Source: Blattabacterium sp. (Nauphoeta cinerea) (GTDB lineage Bacteria > Bacteroidota > Bacteroidia > Flavobacteriales > Blattabacteriaceae). From it: a DNA stretch of 64,000 nucleotides. The first letter of the stretch is position 1. Every line of letters begins with the position of its first letter. Below the pieces are notes generated by a model. That model did no database searches. It was not told the DNA's origin and was given only the letters and a program-made list of their open reading frames with translations. Both the position numbers and the translations under genes were made by a program. Positions 1 to 64,000 of this stretch are shown here, one piece after another. The stretch covers positions 310,001 through 374,000 of the forward strand of contig NC_022550.1 of assembly GCF_000471965.1 (NCBI RefSeq), written 5' to 3'.

Positions 1-398
1 GTATTAATACACATTTAATAAAATTTTTATTAATAAATAATATCATTCCTGTATTTTGCTCCATTACACATAATGGAATGGGAAATCTACTTAACACAAA
101 CGCAGATACAATAGCTTCTTATATAGCTATATCCTTAGCTAAAGACTTTGAAGTAGAGTTACATTTTTGTTTTGAAAAAAAAGGAGTTTTGCAAAATGTA
201 CAGGATTCTGAGTCTTATTTAAAAAAAATAAATTTTGATTTATTTAAAAAAATGAAAAAAAATCATACCATAGCAAATGGTATGATTCCTAAATTGGAAA
301 ATGCTTTTTTTGCATTCCAAAATGGAGTCGATAAAGTGAGTATAGGTCTACCTCATCATTTAAATGATGTAAATAATAAGACTGTACTATGTCTGTAG
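1..398 (+). CDS. argB: Acetylglutamate kinase, C-terminal half (cut by window start)
   Basis: The reading frame is already open at base 3 and runs to a TAG at 396-398, so the start lies outside the window. ArgB phosphorylates N-acetylglutamate, the second step of arginine synthesis, in the cytoplasm. The visible 131 residues carry the family's NxNADTxAxxIA segment (around codons 32-41), the poorly conserved nucleotide-binding region, and a GMIPKLENA segment matching the GMIPK motif of amino acid kinases. The 3' end overlaps argE by 10 bases, which indicates one transcript. An internal ATG at 78 is not the start, because homologous sequence continues upstream of it. Confidence 0.9.
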   Translation, partial: INTHLIKFLLINNIIPVFCSITHNGMGNLLNTNADTIASYIAISLAKDFEVELHFCFEKKGVLQNVQDSESYLKKINFDLFKKMKKNHTIANGMIPKLENAFFAFQNGVDKVSIGLPHHLNDVNNKTVLCL

Positions 399-1468
399 TT
401 AATTTACAAGTTTTAAAAGAAGAAGCCATACAACTTCTGATTCAAATCATCAATACACCTTCTATATCTGAACAAGAAAATAAGGTTTCTTTTTTGATAG
501 AGGATTATCTTCATCAGCATGGATTTCATGTAAAAAGAAAATATAACAATATATGGACTGAAAATAATAATTCTTATAAAAAAGAAAATATTCCAACTAT
601 ATTATTAAATTCTCATCATGATACGGTAAAACCAGGAAAAAATTGGAGCACAGATCCTTTTACTGCTGTTCAACAAAACAATAAACTAATTGGATTAGGG
701 AGTAATGACGCTGGAGCTTCTATCGTTTCATTGATATCTGCTTTTATATATTTAAGCAGTTTGTCTGAATTACCTTATAGATTAATACTTTCTATTACTG
801 CAGAAGAAGAAATATCTGGGACTTTAGGTGTAAGATCAATTTTACCTGAATTAGGATCTATAGATTTAGGAATTGTGGGAGAACCTACACAAATGCAAGT
901 AGCTATTGCTGAAAAGGGATTAATCGTATTAGATTGTGTAGCTGAAGGGGAAACAGGACATTCTGCAAGAAATACAGGAATCAATGCTATTTATATAGCT
1001 ACAAGAGATATAGAATATTTAAGATATTTTTCTTTCGATAGAAAATCTGAATTGTTGGGTTTTCCTACTATAAATGTCACTCAAATAAAAGGAGGAATAC
1101 AACATAATGTCATACCTGATATTTGTACTTTTGTTATAGATATTAGAACTAATGAATTATATCAAAATGAGGAATTGATTGATATAATTCGGAATCAAAT
1201 TCATTCTAAAATGAAACCGCGTTCTTCACATTCAAATTCATCTTTCATAAATCCTATGCATCCTATTGTTTTAAAGGCTAAATTGATAGGAAGAAATACT
1301 TATGGGTCCCCGACTCTTTCGGATCAAAGTATAATGCCTTTTTCTACTATTAAAATGGGTGTAGGAGACAGTGGACGTTCTCATACGCCTAATGAATATG
1401 TTTGGATTTCTGAAATTATGGAAGGAATAGATATTTATATTTGTTTGTTAAAAGATTTCAATTTTTGA
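389..1468 (+). CDS. argE: Acetylornithine deacetylase (M20 family)
   Basis: A 359-residue zinc hydrolase of the M20/ArgE/DapE family. It should release ornithine from N-acetylornithine in arginine synthesis. The metal-site motif SHHDTV lies at residues 75-80 (metal His76, catalytic Asp78), the bridging Asp at 107 in GSNDAG, and the catalytic Glu pair at 139-140 in AEEE. The middle part matches the M20 dimerisation domain (GHSAR around residue 190). It overlaps argB by 10 bases, which supports the ArgE assignment over DapE or a generic peptidase. Whether the substrate is acetyl- or succinyl-ornithine, as in some Bacteroidetes, cannot be read from the sequence. Confidence 0.87.
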   Translation: MSVVNLQVLKEEAIQLLIQIINTPSISEQENKVSFLIEDYLHQHGFHVKRKYNNIWTENNNSYKKENIPTILLNSHHDTVKPGKNWSTDPFTAVQQNNKLIGLGSNDAGASIVSLISAFIYLSSLSELPYRLILSITAEEEISGTLGVRSILPELGSIDLGIVGEPTQMQVAIAEKGLIVLDCVAEGETGHSARNTGINAIYIATRDIEYLRYFSFDRKSELLGFPTINVTQIKGGIQHNVIPDICTFVIDIRTNELYQNEELIDIIRNQIHSKMKPRSSHSNSSFINPMHPIVLKAKLIGRNTYGSPTLSDQSIMPFSTIKMGVGDSGRSHTPNEYVWISEIMEGIDIYICLLKDFNF

Positions 1469-1494
1469 AGTTGAAACAAAAAAAGGTAAATTTG
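1464..1494 (+). promoter_or_regulatory. Bacteroidetes-type promoter for trxA
   Basis: TTTG at 1464-1467, exactly 19 bases, then TAAATTTG at 1487-1494. This equals the Bacteroidetes sigma-A consensus TTTG-N19-TAnnTTTG. It lies about 30 bases before the trxA ATG and would drive trxA plus the tRNA-Asp just downstream. The -33 box overlaps the last codons of argE. Confidence 0.65.
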
Positions 1495-1526
1495 TTATTA
1501 TATTTTTTAAAAAAACTGGAAAAAGT

Positions 1527-1850
1527 ATGTTACAAGAAATAAACGATGACAATTTTGAAAAGTTGATTTCTGAGTCAGAAAAACCTATTCTTGTAGATTT
1601 TTGGGCGCCATGGTGTACTCCATGTAGAGCTTTGTCTGTTCTATTAGAAGAAATATTTTCTGAATATCATACAAAAGTATCAGTTTTCAAGTTGAATGTA
1701 GATAATAACCCTAAAATTTCTTCTAAATATGAAATACGTAGTATTCCTACTATGATTTTTTTTAAAAATGGAGAAAAAAAAGATATTCATATTGGTGTCC
1801 TTTCTAAAGAAGACATAAGAAAAAAATTGGACGCTTTAATTGTTACATAA
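1527..1850 (+). CDS. trxA: Thioredoxin
   Basis: A 107-residue single-domain thioredoxin, the normal family length. The redox centre is WCTPC (Cys30, Cys33) after the DFWAPW strand, and the cis-proline loop appears as RSIPT near residue 74. The site has Thr in place of the usual Gly (WCGPC). It would reduce disulphides in cytoplasmic proteins, including the 2-Cys peroxiredoxin encoded at 31225. A near-perfect promoter lies upstream, and the tRNA-Asp gene begins three bases after the stop codon, so the two are probably co-transcribed. Confidence 0.93.
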   Translation: MLQEINDDNFEKLISESEKPILVDFWAPWCTPCRALSVLLEEIFSEYHTKVSVFKLNVDNNPKISSKYEIRSIPTMIFFKNGEKKDIHIGVLSKEDIRKKLDALIVT

Positions 1851-1853
1851 TTC

Positions 1854-1927
1854 GGTCTGGTAGTTCAGTTGGTTAGAATACATGCCTGTCACGCATGGGG
1901 TCGCGGGTTCAAATCCCGTCCAGACCG
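1854..1927 (+). tRNA. tRNA-Asp (anticodon GTC)
   Basis: A 74-base cloverleaf. The acceptor GGTCTGG pairs with CCAGACC and is followed by discriminator G. The anticodon stem CATGC/GCATG encloses loop CTGTCAC with anticodon GTC, and the T arm contains GGTTCAAATC. No CCA is encoded. It follows trxA by three bases and ends six bases before the ribB stop codon on the other strand. Confidence 0.96.
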
Positions 1928-1933
1928 CTTTCA

Positions 1934-2566
1934 TTATTTTTTATGTTTAATTTTATATTTAATAAGATCTTCTATGGATATAATTTTGATATGGAATTTT
2001 TGGGCTATATGAATCAATTGTGGTAAACGTGCCATAGATCCATTTTGATTTAATATTTCTACCAATACACCTCCAGGATTGCATCCTGCCATTTTAGTTA
2101 TATCAATAGCTGCTTCTGTATGTCCAGGTCTTTCTAATACGCCTCCTTTTTTTGCGCGAAGAGGAAATATATGTCCTGGTTTATTGAATGCTTTTGGTTC
2201 TACTTCATTAACTAAGGCAAAAATAGTTTTGGCTCTATCTGAAACAGAAATACCAGTACTCACGCCATAACCTCGTAAATCTACGGATACGGTGAAAGCC
2301 GTTTTTCTAGGATCTGTGTTATTTTTTACCATCATTTGAAGTTTTAATTGATCACATTTTTCTTCTGTCAAGGAAACACAAACTAATCCTCTTCCATGAG
2401 TAATGAGAAAATTTACAATTTTAGGAGTTATTTTTTCAGCAGCTACTATAAAATCTCCTTCATTTTCACGATTTTTATCATCAACTACGATAATAATTTT
2501 TCCATTTTGTATATCCTGTATGGCCTCTTCAATACTATTTAAATTTTGATTTGAATCAAAACCCAT
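1934..2566 (-). CDS. ribB: 3,4-dihydroxy-2-butanone 4-phosphate synthase
   Basis: Makes the four-carbon precursor of riboflavin from ribulose 5-phosphate. The acidic metal and substrate loop RENEGD, the GRGL segment and the late HTEAAID motif are all present. Only the DHBP synthase domain exists; there is no GTP cyclohydrolase II domain as in bifunctional RibBA. The ATG at 2566 gives about 210 residues beginning roughly ten residues before the conserved IEEAI, as in relatives. An ATG ten codons further up (2596) would overlap the upstream permease by 17 bases. It is the last gene of the ftsK-permease-ribB operon. Confidence 0.92.
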   Translation of the reverse strand: MGFDSNQNLNSIEEAIQDIQNGKIIIVVDDKNRENEGDFIVAAEKITPKIVNFLITHGRGLVCVSLTEEKCDQLKLQMMVKNNTDPRKTAFTVSVDLRGYGVSTGISVSDRAKTIFALVNEVEPKAFNKPGHIFPLRAKKGGVLERPGHTEAAIDITKMAGCNPGGVLVEILNQNGSMARLPQLIHIAQKFHIKIISIEDLIKYKIKHKK

Positions 2567-2579
2567 ATATGAATTTGAT

Positions 2580-3731
2580 TTAAATATAAAAATCATCTAT
2601 TACAGTTTTATAAGTCATCCATACACTTACTGGAAAAAAAACAAGGTTTGGGATCCAAGCTCCTATCCATGAACATATTTCAGCTTTTTCTACTTTATTT
2701 TGAGTGATGGTTAGTAAAGTATAATAAATGATGAATATAATTAGAGCTATCACTGTTGGATAACCTATTCCTCCTTTTCTAATAATAGCACCTAATGGAG
2801 CTCCAGTAAGAAACATTATAATACATGTTACTGGAAATGTAAATTTTTTTTGCAATTCTAATTGGAGCTTAGCAATATATTTTGTTCCCGTAAGTATTGT
2901 TATAATTTTTTTTTGAAAAAAATTAATTTTTTTAATAAGATTTCTTGTATTTAGTGTTTTATAAAAATCATAGTCATCTAAGTTTTTTATTTTTGTTCCT
3001 GAAGGAATTTTAAAATTTTGAATTAAAGTGTGAAACTCTACAAGTTGATAAGAGTATTGTTTATTTTTAATATTATTGAAATTTTCACTATATAAAACTC
3101 CATTTATTAATTTTAATTGAATAGATCCATCCTTTTGATTGGGAATTAAAATTCCTTTTTGAGAAAGAATAGTGTTAATAAGTGAATTTTTGTCATAAAA
3201 AAAAATAAATACATTATGTAAGTAATTATTATTTATTCTATCTATTTTTATGAAAAAATTGGGTAAAAGGTTTACAAAAATTCTTTCCTTCAATTTTAAA
3301 GATGGATGAGTCAACGATATTTGATATCCTAATTTCTTCGCTTTCATTTTTGCTTTTGGAATAACAAAATCTGAAAATAAATACAATACAATGGATAAAA
3401 TAAAGGTTAAACATAAAATAGGAATCATAACACGAAAAAGAGATATTCCAGAAGATTTTATAGCAATTAGTTCTTGATTTTCTGAAAGATCACCAAATAT
3501 TATAATAGAAGTTAATAATAAGGCAATAGGAGTTACCAATGGAATAATAGATACACCAAAGTATAATATAAATTTTAATATTATAAAAATACTAATATTT
3601 TTTCCTGTTAGTTCATCTATTTGACTCCAAAAAAATTGAATCATAAAAATAATAAATATTGTAATATAAATTATAAAAAAAGGAGTCATAAATAAACGAA
3701 TCATGTATAAATCAAGTTTTTTTATTATCAT
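2580..3731 (-). CDS. LptF/LptG family permease (YjgP/YjgQ)
   Basis: About 383 residues with the layout of LPS-export permeases: two N-terminal membrane helices, a helix ending in charged residues before residue 120, a soluble periplasmic domain of roughly 130 residues, and three C-terminal helices. These proteins form the inner-membrane part of the Lpt bridge that extracts lipopolysaccharide. The ATG at 3731 starts the conserved region; a GTG six codons earlier would overlap ftsK. LptF and LptG cannot be told apart here. It sits directly after ftsK and before ribB, so the three are probably one operon. Confidence 0.85.
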   Translation of the reverse strand: MIIKKLDLYMIRLFMTPFFIIYITIFIIFMIQFFWSQIDELTGKNISIFIILKFILYFGVSIIPLVTPIALLLTSIIIFGDLSENQELIAIKSSGISLFRVMIPILCLTFILSIVLYLFSDFVIPKAKMKAKKLGYQISLTHPSLKLKERIFVNLLPNFFIKIDRINNNYLHNVFIFFYDKNSLINTILSQKGILIPNQKDGSIQLKLINGVLYSENFNNIKNKQYSYQLVEFHTLIQNFKIPSGTKIKNLDDYDFYKTLNTRNLIKKINFFQKKIITILTGTKYIAKLQLELQKKFTFPVTCIIMFLTGAPLGAIIRKGGIGYPTVIALIIFIIYYTLLTITQNKVEKAEICSWIGAWIPNLVFFPVSVWMTYKTVIDDFYI

Positions 3732-3745
3732 GTTAAAATTAAAAT

Positions 3746-5601
3746 TCACTCATTCATATTTGGTTCTGGCAAAAAAAAGTACTCATTTTGTTTATGATTT
3801 TTTCCATAAAAATCAACAATTTTTTTTAGGTCTGACAATTCTATAAATGGACATTGTAATCGTATCAATTCATTTTTATTAGAAAAAAACATATCTCCTT
3901 TTCCTATTAATTGTTCAGCCCCTGTGCAATCTAATATAGTTCTAGAATCTATTTTCGAACTTACTCTAAATGCAATTCTTGCCGTAAAATTGGATTTAAT
4001 TAATCCAGTAATTACATCTACTGATGGACGTTGTGTGGCTATAATCAAATGAATCCCTACAGCTCTAGCAAGTTGTGCTAATCGAGTTATGTATATTTCT
4101 ATTTTTTGATTATTATTAATATTTAAATCGGCAAATTCATCAATAATTAATATGATATAAGGTAAGTGGTACTTATTGTATTTTATTATATTATTATATT
4201 CTTTAATATTTCTAACCTTATGTTTTTCTAAAATAGCATATCTTTGATCCATTTCTTGACATAAAGAATTTAATATATTTTTTACTTTATGTAAATCTGT
4301 AATAATCGGTTCTATGGAATTTGGAAGTGTAGCAAAATAGGATTTTGAAATTTTTTTGTATACTGATAATTCTACTTTTTTTGGGTCAATCAAAATAAAT
4401 TTGATATCTTCTGGATTTTTTTTATATAATAGAAAAACAATCATAACATTTAATCCTACAGATTTTCCTTGTCCTGTTGATCCTGCTATAAGTAAATGGG
4501 GCATTTTTGCTAAATCTATAATAAAAATCTCATTAAATACTGTTTTACCTAAAGAAATGGGAAGTTCCATTTTATGACTTTTTTTGTTACTTTCTTCTGA
4601 AAAAAGAATGTCTTTTATATAAACGGGGGAACGTTTATAATTGGGGATTTCTATTCCAATGGATCCTTTTCCAGGTATAGGAGCTATAATTCTTATAGAA
4701 ATAGCGGATAAATTTAATGCAATCTCATTTTTTAAGTTCTTTATTTTGGAAATACGTGTCCCCAACTTAGGATATATTTCATATAAAGTTATAGTAGGTC
4801 CTATATTAGCTTTTAGTTCAGATATTTCTATATTATAATAATTTAGAATTTGAATTATTTTTTTTTTATTAGATTCCAATTCTAAATCTGTTTTCAAATC
4901 AATAGATGAAAAATATTCTTTTTTTTTAGATAAAATAGAATGAAGAATGTTTTTATCTAAATCATAATTCATATTGGGTTGATTTACAATTTTCATATTA
5001 TGAAAATTCAATTTTGTATCTATTTTTTTGTTAATATTTTGTGTTTTTTTTTTTATGCCATTTTTTATGGGTAAAGTACTGATATTGATATGAAAAACAA
5101 TGATCAAGTAAAAAATAATACTCGTGAAAATAAGCATATATAATCCTACTTTTCCAAATAAATGAATTAAATAGTTTCCTATTTCAAATCCGAAAACTCC
5201 ACTGAATATTCCTTGATTAGGAATAATAACATAAAAAAAAATGGGAAGCCATACGTTAAAAAATAGCAACTTATATATTGTTGATTTATAAAAATTATTT
5301 AACAATTTTTTTTTAATAAAAATAATTTTTAATCCGGTTAAAAATAAAAATATAGGAATAGAAAAAGCACTAACTCCTGTTCCACAATGAATAAAATAGT
5401 GAGATATAGCAGCTCCCATTTTTCCAAGTAAATTTTCTGCTATAATTTCTTTATCAAAAAGTTTTTCAATCTGACTTTGATCATTTTTCCAATGAAAAAG
5501 AAAAGAAAAAAAACTTAAAAATAAAAAAATACTATTTCCTAATAAAAAAAAACCAAAATAGTTTTAAGAGTTTTCTTTTCTTTTTTTTTCTTTTTTTCCA
5601 T
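3746..5601 (-). CDS. ftsK: DNA translocase FtsK, frameshifted near its start and lacking the gamma domain
   Basis: FtsK pumps DNA at the division septum to clear the terminus. Walker A (AGSTGQGKS) and Walker B (IIDEFADL) lie in the C-terminal half, after about four membrane helices and a short linker. Continuous reading only runs from an ATG at 5419, but the same frame continues upstream without a stop to about 5563, encoding a plausible first helix and the family's HWKNDQSQ segment. A proper ATG with a lysine-rich start lies at 5601 in a neighbouring frame. Joining them needs one extra base in the T9 tract of the coding strand (plus-strand 5544-5552), giving 618 residues. The protein ends at FFLPEPN, where relatives go on into the winged-helix gamma domain that reads KOPS sites. 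Confidence 0.85.
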
Positions 5602-5697
5602 GTTTTTTATAGTATTAGTCTTGAATCTTTATTTTTAGTTTAAAAAAAAGTTTTTTATACTGAAAAATTTATTATATTATACAGTAAAATTAAAAAA

Positions 5698-6834
5698 ATG
5701 AAAAAAACAAAAATTACTTTATTTATTCTTTTTTTAGGATTTTTTTGTCCTTTTCATAGTTATTCGGAAATTATAAAACAAAAAAAAACAACAGATGACG
5801 ATTCTCATTCCAACATGTTTTTAGATTTTTCTAGTAGTCTGAACTCTACAGTCAAAACTGTCAAAAAAGAATTTTATGAAGGTTCTCGTTTTTCAGAAAA
5901 TTATTTAAACTTGGAAATAATAGGAAAAGCCAATGATAAAATAAGTTATCGTTTTACAAAACAGTTGAAAAAAACAGAAAATTCTGAAATGATGGATTTA
6001 GCTTATTTAAAATATAAGTGGAACGATAAACTTTATTTATTAATTGGAAAACAACCTTTTTCTTTTGGTAGTATGGAATATGCTAATGCTAATAGTTCCT
6101 ACGCATATCGCTATCCACATGTATACAAAAAAAAGGAGAATCCTGTTGGATTTAGCTTTCTTTATATTCCTATAAAAGATCATGAATTGCAATTTCAAAT
6201 TGTCAATGGAACGAAAAAAAAAGAAGACTATATAACTAAAAAAATGAGTCATCCTATGGGATGTTCTGTGAATTGGAATTGGAGTTTATTTAATAATAAA
6301 ATCATTAAAAATAGATGGTCTTATTCTATTTTTCAAGAAAATGAAAATAAAAAATTTTGGAAATTACTAGCTTTAGGGAGCCAATTAAATTTTAAACCTT
6401 TATCCATAGAAGCAGACTATATATTTAGCGACGAAGATATCGAAAAAAACGGGAGGATAACAAATATTATATATTCATTGAATAATGAATATTATAATAC
6501 TAATCATGCCGCTTCCGTGAAATATGGAACTTATTTAGTGAAGTTAAAATATAATTTTCTTCCGAAATGGAATTTCATTGCGAAAGGAGTATATGAAATA
6601 GGGACCTCTAAAAAAGAAATGAATGACATTTTAGTAAAAAATAAATTGTTTAAAAAAGCATATACTTATTATGGAGGTGTAGAATTTCTTCCTATCATGA
6701 AAAGTGATGATCTGAGTTTACATTTGATATATCAAAACCACAGAGTCAATTACAGTTTAGATCCAATTAAAAAAGAAAATGAGAATAATCATATTATCAT
6801 TTTGGGATTCAGTTATCGTGTTAAAATGATTTAA
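5698..6834 (+). CDS. Outer-membrane porin, phosphate-selective porin O/P-like
   Basis: A 378-residue secreted protein. It has a Lys-rich N-terminus and a hydrophobic stretch (residues 6-20) ending near SYSE, which looks like a signal peptide. The rest alternates polar and aromatic residues in short strands, as in a beta-barrel. The block around residues 60-140 (a LNLEIIGK-like strand, [21 protein letters not shown], a YRYPHVY turn) resembles OprO/OprP-type porins of Bacteroidetes. The last strand ends in Ile instead of the usual terminal Phe. It would be a diffusion channel of the outer membrane; the substrate is not visible. A strong hairpin terminator follows 14 bases after the stop. Confidence 0.72.
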
Positions 6835-6848
6835 CAAAAATAATTATA

Positions 6849-6887
6849 AAAAATATCGAGATGACATATACGTATCTCGATATTTTT
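6849..6887 (+). terminator. Rho-independent-type hairpin after the porin gene
   Basis: A perfect 14-bp inverted repeat (6849-6862 against 6874-6887) with an 11-base loop. The stem core ATCGAGAT/ATCTCGAT is flanked by A/T runs, and a T-rich tail continues to 6890. It separates the porin gene from nadD. An in-frame ATG at 6861 lies inside this stem, which argues that nadD starts at 6894. Confidence 0.75.
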
Positions 6888-6893
6888 ATTAGT

Positions 6894-7464
6894 ATGAAAA
6901 TTGTACTTTACTTTGGGTCATTTAATCCTGTTCATTTAGGACATACAATTATTGCTAATTATATAACAGAATTTTTAGATATAGATTATGTTTGGTTTGT
7001 GGTGACTCCACAAAATCCATTAAAAAAAAAACCTTTTAGATTATAAACATAGAATTGAAATGGTTAAAAGAGCTATTTTTGACTATAAAAAAATGAATCT
7101 TTTAGATATTGAATATGGACATTTTCCTTCTTATACAATTCATACACTTGACAATATAGAAAAAAAATATCCTATAAATAAGTTTTCTATTCTTTTGGGA
7201 AAAGATTCATTTTCTTCTTTAAGAAAATGGAAAAATTATAAAATTATTTTAAATAAATATGAGATATTGGTTTATCCTAGAGTTGGATCTTTTTCTGACC
7301 TTAAATATAAAAAGGATAACATAATTTTTTTGAAAGCTCCAATCATTGAAATATCTTCTTCTTTTATTCGAAAATCTATTCAAGAAGGAAAAAACATAAA
7401 ATCTATGCTTTCTATAAAAGTTTGGGATTATATAAAGAAATATAAATTTTATATGGAAAAATAA
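6894..7464 (+). CDS. nadD: Nicotinate-nucleotide adenylyltransferase, split by a frameshift in an A10 tract
   Basis: NadD adenylates nicotinate mononucleotide in NAD synthesis. The first part, from ATG 6894, has [10 protein letters not shown], the nucleotidyltransferase HxGH motif, and reads to [12 protein letters not shown] before a TAA at 7044. The second part is open in another frame and starts [14 protein letters not shown], exactly the sequence that follows in this family. It continues through LLGKDSF and the ISSSFIR motif to 7464. The break is at an A10 run (7022-7031); removing one A gives a normal 189-residue protein. Both halves look well conserved, so this is either a recent disruption, a gene rescued by slippage, or a sequencing error. 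It converges on the polA-like gene with two bases between the stops. Confidence 0.83.
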
Positions 7465-7466
7465 AA

Positions 7467-8378
7467 TTATTCTTTCGTTTTAAATTGAAAATATTCATTA
7501 GCTTTTTTTAATAACCTTATAAATTCAAGTTCTCCAAATATTTTTTTTATGGAATTCCAATTGGGTTTTTTGACATAAAATTTTTCTTCATGAAAAGAAA
7601 AAAAAGGAATATTGGTAACAATAGTAATTAGTTTTTTTGATAAAAGACCTAAATCTTTATTTTTTTCAATATTTTCTTTAATTTTTCCATTCAGATCATG
7701 AGTTGAATTTAATAGTTTTTCTATATTTCCATATTTTTTAATAAATTTTATTGCATTTTTTTTTCCAATCCCTGGCAATCCTGGGATGTTATCAGAAGGG
7801 TCTCCCATCATACTCCACAAATCGATAACTTGTTTTGGATGATTCACATCAAATTTTTTTTGTATTTCTTTTATTCCCAATATTTTTTTTGTTTTTCCTT
7901 TAAAAGGGGGGATATAAACTTTAATATTTTCTGTAACTAGTTGAAAAAAATCTTTATCTAAAGTGATTATATAAATAATATATCCTTTATTTTCCGCTTT
8001 TTTAGCTATTGTTCCAATAAAATCATCAGCCTCATATCCATTGGGAGCATAAAAAAAAGAAACTTTAAAAGTTTTCAAAATCTTTATAATATAAGGAATA
8101 GCTATGAAAATAGCCTCCGGTGTTTTTTTTCTATGTGCTTTATATTTTTCATATTCTTTTTTTCTAAAAGAAACCCCTTGACTGGGATCAAAAATAGTAG
8201 CCATATAGGATGGTTTTTCATTATTTAATGTGTTTATTAAAAAATATGTGAAATTTATGATAGGTGAAGTGTTGAGTCCTTGAGAAGTGAAAAGATGTTT
8301 ATGTCTATAAGCATAATAGCTTTGATAAATCATAGGATATGCATCAATTAAAAATAATTTTTTACTATTATTATTCAT
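7467..8378 (-). CDS. polA: 5'-3' exonuclease (PolA N-terminal domain only)
   Basis: About 303 residues equal to the 5' nuclease domain of DNA polymerase I. The acidic metal ligands are seen in LIDAYPMIY, YEADDFIGT, TLDKDFF and MGDPSDNIPG, followed by the helix-hairpin-helix GLPGIGKKNAIKFI. The 3' exonuclease and polymerase domains are absent, and the converging nadD gene leaves no room for them. A nuclease-only form is also known in Buchnera. It would remove Okazaki primers and flaps. The ATG at 8378 is preferred over a TTG four codons earlier. It was assigned polA from domain similarity; a stand-alone Xni-type nuclease is less likely because the full 5' nuclease domain layout is present. Confidence 0.85.
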   Translation of the reverse strand: MNNNSKKLFLIDAYPMIYQSYYAYRHKHLFTSQGLNTSPIINFTYFLINTLNNEKPSYMATIFDPSQGVSFRKKEYEKYKAHRKKTPEAIFIAIPYIIKILKTFKVSFFYAPNGYEADDFIGTIAKKAENKGYIIYIITLDKDFFQLVTENIKVYIPPFKGKTKKILGIKEIQKKFDVNHPKQVIDLWSMMGDPSDNIPGLPGIGKKNAIKFIKKYGNIEKLLNSTHDLNGKIKENIEKNKDLGLLSKKLITIVTNIPFFSFHEEKFYVKKPNWNSIKKIFGELEFIRLLKKANEYFQFKTKE

Positions 8379-8405
8379 ATTATATATCAATTTTATTTTT
8401 TTATT

Positions 8406-10079
8406 ATGAAAAAACCAAATAAATATACAGTTACTGCGGCTTTACCATATGCAAATGGCCCAATTCATATAGGACATTTGGCAGGAGTTTATTTACCTGC
8501 AGATATTTTTGTTCGTTTTCTTAGACGAAAAAAAATAGATGTTATTTTTATATGTGGATCGGATGAACATGGAGCCCCTATTGCTATACAAGCGAAAAAA
8601 GAAAAAAAAACTCCTCAAGAAATAGTCAATAAGTATCATGATATGATTAAAGATTGTTTTGATAATTTTGGTATACAATTTGATCATTATTCCAGAACCT
8701 CTACAAAAATTCATCACGAAATTTCTACATCCTTTTTTAAAAAACTTCATGAAAAAAAAAGATTTTTAAAAAAATATCTGAACAATATTATGACGAAAAA
8801 GAACAACAATTTTGCGGATAGGTACATATCTGGGACATGCCCCCATTGTAGAAATGAAGAAGCTTATGGAGATCAATGCGAAAATTGTGGAAGTCCGCTA
8901 ATCCCTGAAGATTTAATATATCCAAAATCGACTATAAGTGGAAGTTTTCCGATTTTAAAAAAAACTAAACATTGGTACTTTCCTTTAAATCAATATCAAA
9001 AATTTTTAGAAAAATGGATTTTAATTGATCATAAAAAAGATTGGAAAGTGAATGTGTATGGACAAGCAAAATCTTGGTTAGACCAAGGATTAAAACCTCG
9101 TGCGATAACAAGAGATTTAAATTGGGGAGTTCCTGTTTCTGAAGAAACAGGAAAAGTTTTATATGTATGGTTTGAAGCTCCTATCGGATACATTTCTTCT
9201 ACCATAGAATGGTCTAAACAAAAAAAAATAGATTGGGAACCTTATTGGAAAGACGAAAGGACCAAATTAATTCAGTTTATAGGAAAAGATAATATTGTTT
9301 TTCATTGCATTATTTTTCCAGTTATTCTTCAAGCATATAATAGTGGATATATCCTTCCAGATCAAATATTGGCTAATGAATTTCTTCATATAGAAAATAA
9401 GAAAATATCTACTTCTAAAAATTGGGCCGTATGGGTTCATGAATATTTAAAAGATTTTCCAAATCAACAGGATACCCTTCGTTATATTCTTATAGCTAAT
9501 ATGCCTGAAAAAAAAGATAATAATTTTAATTGGAAAGATTTTCAAAGAAAAAATAATACTGAGTTGATTGCTATATTAGGTAATTTTGTGAATAGAAGTC
9601 TAACTTTAATCCAAAAATATAATAAAGGCATTGTTCCTAAACCTGAAATGTTATCTATTAAGGATAAAAATATTTTAATAAAAATTAAAAATTATCCACA
9701 ATACATAGGTGATTTAATTGAATCTTATCAATTTCGAGAATCCTTAGCATGTTTTATGAATTTAGCTAGACTGGGAAACAAATATTTGACAGAAGAAGAA
9801 CCTTGGAACAATAAAAAGAAAGAAAAGCGTGTCAACACCATACTTTATGTATCGCTACAAATTGTTGGGATATTAGCTCAATTAGCAGAACCTTTTCTTC
9901 CACATACGGCAAAAAAATTGTTAAATATGCTTCGTTTGAAAACTTTTTTTTGGAATCAAATCAAAAACATAGAAGAAATTTTGTGTCCAGGACATGTCTT
10001 AGGAAAGACTACATTTTTATTTATAAAAATTACCAACGAAAGTATTGAAAAACAGATAAAAAAACTGAAAAATAGATGA
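8406..10079 (+). CDS. metG: Methionyl-tRNA synthetase, short form
   Basis: Charges tRNA-Met in the cytoplasm. HIGH is at residues 21-24, the zinc knuckle CPHC...CENCG at 145-161, and the KMSKS equivalent appears as KISTS in a KNWAVWVHEYL context. The product is 557 residues; Bacteroidetes enzymes are usually near 680 because of a C-terminal EMAP/Trbp111-like tRNA-binding domain, which is missing here. Residues about 123-136 do not resemble the family, but the adjacent frame of the same DNA (8771-8812) reads ISEQYYDEKEQQF, the expected family sequence. Two compensating indels therefore seem to bracket this segment. It is the only plus-strand gene before tRNA-Ser. Confidence 0.93.
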   Translation: MKKPNKYTVTAALPYANGPIHIGHLAGVYLPADIFVRFLRRKKIDVIFICGSDEHGAPIAIQAKKEKKTPQEIVNKYHDMIKDCFDNFGIQFDHYSRTSTKIHHEISTSFFKKLHEKKRFLKKYLNNIMTKKNNNFADRYISGTCPHCRNEEAYGDQCENCGSPLIPEDLIYPKSTISGSFPILKKTKHWYFPLNQYQKFLEKWILIDHKKDWKVNVYGQAKSWLDQGLKPRAITRDLNWGVPVSEETGKVLYVWFEAPIGYISSTIEWSKQKKIDWEPYWKDERTKLIQFIGKDNIVFHCIIFPVILQAYNSGYILPDQILANEFLHIENKKISTSKNWAVWVHEYLKDFPNQQDTLRYILIANMPEKKDNNFNWKDFQRKNNTELIAILGNFVNRSLTLIQKYNKGIVPKPEMLSIKDKNILIKIKNYPQYIGDLIESYQFRESLACFMNLARLGNKYLTEEEPWNNKKKEKRVNTILYVSLQIVGILAQLAEPFLPHTAKKLLNMLRLKTFFWNQIKNIEEILCPGHVLGKTTFLFIKITNESIEKQIKKLKNR

Positions 10080-10105
10080 AAAAATAAATGATTGATTATG
10101 TTGAC

Positions 10106-10193
<88 letters not shown>

Positions 10194-10214
10194 ATATTTA
10201 TTTATTGGTGTGGG

Positions 10215-11453
10215 TTACATGTGTATGTGTACTATATTCCTGATAAGATCTTGCATTGTTTCTCTTTTTCTTATAAGAAAATCTTTTCCCTTAAAAATCA
10301 TAACTTCAGAAGGTCTATAACGAGAATTATAATTGGAAGACATAGAAAAACAATAAGCTCCTGCATTCTTAATGCATAAAATGTCTCCTTCACGGATTTC
10401 TCTAACTTTTCTATTAAATCCAAAAGTATCCGATTCGCAAATATATCCTACCACTGTGTAAAAACGAAAACGACCATTTGGGTTTGAAATATTTTCAATA
10501 CAATGATAAGCATCATAAAACATAGGACGAAGAAAATGATTGAATCCTGAATTTACTCCAGCGAATACAGTAGAAATAGTATGTTTAATAACATTTACAC
10601 TAACTAAAAAATATCCAGATTCACTAACTATAAATTTACCTGGTTCTAATATCAAAGTAATTTGACTTCCATAAGTTTTACAAAAATCTTCAAATTTTTC
10701 TGTAATAGAGGAACTTAAAAAATTAATATCTGTTTTGACATCATTTTCTTTGTATGGAACTTTAAACCCACTTCCGAAATCAATATAATCAATATTTTGA
10801 AAATCACTAGCTGTTTGAAACAATATTTTAGCACCTGATAAAAAGGATTTTATATCTGATATATCAGATCCTGTATGCATATGAAATCCTTCGATTTTAA
10901 GTCCGGTATTCTTTAATATTCTTTTTATATGAGGAATTTGATAATGAGAAATCCCAAATTTAGAATCAATATGTCCTACTGAAATCTTAGAATTTCCTCC
11001 TGCCATAATATGCGGATTAATTCTAATTCCTATAGCATAATCAGGATAAGATTCTCCAAATTGTTCTAAAATAGATAGATTATCTAAATTAATTCTAACC
11101 CCGAAATCAACAGCCTTTTTTATTTCTTGAATAGAAACACAATTAGGTGTGAATATAATACTTTTAGGATGAAAACCTGCTTTTAATCCTAATTCTACTT
11201 CTTGAATTGACACGGTGTCTAATCCACTTCCCAATTTTTGCAAAAATTTTAATATATTTAGATTCGTGTTAGCTTTACAGGCATAATTAATAATTAAATT
11301 TTTTATGCCATGAAAAGCCTTTTTCATTTTCATATATTGTTTCCTTATTTTGCAAGAATCATATACGTAAAGTGGAGTTCCATATTTTTTTGCGAGTTGA
11401 ATTAAGTATTCTCCCTGAACTGAGTTCCTCTTATTTTCTAATTCATGCATCAT
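10215..11453 (-). CDS. lysA: Diaminopimelate decarboxylase
   Basis: The last step of lysine synthesis, removing CO2 from meso-diaminopimelate with PLP. The 412 residues fit the family. The PLP lysine is in YACKANTN (around residue 63), the HxHTGSD motif near 200 reads FHMHTGSDIS, the phosphate-binding glycines read DFGSGF, and C-terminal YICESDTF carries the catalytic Cys of the dimer interface. Two adjacent ATGs make the start uncertain by one codon. It lies three bases after lon on the same strand and is followed by tRNA-Ser. Confidence 0.95.
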   Translation of the reverse strand: MMHELENKRNSVQGEYLIQLAKKYGTPLYVYDSCKIRKQYMKMKKAFHGIKNLIINYACKANTNLNILKFLQKLGSGLDTVSIQEVELGLKAGFHPKSIIFTPNCVSIQEIKKAVDFGVRINLDNLSILEQFGESYPDYAIGIRINPHIMAGGNSKISVGHIDSKFGISHYQIPHIKRILKNTGLKIEGFHMHTGSDISDIKSFLSGAKILFQTASDFQNIDYIDFGSGFKVPYKENDVKTDINFLSSSITEKFEDFCKTYGSQITLILEPGKFIVSESGYFLVSVNVIKHTISTVFAGVNSGFNHFLRPMFYDAYHCIENISNPNGRFRFYTVVGYICESDTFGFNRKVREIREGDILCIKNAGAYCFSMSSNYNSRYRPSEVMIFKGKDFLIRKRETMQDLIRNIVHIHM

Positions 11454-11456
11454 AAT

Positions 11457-13859
11457 TTACAATAAAGCTAAATAAATGACATCATTCATATTTCTGACAT
11501 AATCAAAGGTTAATCCTTTTAAGTGTTCGGTTTTAATTTCTTCTACATCTTTTTTATTCTCTTGTGATAGAATAATTTCTTTAATATTAGCACGTTTAGC
11601 TGCTAGAATTTTTTCTTTAATTCCACCAACAGGGAGAACTTTCCCTCTTAGAGTGATTTCTCCTGTCATAGCTAAATGAGGTCTTAACTTTCTTTTGGTA
11701 AAACTTGATACTAAAGATGTTAACATTGTTATTCCTGCAGATGGTCCATCTTTAGGGACTGCACCTTCAGGAACGTGAACATGTACATTTTTTTCTTCAA
11801 ACATTATAGGATCTATATTAAATTCTTTATAATGAGCTTTAATGTACTGTAAAGCAATTGTAGCAGATTCTTTCATCACCTCTCCTAAATTCCCAGTAAT
11901 ACTTAAATGACCTTTCCCTTTAGATAAACTGGATTCAATATATAAAATATCTCCCCCAAAATGAGTCCAAGCTAAACCAGTCACCACACCTGGAACATTA
12001 TTTTCTTCATAACGATCTGGATCATTGGGGATTCCAAGAATACTTTCTATTTTTTCAATACTCAAAAGCTTTACATATTTTTTATTCATCGCAATATGTT
12101 TAGCTACATAACGTGCTAATTTAGCAATATGTTTTTCTAAAGTTCTTAATCCAGATTCTCTTGTATAACTTTCAATGACTTTTTCTATCTGTTTCGTCCC
12201 AAGTATTAAATCTGATTTTTTTAATCCATTATCTTTTAATTGTTTGGGTAATATGTGTTTTTTTACAATTTGTGTTTTTTCTTCTACAGTATATCCATTC
12301 ATTTCTATAACCTCCATTCGATCTATTAGAGCAGGTTGAATATGGGAAAGTGAATTTGCTGTAGCAATAAATAACACTTTTGATAAATCGTAACCCATTT
12401 CTAAAAAATTATCGTAAAATGAGGTGTTTTGTTCCGGATCTAAAACTTCCAACATAGCAGAAGAAGGATCTCCATTTGTTCCTATTCCCATTTTGTCTAT
12501 TTCGTCTATAACAAAAACTGGATTTGAAGTTCCTACTTTTCGAATAGATTGTAATAACCTACCAGGCATAGCTCCTATATAAGTCCTTCTATGTCCCCGT
12601 ATTTCTGATTCATCATGCAATCCTCCCAAAGAAATGCGAACGTATTTTCTTTTCAGCGCGGTAGCTATAGATCTTCCTAAAGAAGTTTTTCCAACTCCAG
12701 GTGGACCATAAAAACATAGAATAGGGGAACGCATATCTCCTCTCAATTTTAATACAGCTAAATATTCTATAATACGCTCTTTAACTTTTTCTAATCCATA
12801 ATGATCTCTATCTAATATTTTTTGTGCATATTCTAAATCAAAATTATCCTTTGAATATCTCCCCCAAGGTAGATCAATCATTAATTCAAGATAATTTCTT
12901 TGAACCGTATATTCTGGCATTTGAGGATTAGTTCTTTGCATTTTTAGCAATTCTCTGTCAAACTGTTTTTTTGCTTCCTTTGGCCATTTTTTTCTGGAAG
13001 CTTTAACACGCATTTCGTCTATTTCTTTTTCATAAGAAATGTCTCCCAGTTCTTCTTGGATAGCTTTGATTTGCTGATGCAAGAAATATTCTCTTTGTTG
13101 CTGGTCCATATCACTCCGAACACGGGATTGAATATCGTTTTTTAATTTAATTTGTTGATGTTCTACATTTAGAAAACGCAATGTTTCCATTGCTCTTTTT
13201 TTCAAATCATCGTATTCTAACAATTTTTGTTTATCTCTAGTAGCTAAATTCATATTAGCTGCTACGAAATTTATTAAGAAAGAAGGACTTTCTATATTAC
13301 GAATAGCAATGCTTGCTTCTGATGGAATGTTGGGATTATCTTGAATAATTTTTATAGCTATTTCTTTTATAGATTCTACTAAAGCAAGGTATTCTTTATC
13401 CTTACAGGAAGGTTTATTTTCTTCTAACGCTATAATTTCTGCTTTAAAATATGGATCATTTTGAATAAAACGATTGACTTTAAATCTCCTTTTTCCCTGC
13501 AAAATAACAGTGGTATTTCCATCAGGCATTTTCAATAATTTCAATATTTTAGCAACCGTTCCAATAGAATACAAATCTTTTTCACTAAGATTTTCGATTC
13601 CAGAATTTTTTTGTGTTAATACTCCAACTGTTTTATCTAATCCATAAGCATCTTGCAACAATTGTATGGATCCACTTTTTCCTGCTATAATTGGAAAAAC
13701 AATTCCAGAATACAAAACCATATTTCTTACTGTTAAGATACATAATTGTTCAGGAATATCGTCTTTAAGCAATTGATCTTCTTCATCTTGACTCATTAAG
13801 GGTATAAACTCAGCTTCAGACTCGAATCCAGATTCTGTAAATATATTTTTTAATAACAT
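11457..13859 (-). CDS. lon: ATP-dependent protease La
   Basis: Degrades misfolded and short-lived regulatory proteins in the cytoplasm. An N-terminal substrate domain (SEAEFIPL onward) is followed by the AAA+ module with Walker [10 protein letters not shown] and Walker [10 protein letters not shown]. The protease domain carries catalytic Ser in [10 protein letters not shown] and Lys in [13 protein letters not shown]. About 800 residues, full length. The ATG at 13859 fits the start of homologous sequence; the frame stays open to an ATG at 13919, so up to 20 more residues are possible. It reads directly into lysA. Nothing recognisable as a heat-shock element was seen in the 130 bases upstream. 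Confidence 0.95.
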
Positions 13860-13995
13860 AAAAAAAATAGATTTCTGACTTAAATGATGCATTAATTTTA
13901 CGCAAAAATTAGTACACATTTATTAAATTAAATATACTGTTTTCTATATGAAAAACAAAACCATCTATACGGACTTAAATAAGTGCTGACAATTG

Positions 13996-16002
13996 TTAAA
14001 ATTGATTGATTTTTTCTTTTTTAAGCATTTTCAAAAAAATATGTTCTGTCAAAATTATGACGTGATTTTTTTTCATACTTTTTTCTAATTTAGAACCAAA
14101 ATTTTTTCCAACTACTATAAAATTAATTTTATTATTGACAGTATTATATACTTTTCCACCTAAAAATTCTACTATATTTTTAGCTTCATTCCGGGTCATA
14201 CAAGATAATTTCCCTGTAAATACAAAAGATTTTTCTTTAATAAAAGAATATTTTTTCATCATAGAACATTTCGAAATATGTAATCCATATTTGACAAGCA
14301 TTTTAATTATATGTTGATGTTCGGTCTTTGAAAAATAAGTTATGATGCTTTTTGCAATTTTTTTTCCTATACCAGAAATAGAAATTAAACGATCATAACT
14401 TGCATGCATTAAAGAATGTATATTCCCAAAATTTTCTGTTAATTTTTGAGATATATATTCTCCTACATAACGAACCCCTAAGGAAAATAATACTTTATAA
14501 TAAGGGTTTTCTTTAGATTTTTCTATATTTTTTATAATACCATATGCTAATTTTTCTCTGACTCCATCAATCTGAAGTAGTTCTTCTTTTTTCAATTCAT
14601 ATAAATCACAAAAATTATATAAAAAACCTTTTTTATATAGTTTATTTATCATTTTCCTTCCAATTTTTTTTATATTCATAACATTTACAAAATGTATTAT
14701 TTTTTCTATTTTTTTAGAAAAACAATTCTGATTCATACAATAGAATAATTTGTGTTTTTTTTCTAAAACACTATGACATGATGGACATTTTTTTAAAAAA
14801 AATACAGGAAAGGTTTTATCTGATCTTTTTTTGATGTTTATTTTTGTGACTTTTGGAATGATATCTCCTCCTTTTTCTAATAAAAGCGTATCTCCATAAT
14901 AAATTCCCATTTTTTGTATAAAATTATTATTATAAAGTCCAACTCTTTTTATTGTCGTTCCAGTAATTGCAATAGGTGCAACATGAGCTACAGGAGTAAT
15001 GACTCCTGTACGTCCTACTTGAAACGTAATATTTAATAATTTGGTCTCCGACAATTTTTGTTTAAATTTATAAGCTATAGCCCAACGTGGATATTTATTG
15101 GTAAATCCTAAAATAGATTGTTTTTGATATTCATTGACTTTGATAACTATTCCGTCCGTTTGATACGGAAGTTTATTTTGACAAACTTTCCAAAAGTCTA
15201 TAAAATGGAAAACTTCTTTCATATTTCTACAAATACGTGCTGTTTCCGGTACTTGAAAACCCCAATATTTTATGTATTTTATGGCTTCATATTGTGTGTC
15301 AAAAGGTAAATTATTTCCTACAGAATGAAATGCTATACAAAATAAATCTCTTTTACGTACTTCTTTATGATCATGAATTTTTAGTGTTCCACTGGCCGTA
15401 TTTCTGGGATTAGAATAAGGTTTTTGTCCATTTTTGATACGTTTTTTATTGATTTTTATAAAATTTTTTATAGAAAGAAAAATTTCTCCACGTATTTCAA
15501 GATATGTAGGATAGTTATCTCCTTTTAACTTACAAGGGATGTATTTGATCGTTTGAATATTTTTTGTAACATCTTCTCCTTTTTCTCCATCCCCACGAGT
15601 TACTGCATTTGTTAAAAAACCGTTTTGATAAATTAAATTAATAGATACTCCATCATATTTGGGTTCACATATAAAAGATAAAGAATGAACTGATTTACTA
15701 ATTTTTTTTTCCCAAATTATTAATTCTTTTTTAGAATAGGCGTTTTGAATGGAATACATTTTGTATTTATGATAAACAGTAGAAATGGAGTTGTGACTAG
15801 GAATTTTTGCTCCTATTTTCATTGTAGGAGAAGTAGAATCCTGTAATTCAGGATATTTTTTCTCTAAAAAAGATAATTCTTTTAATTTTTTATCAAAAAA
15901 ATCATCTGATACTTCGGAAATACCAAAATTATAATATTGATCATTATATTTTAATAATTTTTTTCTGAGTTGGTATATTTTTTTTTCTATTTTTTTATTC
16001 AT
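13996..16002 (-). CDS. ligA: NAD-dependent DNA ligase
   Basis: Seals nicks in replication and repair, using NAD as AMP donor. From the ATG at 16002 the protein has 668 residues, the normal length. The adenylation lysine is in CEPKYDGVSI, and the NAD-binding Ia domain precedes it (YYNFGISEVSDD). The OB fold (QVGRTGVITPVA), zinc-finger cysteines (CPSC...CMNQNC), helix-hairpin-helix repeats (IDGVRE, ISGIGKK) and a C-terminal BRCT domain (SFVFTGKLSCMTRNEA) follow in order. A GTG 13 codons upstream would overlap prmC and is not needed. Confidence 0.96.
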   Translation of the reverse strand: MNKKIEKKIYQLRKKLLKYNDQYYNFGISEVSDDFFDKKLKELSFLEKKYPELQDSTSPTMKIGAKIPSHNSISTVYHKYKMYSIQNAYSKKELIIWEKKISKSVHSLSFICEPKYDGVSINLIYQNGFLTNAVTRGDGEKGEDVTKNIQTIKYIPCKLKGDNYPTYLEIRGEIFLSIKNFIKINKKRIKNGQKPYSNPRNTASGTLKIHDHKEVRKRDLFCIAFHSVGNNLPFDTQYEAIKYIKYWGFQVPETARICRNMKEVFHFIDFWKVCQNKLPYQTDGIVIKVNEYQKQSILGFTNKYPRWAIAYKFKQKLSETKLLNITFQVGRTGVITPVAHVAPIAITGTTIKRVGLYNNNFIQKMGIYYGDTLLLEKGGDIIPKVTKINIKKRSDKTFPVFFLKKCPSCHSVLEKKHKLFYCMNQNCFSKKIEKIIHFVNVMNIKKIGRKMINKLYKKGFLYNFCDLYELKKEELLQIDGVREKLAYGIIKNIEKSKENPYYKVLFSLGVRYVGEYISQKLTENFGNIHSLMHASYDRLISISGIGKKIAKSIITYFSKTEHQHIIKMLVKYGLHISKCSMMKKYSFIKEKSFVFTGKLSCMTRNEAKNIVEFLGGKVYNTVNNKINFIVVGKNFGSKLEKSMKKNHVIILTEHIFLKMLKKEKINQF

Positions 16003-16012
16003 ATTTTTTATT

Positions 16013-16903
16013 TTATTTTTCGTTTGCGGAATAAACTGCACGAACCATTCTAAAAAAGCCTTGAAAATCTTTTCTTATTTCGATATTTAGAAATCCTCTT
16101 TTTTTCAAAAGATCAATAATATCTGAATAAATAAATTGATTTATTTCAAAGTAAACATAGATAATTCCAGTTAATCTTTTTTGGATCCAAAAAGAAATTT
16201 TTTTGTAAAAAATTAAAGGATCCTCGTCAGGAACAAATAAAGCTTGATAAGGTTCGTATTGAACAATATTTGGATGTAGAAGTTTTTTTTCAGATAGTTT
16301 AACATAAGGAGGATTACTTACGATAATGTGAACAAAATTTTTATTCATGTTTGATGGGATTTCATTTTTCAATATGTCTATATTTTTTAATGAAATTTTG
16401 ACATTATGTAATTTTGCATTTTTATGAGCAATGTCAAGAGCCTTTTGATCAAAATCAATGGCATGAATGTGTGAAATTTCAGGTTTTTTCTTTTTTAAAG
16501 TAATACTAATACATCCACTTCCTGTTCCAATATCAAATACTTGAACAGGATAATTGCAGTTTTTATGATCCTGCAAAATCCAGTATACAAGTTCTTCTGT
16601 TTCTGGTCTTGGAATGAACACTTTTTCATTAACAATAAATTTCATCCCCCAAAAGTAAGCTTGACCAATTACATATTGTATGGGTCTATTTTTTTTTAAT
16701 TCCCATAATTTTTTTATTAATTTTTCATAAGTAAAAAAATTAATTTTTTCTTTTCTACTCAATCGCAACAAAATAGTTGTTTTATCACATTTTAAAATAT
16801 GGGTCGTAAGTAAAAAAAAGATGCTTTCTATTTCTTTAGGTTCTGTATATAAATCTTGAAGAGTATTTTGAAAAATACGGTAAAATTTGTCAAAAGATAT
16901 CAT
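16013..16903 (-). CDS. prmC: Release factor N5-glutamine methyltransferase
   Basis: Methylates the GGQ glutamine of peptide-chain release factors. It has 296 residues with a helical N-terminal domain, the SAM-binding motif FDIGTGSGCISI, the acidic loop HAIDFDQKA and the catalytic NPPYV. Relatives are about 285 residues. It is the first gene of the minus-strand run prmC-ligA-lon-lysA and is divergent from mnmE, with a 54-base gap. Confidence 0.94.
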   Translation of the reverse strand: MISFDKFYRIFQNTLQDLYTEPKEIESIFFLLTTHILKCDKTTILLRLSRKEKINFFTYEKLIKKLWELKKNRPIQYVIGQAYFWGMKFIVNEKVFIPRPETEELVYWILQDHKNCNYPVQVFDIGTGSGCISITLKKKKPEISHIHAIDFDQKALDIAHKNAKLHNVKISLKNIDILKNEIPSNMNKNFVHIIVSNPPYVKLSEKKLLHPNIVQYEPYQALFVPDEDPLIFYKKISFWIQKRLTGIIYVYFEINQFIYSDIIDLLKKRGFLNIEIRKDFQGFFRMVRAVYSANEK

Positions 16904-16957
16904 ATGACGAAATTAAAATGATGCGAATTTCAAAAAAAAATATTTATTTTGTGATTT

Positions 16958-18349
16958 ATGTTAGATTTAGATGACGATACCATTGTTGCTTTAGCAACTC
17001 CTATTGGATCTAGTGCTATTTCTGTTATTCGTATTTCTGGTAAAAATTCCATATCTATAATTGAAAATATTTTTTTTTCTGTTAAACCTGGAAAAAAACT
17101 GGAAAAGCAGTCTACACATACAATTCATTTAGGATATATTGTTGCAGAAAGTAATAATTTATTAGATCAAGTTTTAGTTTCTATTTTTAAATCTCCTTTT
17201 TCTTATACAGGAGAGAATATGATAGAGATTTCTTGTCATGGATCTTATTATATTCAACAACAGATTTTGCAATTGATCATTAGAAAAGGAATACGTTTAG
17301 CTCGTCCTGGAGAATTTACATTTCGTGCTTTTATAAATAAAAAAATGGATTTATCACAAGCAGAAGCTATAGCTGATTTGATTATGTCTGAAAACAAAAT
17401 TTGTCATGAAATATCTTTACAACATATTAAAGGATCATTATCTAATACTATTAAGGATTTAAGAAAAAAATTGTTAGATTTCGTGTCTTTACTAGAATTA
17501 GAATTAGATTTTTCTGAAGAGAATGTGATTTTTGCTAAGAGATCAGAACTTTTTTCTTTTTTACAAGAATTAAAAGAAATTCTAAAAGATTTAATTGAAT
17601 CTTTTTCATTAGGAAATGCCATAAAAAAAGGAATTTATGTGGTTATTATTGGAAAACCCAATGTTGGGAAATCTACTTTTTTTAATCAGGCGGTTCAGGA
17701 AGATCGTTCCATTATATCCCATATAGAAGGAACAACTAGAGATTATGTGGAAGGAGAAATTATTTTAAATGGAATTCTTTTTCATTTTTTGGATACAGCA
17801 GGGATTAGAAAAACTAAAGATCCTATAGAAATGATGGGAGTGGAAAAAACCATGAAAAAAATAGAAGAGGCTCAAGTCATATTATATATTTTTGATTCTT
17901 CGGATCAAGAAAAACAAAAAATTCTTAATGATATTCAAAGAATTCAAAAAAAATATCCATTAAAAAATATTTTTGTCATAGCGAATAAATCAGATTTATC
18001 TGATTTTTATGATTTTGAAAATTTCAAATCAAAGATTCCTTATTTTTTCGAAATTTCGTCAAAAAATTATCATGAAGTCAAAAGGGTACTCAATGTTTTG
18101 AGTTTTTTGTTTTTAGATAAATTAAAAGAAAAAAAAATAGTGGTTACACAAAATAGACATTATGAAGCTTTGAAACGATCATTAAGGGAACTTTCATTAG
18201 CACATAATGCTTTGAATAAAGGATTTTCGGTTGATTTAATATCAATATATATTAAAGAAACATTACGATATTTAGGAGAAATTTCGGGAGAAATCACGAG
18301 TGAAGATATACTAAAAAATATTTTTTCAAAATTTTGCATTGGAAAATAA
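16958..18349 (+). CDS. mnmE: tRNA uridine-34 modification GTPase MnmE
   Basis: With MnmG it installs the carboxymethylaminomethyl group on U34 of certain tRNAs. The 463 residues contain the N-terminal tetrahydrofolate-binding domain, an inserted G domain with GKPNVGKST (around residue 231), DTAGIRKT and NKSD, and the C-terminal FCIGK with the conserved Cys of the CxGK signature. All parts look intact. gltX follows 12 bases later, suggesting joint transcription. Confidence 0.96.
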   Translation: MLDLDDDTIVALATPIGSSAISVIRISGKNSISIIENIFFSVKPGKKLEKQSTHTIHLGYIVAESNNLLDQVLVSIFKSPFSYTGENMIEISCHGSYYIQQQILQLIIRKGIRLARPGEFTFRAFINKKMDLSQAEAIADLIMSENKICHEISLQHIKGSLSNTIKDLRKKLLDFVSLLELELDFSEENVIFAKRSELFSFLQELKEILKDLIESFSLGNAIKKGIYVVIIGKPNVGKSTFFNQAVQEDRSIISHIEGTTRDYVEGEIILNGILFHFLDTAGIRKTKDPIEMMGVEKTMKKIEEAQVILYIFDSSDQEKQKILNDIQRIQKKYPLKNIFVIANKSDLSDFYDFENFKSKIPYFFEISSKNYHEVKRVLNVLSFLFLDKLKEKKIVVTQNRHYEALKRSLRELSLAHNALNKGFSVDLISIYIKETLRYLGEISGEITSEDILKNIFSKFCIGK

Positions 18350-18361
18350 GATTTATCAATT

Positions 18362-19870
18362 ATGTCACTACATTCTGTTAGAGTACGTTTTGCTCCTAGT
18401 CCAACAGGGCCACTTCATTTAGGTGGAATCAGAACAGCATTATATAACTATCTTTTTGCTAAAAAATATGGAGGGACATTTATTCTTAGAATAGAAGATA
18501 CTGATAGAAAAAGATTTGTTGAGAATTCTGAATCATATATTTTGGAAACATTAAAATGGTGCCACATAGAACCTGATGAAGGGGTTGGGTATGGGGGGCC
18601 TTTTTATCCTTATTATCAATCTAAAAGAAGTAATATTTATCGTATATATATCAATAAATTACTAAAAAAAGGATACGCTTATTATGCATTTGACACGAAT
18701 CAAGATATTGATAAAAAAATAAAAGAATGGAATCATCGTGGTTTAGTTTTTTCTTATAATTATAAAAACAGAATGAATATGAATAATTCTTTAACTATGA
18801 CGAAAGAGCAATTACATGATAACCTGCAATCTTGTTCTTATGTGATTCGATTTAAAATAGAACCTGGAGAAAAATTAAAAATGTATGATATCATACGTGG
18901 GAATATAATTGTGAATACAGATCACTTAGACGATAAAATTTTATTAAAATCGGATGGAGTAGCTACTTATCATTTAGCTAATACAATAGATGATCATATA
19001 ATGAAAATTACTCATGTAATCAGAGGAGAAGAATGGATCCCATCTATGTCTTTGCATTTATTGTTATATCGGGCTTTGGGTTGGACTCCTCCTCATTTTG
19101 CACATTTACCTTTAATTTTGAAAAAGAATGGAAAAGGAAAAATTAGTAAAAGAAATACAGATAGTTCAAATTTTCCTATATATCCTATACAATGGAAAAT
19201 TCCCCAAAAAAAAATTATTATACCAGGATATAGGGAATTAGGTTATTTTCCAGAAGCATTTGTGAATATGTTAGCTTTATTAGGATGGAATCCTGGAGGA
19301 AAAAGGGAAATTTTCTCTTTACGAGAATTAATCAATTTATTTTCTTTAGAAAGAATAACTAAATCTAGTGTTTATTTTGATATTAAAAAAGCAAATTGGT
19401 TCAATAAAAAACATTTAAATGAAAAAGAAGAAGAAATATTTTCATTTCTTTTCAAAGAAATCAAAACACGTTCTATTTTATGTCAAAAAGATTATTTATG
19501 GAAAGTAATTCATTTAACAATGGATAGGATTTATTTTGTTCATGAAATATGGGAACATTCTTTTTATTTTTTTATTTCTCCTCGTTTTTATGAAGATAAT
19601 TTTTTCAAAAAAATTTGTCATGACAATACCATTATTCAATTGGAAAATGCAAAAATACTATTATATGATATGAATCAATTTACGTCTGTATATTTGAGAT
19701 TGTTGTTTCAAAAAATAAAAAATAAACATCAAATCATGCAATTACTTCGTTTAGCTTTAGTGGGGTCTCTAAAAGGAATTGATCTTTTCATAATTTTAGA
19801 AATGCTAGGAAAAGAGGAAAGTATAAGACGTATTCAAAAATTGATCAATCAAATAAAAGAAAAAATTTAG
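18362..19870 (+). CDS. gltX: Glutamyl-tRNA synthetase
   Basis: Class I synthetase of 502 residues, normal for the family. The HIGH equivalent is PSPTGPLHLGG (residues 11-21) and the KMSKS equivalent is GKISKRN. The GYRELGY and ALLGWNPGG segments are typical of Bacteroidetes GltX. Because a tRNA-Gln is encoded at 41017, the question whether this enzyme also charges tRNA-Gln (with GatCAB) or a separate GlnRS exists cannot be answered within this window. Confidence 0.96.
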   Translation: MSLHSVRVRFAPSPTGPLHLGGIRTALYNYLFAKKYGGTFILRIEDTDRKRFVENSESYILETLKWCHIEPDEGVGYGGPFYPYYQSKRSNIYRIYINKLLKKGYAYYAFDTNQDIDKKIKEWNHRGLVFSYNYKNRMNMNNSLTMTKEQLHDNLQSCSYVIRFKIEPGEKLKMYDIIRGNIIVNTDHLDDKILLKSDGVATYHLANTIDDHIMKITHVIRGEEWIPSMSLHLLLYRALGWTPPHFAHLPLILKKNGKGKISKRNTDSSNFPIYPIQWKIPQKKIIIPGYRELGYFPEAFVNMLALLGWNPGGKREIFSLRELINLFSLERITKSSVYFDIKKANWFNKKHLNEKEEEIFSFLFKEIKTRSILCQKDYLWKVIHLTMDRIYFVHEIWEHSFYFFISPRFYEDNFFKKICHDNTIIQLENAKILLYDMNQFTSVYLRLLFQKIKNKHQIMQLLRLALVGSLKGIDLFIILEMLGKEESIRRIQKLINQIKEKI

Positions 19871-19888
19871 AATATTTTTTGAAAAATA

Positions 19889-19919
19889 TTTGAAAAAAGA
19901 ATATAAAAATATAGATTTA
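19889..19919 (+). promoter_or_regulatory. Promoter for the rpsF-rpsR-rplI operon
   Basis: TTTG at 19889-19892, 19 bases, then TAGATTTA at 19912-19919. This matches the Bacteroidetes TTTG-N19-TAnnTTTG consensus except for the last base. It lies 16 bases before the rpsF ATG, so the leader would be very short. Confidence 0.5.
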
Positions 19920-19935
19920 CATTTAAAAAAATTCA

Positions 19936-20286
19936 ATGCTTAAACATTATGAAAATATTATAATCATAACTCCTATATTATCTGATGATCAAGCAAAAGA
20001 AACAGCAAAAGAATACGAAAATTATATCATGCAAAAAAAAGGAAAAATGATTCATCAGGAACATTGGGGATTAAAAAAATTTGCTTATCCTATTCAAAAA
20101 AAACAAAGTGGTTGTTATCACTTATTTGAATTTTTGTTTAATTCTGATTTAGTTTCTGATTTAGAATTGAAATTAAGACAGGATGAGCGTGTATTACGTT
20201 TTTTAACTATAAAATTAAATAAATATGGAATAGAATATGCTGAAAGGAGAAGAAAAAAATTCTTAAAAAAAGATGAAGAATTATGA
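19936..20286 (+). CDS. rpsF: 30S ribosomal protein S6
   Basis: 116 residues with the S6 ferredoxin-like fold pattern (MLKHYENIIIITP at the start, GLKKFAYPIQKKQSGCY in the middle, and a VLRFLTIKLN strand). It sits in the central domain of the small subunit, next to S18, whose gene follows with an ATGA overlap (the TGA stop of rpsF overlaps the ATG of rpsR). First gene of the conserved rpsF-rpsR-rplI operon. Confidence 0.97.
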   Translation: MLKHYENIIIITPILSDDQAKETAKEYENYIMQKKGKMIHQEHWGLKKFAYPIQKKQSGCYHLFEFLFNSDLVSDLELKLRQDERVLRFLTIKLNKYGIEYAERRRKKFLKKDEEL

Positions 20287-20585
20287 CATTAGAAGAACCC
20301 CATAAACATACAAAACAAGGAGAAGATAATGAATTAAGATATTTATCTCCTATTAAAATAGAAACTAAAGTAGAAAAAAAATATTGTTTCTTTGAACAAA
20401 GAAATATTAAATATATAGATTATAAAGATCCTACTTTTTTAATAAAATTTTTGAATGCGCAAGGAAAAATTTTACCACGTCGTATTACAGGCACTTTACA
20501 AAAAAATCAAAATAAATTAAATGCGGCTATTAAAAGATGCAGACAGATTGGTCTATTACCTTTTGTTACAGACGATTTAAGATAA
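20283..20585 (+). CDS. rpsR: 30S ribosomal protein S18
   Basis: 100 residues. The core after residue 38 (YIDYKDPTFLIKFLNAQGKI, then LPRRITGT and the C-terminal RCRQIGLLPFV) is the S18 signature. The N-terminal extension of about 30 residues is usual for Bacteroidetes. Its ATG overlaps the rpsF stop, implying translational coupling with its binding partner S6. Confidence 0.97.
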   Translation: MTLEEPHKHTKQGEDNELRYLSPIKIETKVEKKYCFFEQRNIKYIDYKDPTFLIKFLNAQGKILPRRITGTLQKNQNKLNAAIKRCRQIGLLPFVTDDLR

Positions 20586-20588
20586 AAA

Positions 20589-21059
20589 ATGAAAATTATT
20601 CTCAAAAAAGATGTAGAAAATTTAGGTTTTCAATATGATGAATTAGATGTAAAACCTGGTTATGCCAGAAACTATCTAATTCCTAAAGGATATGCTGTTT
20701 TAGCGTTACCTGGAATTATAAAAAATACTCATGAAATATTGAAACAACGTTCTAAAAAAGAAAGTTTTTTAATTGAAAAATCGAAAGAAATAGAAGAGAA
20801 ACTAAAAAAATTAACTATTAAAATACCAGTTAAAGTAGGTAAAGGAGGAAAACTTTTCGGGTCAATTAATAATCAGTATCTGATGAAAGTTTTGAATGAA
20901 AAAGGAATCTCTATAGATAAAAAATTTATTAGAATCCCTGGAAATAAAATTATTAAAACAATAGGAAAATATCAGGCAAGTATTCGTTTACATCGTCAAC
21001 GCGAGTTGACGTTAAATTTTGAAGTATTCTCATCTTCTTCCCAGGAAAGTATCATATAA
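20589..21059 (+). CDS. rplI: 50S ribosomal protein L9
   Basis: 156 residues: the N-terminal L9 domain with DVENLGFQYDELDVKPGYARN (shown in two parts around residues 8-28), the long connecting helix, and the C-terminal domain with GKGGKLFGSI and the final beta strands. It starts three bases after the rpsR stop. Its last 30 bases overlap the 3' end of mntH on the opposite strand. Confidence 0.97.
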   Translation: MKIILKKDVENLGFQYDELDVKPGYARNYLIPKGYAVLALPGIIKNTHEILKQRSKKESFLIEKSKEIEEKLKKLTIKIPVKVGKGGKLFGSINNQYLMKVLNEKGISIDKKFIRIPGNKIIKTIGKYQASIRLHRQRELTLNFEVFSSSSQESII

Positions 21060-22370
21060 TAAAAACAAATTGAGTAACACAATGATAATTGCAATCAACC
21101 AAGATGATATTTTTAAAATTAGACCATTGACAAATGGTCCCATTTTTTCAGAATCTCCTGTAAAATTCACTAATGGTATAATAGCAAAGCTGAGTTGTAT
21201 TGATAAAATGATTTGACTAATTATTAATAATTCAGTTGTCCCCTTTTCTCCATAAACAATAGAGACGATCATAGCTGGAACAATAGCCATAAGTCTTGTG
21301 ATTAATCTTCGAATCCAAGGTTTTAATTTTATATTCAGAAATCCTTCCATAACTATTTGTCCAGCTAAAGTTCCAGTTAATGTTGAATTTTGTCCTGATG
21401 CTAGTAAAGCCAATGCAAAAAAAACTCCAGCTAAGCTAGACCCTAGGATAGGAGTTAAAAGTTTATGTGCATCCATAATATCTGCAACTTCTGTGTGTCC
21501 AGCTTTATGAAAAGTGGCTGCAGATATAATTAATATAGCTGCATTGATAAAAAATGCTAAGGATAAAGATAAAGTACTGTCTATGGTCGCATATTTTATT
21601 GCCATTTTTTTTCCTTCAATAGTACGTGGATAATCTCTGGTTTGTATGATGCTTGAGTGAAGATAAAGATTGTGAGGCATTACCGTGGCTCCTAATATTC
21701 CTATAGATATATAAAAAGAATGCGAATTTTTCATAATTTCAGGGTCAGGAACAATTCCTTTTAGGATGGGAAAAATTTCAGGTTTTGAACTAATAATTTC
21801 AAAACTAAAACAAATTAGAATTGTAAAAATTAAAACAGCTACTACACTTTCAATGTATCTAAACCCTTTATATTGGAAGAATAGAATAATTAAAACGTCT
21901 ATAGCTGTAATTAATACCCCCCATGTAATAGGAATACCTAAAAGTAATTTTAAGGCTAATACAGAACCAATGATTTCAGCTAAATCACAAGCTGCAATAG
22001 CGATTTCACATAAAATCCATAAAATAAAACTAATAAAGTGAGAATAATGATCTCTACAAGCTTGTGCTAAATCTCTCTCACAAACAATTCCTAATTTTAA
22101 AGCTAAATGTTGCAAAATAATGGCAAAAAAATTGGATATAAAAATAACGGATAAAAGCATATAACCAAATTTAGCACCTCCAGCAATATCTGTAGCCCAA
22201 TTTCCTGGATCCATATATCCTACAGCAATTAATAATCCTGGACCAGTAAAAGCAAAAAGTTTTTTCCATATTCCTTTCTGTTGAGGAACAGAAACGGAAG
22301 AAAAAACTTCCGAAAGAGAAGGGTGCTTGTTTTCATTCCTCCATCCTATAGAATATTTTTTCTTTTGCAT
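21030..22370 (-). CDS. mntH: Nramp-family divalent metal transporter
   Basis: A 446-residue inner-membrane proton-coupled Mn2+/Fe2+ importer with about 11 helices. The metal-binding helix 1 motif DPGN is in YMDPGNWATD and the helix 6 motif MPHN is in ATVMPHNLYLHS, both intact. The soluble N-terminus of about 40 residues is usual. It stands alone between convergent rplI and divergent pheA. The 210-base gap on its 5' side is the largest gene-free stretch in the window; no clear metal-regulator operator was recognised there. Confidence 0.92.
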   Translation of the reverse strand: MQKKKYSIGWRNENKHPSLSEVFSSVSVPQQKGIWKKLFAFTGPGLLIAVGYMDPGNWATDIAGGAKFGYMLLSVIFISNFFAIILQHLALKLGIVCERDLAQACRDHYSHFISFILWILCEIAIAACDLAEIIGSVLALKLLLGIPITWGVLITAIDVLIILFFQYKGFRYIESVVAVLIFTILICFSFEIISSKPEIFPILKGIVPDPEIMKNSHSFYISIGILGATVMPHNLYLHSSIIQTRDYPRTIEGKKMAIKYATIDSTLSLSLAFFINAAILIISAATFHKAGHTEVADIMDAHKLLTPILGSSLAGVFFALALLASGQNSTLTGTLAGQIVMEGFLNIKLKPWIRRLITRLMAIVPAMIVSIVYGEKGTTELLIISQIILSIQLSFAIIPLVNFTGDSEKMGPFVNGLILKISSWLIAIIIVLLNLFLLYDTFLGRR

Positions 22371-22483
22371 AATGAAATAGTAGAATACGAAAATATAAAG
22401 TTAACCGTTTTAATCTTTTATTTTTATTGTCAATCCATATTCACATTTTATCATTTCAATTTAATCTATGAAAAATTGAAAAA

Positions 22484-22515
22484 ATTGTATAAAATAGAAT
22501 AATTTTTTATATTTG
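22484..22515 (+). promoter_or_regulatory. Candidate promoter for the aromatic amino-acid cluster
   Basis: ATTG at 22484-22487, a 20-base spacer, then TATATTTG at 22508-22515, a full match to TAnnTTTG. It lies 65 bases before the pheA ATG inside the 210-base gap shared with mntH. No attenuator-like leader peptide was found between it and pheA. Confidence 0.5.
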
Positions 22516-22580
22516 CTTCAAATTTTTTTCGCTTGATTGATAGGGATTCAATCTTTTTTTTTGTCTTTTTTTTTGATTTC

Positions 22581-23417
22581 ATGAAAAAAATAGCGATACA
22601 AGGAGTGAAGGGGTGTTTTCATCATGCAGCAGTTTCCAAATATTTTGAAGGATGTAATTATAAGTTGATGGAATGCTCTTCTTTTAGAGAATTGGTAATT
22701 GGCGTAGCCAAATCTGATGTGGATGTTGGAGTTATGGCTATAGAAAATAGCATAGCGGGAACAATTTTGACAAATTACAGTCTTTTATCTGAATATAATT
22801 TAAAAATAGTGGGAGAGGTGTATATGCCAATACAACATCATCTCATGGCTTATCCTGGACAAAATATAAAAGATATTCAGGAAATATATTCTCATCCTAT
22901 GGCTATTTTACAATGTGAATTATTTATAGATGCACATCCTGATATAAAAATATCAGAATATTCAGATACAGCTGCTGCTGCTAAATATATTTCTACATGC
23001 AAAAAAAAAGGTTTAGCTGCAATAGCATCTGAAAATGCAGCTAAAGAATATGATCTTGAGATTCTTTTCAAGAATATACAAACTATTGCTAGTAATTTTA
23101 CTAGATTTTTTATTATTACAAATTCTTATAAAGAAAAAAATGATTATTTTAACAAAGCTTCATTAATATTTAAAATATTGCACACTACTGGTAGTTTATC
23201 TCATATATTGAGTCTGATATCTAGTCTTGGAATTAACATGACGAAAATACAATCCATTCCTATAATACAAAGACCTTGGGAATATTCATTTTATGTGGAT
23301 ATTATATTTAACAATATAAAAGATTATGAAAAAATGAAAAAAAAAATACAAAAAATTCCCTGTCTTCATCAATTGTCTATTATGGGAGAATATAAAAACG
23401 GTAGAATTAGATCCTAA
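22581..23417 (+). CDS. pheA: Prephenate dehydratase
   Basis: Converts prephenate to phenylpyruvate in phenylalanine synthesis. The catalytic domain shows AIQGVKGCFHHAA near the start, NSIAGT, the SHPMAILQC segment, and the TRFF motif (NFTRFFIIT) near residue 175. A C-terminal ACT domain (about 195-275) has TGSLSH where the GALV region lies and IQSIP where many enzymes have ESRP. The ATG at 22581 is preferred: the 16 codons upstream are an unrelated hydrophobic run. The stop overlaps the next ATG by one base. It has no chorismate mutase domain; that activity is fused to the DAHP synthase downstream. Confidence 0.94.
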   Translation: MKKIAIQGVKGCFHHAAVSKYFEGCNYKLMECSSFRELVIGVAKSDVDVGVMAIENSIAGTILTNYSLLSEYNLKIVGEVYMPIQHHLMAYPGQNIKDIQEIYSHPMAILQCELFIDAHPDIKISEYSDTAAAAKYISTCKKKGLAAIASENAAKEYDLEILFKNIQTIASNFTRFFIITNSYKEKNDYFNKASLIFKILHTTGSLSHILSLISSLGINMTKIQSIPIIQRPWEYSFYVDIIFNNIKDYEKMKKKIQKIPCLHQLSIMGEYKNGRIRS

Positions 23418-24562
23418 TGATTGTATCAGCCAAAAGAACGTCTCAAATATCGGAATATTTTTTTTCAGAAAAAATGAAGAAAATTCATAGTCTTGAAAAA
23501 AAGGGGATAAAAATCATTAATTTGGGAATTGGAAATCCTGATCTTCTTCCCCCATATGGGGTAGTACATAAAATGAAAAAAGCATCAGAATTAAAGCATG
23601 CTAATACTTATCAAAGCTATATTGGAATTGAACCTCTAAGAAATGCCATTTCTAATTGGTATAGAAAAGTATATCAAGTTGATGTTAATCCTAACCATGA
23701 AATTTTGCCATTAATGGGTTCTAAGGAAGGAATTATGCATATAAGCATGTCTTATTTAGATCAAGGTGATGAGGTATTAATTCCGGATCCTGGATATCCT
23801 ACTTATTCCTCTATATCAAAACTTTTGGAAGCAAAAATTATTTATTATGATCTTTATGAGGATGAAAATTGGATTCCAAAATTGGAAAATCTGTCTGGAA
23901 CAAAAGCAAAGATGATGTGGATTAATTATCCTCACATGCCTACAGGGGCTACAATTTCTTTTGAAGAATTAGAAGAAATTGTTCTATTTGCAAAAAAAAA
24001 TCGTGTATTGCTTATTTATGACAACCCTTATAGTTTTATCTTAAATAAAAAACGTCCTTTAAGTATTTTTAACGTAAAAGGGGCCAAAGATATAGCTTTG
24101 GAATTAAATTCTTTAAGTAAAAGTCATAATATGCCTGGTTGGCGTATCGGAATGATAATAGGAAAAAAAGAATTTATTCATAATATATTGAAAATAAAAA
24201 GTCAAATGGATTCTGGTATGTATTATCCAATTCAAATTGGAGCCATAGAAGCCATGAAACATGATTCAAAATGGTTTGAAAAACTTAATATAGAATATTT
24301 TCAAAGAAGAAAAATCATATGGGAGATATGTGATTATTTACATTTAAAATATGCCAAAGAAAATTCTGGAATATTTGTTTGGGCAAAAATCACTGATGCA
24401 GATAAAAATGATCGTATATGGTCAGAAAAATTTTTCCAAACTTATCACATATTTGTCACACCTGGTAGAGTATTTGGTCGTAATGGAAGAGGATATATAA
24501 GGTTTTCTATGTGTTGTCCAGTAAAAATTTTGGAACAGGCAAAAAATAGAATTTTTTCATGA
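23417..24562 (+). CDS. Class I PLP-dependent aminotransferase of the aromatic cluster
   Basis: 381 residues of aminotransferase fold type I. The PLP lysine is in SLSKSHNMPGWRIG, with the preceding NYPHMPTGA and IYDNPYSF loops for cofactor and carboxylate binding. It is flanked by pheA (one-base overlap) and tyrA (ATGA overlap), so it probably transaminates phenylpyruvate and 4-hydroxyphenylpyruvate, giving Phe and Tyr. Its closest look-alikes are the aspartate and LL-diaminopimelate aminotransferase groups, so a second role in lysine synthesis is possible but not shown. Confidence 0.88.
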   Translation: MIVSAKRTSQISEYFFSEKMKKIHSLEKKGIKIINLGIGNPDLLPPYGVVHKMKKASELKHANTYQSYIGIEPLRNAISNWYRKVYQVDVNPNHEILPLMGSKEGIMHISMSYLDQGDEVLIPDPGYPTYSSISKLLEAKIIYYDLYEDENWIPKLENLSGTKAKMMWINYPHMPTGATISFEELEEIVLFAKKNRVLLIYDNPYSFILNKKRPLSIFNVKGAKDIALELNSLSKSHNMPGWRIGMIIGKKEFIHNILKIKSQMDSGMYYPIQIGAIEAMKHDSKWFEKLNIEYFQRRKIIWEICDYLHLKYAKENSGIFVWAKITDADKNDRIWSEKFFQTYHIFVTPGRVFGRNGRGYIRFSMCCPVKILEQAKNRIFS

Positions 24563-25410
24563 ATATTGGAATAATAGGATTAGGATTGATTGGTGGATCC
24601 ATTGGTTTAGGATTAAGAAAATCAAATTTTGGAGATAAATTTATAGGAACAGATTCTAATAAAGAAAATGCTTTGCATGCTGTAAAACTTGGAATTGTAG
24701 ATGATATTATTCCTTTACAGGATCTCATTATGCAATCTTCAGTAATTATTTTATCTATTCCCGTAGATGGAATAGAAAAAATACTTATAAGTATTCTGAA
24801 TAGAATCAGTATGGATACAGTTATTTTAGATACAGGGTCTACTAAGTATGATATTTATAATAGGATTTTTTCTCATCCTAAAAGGAGTCGTTTTGTTGCT
24901 ACACATCCCATTGCAGGAATTGAAAATTCTGGTCCTATTTCAGCTAATTCTGATTTATTTTATAAAAAAAAATGTATCATTTGTGATTCGGAACTTAGTG
25001 CTCCAGATGCAATGGCCGTAGTAAAAAAAATATATTCTATTATGAATATGCGTATGATTTATATGACTTCTAAAGAACATGATTTATATATTGCTTATAT
25101 ATCTCATTTACCTCATGTGGTTTCCTTTGTTTTAGCTAGTACAGTTTTAAAAAAATTTAAAAATAAAGAAAAAATTTTTAATAATATGATGGGAAGTGGA
25201 TTGGATTCAACTACACGTTTAGCGAAAAGTAAGCCTGAAACATGGTTGCCTATTTTTATTTCGAATAGAGTTAATCTGATTCAAGCTGTAGATTTTTATA
25301 TTTATCATTTAAATAAATTTCGTAATCATTTAATAAACAAAGAATTTCATGAAATCGATCAATATATGAAAAAAGCAAATAATATAAAAGATAAAAAAAA
25401 ATATGTGTAA
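24559..25410 (+). CDS. tyrA: Prephenate dehydrogenase
   Basis: Oxidative decarboxylation of prephenate to 4-hydroxyphenylpyruvate, NAD-linked, for tyrosine. The N-terminal Rossmann motif GLGLIGGSIGLGL starts at residue 7. The catalytic His region reads THPIAGIENSGP, and SHLPHVVSF carries the second conserved His. 283 residues, without a chorismate mutase or ACT domain. It overlaps the aminotransferase by four bases and lies 15 bases before the DAHP synthase-chorismate mutase. Confidence 0.95.
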   Translation: MNIGIIGLGLIGGSIGLGLRKSNFGDKFIGTDSNKENALHAVKLGIVDDIIPLQDLIMQSSVIILSIPVDGIEKILISILNRISMDTVILDTGSTKYDIYNRIFSHPKRSRFVATHPIAGIENSGPISANSDLFYKKKCIICDSELSAPDAMAVVKKIYSIMNMRMIYMTSKEHDLYIAYISHLPHVVSFVLASTVLKKFKNKEKIFNNMMGSGLDSTTRLAKSKPETWLPIFISNRVNLIQAVDFYIYHLNKFRNHLINKEFHEIDQYMKKANNIKDKKKYV

Positions 25411-25425
25411 ATTAAATGTATTGTG

Positions 25426-26499
25426 ATGGAAAAATTGAATAGTAGCATAGATAGATCTTGGATTGATAAGTGGAATCAACCTTTCATTTTATCTGGTCCT
25501 TGTAGTGCAGAAAACGAACAACAAATATTAGAAACAGCTAATAGATTGAATTCTTCCTATGTTCAAGCATTCAGAGCTGGAATATGGAAACCTAGAACTA
25601 AACCCAACAATTTCGAGGGAATTGGAAAAAAAGGACTTGAATGGCTTCATAAGGTTAAAAATAACACAGGATTAATGGTGGCTACAGAAGTAGCAAATGC
25701 AGAACATGTGAAATTATCCATTTCTTTTGGAATAGATATTCTTTGGATAGGAGCTAGAAGTACGGCTAGTCCTTTTACAATTCAAGAAATAGCGGATGCA
25801 CTGGAAGGAGCAAATAATAAAATCATTTTGGTTAAAAACCCCATTCATCCTGATATGGAATTGTGGATAGGAGCTTTAGAACGTTTATTGAGAAAAGGAA
25901 TTAGAAAATTAGGAGTCATACACCGTGGATTTTATACCTATAAAAACTCAAAATATCGTAATCAACCTAATTGGAATCTTTTATTAAATTTTAGGAGTCT
26001 TCTTCCGAGAATTCCTATTCTATGTGATCCTTCACATATTTGTGGAAATAAAGAAGGAATTTTAGATATAGCAAAAAAAGCTTATCATTTTCAATATGAA
26101 GGATTGATGATAGAAAGTCATTGTGATCCAGATCATGCTTGGAGTGATGCTCAACAACAAATCACCCCTGAAAATCTTTTGGAAATGTTAAAAGAATTAA
26201 CATATATTGAAAAATGTGATCAAAAAAGTGAAAGACATTTAGATTCTTTTCGAATTTTAATTGATGAACTAGATGAAAATATTATTGCGCTTTTGGCCGA
26301 AAGAATGAACATTTCAAAAAAATTAGGATCTTTGAAAAAATCTTCAGATATTGCTATTTTTCAACCCAGAAGATGGAAAGATATTATGAAAAAGTATTTG
26401 AATTTAGGAAAAAGTTTAGGTATTTCTGAAGAATTTATTGAAGGAATTTTTAAACTATTGCATCAAGAATCTATCAAAATTCAGAATCAAATTAAGTAA
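25426..26499 (+). CDS. DAHP synthase / chorismate mutase fusion
   Basis: A two-domain enzyme typical of Bacteroidetes. Residues about 1-260 are a KDPG-aldolase-like DAHP synthase (GPCSAEN, FRAGIWKPRT, HRGF, CDPSHICG, ESHCDPDHAWSD). Residues about 270-357 are an AroQ chorismate mutase (ILIDELDENIIALLAERMNI split over its first helix). It combines the entry step of the shikimate pathway and the branch step towards Phe and Tyr, between tyrA and metK. A GTG one codon before the ATG at 25426 is an alternative start. Gene names in use are aroG/aroF-pheB; none was assigned here. Confidence 0.94.
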   Translation: MEKLNSSIDRSWIDKWNQPFILSGPCSAENEQQILETANRLNSSYVQAFRAGIWKPRTKPNNFEGIGKKGLEWLHKVKNNTGLMVATEVANAEHVKLSISFGIDILWIGARSTASPFTIQEIADALEGANNKIILVKNPIHPDMELWIGALERLLRKGIRKLGVIHRGFYTYKNSKYRNQPNWNLLLNFRSLLPRIPILCDPSHICGNKEGILDIAKKAYHFQYEGLMIESHCDPDHAWSDAQQQITPENLLEMLKELTYIEKCDQKSERHLDSFRILIDELDENIIALLAERMNISKKLGSLKKSSDIAIFQPRRWKDIMKKYLNLGKSLGISEEFIEGIFKLLHQESIKIQNQIK

Positions 26500-26535
26500 T
26501 TCATTATAAAAATACTTCTTAAGTTTAGTCCTAAA

Positions 26536-27780
26536 ATGACTTATTTATTTACTAGCGAATCTGTTTCAGAAGGTCATCCTGATAAAATTTCAGATCAAAT
26601 ATCTGATTCTATATTAGATCATTTTTTAGCATGTGATCCAAATGCAAAAGTAGCTATAGAAACGTTAGTCACCACGGGACAAATTATATTAGCTGGAGAA
26701 ATTAATTCTAAAGCTTGGATTAATGTTAAGAAAATAGCTCGTAATACACTTAGGAAAATAGGATACACTAAAAATGAATATAGATTTAATGCAGATTCTT
26801 GTGGAGTGATTTCTTCTATTCAAGAACAATCTCTAGATTTATTAGAGGGAATTCAAAAATCAAAAAAAGAAGAACAAGGATCTGGAGATCAAGGTCTTGT
26901 TTTCGGTTATGCTGTAAAAGAAACAGAAAATTATATGCCTTTATCATTGGAGCTCTCACATCATATATTAAGGGAGCTTTCATATATTCGAAATGAAGGA
27001 GAACAAATGACTTACTTACGTCCAGATGCAAAATCTCAAGTCACTTTAGAATATTCTGAAACTAATATCCCGATACATATTCACGCTATTGTTATTTCAA
27101 CTCAACATGACGAATTTGATACGAAAGAAAAAATGCATAAACGTATAGTTGATGATGTTCAAAATATTCTTATTCCAAGAGTAATGAATAATATTAAAAA
27201 TGTAAAAAAATTATTTACAAATAAAACAAAGTATTACATCAATTCAACAGGTAAATTTGTTACGGGAGGACCTCATGGTGATACCGGAATAACCGGTAGA
27301 AAGATTATAGTAGATACTTATGGAGGAAGAGGATCTCATGGAGGAGGAGCTTTTTCTGGAAAAGACCCATCTAAAATGGATAGATCTGGAGCTTATGCCG
27401 CTAGACATATAGCTAAAAACTTAGTAGCAGCAGGAATTTCAGATGAATTGCTGATACAAATCTCTTATGCTGCAGGTATTGCAGAACCTATAGGAATTTT
27501 TGTCAATTCCTATGGAAAATCAAAAATAGATAATGAAAACATTGCATTGAATATCAAGAAAATTTTCGATCTACGTCCTTATGCTATAGAAAAAAGATTA
27601 AAATTACGTCAACCAATATATGAAGAAACATCTGTGTATGGACATATGGGACGAACTCCAAAAAAAGTGTATAAGTCTTTTTTGGATATAGAAGGGAATA
27701 AAAATCAACAAGAAGTAGAACTTTTCACATGGGAAAAGCTGGACTATTTATCCGTTATAAAAGATATTTTCAAAAAATAG
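26536..27780 (+). CDS. metK: S-adenosylmethionine synthetase
   Basis: Makes SAM from methionine and ATP. 414 residues with the ESVSEGHPDKISDQISD signature near residue 8, GDQGLVFGYA, GGPHGDTGITGRK and the second signature GGGAFSGKDPSK. Full length, with no visible damage. No SAM riboswitch is possible in the 36-base gap before it. It supplies the methyl donor for PrmC, RsmG, TrmD, RlmB and the radical enzyme MtaB in this window. Confidence 0.97.
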   Translation: MTYLFTSESVSEGHPDKISDQISDSILDHFLACDPNAKVAIETLVTTGQIILAGEINSKAWINVKKIARNTLRKIGYTKNEYRFNADSCGVISSIQEQSLDLLEGIQKSKKEEQGSGDQGLVFGYAVKETENYMPLSLELSHHILRELSYIRNEGEQMTYLRPDAKSQVTLEYSETNIPIHIHAIVISTQHDEFDTKEKMHKRIVDDVQNILIPRVMNNIKNVKKLFTNKTKYYINSTGKFVTGGPHGDTGITGRKIIVDTYGGRGSHGGGAFSGKDPSKMDRSGAYAARHIAKNLVAAGISDELLIQISYAAGIAEPIGIFVNSYGKSKIDNENIALNIKKIFDLRPYAIEKRLKLRQPIYEETSVYGHMGRTPKKVYKSFLDIEGNKNQQEVELFTWEKLDYLSVIKDIFKK

Positions 27781-27805
27781 GTATTTTTAGTTAAATATTT
27801 TAACT

Positions 27806-28606
27806 ATGTCTTATAATTTATTGAAAGGAAAAAAAGGGATTATATTTGGAGCTTTGGATGAGAATTCTATTGCTTGGAAGGTAGCAGTACGTGCTTATGA
27901 AGAAAAAGCATCTTTTGTATTAACCAACACACCAGCCTCTTTAAGAATAGGAAAAACTTATGAATTATCTCATCAAACAAAATCCATGGTGATTCCAGCA
28001 GATGCGACTTCCATACAAGATCTTGATATTTTATTTCAAAAAACATTAGATCATTTCGGAGGAAAAATAGATTTTTTATTACATTCTATAGCTATGTCTA
28101 TGAATATACGAAAGGGGTTAACTTATACTTCTTTAAACTATGAATTTTTAAGAAAAGGATGGGATATATCTGCTGTCTCTTACCATAAGATTATGCAAAC
28201 AGCTTGGAATCAAAAAGCTATGAATAAATGGGGTTCAATTGTAGCTATAACATATATTGCTTCTCAACGAAGTTTTCCACATTATGGAGATATGTCAGAT
28301 TATAAATCTTATTTAGAAAGTATTACACGTAATTTCGGCTATCATTGGGGAAAAAAAGAAAAAGTCCGGGTGAATACTGTATCACAGTCTCCTTGTATCA
28401 CACGAGCATCAAAAAACATTAAAGGTTTTGATCAACTTTTAATATTATCTGAAAAAATATCTCCGTTAGGAAACGCTTCCGCACAAGATTGCGCTAACTA
28501 TGTTATTACACTTTTTTCAGATTTAACAAGAAAAGTAACCATGCAAAATTTATATCATGATGGAGGGTTTTCTCATACGGGAATTTGTGAAGCTATGATT
28601 CCATAA
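27806..28606 (+). CDS. fabI: Enoyl-[acyl-carrier-protein] reductase (NADH)
   Basis: The last step of each fatty-acid elongation cycle. 266 residues of the short-chain dehydrogenase fold. The divergent nucleotide-binding start GALDENSIAW, HSIAMS, and the catalytic residues Tyr-x6-Lys in HYGDMSDYK match FabI (E. coli Tyr156 and Lys163). RVNTVSQSP and FSDLTRKVTMQNLYHDGG are typical of the Bacteroidetes form. It works on substrates carried by ACP, which the phosphopantetheinyl transferase at 58928 could activate. Confidence 0.93.
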   Translation: MSYNLLKGKKGIIFGALDENSIAWKVAVRAYEEKASFVLTNTPASLRIGKTYELSHQTKSMVIPADATSIQDLDILFQKTLDHFGGKIDFLLHSIAMSMNIRKGLTYTSLNYEFLRKGWDISAVSYHKIMQTAWNQKAMNKWGSIVAITYIASQRSFPHYGDMSDYKSYLESITRNFGYHWGKKEKVRVNTVSQSPCITRASKNIKGFDQLLILSEKISPLGNASAQDCANYVITLFSDLTRKVTMQNLYHDGGFSHTGICEAMIP

Positions 28607-28654
28607 AAAAATACATAACCTCATCCTGATGATTCAAATTTTAACGAAATATGT

Positions 28655-29308
28655 ATGAAAAAAATTATAGCTCCATCCTTATTTTCAGCCAATTTAGCTT
28701 TTTTATATCGTGATATAGAAATATTGAATAAAAGTGAGGCAGATTGGTTTCATATTGATATCATGGATACCTCTTTTGTTCCTAATATTTCTTTTGGTTT
28801 CTTGTTTACTAAATATATTAAAAAATATGCTAAAAAACCCATGGATGTACATTTAATGGCATTACAACCAGAACGTTATATAGATGAATTGAAATCTTGT
28901 GGCACTGATCATTTACATATTCATTATGAAGCTTGCATTCACTTAAACAGAACTATTTATTCTATTAAAAAAAATGGAATGAAGGTCGGAGTGGCTGTGA
29001 ATCCACATACTCCAATTTTTCTTTTACAAGACATTATTAATGATATAGATTTTGTTTTATTGATGAGTGTTAATCCTGGTTATAGTGGACAAAAATTCAT
29101 TCATAAAACATATCAAAAATTAGAAGATACTAAAAATTTAATATTAAAAAAAGATTCATCTGCTCTTATAGAAGTAGATGGAGGAATTAATTTGGAAAAC
29201 TATTCTTTATTATTCCAAAATGGAGCAGATATATTAGTGGCAGGAACCACCATTTTTTCTAACTCTAACCCAAAAGAAATTATTCATAGAATGAAATTAG
29301 GAAATTAA
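28655..29308 (+). CDS. rpe: Ribulose-phosphate 3-epimerase
   Basis: Interconverts ribulose 5-phosphate and xylulose 5-phosphate in the pentose phosphate pathway. 217-residue TIM barrel with APSLFSANLA, the metal-binding HIDIMDTSFVPN and DVHLM, MSVNPGYSGQKFI and the DGGIN phosphate region. All metal-site His and Asp residues are present. Ribulose 5-phosphate is also the substrate of RibB in this window. Confidence 0.96.
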   Translation: MKKIIAPSLFSANLAFLYRDIEILNKSEADWFHIDIMDTSFVPNISFGFLFTKYIKKYAKKPMDVHLMALQPERYIDELKSCGTDHLHIHYEACIHLNRTIYSIKKNGMKVGVAVNPHTPIFLLQDIINDIDFVLLMSVNPGYSGQKFIHKTYQKLEDTKNLILKKDSSALIEVDGGINLENYSLLFQNGADILVAGTTIFSNSNPKEIIHRMKLGN

Positions 29309-29316
29309 ACATGATT

Positions 29317-31140
29317 ATGATTTCTAAAGAAACTACAAAAAAAATACTTTCTGTTTCTTGTATAGAAGATGTTATTGGGGATTTTGTGGAATTAAAAAAG
29401 AGTGGGTTTAATTATAGAGGACTAAGTCCTTTTTCTAATGAAAAAACACCTTCTCTTATAGTTTCTCCTACGAAAAAAATATGGAAAGATTTTAGTTCTG
29501 GAAAAGGAGGAAATATTATCACTTTTCTTATGCAACATGAACATTTGACTTATGAGGAATCATTGTGTTTTCTTGCCAAGAAATATGATATCGAAATTAA
29601 TCATATAAACAATAAAAAATACCAAGATGAATATGAAAAATTATATTTGATACAAGATTATGCAAAACGTTTTTTTATTTATCAATTACATTTTACTAAA
29701 GAAGGACAAGAGAATGGTTTGAATTATTTAATTCAAAAAAGAGGTTTTGATGTAAAAATAATTCAAAAATTTGAATTAGGATATGCACCTATTTATTGCA
29801 AATTACTCACAGAAACTGCGTTAAAAAAAGGATTTAAAATACGGGATATCAAAAAATCTGGATTTACTGTTTTCAGAAACAATAATCATTTTTTTGATTG
29901 TTTTCGTCATCGTGTCATGTTCCCAATACATAATTTATCAGGTAAGGTTATAGGTTTTGGAGGTAGAAATCTTGATTCTAGATATTCTACTAAATATATC
30001 AATTCATCAGAAAGTAATATTTTTCAAAAAAGTAAAATTTTATATGGTTTATTTCAAGCTAAAAAAAATATTATCAAAGAAAATTTTTGCTATTTGGTGG
30101 AAGGATATACAGATGTTATTTCTTTACATCAATCTGGTATCAAAAATGTAGTTTCTTCTTCTGGGATTTCACTTACCGTAGATCAAATCCTATTGATAAG
30201 AAAATTTACAAAAAATATTGTTCTTTTTTATGATGGAGATCGTTCTGGAATTAAAGCTTCTTTAAGAGGAATTAATATGATCTTAGAACAAGAAATGAAT
30301 TTACGTATATTATTTCTTTCTAATGAAGAAGATCCAGATTTGATATCCCAAAAATATTCTGTTTCTCAACTCAGAGAGTTTGTATCAAAAAATAGTTACA
30401 ATTTTGTTTCCTTTAAACAAAAAATATATGAAAAATACCATAAAAATGACCCCATAAAAAAATCATTTTTAGTCAAAAATATTTTGAATAGTATTTCAAA
30501 AATATCTAATGTTATTCAAAAGGAATTATACCTGCAAGAGGCTTCCAAAGTATTAGATATTCGTAAAAAAATTTTGATTTCTGAATTACAGAGAATAAAC
30601 GAAAAAAATGTATCTAAGCTTAGTCCAGTTAAGGTTAAAGAAAATCTTACGTTTTTTCCAAAAAAAATAAACACTCTTCTTGTTATTGAAGAAGAATTAA
30701 TTCAATTGATTTTAAATTATGGAAATCAAATCATAAAAATAAAAGAATACAACACAACAGTTTTAGAAGAACTATTGCACGTTTTTAAATGCTGGAATTT
30801 TCGTTTTTCTTTGAAAAAAAATCAAGAAATTTTTGATAAAATTTGTTTACAAAAAAACGCAAAAGATTTATCAGATTATCAAAGAAAATTTTATTCATTA
30901 TCTAAATGGAATAAAAAAGGAATACAAGTTTCCTCTCAAAAGGATCACATCAATCAATATCTTCATGATATTTTATTGAGATATAAATCTTTATATATTT
31001 CTAAATTGATTCAAAAAGAAGTCATACATTATCATAATTCTCTTTCAAAAGAAAAAGTTAGAAAAGCTTTTATCAAAAAAATTATGCATTTAACAAATAT
31101 AAAAAATGAACTTCATAAAAAATTACATAGATATGTGTGA
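29317..31140 (+). CDS. dnaG: DNA primase
   Basis: Synthesises RNA primers for replication. About 607 residues. The N-terminal domain reads GLSPFSNEKTPSLIVSP and WKDFSSGKGGN, so the CxxH and CxxC zinc ligands of many primases (CPFH, CFGC) are replaced; I recall the same replacement in other Flavobacteriia. The RNA polymerase core and TOPRIM part follow with VEGYTDVISL and FYDGDRSGIKAS. The C-terminal helicase-binding region is present but diverged. ATGs at 29311 and 29317 are both possible; the second matches relatives better. Confidence 0.94.
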   Translation: MISKETTKKILSVSCIEDVIGDFVELKKSGFNYRGLSPFSNEKTPSLIVSPTKKIWKDFSSGKGGNIITFLMQHEHLTYEESLCFLAKKYDIEINHINNKKYQDEYEKLYLIQDYAKRFFIYQLHFTKEGQENGLNYLIQKRGFDVKIIQKFELGYAPIYCKLLTETALKKGFKIRDIKKSGFTVFRNNNHFFDCFRHRVMFPIHNLSGKVIGFGGRNLDSRYSTKYINSSESNIFQKSKILYGLFQAKKNIIKENFCYLVEGYTDVISLHQSGIKNVVSSSGISLTVDQILLIRKFTKNIVLFYDGDRSGIKASLRGINMILEQEMNLRILFLSNEEDPDLISQKYSVSQLREFVSKNSYNFVSFKQKIYEKYHKNDPIKKSFLVKNILNSISKISNVIQKELYLQEASKVLDIRKKILISELQRINEKNVSKLSPVKVKENLTFFPKKINTLLVIEEELIQLILNYGNQIIKIKEYNTTVLEELLHVFKCWNFRFSLKKNQEIFDKICLQKNAKDLSDYQRKFYSLSKWNKKGIQVSSQKDHINQYLHDILLRYKSLYISKLIQKEVIHYHNSLSKEKVRKAFIKKIMHLTNIKNELHKKLHRYV

Positions 31141-31224
31141 TTCTTTTTTTTAGATTATAATAGAAAAATTATTTTTTTCTTCTTTTAAGTTTTGGTAAAT
31201 TCGTGATATAAACACGTATAAAAA

Positions 31225-31863
31225 ATGAATACATTAATTTCAAAAAAAGCGCCCAATTTTACGGCTAGTGCGGTTTTAAATGGGAAAGATATTGTACAGA
31301 ATTTTACTTTAGAACAATTTAAAGGAAGTAAGTATGTTTTGCTTTTTTTTTATCCTAAAGATTTTACTTTTGTTTGTCCTACAGAAATATATGCATTTCA
31401 AGAAAAAATTAAGGATTTTGAAATGAGAAATGTACAAATTATTGCTATATCTACGGATACAGAACAATCTCATTGGGCTTGGCTCCAGATGCCAAAAGAA
31501 AAAGGTGGAATACATGGGGTTACTTACCCTATTGTTTCTGATATCAATAAAACTATATCTCATAACTATGGAGTATTGTCTGGGAATTGGATTTGCAATA
31601 ATGAAGGATTGAAGGCGACGGGAGAACTTGTTGCTTATAGAGGATTATTTTTAATAGATAAAGAAGGGATCATCAGACATCTTTTAATTAATGATTTTCC
31701 TTTAGGTAGAAATGTACATGAAGCTATTCGTATGATAGACGCCCTTCAACATAACGAAAAAAGTGGAGAAGTATGTCCGGCAAATTGGATAAAAGGAAAA
31801 ATAGCTATAAAAGCTAGTCATAGTGGAATTGAAGATTTTTTTTCATCCAAAAATAGATGTTGA
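31225..31863 (+). CDS. Typical 2-Cys peroxiredoxin (AhpC/Prx1 type)
   Basis: 212 residues. The peroxidatic Cys51 is in DFTFVCPTE and the resolving Cys184 in GEVCPANW, which makes it a typical 2-Cys enzyme reducing hydrogen peroxide and organic peroxides. No AhpF is in the window, so reduction by the thioredoxin at 1527 is the likely route. It overlaps mtaB by seven bases. The extra C-terminal tail ends in Cys212, two residues after SSKN. Confidence 0.93.
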   Translation: MNTLISKKAPNFTASAVLNGKDIVQNFTLEQFKGSKYVLLFFYPKDFTFVCPTEIYAFQEKIKDFEMRNVQIIAISTDTEQSHWAWLQMPKEKGGIHGVTYPIVSDINKTISHNYGVLSGNWICNNEGLKATGELVAYRGLFLIDKEGIIRHLLINDFPLGRNVHEAIRMIDALQHNEKSGEVCPANWIKGKIAIKASHSGIEDFFSSKNRC

Positions 31864-33170
31864 AAAAAAAAGTAGCATTTTATACTATGGGGTGTAAACT
31901 CAATTACGCAGAGACTTCTACCATAGCAAGAAAGTTTTCTAACTTGTATTATCAACATGTCCCTTTCAAAAGTTATGCAGATATTTATGTAATTAATAGT
32001 TGTTCTGTCACAAGAAATGCAGAAATTGAATTGAAGCATATTGTTCGTACTGTTAAAAATTCAAAAGCTTTTGTTGTAGCAATAGGATGTTATGCTCAAC
32101 TCAATCCTCAAGAAGTATCTTCTATTATTGGAGTAGATCTCGTTTTAGGTTATGAAGAAAAATTTAAAATCATAGATTATATTAATAGAGAATGGTTTTT
32201 GAAAAAAAAATATTATGCAAAGATTACTTCAAAAAAAACTTATTTTCCATCGTTTTCTGTTGGAGATAGAACACGTTCCTTTTTAAAAATACAGGATGGA
32301 TGTGATTATAAATGCAGTTATTGCATAATTCCTATGTCAAGAGGAGTCTCTCGTTCTGATAGTATAGAAAATATATTGAAAAATATTAGATTTCTTTTTA
32401 AAAAAGGAGTTAAAGAGATAGTGTTAACAGGTATCAATATAGGCGATTATGGAAAAAATGTATATGGAGAAAATAGACAATTATATACATTTTTTGATTT
32501 AATACAAGCTATAGATCAAATACAAGAGAAAGGGAGAATCCGTTTATCTTCTATAGAACCAAATTTGCTTAAAAATGAATGTATTGAATTTTTGTCTAAA
32601 AGTAAACATTTTGTCCCTCACTTTCATATCCCTTTACAGTCTGGGAGTAACGATATTTTGGTAAAAATGCATAGACGTTACAAATTAGAACTTTATAAAG
32701 AAAAAATAAAAAAAATTCGGGATTTAATGCCAGATGCTTATATAGGTTCAGATATTATTGTTGGTTTTCCTGGAGAAACACATAAACATTTTTTGGAAAC
32801 TTATCATTTTTTAAAAAAATTAGAAATTTCATCTTTACACATATTTACCTATTCTACTAGACCAAATACAAAATCTAGTACGATACAGGAAAATGTATCT
32901 AAAAAAATACAATGGAAACGGAATCAAATTTTGAGAGTCCTTTCAAGTAAGAAATATCGTTTTTTTTGTCAAAAACAAATTTATACTAAAAAAACCGTTT
33001 TATTCGAAAAGAATCATCATAATAAAGAATATTTATATGGATATACAGAAAATTATATTCGAACTAAGATATACTCATATAATTCTTCTATATATGAAAA
33101 TACATTACAAGATGTGTTAATTACAAAAATAGATAAAGATGGAATTATGATAGCCGAACCAATAAAATAA
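31857..33170 (+). CDS. mtaB: tRNA t6A37 methylthiotransferase MtaB
   Basis: A radical-SAM enzyme that adds a methylthio group to t6A at position 37 of tRNA. The N-terminal UPF0004 domain has three cluster cysteines (Cys13, Cys49, Cys78), the radical-SAM motif is CDYKCSYC (Cys149, 153, 156), and a TRAM-like C-terminal part follows. The GCKLNYAET start and length of 437 favour MtaB over MiaB or RimO. The gene overlaps the peroxiredoxin by seven bases, so its iron-sulphur clusters are made from a transcript that also encodes a peroxide scavenger. Confidence 0.9.
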   Translation: MLKKKVAFYTMGCKLNYAETSTIARKFSNLYYQHVPFKSYADIYVINSCSVTRNAEIELKHIVRTVKNSKAFVVAIGCYAQLNPQEVSSIIGVDLVLGYEEKFKIIDYINREWFLKKKYYAKITSKKTYFPSFSVGDRTRSFLKIQDGCDYKCSYCIIPMSRGVSRSDSIENILKNIRFLFKKGVKEIVLTGINIGDYGKNVYGENRQLYTFFDLIQAIDQIQEKGRIRLSSIEPNLLKNECIEFLSKSKHFVPHFHIPLQSGSNDILVKMHRRYKLELYKEKIKKIRDLMPDAYIGSDIIVGFPGETHKHFLETYHFLKKLEISSLHIFTYSTRPNTKSSTIQENVSKKIQWKRNQILRVLSSKKYRFFCQKQIYTKKTVLFEKNHHNKEYLYGYTENYIRTKIYSYNSSIYENTLQDVLITKIDKDGIMIAEPIK

Positions 33171-33186
33171 ATTCAAAATACAATTT

Positions 33187-33900
33187 TTAGGTCGTATTTA
33201 TATTGATAAATTCCACATCAAAAATTTCTTGAAAAGATTTTTTCACCATATGTTTAACCTCTTGAAAAGAAATATCATTTTTTTTCAATTCTTTTTTTAA
33301 AGAAGTTACTTCTTGATCGTAAATTCCACAAGGAACAATATGATTAAAATACTGTAAATCTGTATTTACATTTAAAGCAAATCCATGCATGGTCACCCAA
33401 CGACTCATTCTAATTCCTATTGCACATATTTTTCTTGATTTTACGTTTTTTACATTCTTCAACCAAACTCCAGTTTTTCCTTTTTCTCGTTCTCCCTTTA
33501 TTTCATAATTTTTCCATAAAAAATGAATAATTACTTCTTCTAAAAGACGAAGATATTTATGAATATCTGTAAAAAAATAATCCATATTTAAGATAGGATA
33601 TCCTATCAATTGACCGGGCCCATGGTAAGTGATGTCACCTCCTCTATCTGTTTGATAAAAAGAAACATTTATTTTTTTTAAAAAATCTGACGAAACTAAC
33701 AAATGTTTATCTTTTTTTCCATTTTTTCCTATAGTATATACATGAGGATGCTCTACAAAGAGAAAATATCCTGCTTTTTGAACAGATATATTATTTATTT
33801 TTTCTTGTATAATGTTATCAAATAATATTTTCTGATATTTCCAAGTTTTTTTATATTCCTTTTTTCCTAAATCTTCGAAAAAAAGTATTTTTTTTTTCAT
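33187..33900 (-). CDS. lipB: Octanoyl-[ACP]:protein octanoyltransferase
   Basis: Transfers octanoate from ACP to lipoyl domains, the first step of lipoate synthesis. 237 residues with the RGGDITYHGPGQLIGYPI signature, the catalytic Lys in KICAIGIR, and the catalytic Cys in VPCGI. The gene starts with an A10 run directly after the ATG (33888-33897), but the frame is intact. It is divergent from lysS with 69 bases between the starts. Confidence 0.94.
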   Translation of the reverse strand: MKKKILFFEDLGKKEYKKTWKYQKILFDNIIQEKINNISVQKAGYFLFVEHPHVYTIGKNGKKDKHLLVSSDFLKKINVSFYQTDRGGDITYHGPGQLIGYPILNMDYFFTDIHKYLRLLEEVIIHFLWKNYEIKGEREKGKTGVWLKNVKNVKSRKICAIGIRMSRWVTMHGFALNVNTDLQYFNHIVPCGIYDQEVTSLKKELKKNDISFQEVKHMVKKSFQEIFDVEFININTT

Positions 33901-33931
33901 AACTAAACTAAAATTTATATAATATAAAAAA

Positions 33932-33945
33932 CAAATGTACCTTCG
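33932..33945. promoter_or_regulatory. Overlapping divergent -7-like boxes for lipB and lysS
   Basis: On the minus strand, TACATTTG (33939-33932) matches TAnnTTTG and faces lipB. On the plus strand, TACCTTCG (33938-33945) is one base off the consensus and faces lysS. Neither has a good TTTG at the -33 distance. The overlap would make the two promoters mutually exclusive if both are used. Confidence 0.3.
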
Positions 33946-33969
33946 TTTGATTCAATTCGTTTGTTTCGT

Positions 33970-35490
33970 ATGAGGGACCTAACCTATTTATCAGAACAAC
34001 AAATTATACGAAGAAAAAAACTAGATAAACTGAAATTATTGGGAATTAATCCTTATCCATCAGAAGAATATGTTATAACTACTACCATTTATAATATACG
34101 AAAAAATTTCACGGAAAAAGAAACTATAAGCATAGCTGGACGGTTAATGCGTTTACGTATTTTAGGAAAAGCTTCTTTTGGAGAGATTAAAGATCATACG
34201 GGTTGTATGCAAATATATTTTACTCAGGATCATTTATTTTTATCTTCGAATCAAATAATAAAAAAAGAGGACGCTTACAATATTTTTTTAAAAAAACTTA
34301 TAGATATAGGAGATATTATTGGAGTCAAAGGTCTTTTATTTAAAACAAAAATGAATGAAATGACCATACATGTTCATAAATTTACTTTATTGTCCAAATC
34401 TATACGACCCTTACCACAAGTAAAAATAGATAGAAATAAAAAAATATATGATTCTTTTTCCAATACGGAACAACGTTATCGGATGCGTTATGTAGATCTT
34501 ATTGTCAATGATCATGTAAAAGAAATTTTTTTAAAACGGACTCGCATCATCCAAAAAATCAGAGATTTTTTGGATGATAAAGGATATTTAGAAGTAGATA
34601 CACCTATTTTGCAATCTATTCCTGGAGGAGCTATAGCTCGTCCTTTTGAAACATATCATAATACATTGGGAATTCCATTGTATTTACGTATAGCTAATGA
34701 ACTTTATTTGAAAAGACTGATTGTTGGTGGATTTCATGGTGTATATGAATTTTCTAGAAATTTCAGAAACGAAGGGATGGATCGTATTCATAATCCAGAA
34801 TTTACTGTATTAGAACTTTATGTTGCTTATAAAGATTATTACTGGATGATGAATTTTACAGAAAAATTGATGAAATGTATTTGGAATCAATTTCAAGAAA
34901 AAGATACTCATCATATGAATTTTAAAACTCCTTTTCCTCGTATCCCCATATTAGATTCTATTAAAAAATATACAGGATTTGATCTGATCGAAATGGAAAA
35001 AGAAGAGTTAAGAAAAGTTTGTCAAAAATTGCATATAGAAGAAAACATAAAAATGAGTAAAGCTAAATTGATTGAAAACATTTTTGAAGAAAAATGTGAA
35101 AAAAATTACATTCATCCTACTTTTATTATTGATTATCCTGTAGAAATGAGTCCTTTAACCAAAAGACATCGTTATAAAAAAAATTTATCAGAACGTTTTG
35201 AACTCATTATAAATGGACAAGAAATTGCGAATGCTTATTCAGAACTTAATGATCCGATCGACCAACTTAATCGTTTACGAGAACAAATAAAATTATCTGA
35301 AAGAAATACAAAAGATGAATCTATATCTCTTGATCAAGATTTTATACGTGCTTTAGAATTCGGGATGCCTCCTACTGCAGGGATTGGAATAGGAATCGAT
35401 CGTTTAGTAATGTTATTAACTCAAAAAAAATCAATTCAAGAAGTTTTACTTTTTCCACAAATGCGTCCAGAAAAAAGAGTAAAAAAATGA
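33970..35490 (+). CDS. lysS: Lysyl-tRNA synthetase (class II)
   Basis: About 506 residues. The N-terminal OB-fold anticodon-binding domain spans residues 45-160. The class II motif 2 reads FSRNFRNEGMDRIHNPEFT, with PGGAIARPF nearby, and motif 3 is GIGIGIDRLVML. The ATG at 33970 is chosen over a TTG three codons earlier. Relatives are often longer by about 60 residues, but no catalytic part is missing. Confidence 0.96.
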   Translation: MRDLTYLSEQQIIRRKKLDKLKLLGINPYPSEEYVITTTIYNIRKNFTEKETISIAGRLMRLRILGKASFGEIKDHTGCMQIYFTQDHLFLSSNQIIKKEDAYNIFLKKLIDIGDIIGVKGLLFKTKMNEMTIHVHKFTLLSKSIRPLPQVKIDRNKKIYDSFSNTEQRYRMRYVDLIVNDHVKEIFLKRTRIIQKIRDFLDDKGYLEVDTPILQSIPGGAIARPFETYHNTLGIPLYLRIANELYLKRLIVGGFHGVYEFSRNFRNEGMDRIHNPEFTVLELYVAYKDYYWMMNFTEKLMKCIWNQFQEKDTHHMNFKTPFPRIPILDSIKKYTGFDLIEMEKEELRKVCQKLHIEENIKMSKAKLIENIFEEKCEKNYIHPTFIIDYPVEMSPLTKRHRYKKNLSERFELIINGQEIANAYSELNDPIDQLNRLREQIKLSERNTKDESISLDQDFIRALEFGMPPTAGIGIGIDRLVMLLTQKKSIQEVLLFPQMRPEKRVKK

Positions 35491-35494
35491 ATAA

Positions 35495-36451
35495 TTACAA
35501 TCCTAATACTTTTAATCCATTTATTGTTGCAATTTTCACTAAATGATCTATATCATAATAATGGCAAGCTTCCAACATCACTCGTAGTTCTATCCATAAA
35601 TTTCCATCAGAAAAAGGTTTGTATATGTCGCAAATGTTGTCCGTACCAAAAGCCACTGTAATTCCTTCAGGAACCATTTCATCCACTGGAGTGATAGAAT
35701 TATGGCTAGGAGTTAAACGTTCACTTCTGGTATGATCTATCCAAGCAATAGGGCAAGATATTACCATTAAATCTGCTTTTTTCATTAATTTGTATATTTT
35801 ATAACGATAATCTCTAACATGCGCCGCTAAAGAAATACTATGTATAGCTACTACTTTTCCTTGCATTCCATATTCAATCGTTTTTATTGCTAGTTTTTCA
35901 GTTTCTTTTTCTTCACTCGTATTAAATTGATCTACATGTACATGCACAATTTTTCCTTTTTTTTTAGCTGTTTGTAATAAAATATCTAGATGTTCATCTT
36001 CTTTTCCATGATCTGTAGCGGGTAATCCACCAATAATATCTACGAATTCTATTGATTTATCAAACCAATATTTTGACTTTTTATCCAATACGCCTTTAAG
36101 AACTTGATTTGCAAAACAAATATGAATATAATTTCCATAATTATTTTTCAGTTTTTTAGCCGCCTTCAAGGCACGATCTTCAATAATTTCATCTACATCA
36201 ATAAAGGAACATAAAGCTTGTGTTCCTTGCATTAAAAAATATTCTAATGCTTTTTCCATACGGATATAAATGTCTTCTTCTGTAGCTAAACGTTTCATTT
36301 CATCAACCAGGTACCATTTTTTTTTAAGAGGAAAATAAGAATATTTAAAATTCTCTTGTGTGAGAGTATAAGCTCTATCTAAGTGAGCATGAGCATTTAC
36401 CCATCCACCTTTTTGTTTCACTTTTTCTACAAAAATTTTTTTAGTATTCAT
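35495..36451 (-). CDS. Amidohydrolase of the cytosine deaminase group
   Basis: A 318-residue metal-dependent hydrolase with a TIM-barrel layout. HAHLD (residues 21-25) gives the first two metal His, HVHVDQ the third, AIHSIS the fourth, and FGTDN the metal Asp. Order and spacing match E. coli CodA, but the catalytic Glu that follows His214-Cys-Asp in CodA is Gln here (HVDQ). The small beta-sandwich domain at both ends of CodA (about 420 residues) is mostly missing. Cytosine deamination is therefore uncertain; another cyclic amide or amine could be the substrate. It precedes no pyrimidine gene and starts 16 bases after rsmG. Confidence 0.72.
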   Translation of the reverse strand: MNTKKIFVEKVKQKGGWVNAHAHLDRAYTLTQENFKYSYFPLKKKWYLVDEMKRLATEEDIYIRMEKALEYFLMQGTQALCSFIDVDEIIEDRALKAAKKLKNNYGNYIHICFANQVLKGVLDKKSKYWFDKSIEFVDIIGGLPATDHGKEDEHLDILLQTAKKKGKIVHVHVDQFNTSEEKETEKLAIKTIEYGMQGKVVAIHSISLAAHVRDYRYKIYKLMKKADLMVISCPIAWIDHTRSERLTPSHNSITPVDEMVPEGITVAFGTDNICDIYKPFSDGNLWIELRVMLEACHYYDIDHLVKIATINGLKVLGL

Positions 36452-36467
36452 TTTTAATCAATTTCTA

Positions 36468-37088
36468 TTAAATGTTGGAAATCCAAATAACTTTTTTAGT
36501 TATAAAAAATGGTTCGTCAAAATAATGATTTAAAGGATATTCTATTGCATGAGGAAACTTTTTTAATTCATCATAAATATTTCCTCCTTTTAGATATAAA
36601 GCTCCATTTTTTATTCTATAATTGGATTTGTATTTAAATTTATCTTTTATCCAATTATGGATAATATCTATTTTGTTTACAGCTCGAGTAACTACAAAAT
36701 CAAATTTTATTTCCAATTTTTCTGCACGTGTCCAAATAGGATACACATTTTTTAAATGAAGATCACATATGATTTTTTCTATAATCTTAATTTTTTTTCT
36801 AATAGAATCTACTAATATAAATTTTGTATGAGGAAAAACTATAGATAAAGGAATTCCAGGAAATCCTCCTCCTGTCCCTAAATCCATAACATATGATCCA
36901 GGATAAAAAGAAAATACTTTAGCAATTCCTAAACAAAAAAGGACGTGTTGTTGATAAAAATCTTGAAATGTTTTTCTAGAAACTAAATTTACATATACAT
37001 TCCAATATGCATATAAATTTTTTAAAGAGGACAATTTGTAAATTTGTCGATCCAATAGATTTGGAAAATATTTTTTAATTAATTCCAT
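36468..37088 (-). CDS. rsmG: 16S rRNA (guanine-527-N7)-methyltransferase
   Basis: 206 residues, normal length. The SAM-binding motif is DLGTGGGFPGIPLSI, followed by LVDSIRKKI and the TRAVNK segment that corresponds to the conserved VTARA region. It methylates G527 in the decoding centre of the 30S subunit. First gene of a two-gene minus-strand unit with the amidohydrolase; divergent from the aminotransferase at 37181. Confidence 0.94.
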   Translation of the reverse strand: MELIKKYFPNLLDRQIYKLSSLKNLYAYWNVYVNLVSRKTFQDFYQQHVLFCLGIAKVFSFYPGSYVMDLGTGGGFPGIPLSIVFPHTKFILVDSIRKKIKIIEKIICDLHLKNVYPIWTRAEKLEIKFDFVVTRAVNKIDIIHNWIKDKFKYKSNYRIKNGALYLKGGNIYDELKKFPHAIEYPLNHYFDEPFFITKKVIWISNI

Positions 37089-37123
37089 ATTAATGGATAA
37101 ATAAATTTATGACCAAATTTATT

Positions 37124-37131
37124 TAGATTTG
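37124..37131 (+). promoter_or_regulatory. Candidate -7 box for the aspC-type aminotransferase
   Basis: TAGATTTG, a full match to the Bacteroidetes TAnnTTTG box, 49 bases before the ATG at 37181. No TTTG at the expected -33 position, so support is partial. Confidence 0.35.
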
Positions 37132-37180
37132 CAATCATTTCAATCAAATCATTCAATAAATTAACAATAAATATTATGAT

Positions 37181-38368
37181 ATGAAAAATAGATTATCTCA
37201 TCGTTTACAGAATATATCATATTCACAAACTATAGCTATGTCATCTAAAGCTAGAGAATTAAAAAATAAAGGTTATGACGTTATAAATTTGAGTTTGGGA
37301 GAACCAGATTTTTCCCCTCCTAATTTTGTTTTATCCGCTGCAAAAAAAGCTATAGATGAAGGTTATCATTATTATACTCCAGTATCCGGATATTTTGAAC
37401 TAAAAAAAGTAATATGCCAAAAATTTTACCGTGATAATCGTTTAAAATATACTCCTTCTCAAATTGTAATTTCTACCGGAGCAAAACAAGCTATAATAAA
37501 TGTTCTTTTGTCTTTATTGAATAAAGATGATGAAGTCATTATTCCTGCTCCTTATTGGGTTAGTTATTTACAAATGGTAAAGTTTTGTGAATCTTGTCCT
37601 GTTATAATTCCAACAGTTATGAAAAATAATTTTAAGATTCATCCAGAACAATTAGAAAAAGCTATTACATCTAAAACAAAATTATTTCTTTTCAATACTC
37701 CTTGTAATCCTACCGGAAGTGTCTATTCTTATGATGAATTAAAAAATTTAGCGGAAGTTTTTAAAAAATATCCAGAAATCATGATTATTTCTGATGAAAT
37801 TTATGAACATATTTGTTACTCAAAAAAACATACTAGTATTGCTATATTTCCTGACATTTATCATCAAGTTATCACAATAAATGGATTATCTAAGGCTTTT
37901 TCAATGACAGGTTGGAGGATCGGATATATTGGAGCTCCAGAATGGATTGTTCAATCTTGTGATAAAATACAAGGACAAATGACATCTTGTGCCAATTCTA
38001 TTGCACAAATGGCTGCTATTTCTGCATTGTCAGCACATCCAAATAAAATAGAATATATGATCAAAAAATTTGAAAGAAGAAGAAATTTAGTTTTGGATAT
38101 GATAAAAGAAATTGATGGATTTCAATTTTACCAACCGAATGGAGCTTTTTATATTTTTCCAAAAATTTCAAATTTTTTGGGAAAAAAATTATATGGAAAA
38201 ATGATTCAAAATTCAGATGAATTTTCTGAATTTTTACTTGAAAAAGCTCAAGTTGCTACCGTTAGTGGTAGTGCTTTTGGAGATAATGAATGTTTACGTA
38301 TTTCTTATGCTTCATCAGAAAATCAAATCATAGAAGCCTTTACAAGAATCAAAAAAGTATTAAATTAA
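37181..38368 (+). CDS. aspC: Class I aminotransferase, aspartate aminotransferase-like
   Basis: 395 residues of PLP fold type I. SLGEPDFSPP binds substrate near the N-terminus, NPTGS and SDEIYEH hold the cofactor ring, the PLP lysine is in GLSKAFSMTGWRIG, and the carboxylate Arg lies in CLRISYA. This is the gamma-subgroup aspartate aminotransferase, which interconverts oxaloacetate/aspartate and 2-oxoglutarate/glutamate. It may also accept other acidic or aromatic acids. It stands alone, followed by tRNA-His on the other strand. Confidence 0.87.
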   Translation: MKNRLSHRLQNISYSQTIAMSSKARELKNKGYDVINLSLGEPDFSPPNFVLSAAKKAIDEGYHYYTPVSGYFELKKVICQKFYRDNRLKYTPSQIVISTGAKQAIINVLLSLLNKDDEVIIPAPYWVSYLQMVKFCESCPVIIPTVMKNNFKIHPEQLEKAITSKTKLFLFNTPCNPTGSVYSYDELKNLAEVFKKYPEIMIISDEIYEHICYSKKHTSIAIFPDIYHQVITINGLSKAFSMTGWRIGYIGAPEWIVQSCDKIQGQMTSCANSIAQMAAISALSAHPNKIEYMIKKFERRRNLVLDMIKEIDGFQFYQPNGAFYIFPKISNFLGKKLYGKMIQNSDEFSEFLLEKAQVATVSGSAFGDNECLRISYASSENQIIEAFTRIKKVLN

Positions 38369-38375
38369 TTTTAGG

Positions 38376-38451
38376 GGTGGACGACCGGATTCGAACCGGC
38401 GACCCTCAGAACCACAATCTGATGCTCTAAACCAACTGAGCTACGTCCACC
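38376..38451 (-). tRNA. tRNA-His (anticodon GTG)
   Basis: A 76-base minus-strand tRNA including the extra G at position -1, which pairs with discriminator C73 and identifies tRNA-His. The acceptor GTGGACG pairs with CGTCCAC. The anticodon loop TTGTGGT is closed by TCAGA/TCTGA, anticodon GTG. T loop GTTCGAATC. It lies 26 bases after the mvaD stop on the same strand. Confidence 0.96.
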
Positions 38452-38477
38452 AAAATACCAACCAAAGATAATAAATT

Positions 38478-39542
38478 CTATAAACAAAAACTTTCTATAA
38501 TTTTTTTACAATAAAAAAATAAATCACTATATATCCATTTTATAATAGATGTTTTTTCTTGAATCGGATATAAAAGATGAACATTAGCACCTGCATCTAG
38601 CGTAAAATAAATGTTTTTATTGTTTTGTTTTCTAAAATCCCATACCATATGAATTACGTTCAGAGTATTGGCTTTCATACATAAAAAATAGGGACGAGAA
38701 GTCATAATCATAGCATGAAGAGTTAAAGCTTCATGTTCTATTAATTCTCCAAATTCTTGAAAATCTCCTCTTTTTAAGATAGATATAAGTCTGTTCATAT
38801 TTTGATTAGCATACTTAAATCTTTCTCTAGCATAAGGATGATTATTCATTAATTGATGTCCTTTTGAACTCAATATTTTTTTGGGATTATCATCTATGAT
38901 TAAAATCGTATCTTCTATTTTTGTAAAAATGGAATGGACTTCATATGGATATGGGATAGCATAAAGATTACTACTTCCTTCTATGGATTGATGATATCCC
39001 CAAACAACTAGTCCAGGATAAATGGATCTACAAGCACTTCCAGAACCTAATCTTGCTAAAAAAGAAGCTTTTTTGAAAAAGAAATCTTCTTTTAAAGAGG
39101 ATACTAATTTTTTTTCTATTTTCATAATACATAATGCCAAAGCACTCATGGAAGAAGCAGAAGAAGCTATTCCACAACTATGTGGAAAAGTATTAGAGGT
39201 TTCTATAATAAAATTAAAATTTCGTAAATAAGAACAATAAAATGAAATCCTATAAAAGAATTTTAAAATTTTTGGAAGAAAACTAGTTTTTTCCTTTCCT
39301 GAAAAAAATACTTTTAGATAAGTTATTTTTTTTTTTTCTTGATAAATTAATCGTGTCACTGTGTATACTTTTCCTAAAGAATAACTAATAGACGAATTTA
39401 ATGGAATTTGAATTTTATTGCTATGTTTCCCCCAGTATTTAATTAAAGCAATATTGGAATGACTCTTGCTCATAATTACTCCATTCGGAGTTATAGAATA
39501 TTTTTTTATACTTTTATTATAAAAAAAACAATTTGTTTTCAA
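38478..39542 (-). CDS. mvaD: Diphosphomevalonate decarboxylase
   Basis: Makes isopentenyl diphosphate in the mevalonate pathway. GHMP-kinase fold: SNIALIKYWGKHSNK near the start, the glycine/serine loop in PHSCGIASSASS, GSGSACRS, and DAGANVH near the C-terminus holding the active-site Asp. The frame opens with TTG at 39542; the first ATG (39473) would remove about 23 residues that align with relatives, so the TTG is preferred with doubt. An A12 tract (39326-39337 on the plus strand as T12) is kept in frame. It lies upstream of tRNA-His. Confidence 0.88.
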   Translation of the reverse strand: MKTNCFFYNKSIKKYSITPNGVIMSKSHSNIALIKYWGKHSNKIQIPLNSSISYSLGKVYTVTRLIYQEKKKITYLKVFFSGKEKTSFLPKILKFFYRISFYCSYLRNFNFIIETSNTFPHSCGIASSASSMSALALCIMKIEKKLVSSLKEDFFFKKASFLARLGSGSACRSIYPGLVVWGYHQSIEGSSNLYAIPYPYEVHSIFTKIEDTILIIDDNPKKILSSKGHQLMNNHPYARERFKYANQNMNRLISILKRGDFQEFGELIEHEALTLHAMIMTSRPYFLCMKANTLNVIHMVWDFRKQNNKNIYFTLDAGANVHLLYPIQEKTSIIKWIYSDLFFYCKKIIESFCL

Positions 39543-39570
39543 AATTTAATTACTTAATTACAAATTATTA

Positions 39571-40995
39571 TCACTTTTTTTTTATATAATCTGACATTTT
39601 TTTGTCATCTAATTCTCCTTCAGAACGAGCAATTACACAACTAGCTAATCCATTTCCTATAACATTTACGGTAGTCCTAGCCATATCCATTAATTCATCT
39701 ATACCTATAATCGCCAATATAGGCCAAGTAGGTAATCCAAAAGAAGCTACAGTAGCTAAAAGAATTACTAAAGATGCTCTGGGAACTCCAGCAACTCCTT
39801 TACTAGTTAAAATTAACGTCAGTCCTATAAATATTTGTTGACTAAAACTCAAAGGGATACCAGATGCCTGTGCTACAAAAACAGTTGCTAAAGATAAATA
39901 AAGAGTAGTTCCATCTAAATTAAAGCTATAACCTGTAGGAATCACAAAAGCTATAATTTTCCTGGGAACTCCCAACTTTTCCAAATTTTCCATAAGTAAA
40001 GGTAAAGCGGATTCTGAACTTGTAGTTGCAAAGGCGAGTGATACAGGTTCAGTTAATGCTTTTACAAAACCTTTTAAAGGAACTTTAATCCACAAAAGAA
40101 TAGGAAGGAGAACTACTATCAAAAAGATCAATAAGGCAATATAAAGAGTAAGTAACAATTGAAATAAATTATATAAAATATCCAAACCCATATGTCCGAC
40201 TGTATAAGCAATAGCGGATCCTACTCCTATAGGAGCAAAATACATAATAATTTTAGTAAACTTAAACATGATTTCTGAAAGACTCTCTACAAAGAGTAAT
40301 ATAGAACTTCGTTTTTTATCTTCTAAGAAAATCATGGATATACCAAATATAACGGAAAATACCACTATCGGCAATACATCTCCATGATATATCGATTTTA
40401 TAAAATTTTCCGGAAATACATGAAGAATTGTATCTTGCCAAGATCTACTTTCTACTTTTGGTAATTGTTGTTCCGTGATTCCTGAAGGCATTACAATTCC
40501 GACTCCAGCCTGGGACACATTAATTGCAATAAGACCAATAAATAAAGCTAAAGTTGTCACCACTTCGAAATATAGTAAGGATTTCCATCCCATGCTCCCT
40601 AATTGTTTTATATTAGAATGACTTGCTATTCCCACTACTAAAGTGGAAAACAATATTGGAGCAATGATCGTTTTAATCAATCTTAAAAATATTTGAGATA
40701 AAAATCTTAATTCAACAGCAATTTTTGGCATATCTAATCCCATTTCTATTCCTATGATAATGGATAATAATATCCAAGTAGTTAAGTCTTTTTTCATAAA
40801 AGAATACAATATGAAAATAGATATTACCAAACATCTTAATATGCCAAGAGTCAATTTATCCAATCCTAATAATGATTGGGATAAATGAATAAAGACATAT
40901 GCTAAAACACTTAAAAAAGCTATTAATAATACTTTTTCTTTTTTATTTTCATTCCAATACTCATTTTGTTCTCTAAAGAAAGAAAAGAATTCCAC
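39571..40995 (-). CDS. Dicarboxylate/amino acid:cation symporter (DAACS family)
   Basis: About 474 residues, inner membrane. The core matches GltP/DctA-type carriers: FLRLIKTIIAPILFSTLVVGIA, the serine-rich hairpin FATTSSESALP, GYSFNLDGTTLY (the NMDGT motif as NLDGT) and the last hairpin before IGIDELMDMART. Probable substrates are glutamate, aspartate or C4-dicarboxylates. Before the core lie two extra hydrophobic segments (residues about 25-70). The frame stays open into the tRNA-Gln gene; the GTG at 40995 is the only reasonable start clear of it, so the start is inferred. Glutamate import would suit a symbiont that lives inside host cells. Confidence 0.85.
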   Translation of the reverse strand: MEFFSFFREQNEYWNENKKEKVLLIAFLSVLAYVFIHLSQSLLGLDKLTLGILRCLVISIFILYSFMKKDLTTWILLSIIIGIEMGLDMPKIAVELRFLSQIFLRLIKTIIAPILFSTLVVGIASHSNIKQLGSMGWKSLLYFEVVTTLALFIGLIAINVSQAGVGIVMPSGITEQQLPKVESRSWQDTILHVFPENFIKSIYHGDVLPIVVFSVIFGISMIFLEDKKRSSILLFVESLSEIMFKFTKIIMYFAPIGVGSAIAYTVGHMGLDILYNLFQLLLTLYIALLIFLIVVLLPILLWIKVPLKGFVKALTEPVSLAFATTSSESALPLLMENLEKLGVPRKIIAFVIPTGYSFNLDGTTLYLSLATVFVAQASGIPLSFSQQIFIGLTLILTSKGVAGVPRASLVILLATVASFGLPTWPILAIIGIDELMDMARTTVNVIGNGLASCVIARSEGELDDKKMSDYIKKK

Positions 40996-41016
40996 TCTAT
41001 ACCAATGGAAAAGTGA

Positions 41017-41087
41017 CAGACCCGTAGGGACTCGAACCCCAACTAACAGAACCAAAATCTGCTGTGCTACCGTTACACAACGGGTCT
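41017..41087 (-). tRNA. tRNA-Gln (anticodon TTG)
   Basis: A 71-base minus-strand tRNA. The acceptor AGACCCG pairs with CGGGTCT, discriminator G. The anticodon stem-loop has loop TTTTGGT with anticodon TTG, closed by GCAGA/TCTGT. T loop GGTTCGAGTC. It lies 21 bases upstream of the symporter start, on the same strand. Confidence 0.95.
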
Positions 41088-41139
41088 ATGAAAAATGTAA
41101 ATATATACCATTTTTTTTCAAAAACATGATAATTATATC

Positions 41140-41147
41140 TAAATTTG
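41140..41147 (+). promoter_or_regulatory. Candidate -7 box for rpsP
   Basis: TAAATTTG matches TAnnTTTG, 59 bases before the rpsP ATG, in the 119-base gap shared with tRNA-Gln. No good -33 element is seen. Confidence 0.35.
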
Positions 41148-41206
41148 GGCTACTTTACTATAAAAAATATTAGAAGGTTTCATATATAATATAAATTTAT
41201 CAAATT

Positions 41207-41545
41207 ATGTCCGTAAAAATTCGTTTAAAAAGAATTGGAAAAAAACATAAGCCTATTTATCATATAGTTGTAGCTGATTCTCGTGCTCCACGAGATGGAA
41301 AATTTATTGAAAAACTAGGAACTTATAATCCTCATACGGATCCGCCTTCAACTGTATTAAAAGTACAAAATGCTGTATCCTGGTTAATGAAAGGGGCACA
41401 ACCCACCCATACGGTAAAATCCATTTTTTCTAAAACCGGAGTATTACTAAAAAAACATTTATTAGAAGGAGTCAAAAAAGGCGTATTAACTCATGAAGAA
41501 TACCAAAATAAATTTCATACATGGTACAAAAAATATAAAATTTAA
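41207..41545 (+). CDS. rpsP: 30S ribosomal protein S16
   Basis: 112 residues. The first 80 are the S16 fold: [20 protein letters not shown], then [20 protein letters not shown]. The helix after residue 60 ([15 protein letters not shown]) and the lysine-rich tail complete it. It ends with a four-base overlap with truB on the other strand. In many bacteria rpsP is followed by rimM-trmD; here trmD is elsewhere (46468) and on the minus strand. Confidence 0.97.
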
Positions 41546-42261
41546 TCTAGTAAATAACACGAAAATTCTTTTGAAATATTTAATTCTATAGAAGAAGAAT
41601 TCATAGAAAAATTTCCTATTCGTTCTCTTCTTAAAGAAAGTATATAAGCTCCGCTTCGAAGCGCTTTCCCAAAATCCTGGGCTATAGATCTAATATAAGT
41701 ACCTTTTCCGCATTCTATAAAAAATTTTATATAAGGAATTCCTATTTTTAGGATATGAAATTTATAAATTTTTACACGTCTAGATTGGGGAATTATTTTT
41801 ATCCCTTTTCTAGCATATTCATATAATCTTTTTCCTTTTTTTTTTAAAGCAGAAAAATATGGGGGGGACTGATTGATTTCCCCTAAAAATTTTTTAGATG
41901 TTTTTTTAATTAATTGAGGAGTAATATGCAAAACGGAAGAAAAATTATACTCTTCTGTTTCTGAATCAAAAGATAAGGTTTCACAACCCAATTTCATAAT
42001 ACCTGTATAAACTTTCTTATAATTTTGAATTTCATTTACTTTTTTAGTATATTTTCCTGTCAGAACAATTAATAAACCTGTCGCAAAAGGATCTAAAGTT
42101 CCCGTATGTCCAATTTTTAAATTTTCTTTTTTCGTAGTAGTACTGAGAATATAACTTTTTATTTTTTTAATAATCTCAAAAGAGGTCCATCCCCATGGTT
42201 TATCTACCAACAATATTTTTCCATTTTTAAATCCTGATAAATCTGATAAATTTAAAATCAA
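41542..42261 (-). CDS. truB: tRNA pseudouridine-55 synthase
   Basis: Makes the universal pseudouridine in the T loop. About 239 residues. The catalytic Asp is in [14 protein letters not shown], preceded by [30 protein letters not shown] and [10 protein letters not shown] are further family motifs. The start is TTG at 42261, just after the uppP stop on the same strand; no ATG lies near. The C-terminal PUA domain of longer forms is absent, as in many TruB of this length. Confidence 0.92.
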
Positions 42262-42263
42262 AA

Positions 42264-43049
42264 TTATCCAATCGGTTTGATTAAATAATGTATAATAAGA
42301 AAAAAAATTCCTAAAAAAATTCTATAGTATCCAAATAACTTAAAATTATTTAAATATTTTATGAAACATTTGATAGCTATCATTCCAGTGATAAAAGATA
42401 CTATATTTCCTAATAACAACAATTCTATATCTTTATACGTAAAAGAATTTAATTGAAAATAATAGTCAAATAATTTTTTGCATGTAGCAATTATAATAAC
42501 AGGAACAGATAAAAAAAAAGAAAATTCAATAGCTTTTATCCGATTCACATTTTGTAACATACAAGCAACAATGGTAGTTGCGCTTCTAGATACTCCTGGA
42601 ATTAAAGCCATACATTGAAATAATCCAACAATAAAAGCTTTCAAATAAGTAATACTATTTTTTCTATTACAAAAATTTTTTTGATAAAAAGTTTCTACTT
42701 TCAGAATCACTAATCCTCCTATTAAAAGAGATAAAGCAACTATAAGTGGCTTATATAAAAAAAAATTGTCGATTTTATTCAATAAAAAACCAAAAATTCC
42801 TACAGGAAAACTAGCTACAAAAATTTTTAGATAAAAATCAAATTTTTGAAAAAAAAACTTGTTTCTATACAAAAAAATTACAGATAAAACGGCTCCCAAT
42901 TGAACAGAAACAAGAAATAAATTTGTTATTTTATTTTCTAGTATTCCCATAATAGAAGCAGCAAGAATCATATGTCCTGTAGAAGAAATAGGAAAAAATT
43001 CTGTTATTCCTTCAATAAACCCTAATAGAATTGATTGAATATAATTCAT
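42264..43049 (-). CDS. uppP: Undecaprenyl-diphosphatase
   Basis: Recycles the lipid carrier of cell-wall synthesis (BacA family). About 261 residues with eight hydrophobic segments. The first signature GFIEGITEFFPISSTGHM and the second PGVSRSATTI are intact. The ATG at 43049 is preferred over a TTG five codons earlier. Middle gene of a gyrB-uppP-truB minus-strand unit, with gaps of only a few bases. Confidence 0.95.
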   Translation of the reverse strand: MNYIQSILLGFIEGITEFFPISSTGHMILAASIMGILENKITNLFLVSVQLGAVLSVIFLYRNKFFFQKFDFYLKIFVASFPVGIFGFLLNKIDNFFLYKPLIVALSLLIGGLVILKVETFYQKNFCNRKNSITYLKAFIVGLFQCMALIPGVSRSATTIVACMLQNVNRIKAIEFSFFLSVPVIIIATCKKLFDYYFQLNSFTYKDIELLLLGNIVSFITGMIAIKCFIKYLNNFKLFGYYRIFLGIFFLIIHYLIKPIG

Positions 43050-43070
43050 AACAATATTGATCAATTCTTT

Positions 43071-45008
43071 CTAAACATCAATTTTTGCATGTATTGCATT
43101 TTGTTCTATAAAATTTCTTCGGGGAGGGACTTCGTCTCCCATAAGAATGGAGAATATTCTGTCTGCCTTAGAATAATCGGATATATTTACTTTACGTAAA
43201 GTTCTTTTTTTTGGATTCATTGTCGTTTCCCAAAGTTGTTCTGCATTCATTTCCCCTAGTCCTTTGTAACGTTGTATATAGACAGACTTTCTTCCTCCTA
43301 ATTTATCAATAATGTTTTCTCTTTCTTTATCACTCCAAGCATATTGATAATGATTTCCTTTTCGAATCAAATAAAGTGGAGGTGTGGCAATATAAACATG
43401 TCCTTTTTCTATTAAGGGTTTCATATAACGAAAGAATAATGTTAAAATTAAAGTAGAAATATGGCTTCCATCTATATCTGCATCTGTCATAATAATAATT
43501 TTATTGTATCTAAGTTTTTTTATATTTAAAATTTTTTGATCTTCTTCCGTTCCAATAGAAACTCCCAGAGAAGTAAATATATTTTTTATTTCCTCATTTT
43601 CGAATATTTTATATTGCATAGCTTTTTCCACATTTAGTATTTTACCTCGTAAAGGTAAAATAGCTTGAAAGTTCCTATCTCTTCCTTGTTTTGCTGTTCC
43701 ACCAGCAGAATCTCCTTCCACTAAATAAATTTCACAGTTTTCTGGATCATTAAAAGAACAATCTGCTAATTTTCCAGGGAGAATACTACTTATAGGAATT
43801 TTTTTTTGGATTAATTCGCGAGCTTTTCTGGCAGCTTGACGCGCTTTAGCTGACAAAATAATTTTATCAATAATTCTTTTCCTATCACTAGGATGTTCTT
43901 CTAAATAACTATATAACGCTTCTCCCACAATTTTATCCACAACACCTCCTACTTCGTGATTACTTAATTTTGTTTTAGTTTGTCCTTCAAATTGAGGTTC
44001 CATTACTCTTACAGATATAATAGCCGTAATTCCTTCTCTAAAATCATCTCCAGTTAATTCTATTTTATTAGATAAAAAACCATGTCCTTCTACATATTTC
44101 TTAAACGTTCTTGTTAATGCCCTTCTAAAACCGGAAATATGAGTTCCTCCTTCATAAGTATTGATATTGTTAACATAAGAATAAATTTTTTCTTTAAAAG
44201 AAGTATTGTATTGCATTGCTACTTCTACAATAGTATTATCTTTTTCTCCTTCAATAAAAAGAATATTTGGTGTCAAAGGATCCTGATTTTTGTTTAAAAT
44301 TGGTAAGTATTCTTTTAATCCATTTTGAGAAAAAAAATGTTCCTTTATATTATCTCTTTCATCTTCTAGAAATAAATACAGACCCTTATTTAAAAAAGAT
44401 AATTCTTTTAATCGATTAGCTATAATTTCATAATTATATATGATGGAATTAAAAATAGAATGATCAGCAATATAATAAATTTTTGTTCCTTGCATATTAG
44501 TTTTTCCTAAACATTTTACAGGATAAAGGGCTTTTCCTTTTAAATATTCTTGTTGATAAATTTTTCCGTTTCGATAAATTGTAACTATAAGTTTTTTAGA
44601 TAGAGCATTGACACAAGAAATTCCTACACCATGTAACCCTCCAGAAACTTTATAAGAATTTTTATCAAATTTCCCACCTGCACCAATTTTAGTCATCACA
44701 ACTTCCAGAGCAGATTTTCCTTCTTTTTTATGAATATCTATTGGAATTCCACGACCATTGTCAAGTACAGTGATAAATCCATTTTTATGAATAGTAACCC
44801 ATATTTTGTTGCAAAAACCTGCTAAAGCTTCATCAACAGAATTATCTATTAATTCGTAAATCAAGTGATGTAACCCTCTAACTCCTATATCTCCAATATA
44901 CATAGACGGTCGGAGTCGAATATGCTCTATCCCTTCAAGAGATTGAATACTATCTGCTGTATAATCTTTATAATCTGTATTATGTATTGTATTATGTTTT
45001 TTATTCAT
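43071..45008 (-). CDS. gyrB: DNA gyrase subunit B
   Basis: The ATPase subunit that with GyrA introduces negative supercoils. 645 residues. GHKL ATPase motifs: ELIDNSVDEA, DNGRGIP and GGLHGVG. TOPRIM motifs: EGDSAGG and DADIDGSHIS. The C-terminus reads RYKGLGEMNAEQLWETTM and PPRRNFIEQNA. Complete and well conserved. Divergent from argH. Confidence 0.97.
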   Translation of the reverse strand: MNKKHNTIHNTDYKDYTADSIQSLEGIEHIRLRPSMYIGDIGVRGLHHLIYELIDNSVDEALAGFCNKIWVTIHKNGFITVLDNGRGIPIDIHKKEGKSALEVVMTKIGAGGKFDKNSYKVSGGLHGVGISCVNALSKKLIVTIYRNGKIYQQEYLKGKALYPVKCLGKTNMQGTKIYYIADHSIFNSIIYNYEIIANRLKELSFLNKGLYLFLEDERDNIKEHFFSQNGLKEYLPILNKNQDPLTPNILFIEGEKDNTIVEVAMQYNTSFKEKIYSYVNNINTYEGGTHISGFRRALTRTFKKYVEGHGFLSNKIELTGDDFREGITAIISVRVMEPQFEGQTKTKLSNHEVGGVVDKIVGEALYSYLEEHPSDRKRIIDKIILSAKARQAARKARELIQKKIPISSILPGKLADCSFNDPENCEIYLVEGDSAGGTAKQGRDRNFQAILPLRGKILNVEKAMQYKIFENEEIKNIFTSLGVSIGTEEDQKILNIKKLRYNKIIIMTDADIDGSHISTLILTLFFRYMKPLIEKGHVYIATPPLYLIRKGNHYQYAWSDKERENIIDKLGGRKSVYIQRYKGLGEMNAEQLWETTMNPKKRTLRKVNISDYSKADRIFSILMGDEVPPRRNFIEQNAIHAKIDV

Positions 45009-45077
45009 AATCCATTAATTTTATTTATTATTTTGCATAATATTTTTAGTTTTATTTTTTATTTTAGATCTTTAGAT

Positions 45078-45085
45078 CAAAGATA
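45078..45085 (-). promoter_or_regulatory. Candidate -7 box for gyrB
   Basis: On the minus strand this reads TATCTTTG, a full TAnnTTTG match, 70 bases before the gyrB ATG. No TTTG lies at the usual -33 distance. Confidence 0.35.
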
Positions 45086-45101
45086 GAAAAAATATTATTC
45101 C

Positions 45102-46490
45102 GTGAAAATTTGGGGAAAAAGAACGAATTTGAGTTTTAACAAAGAAATAGAAAATTTTACTTCAAGTAAAGATTCAAAAATAGATTTACTTTTAGCACCA
45201 TATGATGTGATAGGAACCATAGCTCATGTTATTATGTTGAAAAGTATAGGATTATTAAATCAAAAAGATTTAAAAATTTTAATTCAGGAATTGCGTAATA
45301 TTTATGTTCACGAAATTTTAAAAAATAACTTTAAAATTGATGAAGGAATAGAAGATATTCATTCTCAGATAGAATTTCTGTTAACCAATCGTTTAGGAGA
45401 AATCGGAAAAAAAATACATTGTGGGAGATCTAGAAATGATCAAATTTTGTTGGATTTAAAACTTTTTGTTCGCACAGAAATCAAGGAAATTGTATATATG
45501 ACTTATTCTTTTTTTGATTTATTATTGAAATTAAGTGAACAACATAAGAACATATTAATGCCTGGTTATACTCATTACCAAATAGCGATGCCTTCTTCTT
45601 TTGGTCTTTGGTTTGCTGCATATGCAGAAAGTTTAATAGATGATTTATTATTAATGCGTGCCGCATATCGTATTGTAAATAAAAACCCTTTAGGTTCCGC
45701 TGCAGGTTACGGATCTTCTTTCCCTTTAAATAGAAAAATGACAACTGATTTATTGGGGTTCGAAAACTTAAATTATAATGTTGTGTATGCTCAAATGGGA
45801 CGTGGAAAAATGGAAAGAATCGTTTCAGAATCTATTTCTTCTTTGGCAAGAACTTTAGGTAAAATGGCACAAGATATTTGTTTATATTTAAGTCAAAATT
45901 TGAATTTTATTAGTTTTCCTGATCATCTGACTACCGGATCTAGCATTATGCCTCATAAAAAAAATCCAGATGTTTTTGAAATTATACGAGCGACATGTAA
46001 TAGAATGACATCGTTACCTAATGAAATTTCTTTGATTTCTTCTAATTTATGCTCAGGATACCATAGAGATTTTCAAATTATTAAAGAAAGATTTCTTCCC
46101 ATTTTTGAAGAATTAAAAAAATGTTTTTCCATGTTTCAATATATGTTGAATCATATCATAATAAGAAAGGATATTATTCAAGATGATAAGTATCAATATT
46201 TATTTAGTGTAGAAGTAGTGAATCAGCTTGTTGTTGAAAAAGGATATTCTTTTAGAGAAGCTTATCAAAAAGTAAGTTTAGATATACAAAATGGATGTTT
46301 CAAACCTTTTACTAAGGGTTTTTATTCTCATGAAGGAAGTATAGGAAATTTATGTAACACACAAATTAGAAATTTAATGCAAGATGTGATTAAAGAATTT
46401 GATTTTGATAAAATCAATGAAGTTATAAAACGATTAATTTATAGAAAAATTCATTTTGATGGATCCTCTAAGAATCCAATTTTCGTTTGA
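45102..46490 (+). CDS. argH: Argininosuccinate lyase
   Basis: The last step of arginine synthesis. 462 residues of the fumarase/aspartase fold: KIHCGRSRNDQ near residue 110, TRYQ-like HYQIA in MPGYTHYQIAMPS, and the signature GSSIMPHKKNPD with the catalytic Ser loop. The GTG at 45102 gives the family-typical N-terminus MKIWGKR. It lies far from argB-argE at the window start, so the arginine genes are scattered. The 3' end overlaps trmD by 23 bases on the other strand. Confidence 0.95.
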   Translation: MKIWGKRTNLSFNKEIENFTSSKDSKIDLLLAPYDVIGTIAHVIMLKSIGLLNQKDLKILIQELRNIYVHEILKNNFKIDEGIEDIHSQIEFLLTNRLGEIGKKIHCGRSRNDQILLDLKLFVRTEIKEIVYMTYSFFDLLLKLSEQHKNILMPGYTHYQIAMPSSFGLWFAAYAESLIDDLLLMRAAYRIVNKNPLGSAAGYGSSFPLNRKMTTDLLGFENLNYNVVYAQMGRGKMERIVSESISSLARTLGKMAQDICLYLSQNLNFISFPDHLTTGSSIMPHKKNPDVFEIIRATCNRMTSLPNEISLISSNLCSGYHRDFQIIKERFLPIFEELKKCFSMFQYMLNHIIIRKDIIQDDKYQYLFSVEVVNQLVVEKGYSFREAYQKVSLDIQNGCFKPFTKGFYSHEGSIGNLCNTQIRNLMQDVIKEFDFDKINEVIKRLIYRKIHFDGSSKNPIFV

Positions 46491-47133
46491 ATGGCATGGA
46501 TTTCTGATCCAACCAATCTTTTATTTTCTTATGATGTCCAGATAAAAGTATTTTTGGAACAGACCATCCTTTATAAACTAATGGACGAGTGTAAAGGGGA
46601 GGAGCGATTAAGGATTCCCTTTGAAAAGAATCTGTGAGGATGGAGTCTTTATTTTTTATGACTCCAGGTAATAATCTCACTATAGATTCTACGATAACAG
46701 CAGCAGCTAATTCTCCTCCAGATAAAATATAATTTCCAATAGATATTTCTTCGGAAATTAAGTGATCTCTAATTCTTTGATCAATTCCTTTATAACGACC
46801 ACAAAGAATGATGATATTTTTCTTATTAATTAAATTTTTAGCATATTTTTGAGAAAACAACTTTCCATCAGGAGTCATAAAAATTTTCTCATCATAATTT
46901 CTTTCTGATAAAAGCTTGGAAAAACACTGATATACAGGTTCTATTCGAATTACCATTCCAGCCCCGCCTCCATAAGGATAATCATCCACATTTTTTCGTT
47001 TTCCTAAACCATATTTACGTAAATCATGGACGTGAATATCAATTAACCCTTTATCAATTGCCCTTTTAATAATAGAATTGGAAAAAGGACTATGAAAAAT
47101 TTCAGGGATAATACTAACAATATCTATACGCAA
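46468..47133 (-). CDS. trmD: tRNA (guanine-37-N1)-methyltransferase
   Basis: A knotted SPOUT methyltransferase that prevents +1 frameshifting by methylating G37. About 221 residues. YGGGAGMV, CGRYKGIDQR, SIGNYILSGGE and YTRPLVYKGWSVP are the SAM- and tRNA-binding motifs. The TTG at 47133 precedes RIDIVSIIPE, which is where relatives start with Met; a GTG 11 codons upstream (47166) is the alternative. Convergent with argH, divergent from der. Confidence 0.93.
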   Translation of the reverse strand: MRIDIVSIIPEIFHSPFSNSIIKRAIDKGLIDIHVHDLRKYGLGKRKNVDDYPYGGGAGMVIRIEPVYQCFSKLLSERNYDEKIFMTPDGKLFSQKYAKNLINKKNIIILCGRYKGIDQRIRDHLISEEISIGNYILSGGELAAAVIVESIVRLLPGVIKNKDSILTDSFQRESLIAPPLYTRPLVYKGWSVPKILLSGHHKKIKDWLDQKSMPFKRKLDS

Positions 47134-47206
47134 TGTATTATTTTTTATTTTCTTTTTAATATACACTTTGACTAATAATCTAATAATGAAACTAATGAAA
47201 AAATTC

Positions 47207-47214
47207 TACCTTTG
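47207..47214 (+). promoter_or_regulatory. Candidate -7 box for der
   Basis: TACCTTTG, the most common form of the Bacteroidetes TAnnTTTG box, 17 bases before the ATG at 47232. The -33 element is weak. A GTG at 47214 in frame with der overlaps the box and is therefore an unlikely start. Confidence 0.45.
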
Positions 47215-47231
47215 TGAATAATTTATTAAAA

Positions 47232-48548
47232 ATGAATTATATCGTATCTATAGTAGGACGACCCAATGTCGGAAAATCAACTTTGTTTAATCGTCTTGTA
47301 GGAAGAAGAAAAGCTATTGTTCATGTCACAAGTGGAGTGACAAGAGATCGTATTTATGGAAATTCAGAATGGAATGGAGTCAAATTTTCTGTAGTAGATA
47401 CTGGTGGTTTTTCTGTTTCTGAAAATGATGTACTTGAAAAAGAAATCAAAAACCAAATTTTTATAGCTATCAAAGAATCTGATGTTATTCTATTTTTAGT
47501 AGATATAAAAGTAGGAATATTAGATATAGATAAAGAAATTGCTCAAATTTTAAGAAAATATAAAAAACTAATTTTGTTAGTTGTAAATAAAGTAGACACT
47601 GGAAAATCTGTATATTCTGATACAGATTTTTTCCGTTTAGGATTTGAAAAATGTTACTGTATATCAGCTATAAATGGGAGCGGTACAGGAGAATTATTAG
47701 ACAAACTAATAAAAATATTCAAATTATTGAACAAAAAAGAAAAAATATCGGAATACGAATTTATTCCTCGTTTTTCAATAGTAGGACGTCCCAATGTAGG
47801 AAAATCAACTTTAATTAATTCTTTTCTAAATAAAGACCATCATATTGTGACAAATATTTCTGGAACAACTAGAGATAGTCTCGATGTATTCTATAAAAAA
47901 TGGGAATGCATTTTAGTAGATACGCCTGGAGTCAGAAAAAAATCAAAAATAAGAAATAATCTTGAATTTTATTCTACGATGAGAACGGTTCAAACAATAG
48001 AATATGCGGATGTTTGTCTTTTAATGGTAGATGCAGGTCATGGATGGGAAAAACAGGACATGAATATTTTTAAATTAGTAGAAAAAAATCATAAAGGGAT
48101 TATAATTCTTGTTAACAAATGGGATCTACTTTATAAAAATAACTATTATACACAAAAAGATTACGAATTTTTTATCAGAAAAAAAATTTCTCCATTTGAT
48201 AACGTTCCTATTCTTTTTATATCCGCTAAAAATAAAGATGGAATCCACAACATTATTCCCATGGCTTATCAGGTTTTAAAATCCCGTAAAAACAGATTAA
48301 AAACGAATATTTTAAATAAAATTATGTTACCAATTTTGAAAAAACACCCTCCTACTCCTAAGAAAAAAAATAAATTCATAACTATAAAATATTGTACTCA
48401 GTTGCCTTCATACACGCCAAAATTTATTTTTTTTTCTAATTTTCCTCAACATATAAAAAAATCTTATAAAAGATTTGTTGAAAATAAAATTCGTTATCAC
48501 TTTGATTTTATAGGAGTCCCCATACAAATTTTTTTTAGAAAAAAATAA
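47232..48548 (+). CDS. der: Ribosome-assembly GTPase Der (EngA)
   Basis: Two tandem GTP-binding domains followed by a KH-like domain, needed for 50S assembly. GRPNVGKST occurs twice (near residues 8 and 179), each with DTGG/DTPG and NKVD/NKWD motifs. The C-terminal KH-like part runs from about residue 345 to the end (HFDFIGVPIQIFFRKK). About 438 residues from the ATG at 47232. Complete. Confidence 0.96.
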   Translation: MNYIVSIVGRPNVGKSTLFNRLVGRRKAIVHVTSGVTRDRIYGNSEWNGVKFSVVDTGGFSVSENDVLEKEIKNQIFIAIKESDVILFLVDIKVGILDIDKEIAQILRKYKKLILLVVNKVDTGKSVYSDTDFFRLGFEKCYCISAINGSGTGELLDKLIKIFKLLNKKEKISEYEFIPRFSIVGRPNVGKSTLINSFLNKDHHIVTNISGTTRDSLDVFYKKWECILVDTPGVRKKSKIRNNLEFYSTMRTVQTIEYADVCLLMVDAGHGWEKQDMNIFKLVEKNHKGIIILVNKWDLLYKNNYYTQKDYEFFIRKKISPFDNVPILFISAKNKDGIHNIIPMAYQVLKSRKNRLKTNILNKIMLPILKKHPPTPKKKNKFITIKYCTQLPSYTPKFIFFSNFPQHIKKSYKRFVENKIRYHFDFIGVPIQIFFRKK

Positions 48549-48573
48549 CTTTTATTGAACAAGTTATTATATT

Positions 48574-49173
48574 GTGATAACACATTTAAGAGGAAAGTTA
48601 ATAGAAAAAAATCAATCTTATTTAATCATAGATTGTCATGGCATAGGATATTATATTCATATATCTTCATATACCTATTTTTCTTTATTAGAAAAAGAAG
48701 GAAAAGATATTTTCATACATACTTATCTGTTTATCAAAGAAAATAACCATATTTTATATGGTTTTTTTGATAAAAAAGAAAGACAAATATTTTCTTATTT
48801 GATATCCGTAAATGGAATAGGTCCAAGTTCTGCTATTATGCTATTATCTTCTCTTACTCCATATGAAATAGAAAAATCCATATCTAAAGAAGATATAAAA
48901 GTATTGAATAAAGTTAAAGGAATCGGAACGAAAATAGCAAAAAGAATTATTATTGAACTAAAAGATAAAATTATTAAAGAAATTATTCCTAAAAAAGAAA
49001 AAATAAAAATATTGGAAAATACATCTTATTCAATAAAAAAAGAAGCTTTAAGTGCTTTAAGTGTCTTGGGATTTTCTCATAAAGAGTCTCAAACAATTTT
49101 GGATGATCTTCTGGCTAAGAATCCAGAATTTTCTGTAGAAAATCTTATTAAAGAATCTTTAAAAAAATTGTAA
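48574..49173 (+). CDS. ruvA: Holliday junction helicase subunit RuvA
   Basis: Binds Holliday junctions and loads RuvB. 199 residues: OB-fold domain I (ITHLRGKLIEKN...GIGYYIHIS), domain II with two helix-hairpin-helix motifs (VNGIGPSSAIMLL and VKGIGTKIAKRIIIEL), and the small domain III (ALSALSVLGFSHKES). Starts with GTG at 48574, after a 25-base gap from der. No ruvB or ruvC in the window. Confidence 0.94.
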   Translation: MITHLRGKLIEKNQSYLIIDCHGIGYYIHISSYTYFSLLEKEGKDIFIHTYLFIKENNHILYGFFDKKERQIFSYLISVNGIGPSSAIMLLSSLTPYEIEKSISKEDIKVLNKVKGIGTKIAKRIIIELKDKIIKEIIPKKEKIKILENTSYSIKKEALSALSVLGFSHKESQTILDDLLAKNPEFSVENLIKESLKKL

Positions 49174-49264
49174 AATTATAAAAATTATTCACTATTGATC
49201 AAAAACAAATCTTAATAAAAGAATATTGTTTTTTTTTGTGGATATATCAATAATATCTATTATT

Positions 49265-51562
49265 ATGAAACTCTTTTATTTCTCAATTATAATAGTTCTT
49301 TTTTTCTTATCTATATTTGATCTTATTGTTGGTTTAATTAATGATGCCGTTAATTTCCTCAATTCTGCTATTGGATCTCAAGTGGCTTCTCGTAATACTA
49401 TCATGATTTTTGCGAGTTTAGGTATTTTTTTAGGCGCTTTTTTGTCTAGTGGAATGATGGAAGTAGCAAGAAAAGGAGTTTTTGATCCATCTTATTTTTA
49501 TTTTTCAGATATTATTTTCATTTTTTTGTCGGTTATGATATCCGATATTATTTTATTAGATGTTTTTAACACTTTAGGATTACCTACATCGACTACAGTA
49601 TCTATGGTTTTTTGCTTATTAGGCGCTGCTTTTAGCATAGCCATGATAAAGATTGCTTCTCCATTGAATAATGAACCCTTTCATCATCTAACTTTATATA
49701 TTAAAATGGAAAAAACATTTACTATTATTATAGGTATTTTTTTATCCATTATCATTTCTTTTATTTCCGGTGCTTTTCTTCACTATTTCATTCGTTATTT
49801 ATTTAGTTTTGAATATGAAAGTAAATTAAAATATGTAGGAGTAATATGGAGTGCAATTTCATTGAGCAGTATGACTTATTTTCTTATTGTAAGAGGATTG
49901 CATAGTACTTTACAGGGTTTTACTGACGAAAATTTAACAGGGTTTTCCTTATTCATTCAACATTTTATCAAATGGATTCACCATAATTTTTTTGTTTTTT
50001 TACTCATATTATTTTCAACTTGGACTCTGATAGCAAAAATATTTGTTTCTTTAGGATATAATATATTAAAATTTGTCGTATTATATGGCACATTTTCTTT
50101 GGCCATGGCCTTTGCTGGAAATGATTTGGTAAATTTTATTGGAATTCCAATAGCTAGTATCCAGTCTTATAACATATGGAACGAATCGGGAAGCCCACCA
50201 GCTGAAAAATTCAATATGGAAGGTTTATCTGGAAACGTACAGGCTCCATCTTCCGTTTTAATTTTTTCAGGAATGATTATGATATTGACTCTTTGGTTTT
50301 CCAAAAAAACAAAAAATATCACAAGCACAGAAATTAATTTAAGTAGACAAAATGAAGGACCAGAAAAATTTTTATCCAATTCTTTTTCTAGAGGAATTGT
50401 TCGATTATTTTTATATTTAGGAAACCATTTTTTTAAATTATTTCCTAAAAGATTTCTGGTAAAAATAGAAAAAAATTTTAAACAAAAAAAAATACAAACA
50501 GAAGAAGGTGTAGCTTTTGATTTGGTTAGAGCTTCTGCTAATTTAACTATATCCAGTATATTGATATCTATAGCTACAGTTCAAAAACTACCATTATCTA
50601 CTACTTTTGTGACTTTTATGGTATCTATGGGAACTTCTCTTTCAGATCGAGCATGGGATAGAGAAAGTGCCGTTTATCGAGTTTCAGGAGTATTAAAAGT
50701 CATAAGAGGATGGTTTCTAACAGGTTTTATTGCTTTTACTATGGCGGGAATCACAGCTTCTTTTTTATATTTTTTTAAAATATGGGCTCTACTTTTTCTT
50801 ATTTTTTTGATTGTATTTGTTTTTTACAGAAGTTATAAACTATATAATAAAATGCAAGATAAAAAAATAGAAGAAAAACCATTTTTTGGAGTAGTGAATC
50901 TAACTTTAGAGATGACTTTAAGCAAAACTTTCGATATTATAAAGCCGATACTTGAATATATTGAGAGTATTTACAAAAATAGTATAGCAGGAATTACTCA
51001 AGAAAATTTAAAAATTCTTCAAGAAAATAGAAATTATTTTTTAAGAGTAAAAGAAAATTTTACGAATATACATGACTCTTTAATTAAAGTGATTAGAAAA
51101 ACAAAAAATGGCGAACCAATTGCTGGAATTCTTTATATCCATATATACAATAAAACTAAAGAAATCATTGAATCTTCAGATATTATTGCGAATCATACAT
51201 TGTTTCATGTAATCAACAGTCATAAACCTTTAAAATATAAACAAAAAAAGAATTTATTAATACTTGAGCATCTTATGATTGAACATTTCAACATCATAAA
51301 AAGAATAACAACAGATAAAAATTGTAAGCAATTTTCTTGTACTATACAAAATCAAATTATAAAAAAAATTGAGGAGCAAATGAATCAACAGGTGATAGGA
51401 ATTATCCATAAAAAATATGGAACAAAAAATACTTTTTTGATGTTAGATATTCTTCGACAATCAAAAAAAATTACGGAAAATATAGAAGATATGGTTCTAT
51501 TGTATCACGATACATTATCCCATATTTCATCCAAAAAAGATGCATCCTTTTTAACTTTCTAA
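49265..51562 (+). CDS. PiT-family inorganic phosphate transporter with a long C-terminal domain
   Basis: About 765 residues. Membrane segments carry the PiT signatures GLINDAVNFLNSAIGS (near residue 22) and, in the second half, a related repeat GVAFDLVRASANLT; GNDLVNFIGIPIAS lies between. After the last helices (about residue 525) comes a soluble region of roughly 220 residues, mostly helical and PhoU/DUF47-like in pattern. Imports phosphate with a cation. The ATG at 49265 is preferred over an upstream TTG. It converges on the LuxE-like gene with a four-base overlap. Confidence 0.88.
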   Translation: MKLFYFSIIIVLFFLSIFDLIVGLINDAVNFLNSAIGSQVASRNTIMIFASLGIFLGAFLSSGMMEVARKGVFDPSYFYFSDIIFIFLSVMISDIILLDVFNTLGLPTSTTVSMVFCLLGAAFSIAMIKIASPLNNEPFHHLTLYIKMEKTFTIIIGIFLSIIISFISGAFLHYFIRYLFSFEYESKLKYVGVIWSAISLSSMTYFLIVRGLHSTLQGFTDENLTGFSLFIQHFIKWIHHNFFVFLLILFSTWTLIAKIFVSLGYNILKFVVLYGTFSLAMAFAGNDLVNFIGIPIASIQSYNIWNESGSPPAEKFNMEGLSGNVQAPSSVLIFSGMIMILTLWFSKKTKNITSTEINLSRQNEGPEKFLSNSFSRGIVRLFLYLGNHFFKLFPKRFLVKIEKNFKQKKIQTEEGVAFDLVRASANLTISSILISIATVQKLPLSTTFVTFMVSMGTSLSDRAWDRESAVYRVSGVLKVIRGWFLTGFIAFTMAGITASFLYFFKIWALLFLIFLIVFVFYRSYKLYNKMQDKKIEEKPFFGVVNLTLEMTLSKTFDIIKPILEYIESIYKNSIAGITQENLKILQENRNYFLRVKENFTNIHDSLIKVIRKTKNGEPIAGILYIHIYNKTKEIIESSDIIANHTLFHVINSHKPLKYKQKKNLLILEHLMIEHFNIIKRITTDKNCKQFSCTIQNQIIKKIEEQMNQQVIGIIHKKYGTKNTFLMLDILRQSKKITENIEDMVLLYHDTLSHISSKKDASFLTF

Positions 51563-52545
51563 CAAATGGAAGTCATTAGATTACATCCTCGTATATCTGA
51601 AAAATCCATCCTTCCTAATACTTCGAATTCATTATCACTGATTTTTTTTCCCAAATCTTGGGTAGAAATAAAAGGACAAGATAGATAATTTGATAAATCA
51701 ATAATATCAATTCCTCCTATTTTATTGTGATCAACATGTATAAAAGGATCTTCAGTATCTCTTATATATATTTTCATCCAAGGAGGACATTGAAATATCC
51801 CGTTTTTTTTTGCATATGCTTGAGAAAGTAATTCTGTCATTCCATATTCCGAATGAATTTCCTTGACAGAAAAAAATTTTTTTAAAATATTGTGTAATTC
51901 TTCTCGAATGATCTCTTTTCTTTTTCCCTTCATCCCTCCTGTTTCCATAATTATGACTTTATTTTGGAATTCATTTTGTTTCGTATGATTGTATTTTTCT
52001 ATAAAATCCAATAAAGAAAAACTAAGTCCAAAAATGAAAATATTTTTATCATTTTGATTAGGAATAATATGCTTATCTTTATAAAAAGTATGAGGGACAA
52101 AATGACTCCCATTTTTATATGTTTTTTGTATTAAATATTTTACCATATAAATTAAAGAAGAATCTTTTCTATCTGTAGGAAAAAATCCTAAAAACTGAAA
52201 TTTCTCTATTGGACCATAAAAAAATTCGAAACCGTTTCGAACACTATCAATATAAATACTCAAATCTTTGATATAATGTTTACTTTTGATTCCAGTAGTG
52301 CCGCTGCTAGTAAAAATAATATCATAACAATTCGTTGTACTGCTAATACGATGCGTTTTAAAAAAAGAAATAGGTAAAAAAGGAATTTCAGAAATATTTC
52401 TGATTTCAAATGGATTCACCTCTAAGGATTGAAGATAACTTTTATAAAGTTTATTATTTTGAATTTGATAATGAAATATATCCCATGTCAAATTATCAAA
52501 TTCTTTTTTTTCTAAAATAGAAAAAATTTTTTTTTTAAAACTCAT
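51559..52545 (-). CDS. LuxE-like acyl-protein synthetase/acyltransferase
   Basis: 328 residues of the ANL-superfamily branch that includes LuxE. The AMP-binding loop is seen as FTSSGTTGIKSKHY (near residue 80), with ETGGMKGKR and SEYGMTELLSQAY matching the later core motifs. The domain is short compared with full acyl-CoA synthetases. No lux genes are near, so luciferase-related function is not suggested. In Bacteroidetes such genes stand alone in many genomes with no known role; activation of a carboxylate as adenylate is the only safe inference. It overlaps cvpA by 11 bases. Confidence 0.78.
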   Translation of the reverse strand: MSFKKKIFSILEKKEFDNLTWDIFHYQIQNNKLYKSYLQSLEVNPFEIRNISEIPFLPISFFKTHRISSTTNCYDIIFTSSGTTGIKSKHYIKDLSIYIDSVRNGFEFFYGPIEKFQFLGFFPTDRKDSSLIYMVKYLIQKTYKNGSHFVPHTFYKDKHIIPNQNDKNIFIFGLSFSLLDFIEKYNHTKQNEFQNKVIIMETGGMKGKRKEIIREELHNILKKFFSVKEIHSEYGMTELLSQAYAKKNGIFQCPPWMKIYIRDTEDPFIHVDHNKIGGIDIIDLSNYLSCPFISTQDLGKKISDNEFEVLGRMDFSDIRGCNLMTSIC

Positions 52546-53044
52546 AAAATTTAAAATATAATTCTTTCAATTTATTTAATAAAGATCCTTTTTGATAGAA
52601 AAAAAATTGAAATTTTTTTTCAAAGGAATTTTGGAAGAAATTATAAGGAAATAAATCTATTTTTTTATTTGCTTCTTTTAGAAAAAGAATACATATTAAA
52701 AGACAAAAAAAATATTTAATCATGCCCAATACTCCACCACCCAATCTATCTAGAGGTTTCATCCATGTAATAATTATTATCAATTCTATGATTTTTTTAA
52801 TGATAAAAGCGATAATAATAATAGAAAATAGTGAAATGATTATAGAATAAATCATCAACATGTAAGGTTTTTTACTTATTATATTAACTTCTTTTAAAAT
52901 CCCTTTTATGAAATTGAAAACATAAAACCCTTTGAAAATCAATATTAAAGATGTCATAAATATGAATAATTGAGAAATTAACCCTTTTCTATATCCATGA
53001 TATCCACCATATAAAACTAGAATTATAATAATAATATCTAACAT
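52535..53044 (-). CDS. CvpA family membrane protein
   Basis: 169 residues with four hydrophobic helices (about 1-25, 30-50, 65-90 and 100-125) and the family's DIIIIILVLYGGYHGYRKG start and PLDRLGGGVLGMIK segment. In E. coli CvpA is tied to colicin V production and envelope homeostasis; the true activity is unknown. It is the first gene of a two-gene minus-strand unit with the LuxE-like gene. Confidence 0.85.
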   Translation of the reverse strand: MLDIIIIILVLYGGYHGYRKGLISQLFIFMTSLILIFKGFYVFNFIKGILKEVNIISKKPYMLMIYSIIISLFSIIIIAFIIKKIIELIIIITWMKPLDRLGGGVLGMIKYFFCLLICILFLKEANKKIDLFPYNFFQNSFEKKFQFFFYQKGSLLNKLKELYFKFYEF

Positions 53045-53065
53045 ATTTTTAATATACTAAATAAA

Positions 53066-53425
53066 ATGGAAAAAAAATTCATGCAACAATTTCATACCAA
53101 TTGGAATAAAATCATATCATATATACAAAATAATTTTTCTGTAGAAGAAAAAATTGATATAATTGGAATTATTTACCTAATAGGAATTCAAGAATTAGGA
53201 AAAGGAAAGAATCCATCTTTCAATAAAGAAGATAAAATTCATATTCTACATATTGCAATATGTAGAATATTAGAACCTTTTGGTTACTATTTGTTTCTGG
53301 GAAAAGATAAAGAAGGATGGCCTCATTATATATTGAAAAATAAAATTCCTTTTAATCATAAAGATCAATTATTTTTAATCAAAAAAGCTATTATTCGTTA
53401 TATGAATGACGAAAATATTATTTAA
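53066..53425 (+). CDS. Uncharacterised small protein upstream of pheS
   Basis: 119 residues, soluble, rich in Lys and Ile. I do not recognise a functional family. The visible pattern is helix ([16 protein letters not shown]), a central [15 protein letters not shown], then a [17 protein letters not shown] helix and a terminal helix. It lies eight bases before pheS on the same strand and divergent from cvpA, so it is probably co-transcribed with pheS. The segment coding for [11 protein letters not shown] contains a perfect 30-bp palindrome (53241-53270). Good codon continuity across 119 residues supports a real gene. Confidence 0.75.
53241..53270. repeat. Perfect 30-bp palindrome inside the small gene before pheS
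   Basis: Two 15-base arms with no spacer, centred between 53255 and 53256 (arm ATATTCTACATATTG and its reverse complement). The symmetry stops at both ends (C at 53240, T at 53271). It lies wholly within coding sequence. Could form a cruciform in DNA or a long hairpin in the mRNA. Confidence 0.9.
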
Positions 53426-53433
53426 TAAATATT

Positions 53434-54417
53434 ATGGATAAAAAAATAGATCAAATTAAAAAAGAAATCAAATCTTTTCATATTAAAACATATAATGATT
53501 TAGAAACATTTAGAATTAAGTTTCTAGGAAAAAAAAAGGGAATTTTAATAATTTTATTTAAAGAATTCAAAAAAATTTCCATTCATAAAAGAAAAATTTA
53601 TGGAAAAATTATTAATGAATTAAAAAAAGAAGCTCAAAACAAAATAAATGTTTTTCATTTAAAAAATGACATAAAAAATGAAAAAGTGCTAAAAGTCGAT
53701 CCTACTCTACCAGGACAATCCATAGAAATAGGGGGGAGACATCCCTTATCTATTATAAAAAATAAAATAATAGATATTTTTATAAAAATTGGATTTACTT
53801 ATGTAGATGGGCCTGAAATAGAGGATGATTGGCATAATTTTACAGCTTTAAATATTCCTATTTATCATCCATCTAGAGACATGCAAGATACATTTTTCTT
53901 ATGCAAAAATCAAGATATTTTGTTACGGACACATACTTCCTCTGTACAAATACGATATATGAAAAAGCATACTCCGCCTTTTCGTATATTGTCTACCGGA
54001 AAAGTATATAGAAATGAAACTATTTCGTCACGTTCCAATTTCATGTTTCATCAAGCGGAAGGATTTTATATAGATAAAAAAGTTTCTTTTTCTGATTTAA
54101 AACAAACGATTCATTATTTGATCACTTCTCTTTTTGGAGAAGAAAAAATTAGATTTCGTCCTTCTTATTTCCCATTCACAGAACCGAGTGCTGAAGTGGA
54201 TATATATTGTAATAATGAATGGGTAGAAATTATGGGTTGTGGAATGATAGATCCCCAAGTTTTAAAAAACGTAAATATTGATTCAGAAATATATTCTGGA
54301 TTTGCTTTTGGATTGGGAATTGAACGTTTAGCTCTAATAATTTATAAAATAAAAGATATTAGAATTTATTTTGATAATGACATTCGTTTTTTGAAACAAT
54401 TTAAAAGTGAGTTTTAA
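53434..54417 (+). CDS. pheS: Phenylalanyl-tRNA synthetase alpha subunit
   Basis: 327 residues. A shortened N-terminal coiled coil (1-90) precedes the catalytic core: [50 protein letters not shown] and the motif 3 [14 protein letters not shown]. The partner gene pheT is not in the window. It converges on rlmB with a 17-base overlap. Confidence 0.96.
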
Positions 54418-55162
54418 ATTGATATTTTCTTTGTCTGAAGATCTCATACAAAATAATACCACAAGCTACAGATACGTTTAAAGATGAAATTCCTTTTATT
54501 GCCGGAATTTTTACTTTTTCATAGGAAGCTTTTAAATATTTAGAAGAAATTCCTTTTTCTTCATTTCCTAATATTAGAGCTATTGGACCAGAAAAATCAA
54601 TATCGTACCAATACATATTGGATTTTTCTGTAGCAGAAACAATTTTTAATCCATAATTTTTCAAAAATACTATTGTGTTCAGTATATTTTTTTCTTGACA
54701 TATTGGAACCCTAAATAAAGCTCCTGAAGAAGTTTTTATAGAATCAGATCCAATCATAGCTGTATCTTTTTTGGGAATGATAATAGCATCTGCTCCTGCA
54801 CATGCAGCAGTACGTATGATTGATCCAAAATTTCTTACATCTGTAATTCTATCTAAAATGATCAAAAGTGGATTTTTTCTTTTTTCATAAAACATAGGAA
54901 GCAAATCTTCTATATAATAAGTTTCTATAGGGGGAATAACAGCAAAAACTCCTTGATGATTTTTATTTTTTAATTGATAGAATTTTTGTTTTGAAACAGT
55001 TTGAATTGGAATATGTTCTTTTTTGGAAAGAGTTATTAATTTTTTGTAAGCATTTGATTCTTGTTTTAATCCTCTTTGAAAAAAAAGTCTACTAATAGTT
55101 TTTTTAGCTATAATAGCTTCTATCAATGGATGTATTCCATAAACAATTTCTAATTTTTTCAT
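54401..55162 (-). CDS. rlmB: 23S rRNA 2'-O-ribose methyltransferase (TrmH/RlmB family)
   Basis: 253 residues. An N-terminal L30e-like substrate-binding domain ([10 protein letters not shown] at the start) precedes a SPOUT domain with the three motifs [26 protein letters not shown] and [14 protein letters not shown]. RlmB acting on G2251 is the usual assignment for this length and domain order; other TrmH-family targets cannot be excluded. Reads in the same direction as, and just after, the holin-like gene. Confidence 0.9.
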
Positions 55163-55168
55163 ACTATA

Positions 55169-55498
55169 TCATTTTTTATGATCAAAAATTTTAATAAAAG
55201 ATTTATTAAATAAATTCTTGATAATAAATCTTGTAATATCTCTTCCAAAATAAAATATAAGAATAAAAATTAAGAAATATAAAATGGTTAAAATTCCAAA
55301 TCCTATAACATAATTTCCAAAATAAAAAGAAAGAAAAAAACATAAAGAAAGGCTGACTAAAAAAAAAATAATAATACAAAATATCAACAGTAAAAAATTC
55401 AAAAAAATCTCTGTCATAATAGAAATTAATATTTGAATGATTTCATTTCTAAAAATACACCATTTTTTATGAATAAAATTCCTAATAAAAATGAACAT
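55169..55498 (-). CDS. Small membrane protein, phage-holin-like superfamily
   Basis: 109 residues with two long hydrophobic helices (about 33-60 and 63-90) and basic ends. In Bacteroidetes a protein of this kind (annotated as phage holin family, Actinobacteria-type holin X or DUF1469) commonly follows a YtxH-domain gene, as it does here 28 bases upstream. No phage genes are near, so lysis is not implied. Function unknown. An internal Met (residue 28) is a possible later start. Confidence 0.6.
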   Translation of the reverse strand: MFIFIRNFIHKKWCIFRNEIIQILISIMTEIFLNFLLLIFCIIIFFLVSLSLCFFLSFYFGNYVIGFGILTILYFLIFILIFYFGRDITRFIIKNLFNKSFIKIFDHKK

Positions 55499-55526
55499 TT
55501 TAAAGAAAAACCTATTAATTAAAATT

Positions 55527-55790
55527 TTAAGTTCCTAATTCATCTTCTACTTGATCCATTTTTTCTATTTTATTTTTTTTCCATTTAGATTCAAAGTTTG
55601 ATTTAATTTTATGTACCTTTTTTCCAATTTGTTTCCCAATTTCCTGTAAATTATTTCTTAATTCTTCTGTTTTTTTTTCTAATATGTTTTTTATTTTTTC
55701 TTCTTTTCTTGGAGTTAATATCATCCCTACTATTAAACCAGCCATGGTTCCTAAAACAACCCCCCAAAAAAAACTTCCTCCTTTTTTCAT
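55527..55790 (-). CDS. YtxH domain-containing protein
   Basis: About 87 residues. A single glycine-rich membrane segment (FFWGVVLGTMAGLIVGMILT, residues 7-26) is followed by TPRKEEKIK and a charged helix with heptad pattern, the YtxH/gas-vesicle-like layout. The start MKKGGSFF at 55790 agrees with relatives; 15 extra codons upstream are open but unlike the family. Forms a pair with the holin-like gene. Possibly an envelope-stress-linked membrane protein; no role is proven. Confidence 0.75.
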   Translation of the reverse strand: MKKGGSFFWGVVLGTMAGLIVGMILTPRKEEKIKNILEKKTEELRNNLQEIGKQIGKKVHKIKSNFESKWKKNKIEKMDQVEDELGT

Positions 55791-55886
55791 AAAGAATAAC
55801 AATTTTATATTTTTACTATAGATAAATTTAATCATACAATATTTACGTACAAAATTGTATTTATGTATTTATGAAATATTTTTCAC

Positions 55887-56909
55887 ATGTTCATTAAAAA
55901 AAACTTTTCTCTAAAAAAATTTAATACATTTGGAATAAATATTTATGCTCGTTATTTTGTAGAAGTAAAAAGTATAAAAGACCTTCAATATATTTTGGAT
56001 ATATATCCGTACATATCAAAACTTTTTTTAGGAAATGGGAGTAATATTCTTTTTATAAAAGATTATTATCCGGGAATAGTAATAAAAATGGGAATGAAAG
56101 GAAAAAAAATAATAAAAGAAAATGATTATCAAGCTATTGTTCAAGCTTATGCTGGAGAAAATTGGGATGAGTTTGTAAATTGGACGATAAAAAAAGGATT
56201 TAGTGGGTTAGAAAACCTATCATTTATTCCTGGTACAGTTGGAGCCGCCCCCATTCAAAACATCGGGGCATATGGAACAGAAATCAAAGATACTTTAATC
56301 AAAGTAGAAGCATATGAAATAGATAATAGAAAAATAAGAGAATTTACACGTCAAGAATGTCAATTAACATATCGTGATTCTTGTTTTAAGCATCCTCATT
56401 ACAGAAATAAATTTCTGATTTTATCTGTTTTTTTTATTTTAAGAAAAAAATATAAACAATTAAATACATCTTATGTAGAAATTAAAAAAGAATTAGAAAA
56501 TATGAATGTGAAAACACCTACTATGAACGATTTAATTCAGGCAATTTTTAATATTAGACAAAAAAAACTTCCAAATCCAAAAAAAATTGGAAATGCTGGT
56601 AGTTTTTTCACAAATCCTATAATAGGGGTGTTAGATTTTCAAAAACTTAAACATCAATATCCAGATATTATAGGCTATAGTGTTTTTAATCACAAAATCA
56701 AACTATCTGTTAATTCATTAATTGAAAATATAGGATGGAAAGGAAAAAAAATTGGAAATGTAGGAATATATGAAAAAAAACCTATCATTTTAGTAAACTA
56801 TGGGAAAGCGACTGGAATGGATATATATTCTTTTTCTGAAAAAATAATAAAAAACATAAAAAAAAAATTTGGAATCCCTTTATCAAGAGAAGTAAATGTC
56901 ATACAATAA
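55887..56909 (+). CDS. murB: UDP-N-acetylenolpyruvoylglucosamine reductase
   Basis: Reduces UDP-enolpyruvyl-GlcNAc to UDP-MurNAc in peptidoglycan synthesis, using FAD and NADPH. 340 residues, type I like E. coli. FAD-binding LGNGSNILF and FIPGTVGAAPIQNIGAYG, and the proton donor Ser in GNAGSFFTNP. The YRDSCFKH segment with the Tyr of type I enzymes is present. Peptidoglycan synthesis is thus kept, together with uppP and the divisome genes. Confidence 0.95.
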   Translation: MFIKKNFSLKKFNTFGINIYARYFVEVKSIKDLQYILDIYPYISKLFLGNGSNILFIKDYYPGIVIKMGMKGKKIIKENDYQAIVQAYAGENWDEFVNWTIKKGFSGLENLSFIPGTVGAAPIQNIGAYGTEIKDTLIKVEAYEIDNRKIREFTRQECQLTYRDSCFKHPHYRNKFLILSVFFILRKKYKQLNTSYVEIKKELENMNVKTPTMNDLIQAIFNIRQKKLPNPKKIGNAGSFFTNPIIGVLDFQKLKHQYPDIIGYSVFNHKIKLSVNSLIENIGWKGKKIGNVGIYEKKPIILVNYGKATGMDIYSFSEKIIKNIKKKFGIPLSREVNVIQ

Positions 56910-56944
56910 GTCAAAATTAATCAAATAATAATAATGAAACAATT

Positions 56945-56952
56945 TACCTTTG
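56945..56952 (+). promoter_or_regulatory. Candidate -7 box for the PNP-like gene
   Basis: TACCTTTG, a full TAnnTTTG match, 56 bases before the ATG at 57008, inside a 98-base gap. The -33 region is poor. Confidence 0.4.
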
Positions 56953-57007
56953 TTTTATTTTTTCCTATGTTGTGTTCGTTCGTATAATTTGATAAAAACT
57001 TGAATTT

Positions 57008-57832
57008 ATGTCAATGACTATAACTTTAGAAAAATCAAAACAATATATACAAAATAAAATCAAAGAAAAACCTGATTTTGGGATTTTATTATTAGGAGAT
57101 CAATTCTATAAATTTATAGAGGAGATCAAAAATCCTATATGCATTTTTTATGAAGAAATCCCCCTTTTTTCAAAAAAAAACTTATATGGAAAATTTTTAT
57201 TCGGTAAAATAGGAGATAAGAATGTAGTCCTTTTAATAGAGCATTTTTATGAAGAAAATAGAACAAACAATTTCCTTATAGTCCTGTTGTGTAAAAATAT
57301 AGGAATAGATAAATTAATATTGATGAATTTTTCTGCTGGAGTCAATCCCAACTATAAAATGGGAGATGTTATGTTAATTAAAGATCATATTAATTTTTTT
57401 CCTGAAAATCCTAATATAAAAGAATTTATAAAAAATAGATTCTTTGAAATCACAGAACCATATGATAAAAAAATGATAGAAATTGCAGAAAATATTGCTA
57501 TGAATCATAACATTATTATTCAGAAAGGAGTATATGTTGCTTATCCTTATCCTAATTATAAAACATATGCAGAATATGCAATGATACGATCTATAGGGGG
57601 GGATAGTGTAGGTATGAATCTGATTACAGATGTTATCACAGCCAGATGCATGAATTTACGAGTATTTTCTATATCCATCATTATGGGGATAGGGGGGGCA
57701 TATGAACAAACCAAAGAAAATAATCGACATAATTCCAATGAAATCAATTTTTTAAAACAGCTTGATCAAGAAACAGAAAAATCTATATCTCTTCTAATAT
57801 TAATAATAAAAGAATTTATCAAACTTTGTTAA
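57008..57832 (+). CDS. Purine nucleoside phosphorylase-like protein with altered active site
   Basis: 274 residues of the trimeric PNP/MTAP family. The fold is recognised by FSAGVNPNYKMGDVMLIKDHINFFPENP, a GVYVA strand and GGDSVGMNLITDVITA. Motifs expected to bind substrate are changed: the phosphate loop GxGLG reads GDQFY (near residue 30), the GRFHxYEG phosphate/ribose motif reads IEHFYEEN, the purine-binding Glu in the FET motif is Lys (NYKT), and the S-x-ITN purine Asn is absent (SIIMG). A promoter-like box and intact frame suggest it is still expressed. It may have lost phosphorolysis or changed substrate. It overlaps mrp by 14 bases. Confidence 0.75.
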   Translation: MSMTITLEKSKQYIQNKIKEKPDFGILLLGDQFYKFIEEIKNPICIFYEEIPLFSKKNLYGKFLFGKIGDKNVVLLIEHFYEENRTNNFLIVLLCKNIGIDKLILMNFSAGVNPNYKMGDVMLIKDHINFFPENPNIKEFIKNRFFEITEPYDKKMIEIAENIAMNHNIIIQKGVYVAYPYPNYKTYAEYAMIRSIGGDSVGMNLITDVITARCMNLRVFSISIIMGIGGAYEQTKENNRHNSNEINFLKQLDQETEKSISLLILIIKEFIKLC

Positions 57833-58850
57833 TAATATTTATTCCATACAATTGATTGATAATATTTTTCGTAATATTTAGAAATATATTTCTAACTTCC
57901 TCATTTTCTAATACAACAGGTATTCCTAAATCTGAATATTCTCGTATGTTTTGTAACATGGGAATTTCTCCCAGAAAAAAAATATTCATTTTTTTAGAAA
58001 AATCTTTAACTCCATTTTTTCCAAAAAAATAACATTTTTGTTTTTTTGATAAAACATAAGACATATTTTCTATAATTCCAAGTATGGGAACATAAATAGA
58101 TTCAATACGAAACATTCCTACAGACCGATTGACATCCGACAAAGCTATTTTTTGAGATGTACTTACTATAACAATTCCTTTTAATGGAATTTCTTGTAAA
58201 AGAGATAAATGAATATCCCCTGTTCCTGGTGGTAAATCTACAATTAAAAAATCTAATTTTCCCCAATTAGTTTCGTGCATAAACTGTCTTAAAACTTTAG
58301 TTACCATGGGCCCCCTCCAAACAATAGCCTGTCCATATTTTGAAAAAAAACCTATGGATAGAATTTTAACTCCATAACTAGTAATAGGATTTATAATTCC
58401 ATTTTTATATTGAAAATTAACAGATTTATTTTCAATATTAAACATTAATGGAATAGAAGGGCCATAAATATCCGCATCTAATAATCCTACATGAAACCCC
58501 ATTTTTACTAAAGAAACAGCAATATTTGTTGAGATTGTAGATTTTCCTACTCCTCCTTTTCCAGAAGCAACTGCTATTATATTTTTTATTATAGATTTTG
58601 TTTTTGTATTTGTATCTGATTTGATTTCTATTTTTATACCTATTGTATCTGAAATATTTTGATTTTTTATAGAACGGGTAATATCTTTTATAAGTTTATT
58701 TTTTATATGCATAGCGGGATTGGATAAACTCAAGTAGATCTTGATTTCATTATCTAATAAATCTATTTTTTTTACCCAACCAGATTCTATGATATTTTTA
58801 TTATCAACAATAATAACATTTTCTAATGCTTTTTCAATTTTTTTTTTCAT
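57819..58850 (-). CDS. Mrp/NBP35-type P-loop ATPase, iron-sulphur carrier
   Basis: 343 residues. A short N-terminal DUF59/MIP18-like domain (1-85) is followed by the ATPase with the deviant Walker A ASGKGGVGKST, LDADIYGPSIPLMF, and LIVDLPPGTGDIHL. It should transfer [4Fe-4S] clusters to apoproteins, such as MtaB here. The CxxC found in many ApbC proteins is not seen (only one Cys at KKQKCYFFG). The gene begins with an A10 run after the ATG that is in frame. Confidence 0.9.
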   Translation of the reverse strand: MKKKIEKALENVIIVDNKNIIESGWVKKIDLLDNEIKIYLSLSNPAMHIKNKLIKDITRSIKNQNISDTIGIKIEIKSDTNTKTKSIIKNIIAVASGKGGVGKSTISTNIAVSLVKMGFHVGLLDADIYGPSIPLMFNIENKSVNFQYKNGIINPITSYGVKILSIGFFSKYGQAIVWRGPMVTKVLRQFMHETNWGKLDFLIVDLPPGTGDIHLSLLQEIPLKGIVIVSTSQKIALSDVNRSVGMFRIESIYVPILGIIENMSYVLSKKQKCYFFGKNGVKDFSKKMNIFFLGEIPMLQNIREYSDLGIPVVLENEEVRNIFLNITKNIINQLYGINIINKV

Positions 58851-58927
58851 ACATACATTACATATATACCTATTTCACAATAGTACAAAAAAAATAGCTA
58901 GATTTAAATAGATTATAAAAAAATAGA

Positions 58928-59566
58928 ATGAATTTATATACCTATCACTATCATACAACAATCATAGTTTTTAAATGGAAAAATTTTATTTTTTTAGAAA
59001 CTATGTTTTTTAAAAAACTTTTTCTTTCAGATAAAGAAAAGATGTTTTTTTTATCCCTGTCAAAAAAACGAAAAATAGAATTTTTAGGGATCCGTTATGC
59101 TTTGAGATATATAGGCATAAAAATGAATATTATTTATAATAAAAAAAGAAAACCTTTTCTTTTTCCTGAAGAAAAATATATTTCTTTAAGTCATTCTTTT
59201 GAAAAAATAGCCGTAGCTATAAGTTCTTATCAGATAGGAATAGACATAGAAAAATTACGAAAAGATAAAAAAATAATGAAAATAAAGAAAAAATTTATTA
59301 GGGATGATGAATCTATTTTTATTCATCCAAATTATGAAGAAGATTATTTGTATATTATATGGGGAATTAAAGAAAGTTTATATAAACTAGAAGGTGGTAT
59401 TTTTTATAGTTTTTTAGATCATTATAAAGTTTCTCCTTTTTCTATTCCTCTTAAAAAGGATTCTTGTGTATCATGTTGGATTATAAAAAATTCCTATAGT
59501 AAACGATTTTATGCTTTCTATAGAAAAATAGAAGAACATTACTTAGTTTATATTATAGACAAATAA
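58928..59566 (+). CDS. 4'-phosphopantetheinyl transferase superfamily protein
   Basis: 212 residues of the Sfp/HetI type. The metal-binding Asp and partner are in IGIDIEKL (around residue 105) and the catalytic WGIKESLYK motif follows near residue 145. SLSHSFEKIAVAIS precedes the first motif as usual. It should attach the phosphopantetheine arm to acyl carrier protein. No acpS is in this window, so this may be the only such enzyme. It lies one base before pnuC. Confidence 0.86.
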   Translation: MNLYTYHYHTTIIVFKWKNFIFLETMFFKKLFLSDKEKMFFLSLSKKRKIEFLGIRYALRYIGIKMNIIYNKKRKPFLFPEEKYISLSHSFEKIAVAISSYQIGIDIEKLRKDKKIMKIKKKFIRDDESIFIHPNYEEDYLYIIWGIKESLYKLEGGIFYSFLDHYKVSPFSIPLKKDSCVSCWIIKNSYSKRFYAFYRKIEEHYLVYIIDK

Positions 59567-59567
59567 T

Positions 59568-60197
59568 ATGAATGATTGGATAGATATTCTTTTATCTCCT
59601 TATTATCATAATAGTTATTATCATACAATTTTAGAATTTACGGCTGTAGTATTTACAATATCTAGTGTTTTTTGTGCTCAAAAAAATAATGTATGGGTAT
59701 ATCCAATAGGGATAATCAGCACTATTATATATAGTTATTTAACTTTTGAGATTTCTCTTTATGGAGATTTTATTATAAACTTGTATTACACGTTAATGAG
59801 TTTTTATGGATGGTATACATGGATATATAAGAAAGAGAAGAATAAAGAAACCCCTATCACTTTTTGTAATAAAAAAGATTATTTCTATACTTTTATTTTG
59901 TTTTTATTCACTTGTGTTTTCAGTATGATGATTTATCTTTTTTATGGAAAACTTAAATATCATTCTGATTGGATAGATGTACTGACAACGGGGATTTATT
60001 TTTCTGGTATGTATCAAATGGCCATGAGAAAAGTAGAAAATTGGATATTTTGGATGGTAGGAAACGTAATTTCCGTTCCTCTTTATTTTTTTAAGGGTTT
60101 TATATTGACAGGAATTTTATTTATTGTCCTTGTCCTATTGGCTATAATAGGATTTTTTATTTGGAAAAAAAAAGCACTTAATCAAATTTTTTCATAA
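59568..60197 (+). CDS. pnuC: PnuC-type nicotinamide riboside/NMN transporter
   Basis: 209 residues with seven hydrophobic helices and the Trp-rich family pattern: YPIGIISTIIYSYLTF, the SFYGWYTWIYK motif near residue 80, and a WIFWMVGNVISVPLYF helix. Facilitates uptake of an NAD precursor across the inner membrane. Of interest because nadD in this window is frameshifted; import of NAD precursors may bear on that. Converges on hisS with a 20-base overlap. Confidence 0.88.
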   Translation: MNDWIDILLSPYYHNSYYHTILEFTAVVFTISSVFCAQKNNVWVYPIGIISTIIYSYLTFEISLYGDFIINLYYTLMSFYGWYTWIYKKEKNKETPITFCNKKDYFYTFILFLFTCVFSMMIYLFYGKLKYHSDWIDVLTTGIYFSGMYQMAMRKVENWIFWMVGNVISVPLYFFKGFILTGILFIVLVLLAIIGFFIWKKKALNQIFS

Positions 60198-61596
60198 TTT
60201 TTTCGTGAATGGATTCCACAACATCGTTAATGTTATCGTATTCTTTTTCTGTTTTTTTTTGAATATCTTTCATTTTAATTTTGTTTTTATTGATTTCATT
60301 TTTTCCTATGCTAATAGCAAACGGAATATTGTTATCATTAGCATATCTAAATTGTTTTCCTATTTTATCTGCATTAGGATATAACTGAGTAGAAATTCCT
60401 TTTTCTCTCAAAAATTTGATTATTTTGTATGCATACAAAACCTCTTCATTTCCAAAATGAATAAACAAAACTTTTGAAGGATAATTATAAACTGTTTGAA
60501 ATAAATTTTCTCTCTCCATTTCTAAATAAATTCTGTCCAATCCCAAAGAAACGCCAACTCCATAAGTATTATTCATTCCAAATGAATTAGCTAATTGATC
60601 ATATCTTCCTCCTCCTCCAATAGAAATAGAATTTCTATTGTTGAATGGAACAATTTCTAATATTGTACCTGTATAATAATTCATACCTCTGGATAAAGAA
60701 AGATTCCATTCCAATTTTGTCTTTTGTAAAGAAATATTTTTTATATTGTTATAAATAAAATTTAAATCTCGTAGGCCTTTTTTCCCTTTTTCAGAATTTT
60801 GTAAGGCGATAGTCAAATGTTTTTCTTTATTATAGAAATTTTCTTTCATATCGATAAAATCCGCCACTTTATCAAATGATTGAGATGAAATCCCTTTGTT
60901 AAGCATTTCTTTTTTTACTAAATCTCGTCCAATTTTATTCCATTTATCTAAAGATGTAGTAAAGTCTTTCCATAAATGATCTTCTATCCCAGCTATTTCA
61001 ACTAATCCTCCTAGGATATCTCTATGATTAATATAAAGAATGATAGGAAAATTCAATTTAGTAAAAATTTCGTCACAAAGTTGAATTAATTCTATTTCTT
61101 CCCATAAAGAACAAGAAAATGACATCATATCTGCATCACATTGATAAAATTCTCTAAATCTTCCTTTTTGAGGTTTGTCTGCACGCCATACAGGTTGTAT
61201 CTGATATCTTTTAAAAGGAAAAACGATTTCATTTTTATGCATTACTACATAACGAACAAAAGGAATCGTTAAATCATATCTAAGAGCTTTATTCGATATA
61301 TTTTCAATAAAATATTTTGCAATGTTTACTGTTTTTTTATCATTCTTAATTTCTTTTAAAAAATCTAAAATTCTTTTTTTTAAAAAATTGCCTGAATGTA
61401 ACAATTTAAATATTAAGGAATCTCCTTCTTCTCCATATTTACCAATAATAGTATAAATATTTTCAATAGAAGGAGTTTCTATTGGATTGAAACCAAAAAG
61501 TTCAAATTGTTTTCGAATCGTTTGAATTAAATAATTTCGTTTATTCATCTCAACGGATGAAAAATCTCTGGTCCCTTTTGGTATATTAGGAGTCAT
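60178..61596 (-). CDS. hisS: Histidyl-tRNA synthetase
   Basis: About 472 residues. Class II motifs: PKGTRDFSS at the start, RYDLTIPFVRYV, YQIQPVWRADKPQKGRFREFYQCDAD (motif 2, shown by position around residue 125), GMNYYTGTILEI and GGGGRYDQLANSFG (motif 3 region). The C-terminal anticodon domain (about 375-470) is present. ATG at 61596 overlaps the ftsZ stop as ATGA; a TTG one codon earlier is unlikely. Length is above the E. coli form owing to insertions usual in Bacteroidetes. Confidence 0.95.
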   Translation of the reverse strand: MTPNIPKGTRDFSSVEMNKRNYLIQTIRKQFELFGFNPIETPSIENIYTIIGKYGEEGDSLIFKLLHSGNFLKKRILDFLKEIKNDKKTVNIAKYFIENISNKALRYDLTIPFVRYVVMHKNEIVFPFKRYQIQPVWRADKPQKGRFREFYQCDADMMSFSCSLWEEIELIQLCDEIFTKLNFPIILYINHRDILGGLVEIAGIEDHLWKDFTTSLDKWNKIGRDLVKKEMLNKGISSQSFDKVADFIDMKENFYNKEKHLTIALQNSEKGKKGLRDLNFIYNNIKNISLQKTKLEWNLSLSRGMNYYTGTILEIVPFNNRNSISIGGGGRYDQLANSFGMNNTYGVGVSLGLDRIYLEMERENLFQTVYNYPSKVLFIHFGNEEVLYAYKIIKFLREKGISTQLYPNADKIGKQFRYANDNNIPFAISIGKNEINKNKIKMKDIQKKTEKEYDNINDVVESIHEKIMKKFD

Positions 61597-62960
61597 CAAT
61601 TCAACTCTTGATTTGTATTATTTTCTTTTTTATGAATACGATTTTTTAATATTTTTTCATTTTCATTGTATGAGATAGGAAGATCAAAATTATCTTCTAG
61701 CATATATTTTTTATGTTTTTTTTCTATAAAAAAATTTGAATTTATAGACTGATCAAAAATATTTTGTTTTTGATTCGATGAAAAGTCATTTTTTTTACTT
61801 TTATAATCTAAATGACTTGAATGACTTGATTGTGAATCGATTTTTGAAAAATAAGGATCAATTCGTTTTGAGTAAGAATGAATTTCTCCCATTTTATTTA
61901 ACCTTTGTTCATAAGGTTCTTCTAACTTATGAAATATTTTTTTTTCTTCGTGATTAATCGCACGCTGTATTTCCGTAGGAAACCCGGTCGCTACTATAGT
62001 GACGGAAATGGCTTCTTCCAAGCTTTCGTCTTCTCCGATCCCCATAATAATATTGGCATTATTTCCTGCTTCAGTTTGAATATAATCACTAATAATTCCT
62101 ATTTCATCTATAGTAATTTCTATTTTTCCTGAAACGATAAGAAGAAGAACATTCTTGGCTCCTGTAATTTTATTATCATTCAATAATGGAGAATCTAAAG
62201 CTTGGACTACAGCTTCCTTCGCTCGATTCTCTCCAACAGCAATGGAAGACCCCATAACAGCTGTTCCACTTTCTTTAAGAACAGTTCTTGTATCTCTTAA
62301 ATCTATATTTTGTTTATAATGATGAGTAATGACTTCAGCAATCCCCTTAGCAGCAGTAGTTAAAACTTCATCTGCTTTTGAAAAACCGGCTTTAAATCCT
62401 AAATTACCATATAATTCTCTCAATTTATCATTATTAATAACAATGAGAGAATCTACATTTTTTCTTAATGCTTCTATTCCTTTTTGAGCTTGTTGTAATC
62501 TCATTTTTCCTTCAAAATGAAATGGAATTGTAACGATCCCTACAGTTAAAATTCCCTTTTCTTTAGAAATTCCTGCAATAATTGGAGCTGCACCAGTTCC
62601 CGTACCTCCACCCATTCCTGCTGTAATAAAAGTCATTTTTGTGTTAGAATCTAAAATACTTTTTATTTCCTCCAAACTTTCTAATGCAGCTTTTTCTCCT
62701 ACTTCTGGATCGGCTCCTGCACCAAGTCCTTCTGTAATAGAAGCACCCAATTGAATTTTTATAGGAACTGGATTATTATTTAATGCTTGTGCATCTGTAT
62801 TACATGCTATAAAATCTACACCATTAATTCCTTGTTCAAACATATGACTTAAAGCATTACTTCCTCCTCCTCCGACTCCAATTACTTTTATGGAAGCTGA
62901 ACGATTTTTTGTTAATTCCAATTTATCGTTTTCTTTTTTTATAAAATCTTCTTTTTTCAT
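61596..62960 (-). CDS. ftsZ: Cell division protein FtsZ
   Basis: The tubulin-like GTPase that forms the division ring. 454 residues. GTPase motifs GVGGGGSNALSHM, GGGTGTGAAP and the T7 loop NLGFKAGFSKADEVL. A variable, Ser- and Lys-rich linker after about residue 330 carries the Bacteroidetes DNFDLPISY motif. The C-terminus ends in a charged tail. It follows ftsA (11 bases when the ftsA frame is corrected) and overlaps hisS. Confidence 0.96.
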   Translation of the reverse strand: MKKEDFIKKENDKLELTKNRSASIKVIGVGGGGSNALSHMFEQGINGVDFIACNTDAQALNNNPVPIKIQLGASITEGLGAGADPEVGEKAALESLEEIKSILDSNTKMTFITAGMGGGTGTGAAPIIAGISKEKGILTVGIVTIPFHFEGKMRLQQAQKGIEALRKNVDSLIVINNDKLRELYGNLGFKAGFSKADEVLTTAAKGIAEVITHHYKQNIDLRDTRTVLKESGTAVMGSSIAVGENRAKEAVVQALDSPLLNDNKITGAKNVLLLIVSGKIEITIDEIGIISDYIQTEAGNNANIIMGIGEDESLEEAISVTIVATGFPTEIQRAINHEEKKIFHKLEEPYEQRLNKMGEIHSYSKRIDPYFSKIDSQSSHSSHLDYKSKKNDFSSNQKQNIFDQSINSNFFIEKKHKKYMLEDNFDLPISYNENEKILKNRIHKKENNTNQELN

Positions 62961-62971
62961 TTCATGATTTA

Positions 62972-64000
62972 TTATTCTGTATCATTCAATATTTGACGGA
63001 ACTTATCGGCCCAAATTTCAAGAAAAGATTTTGATTTTTTTTATTTTTTTATTTTTATGATCTTCATCATAATTTAATCTACGATTTTTATTATAAAATT
63101 TTGTAGAAATAAACTCAGATTTTTCATCATATCTATGTCCTAGATCTGTGTTTTTACAAAGATATTTTTTTTTATAATCAAGTCCTTTTATTACTAATCC
63201 TATAGACGTAGCGTATTCTGGATTGCTTATAATCCCATTTTCTCCTCCTGCAATATGTTCATTAGAATAACCTATACGAACATCCATTCCAGTAATATAT
63301 TCTGTTAACGGACGAATATGTTGAAGTTGAGAACCTCCCCCTGTCATAACTACCCCTGCAATAAGTCTTTTCTTTTGTTCTTCATTTCCATAATTTTTTA
63401 TTTCCACATTTACTTGTTCCAAAATTTCACATACTCGTATATGAATAATTTGGGAAAGGTGTTTTAAAGAAATTTCTTTAGGATCACGACCTCTTAATCC
63501 AGGGAGACAAACAATTTCTGTCTCCTTATTTTCTCCTGGCCATGCAGATCCAAATTTTATTTTCAATAATTCTGCTTGCCGTTCAATAATCAGACAATCT
63601 GTTTTTATATTTTCAGTTATGACATTTCCTCCAAAAGGGATCACGGCAGTATGACGAATAATATTGTCTTTAAATATAGCAATATCTGTAGTACCCCCTC
63701 CTATATCCACTAAAGCCACTCCTGCTTCTCTTTCTTCGGTACTTAATACAGCTTCAGCAGAAGCTAAAGGTTCTAAAGTCATATCCGCTAAATTCAATCC
63801 TGCAGCTTTTACACATCTTCCAATATTTCGTATCGAAGATATTTGTCCTACTACTACATAAAAATTCGCTTCTAAACGGCTTCCATACATTCCTATAGGT
63901 TCTCCTATTTCTGCTTGACTATCAACTTTATATTCTTGTGGAAGTACATGAATAATTTCTTCTCCTGGTTGCATAACCATTTTATAAACTTGATCTATTA
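62972..64000 (-). CDS. ftsA: Cell division protein FtsA, 3' part, frameshifted at its C-terminal tail
   Basis: Actin-like protein that anchors FtsZ to the membrane. The gene runs off the window end; the frame is open to 64000. ATPase parts VDIGGGTTDIAIF, PFGGNVITENI and VMTGGGSQL are clear. Read straight, it stops at 63018 after a Lys-rich tail. In the next frame the DNA goes on to read SFLEIWADKFRQILNDTE and stops at 62972, which matches the amphipathic membrane-targeting tail at the end of FtsA. Losing one base from the A8 tract (T8 at 63035-63042) joins the two. Without the shift the membrane anchor would be missing. Confidence 0.88.

Follow-up and report, generated by a model that had tools for sequence, protein, structure and literature searches.

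Open reading frame 57008–57832 of the Nauphoeta cinerea symbiont, a Blattabacterium, encodes a member of the purine nucleoside phosphorylase (PNP) superfamily by descent and fold that lacks the phosphate-site and purine-site residues expected of a PNP enzyme. On balance, the protein is best regarded as a PNP-derived pseudoenzyme that has been re-purposed for a non-phosphorolytic role, probably one of binding or scaffolding; we infer both its inactivity and its binding role. Pseudoenzymes are a general category that includes pseudokinases and pseudophosphatases, and the Blattabacterium protein resembles them in its conserved fold, lost catalytic residues, and selective maintenance. To our knowledge, no PNP-family pseudoenzyme is known from a reduced endosymbiont. 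Endosymbiont genomes are usually interpreted as lists of surviving enzymes, and here a reduced genome may have retained an inactivated enzyme in a new role, rather than only losing an enzyme, at one node of the tree. The gene counted as a PNP in a metabolic model does not seem to be a PNP gene, and this suggests a solution to a problem that the 2013 Blattabacterium study left unsolved (PMC3819652).

The Gene and Its Family

The gene was read in a window of 64,000 nucleotides, from a genome of 626,626 bases in two contigs. Its 274 codons hold no internal stop, as the sequence-only reading had stated. The true start may be the second methionine codon (57014), since the frames of most relatives begin there. 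The left neighbor is murB, and the convergent right neighbor is a gene that we take, from its sequence features, to encode an mrp/apbC-type ATPase. At their 3′ ends, the PNP-like gene and mrp share 14 bases (57819–57832). A promoter scan returned four promoter-like sites, fewer than in shuffled sequence (mean 8.9), and a terminator scan found no terminator. The features are as follows.

55887–56909, + strand: murB, conserved left neighbor (profile match and neighborhood comparison)
57008–57832, + strand: PNP-fold protein, 274 amino acids; start could be 57014
57092–57106, + strand: former phosphate loop, LGDQF (LGS/TGL in relatives); second Gly replaced by Gln in 38 of 41 copies
57182–57187, + strand: site of a three-residue deletion (E-G-H in relatives); gap in 41 of 41; the His is the equivalent of human His64
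57236–57253, + strand: former RFHYYEG, now IEHFYE; Arg in 0 of 41, His in 0 of 41
57326–57367, + strand: retained core NxSxGVNPNYKMGD; the Asn115 equivalent is residue 107; residues 107, 113, 119, and 120 invariant
57485–57619, + strand: most conserved stretch, residues 160–204; pN/pS 0.20 for residues 151–205
57545–57565, + strand: former purine-binding GPxFET, now PYPNYKT; the Glu201 equivalent is Lys185
57683–57688, + strand: former Thr242-Asp/Asn243 pair, now Met-Gly; Thr in 0 of 41, Asp in 1 of 41
57689–57781, + strand: unconserved flap in place of the His257 region; pN/pS 0.71; pLDDT below 50 at residues 230–241; His in 0 of 41
57819–58850, − strand: presumed mrp/apbC-type ATPase, conserved convergent right neighbor (open reading frame and neighborhood comparison)

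The frame is the one PF01048 protein in its genome (E = 4.3e-26; 92.2 bits vs. a cut-off of 25.1). It misses every NCBIfam PNP cut-off, scoring 178 vs. 218 for PRK08202 and 164 vs. 293 for TIGR01700, and the same two cut-offs are missed by all four Blattabacterium proteins scanned. Both are reached by one Flavobacteriales PNP and by the PNP of G314, a 1.3-Mb genome of the same family. Among the 11 NCBIfam matches of the frame, none is a nucleosidase model.

Predicted Fold

AlphaFold2 with eight aligned sequences, four of which were canonical PNPs from viral contigs, gave a model with a pLDDT of 83.8 and a pTM of 0.85. Only PNPs are found among its best matches to solved structures (rmsd 2.4 Å over 255 residues, Z 31.6), which is the outcome of a structure prediction check that had been proposed from the sequence. 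When the alignment was restricted to four Blattabacterium sequences, a pLDDT of 65.0 was reached by one model of five and the other four stayed below 40; PNPs are still the best structural match of the former (E 1.4e-18). The fold claim is therefore mainly homology-based. The PNP fold is predicted to be retained, along with part of the ribose pocket. The trimeric (low molecular mass) PNP, PunA/PNPH (EC 2.4.2.1), has the same fold and length and shares with the Blattabacterium protein the core segments NxxGxN..GD...DHIN and VGM. In the trimeric enzyme, Phe159 of the neighboring subunit reaches into the pocket. The earlier observation that core fold motifs remain holds, and the equivalent of Asn115 is present in 41 of 41 copies.

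Active Site Residues

All 41 Blattabacterium copies were aligned with 15 comparison PNPs, 14 of them from 13 Flavobacteriales genomes and one from G314; a profile search had found 200 matching genomes outside Blattabacteriaceae. One locus (L063) was left out as it belongs to the same genome as L091. Pocket residues are named by alignment, with what we take to be the human PNP numbers for equivalent sites. Among the structure matches are crystal structures whose titles refer to human PNP mutated at E201, N243, or H257.

Each of the motifs reported as changed in the sequence-only reading differs from the comparison proteins. The G-S/T-G phosphate loop has become G/E-x-Q, RFHYYEG has become IE-H/P-F-YE with the His deleted, and GPxFET has become PYxNYKT, so that the purine-binding Glu is present in 0 of 41 copies and Lys185 stands in its place in 39. 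SxITD has become SIIMG, the HEEV region is unrecognizable, and the E-G-H triplet that precedes a loop Gly is deleted throughout. The purine-binding Asn of that reading is indeed replaced but was misnamed; it is Asn in human PNP, and each of the 15 comparison proteins has Asp at this position. Among these 15 proteins, all canonical by sequence, no active relative carrying the altered residues emerged. Unlike PunA/PNPH, the Blattabacterium protein has its phosphate, purine, and 5′-OH residues replaced or deleted across the 41 copies (one copy keeps Asp243) and does not reach the NCBIfam PNP cut-offs. No copy retains any of the equivalents of human Arg84, His86, Ser220, Glu201, Thr242, His257, and His64, and Ser33 is left in 14. 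Of 13 key residues, 3 are kept in 7 copies, 4 in 12, 5 in 16, and 6 in 6; among the comparison proteins, 12 have all 13 and the other 3 have 12.

Judged from the aligned sequences, the active-site replacements are not random. New pocket residues are nearly fixed, namely Tyr181 and Tyr184 (41 of 41 each), Lys185, and Asn or Asp204 (40 of 41). Former active-site residues that are kept besides the Asn115 equivalent are Glu89 (37 of 41), Phe159 (35), Met219 (32), and Tyr88 (25). Among positions that are nearly invariant in the genus, 28 differ from G314 and 65 are common with it.

Descent and Timing

G314 carries a canonical PNP with all motifs, and its gene order is murB, one frame that is presumably lpxK-like, and then the PNP gene, so the canonical orthologue and the Blattabacterium protein are both encoded near murB. 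Because a member of the same family has a canonical PNP in this position, the change is dated to the Blattabacterium stem. In the PNP tree, built with 17 of the 41 copies, Blattabacterium and G314 form a clade with support of 100/98, with 1.21 changes per site on the stem of Blattabacterium and 0.17 on the G314 branch. The corresponding branches of the murB tree (14 copies) are 0.60 and 0.56. The long stem branch is what would be expected if the gene had been acquired from elsewhere in altered form, but the supported clade and the location of both genes by murB make such an origin the least credible of the histories considered. G314 also yields another PF01048 match, a short one within a frame of 140 residues (G314:C4:136892–137290, L094), perhaps a truncated nucleosidase.

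Distribution in the Genus

Of 49 Blattabacterium genomes, 41 encode the PNP-like protein, with one copy each, and 8 do not; no other PF01048 members occur in the 49. The order murB, PNP-like gene, convergent mrp was found in all 29 loci examined. In the eight genomes that lack the gene, murB directly faces mrp across spacers of 43, 46, 57, 64, 73, 100, 215, and 654 bases, and no clear PNP similarity is seen in these spacers. The 654-base spacer (L055, G026) is possibly an eroded remnant of the PNP-like gene; most other gene-less genomes have 43–100 bases. On a tree of murB and mrp, the absences need three changes, with a minimum of two forced by the starred branches, and carriers lie on both sides of the midpoint root. 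Since three changes suffice and carriers flank the root, ancestral presence with repeated deletion is the simplest history. About three deletions, leaving eight genomes without a copy, indicate that the role is dispensable in some lineages.

Co-loss with other genes was considered as a clue to function and gave none. All 49 genomes have a full-length purH (over the cut-off in 43), and urease alpha passes its cut-off in 48, so that neither gene matches the 41/8 split. Hypoxanthine-guanine phosphoribosyltransferase (HGPRT) is over its cut-off in none of the 49 and hence does not separate carriers from non-carriers. In one genome of 639,415 bases (G027:C1:144678–144899), what remains of urease alpha is a tail of 67 positions that contains three stops; urease has apparently been lost there.

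Selection and Remodeling

The PNP-like protein is under ordinary purifying selection, like murB and mrp. Frames are open in all 41 copies, and median dN/dS is 0.26 for the PNP-like gene (370 pairs), 0.31 for murB (402), and 0.29 for mrp (388), as calculated by NG86 for pairs with dS below 0.8 in 29 of the 41 copies. NG86 ignores base composition and the pairs are non-independent, which makes the absolute values rough and the comparison with the neighbors the useful part. Pooled pN/pS for ten pairs of related genomes is 0.34, 0.31, and 0.32 for the PNP-like gene, murB, and mrp, respectively, and changes at third codon positions are about three times as frequent as those at second positions. Along the protein, pN/pS is 0.20 for residues 151–205 and 0.71 for the flap at 228–258.

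General wear of endosymbiont proteins was addressed with murB as the one control gene. Among columns that do not vary in 14 relatives, 35 of 61 are kept in the PNP-like protein and 57 of 64 in murB (Fisher p = 8e-5); 22 of 61 vs. 2 of 64 are missing from all 28 copies compared. The second PNP of one genome (L045 of G050) was left out of this comparison, and L029, cut by the end of its locus, was left out for murB. Judged by this one control gene, which keeps far more of its invariant columns, the change in the PNP-like protein is not such general wear. A preferential loss of catalytic columns was rejected, with 8 of 16 canonical active-site columns lost vs. 30 of 72 other conserved PNP columns (Fisher p = 0.59). 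Since active-site columns are not lost more often, the whole molecule was remodeled rather than surgically deprived of catalysis.

A slowly decaying pseudogene, kept by chance, could account for the roughly three independent deletions, for active-site columns that were not specially lost, and for higher ratios in some pairs, such as 0.54 for L020–L022. Set against this are the 41 open frames, a dN/dS as low as that of murB and mrp and not near 1, and 53 columns that stay invariant across 29 copies in an association estimated at more than 200 million years (PMC9603385). Slow decay is therefore rejected as a general reading and is improbable as an explanation of the gene. It was one of three readings offered in advance from the sequence; the other two, neofunctionalization and a binding-only role, both fit and are inseparable at that level.

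Purine Metabolism

HGPRT is the usual salvage partner of PNP. It is over its cut-off (TIGR01203) in none of the 49 Blattabacterium genomes, where the best weak matches are frames of about 310–390 amino acids, and just over it in G314 (151.1 bits vs. 150). A PF00156 scan of nine genomes found three large proteins in each of the eight Blattabacterium genomes and no small phosphoribosyltransferase in them. Together with the ubiquitous purH, this suggests that Blattabacterium probably synthesizes purines and is without the enzyme that normally uses the bases a PNP would release. With purines made and HGPRT missing, the reason to keep PNP activity would be removed, and the loss of HGPRT presumably preceded the change in PNP. 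With both a canonical PNP and HGPRT, the less-reduced G314 is a useful outgroup when losses in Blattabacterium are to be dated.

The 2013 metabolic model includes BLBBGE_377 of strain Bge, an annotated PNP of the same genus with seven reactions, all blocked; the authors found no role for the gene and removed it (PMC3819652). BLBBGE_377 is very probably the orthologue, since each Blattabacterium genome examined has at most one PF01048 protein. It was treated there as EC 2.4.2.1, and the main text has no occurrence of “active site” and no mention of residue loss (PMC3819652). That annotation, the PF01048 score above the cut-off, and the PNP fold would favor a protein that is still a PNP with unusual residues. 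However, the phosphate-binding Arg, His, and Ser220 and the purine-binding Glu are missing in all 41 copies, the NCBIfam PNP cut-offs are not reached, no HGPRT is present to take the product, and all PNP reactions are blocked in the model (PMC3819652), so retained PNP activity is very unlikely. Among the open-licence literature searched, no report of active-site loss in a Blattabacterium PNP was found, and a look-up of purine terms in the genome papers PMC3287516 and PMC6039017 gave no hits. The literature matches listed contain no recognized proteome, expression, or activity evidence for the protein, and those listed for pseudoenzymes with purine nucleoside phosphorylase contain no case.

Possible Functions

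In the favored explanation, a vertically inherited PNP ceased to be a PNP on the Blattabacterium stem, either once HGPRT-based purine salvage had been lost or at the same time. By alignment, the phosphate site (Ser33, Arg84, His86, Ser220) is dismantled, as are the base site (Glu201, Thr242, Asp/Asn243) and the 5′-OH contact His257, and the base end of the pocket is rebuilt with a nearly fixed new set of Pro180, Tyr181, Tyr184, Lys185, and Asn/Asp204. Phosphorolysis is not expected because the phosphate-binding residues are gone. Non-catalytic binding would then be most likely, with either a metabolite held in the rebuilt pocket or a partner protein bound through the highly conserved residues 160–205.

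The murB-like dN/dS fits any retained function, catalysis included, and the retained Asn115, Glu89, Phe159, and Met219 leave room for another reaction. The main rival is therefore new catalysis without a need for phosphate, such as nucleosidase-like hydrolysis or another glycoside reaction. The PNP superfamily includes phosphate-independent nucleosidases; the near-fixed new pocket residues, selection equal to that on enzymes, and the mostly kept ribose-side Tyr88, Glu89, Asn115, Phe159, and Met219 would all suit such an activity. Against it, the Asp/Asn243 loop is now Met-Gly, the flap is unconserved, the NCBIfam matches include no nucleosidase model, and inspection by eye recognized no newly invariant pair that matches the acid and base of a known nucleosidase. 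New catalysis is accordingly a serious alternative, though an unlikely one.

Within the preferred non-phosphorolytic reading, a tentative version is that a purine-salvage enzyme became a metabolite-binding protein in one burst on the stem, with the new pocket held for the life of the genus. The Glu to Lys charge change at the base end of the pocket, the gain of two Tyr, and the dismantled phosphate end would be in keeping with this. The cockroach host stores urate beside the bacteriocytes. Urate or xanthine, with oxo or acidic groups where the amino group of guanine sat, would be a highly speculative choice of ligand. Whether the protein is a re-purposed dead enzyme is testable with two purified proteins, as the canonical orthologue of the same family serves as a control.
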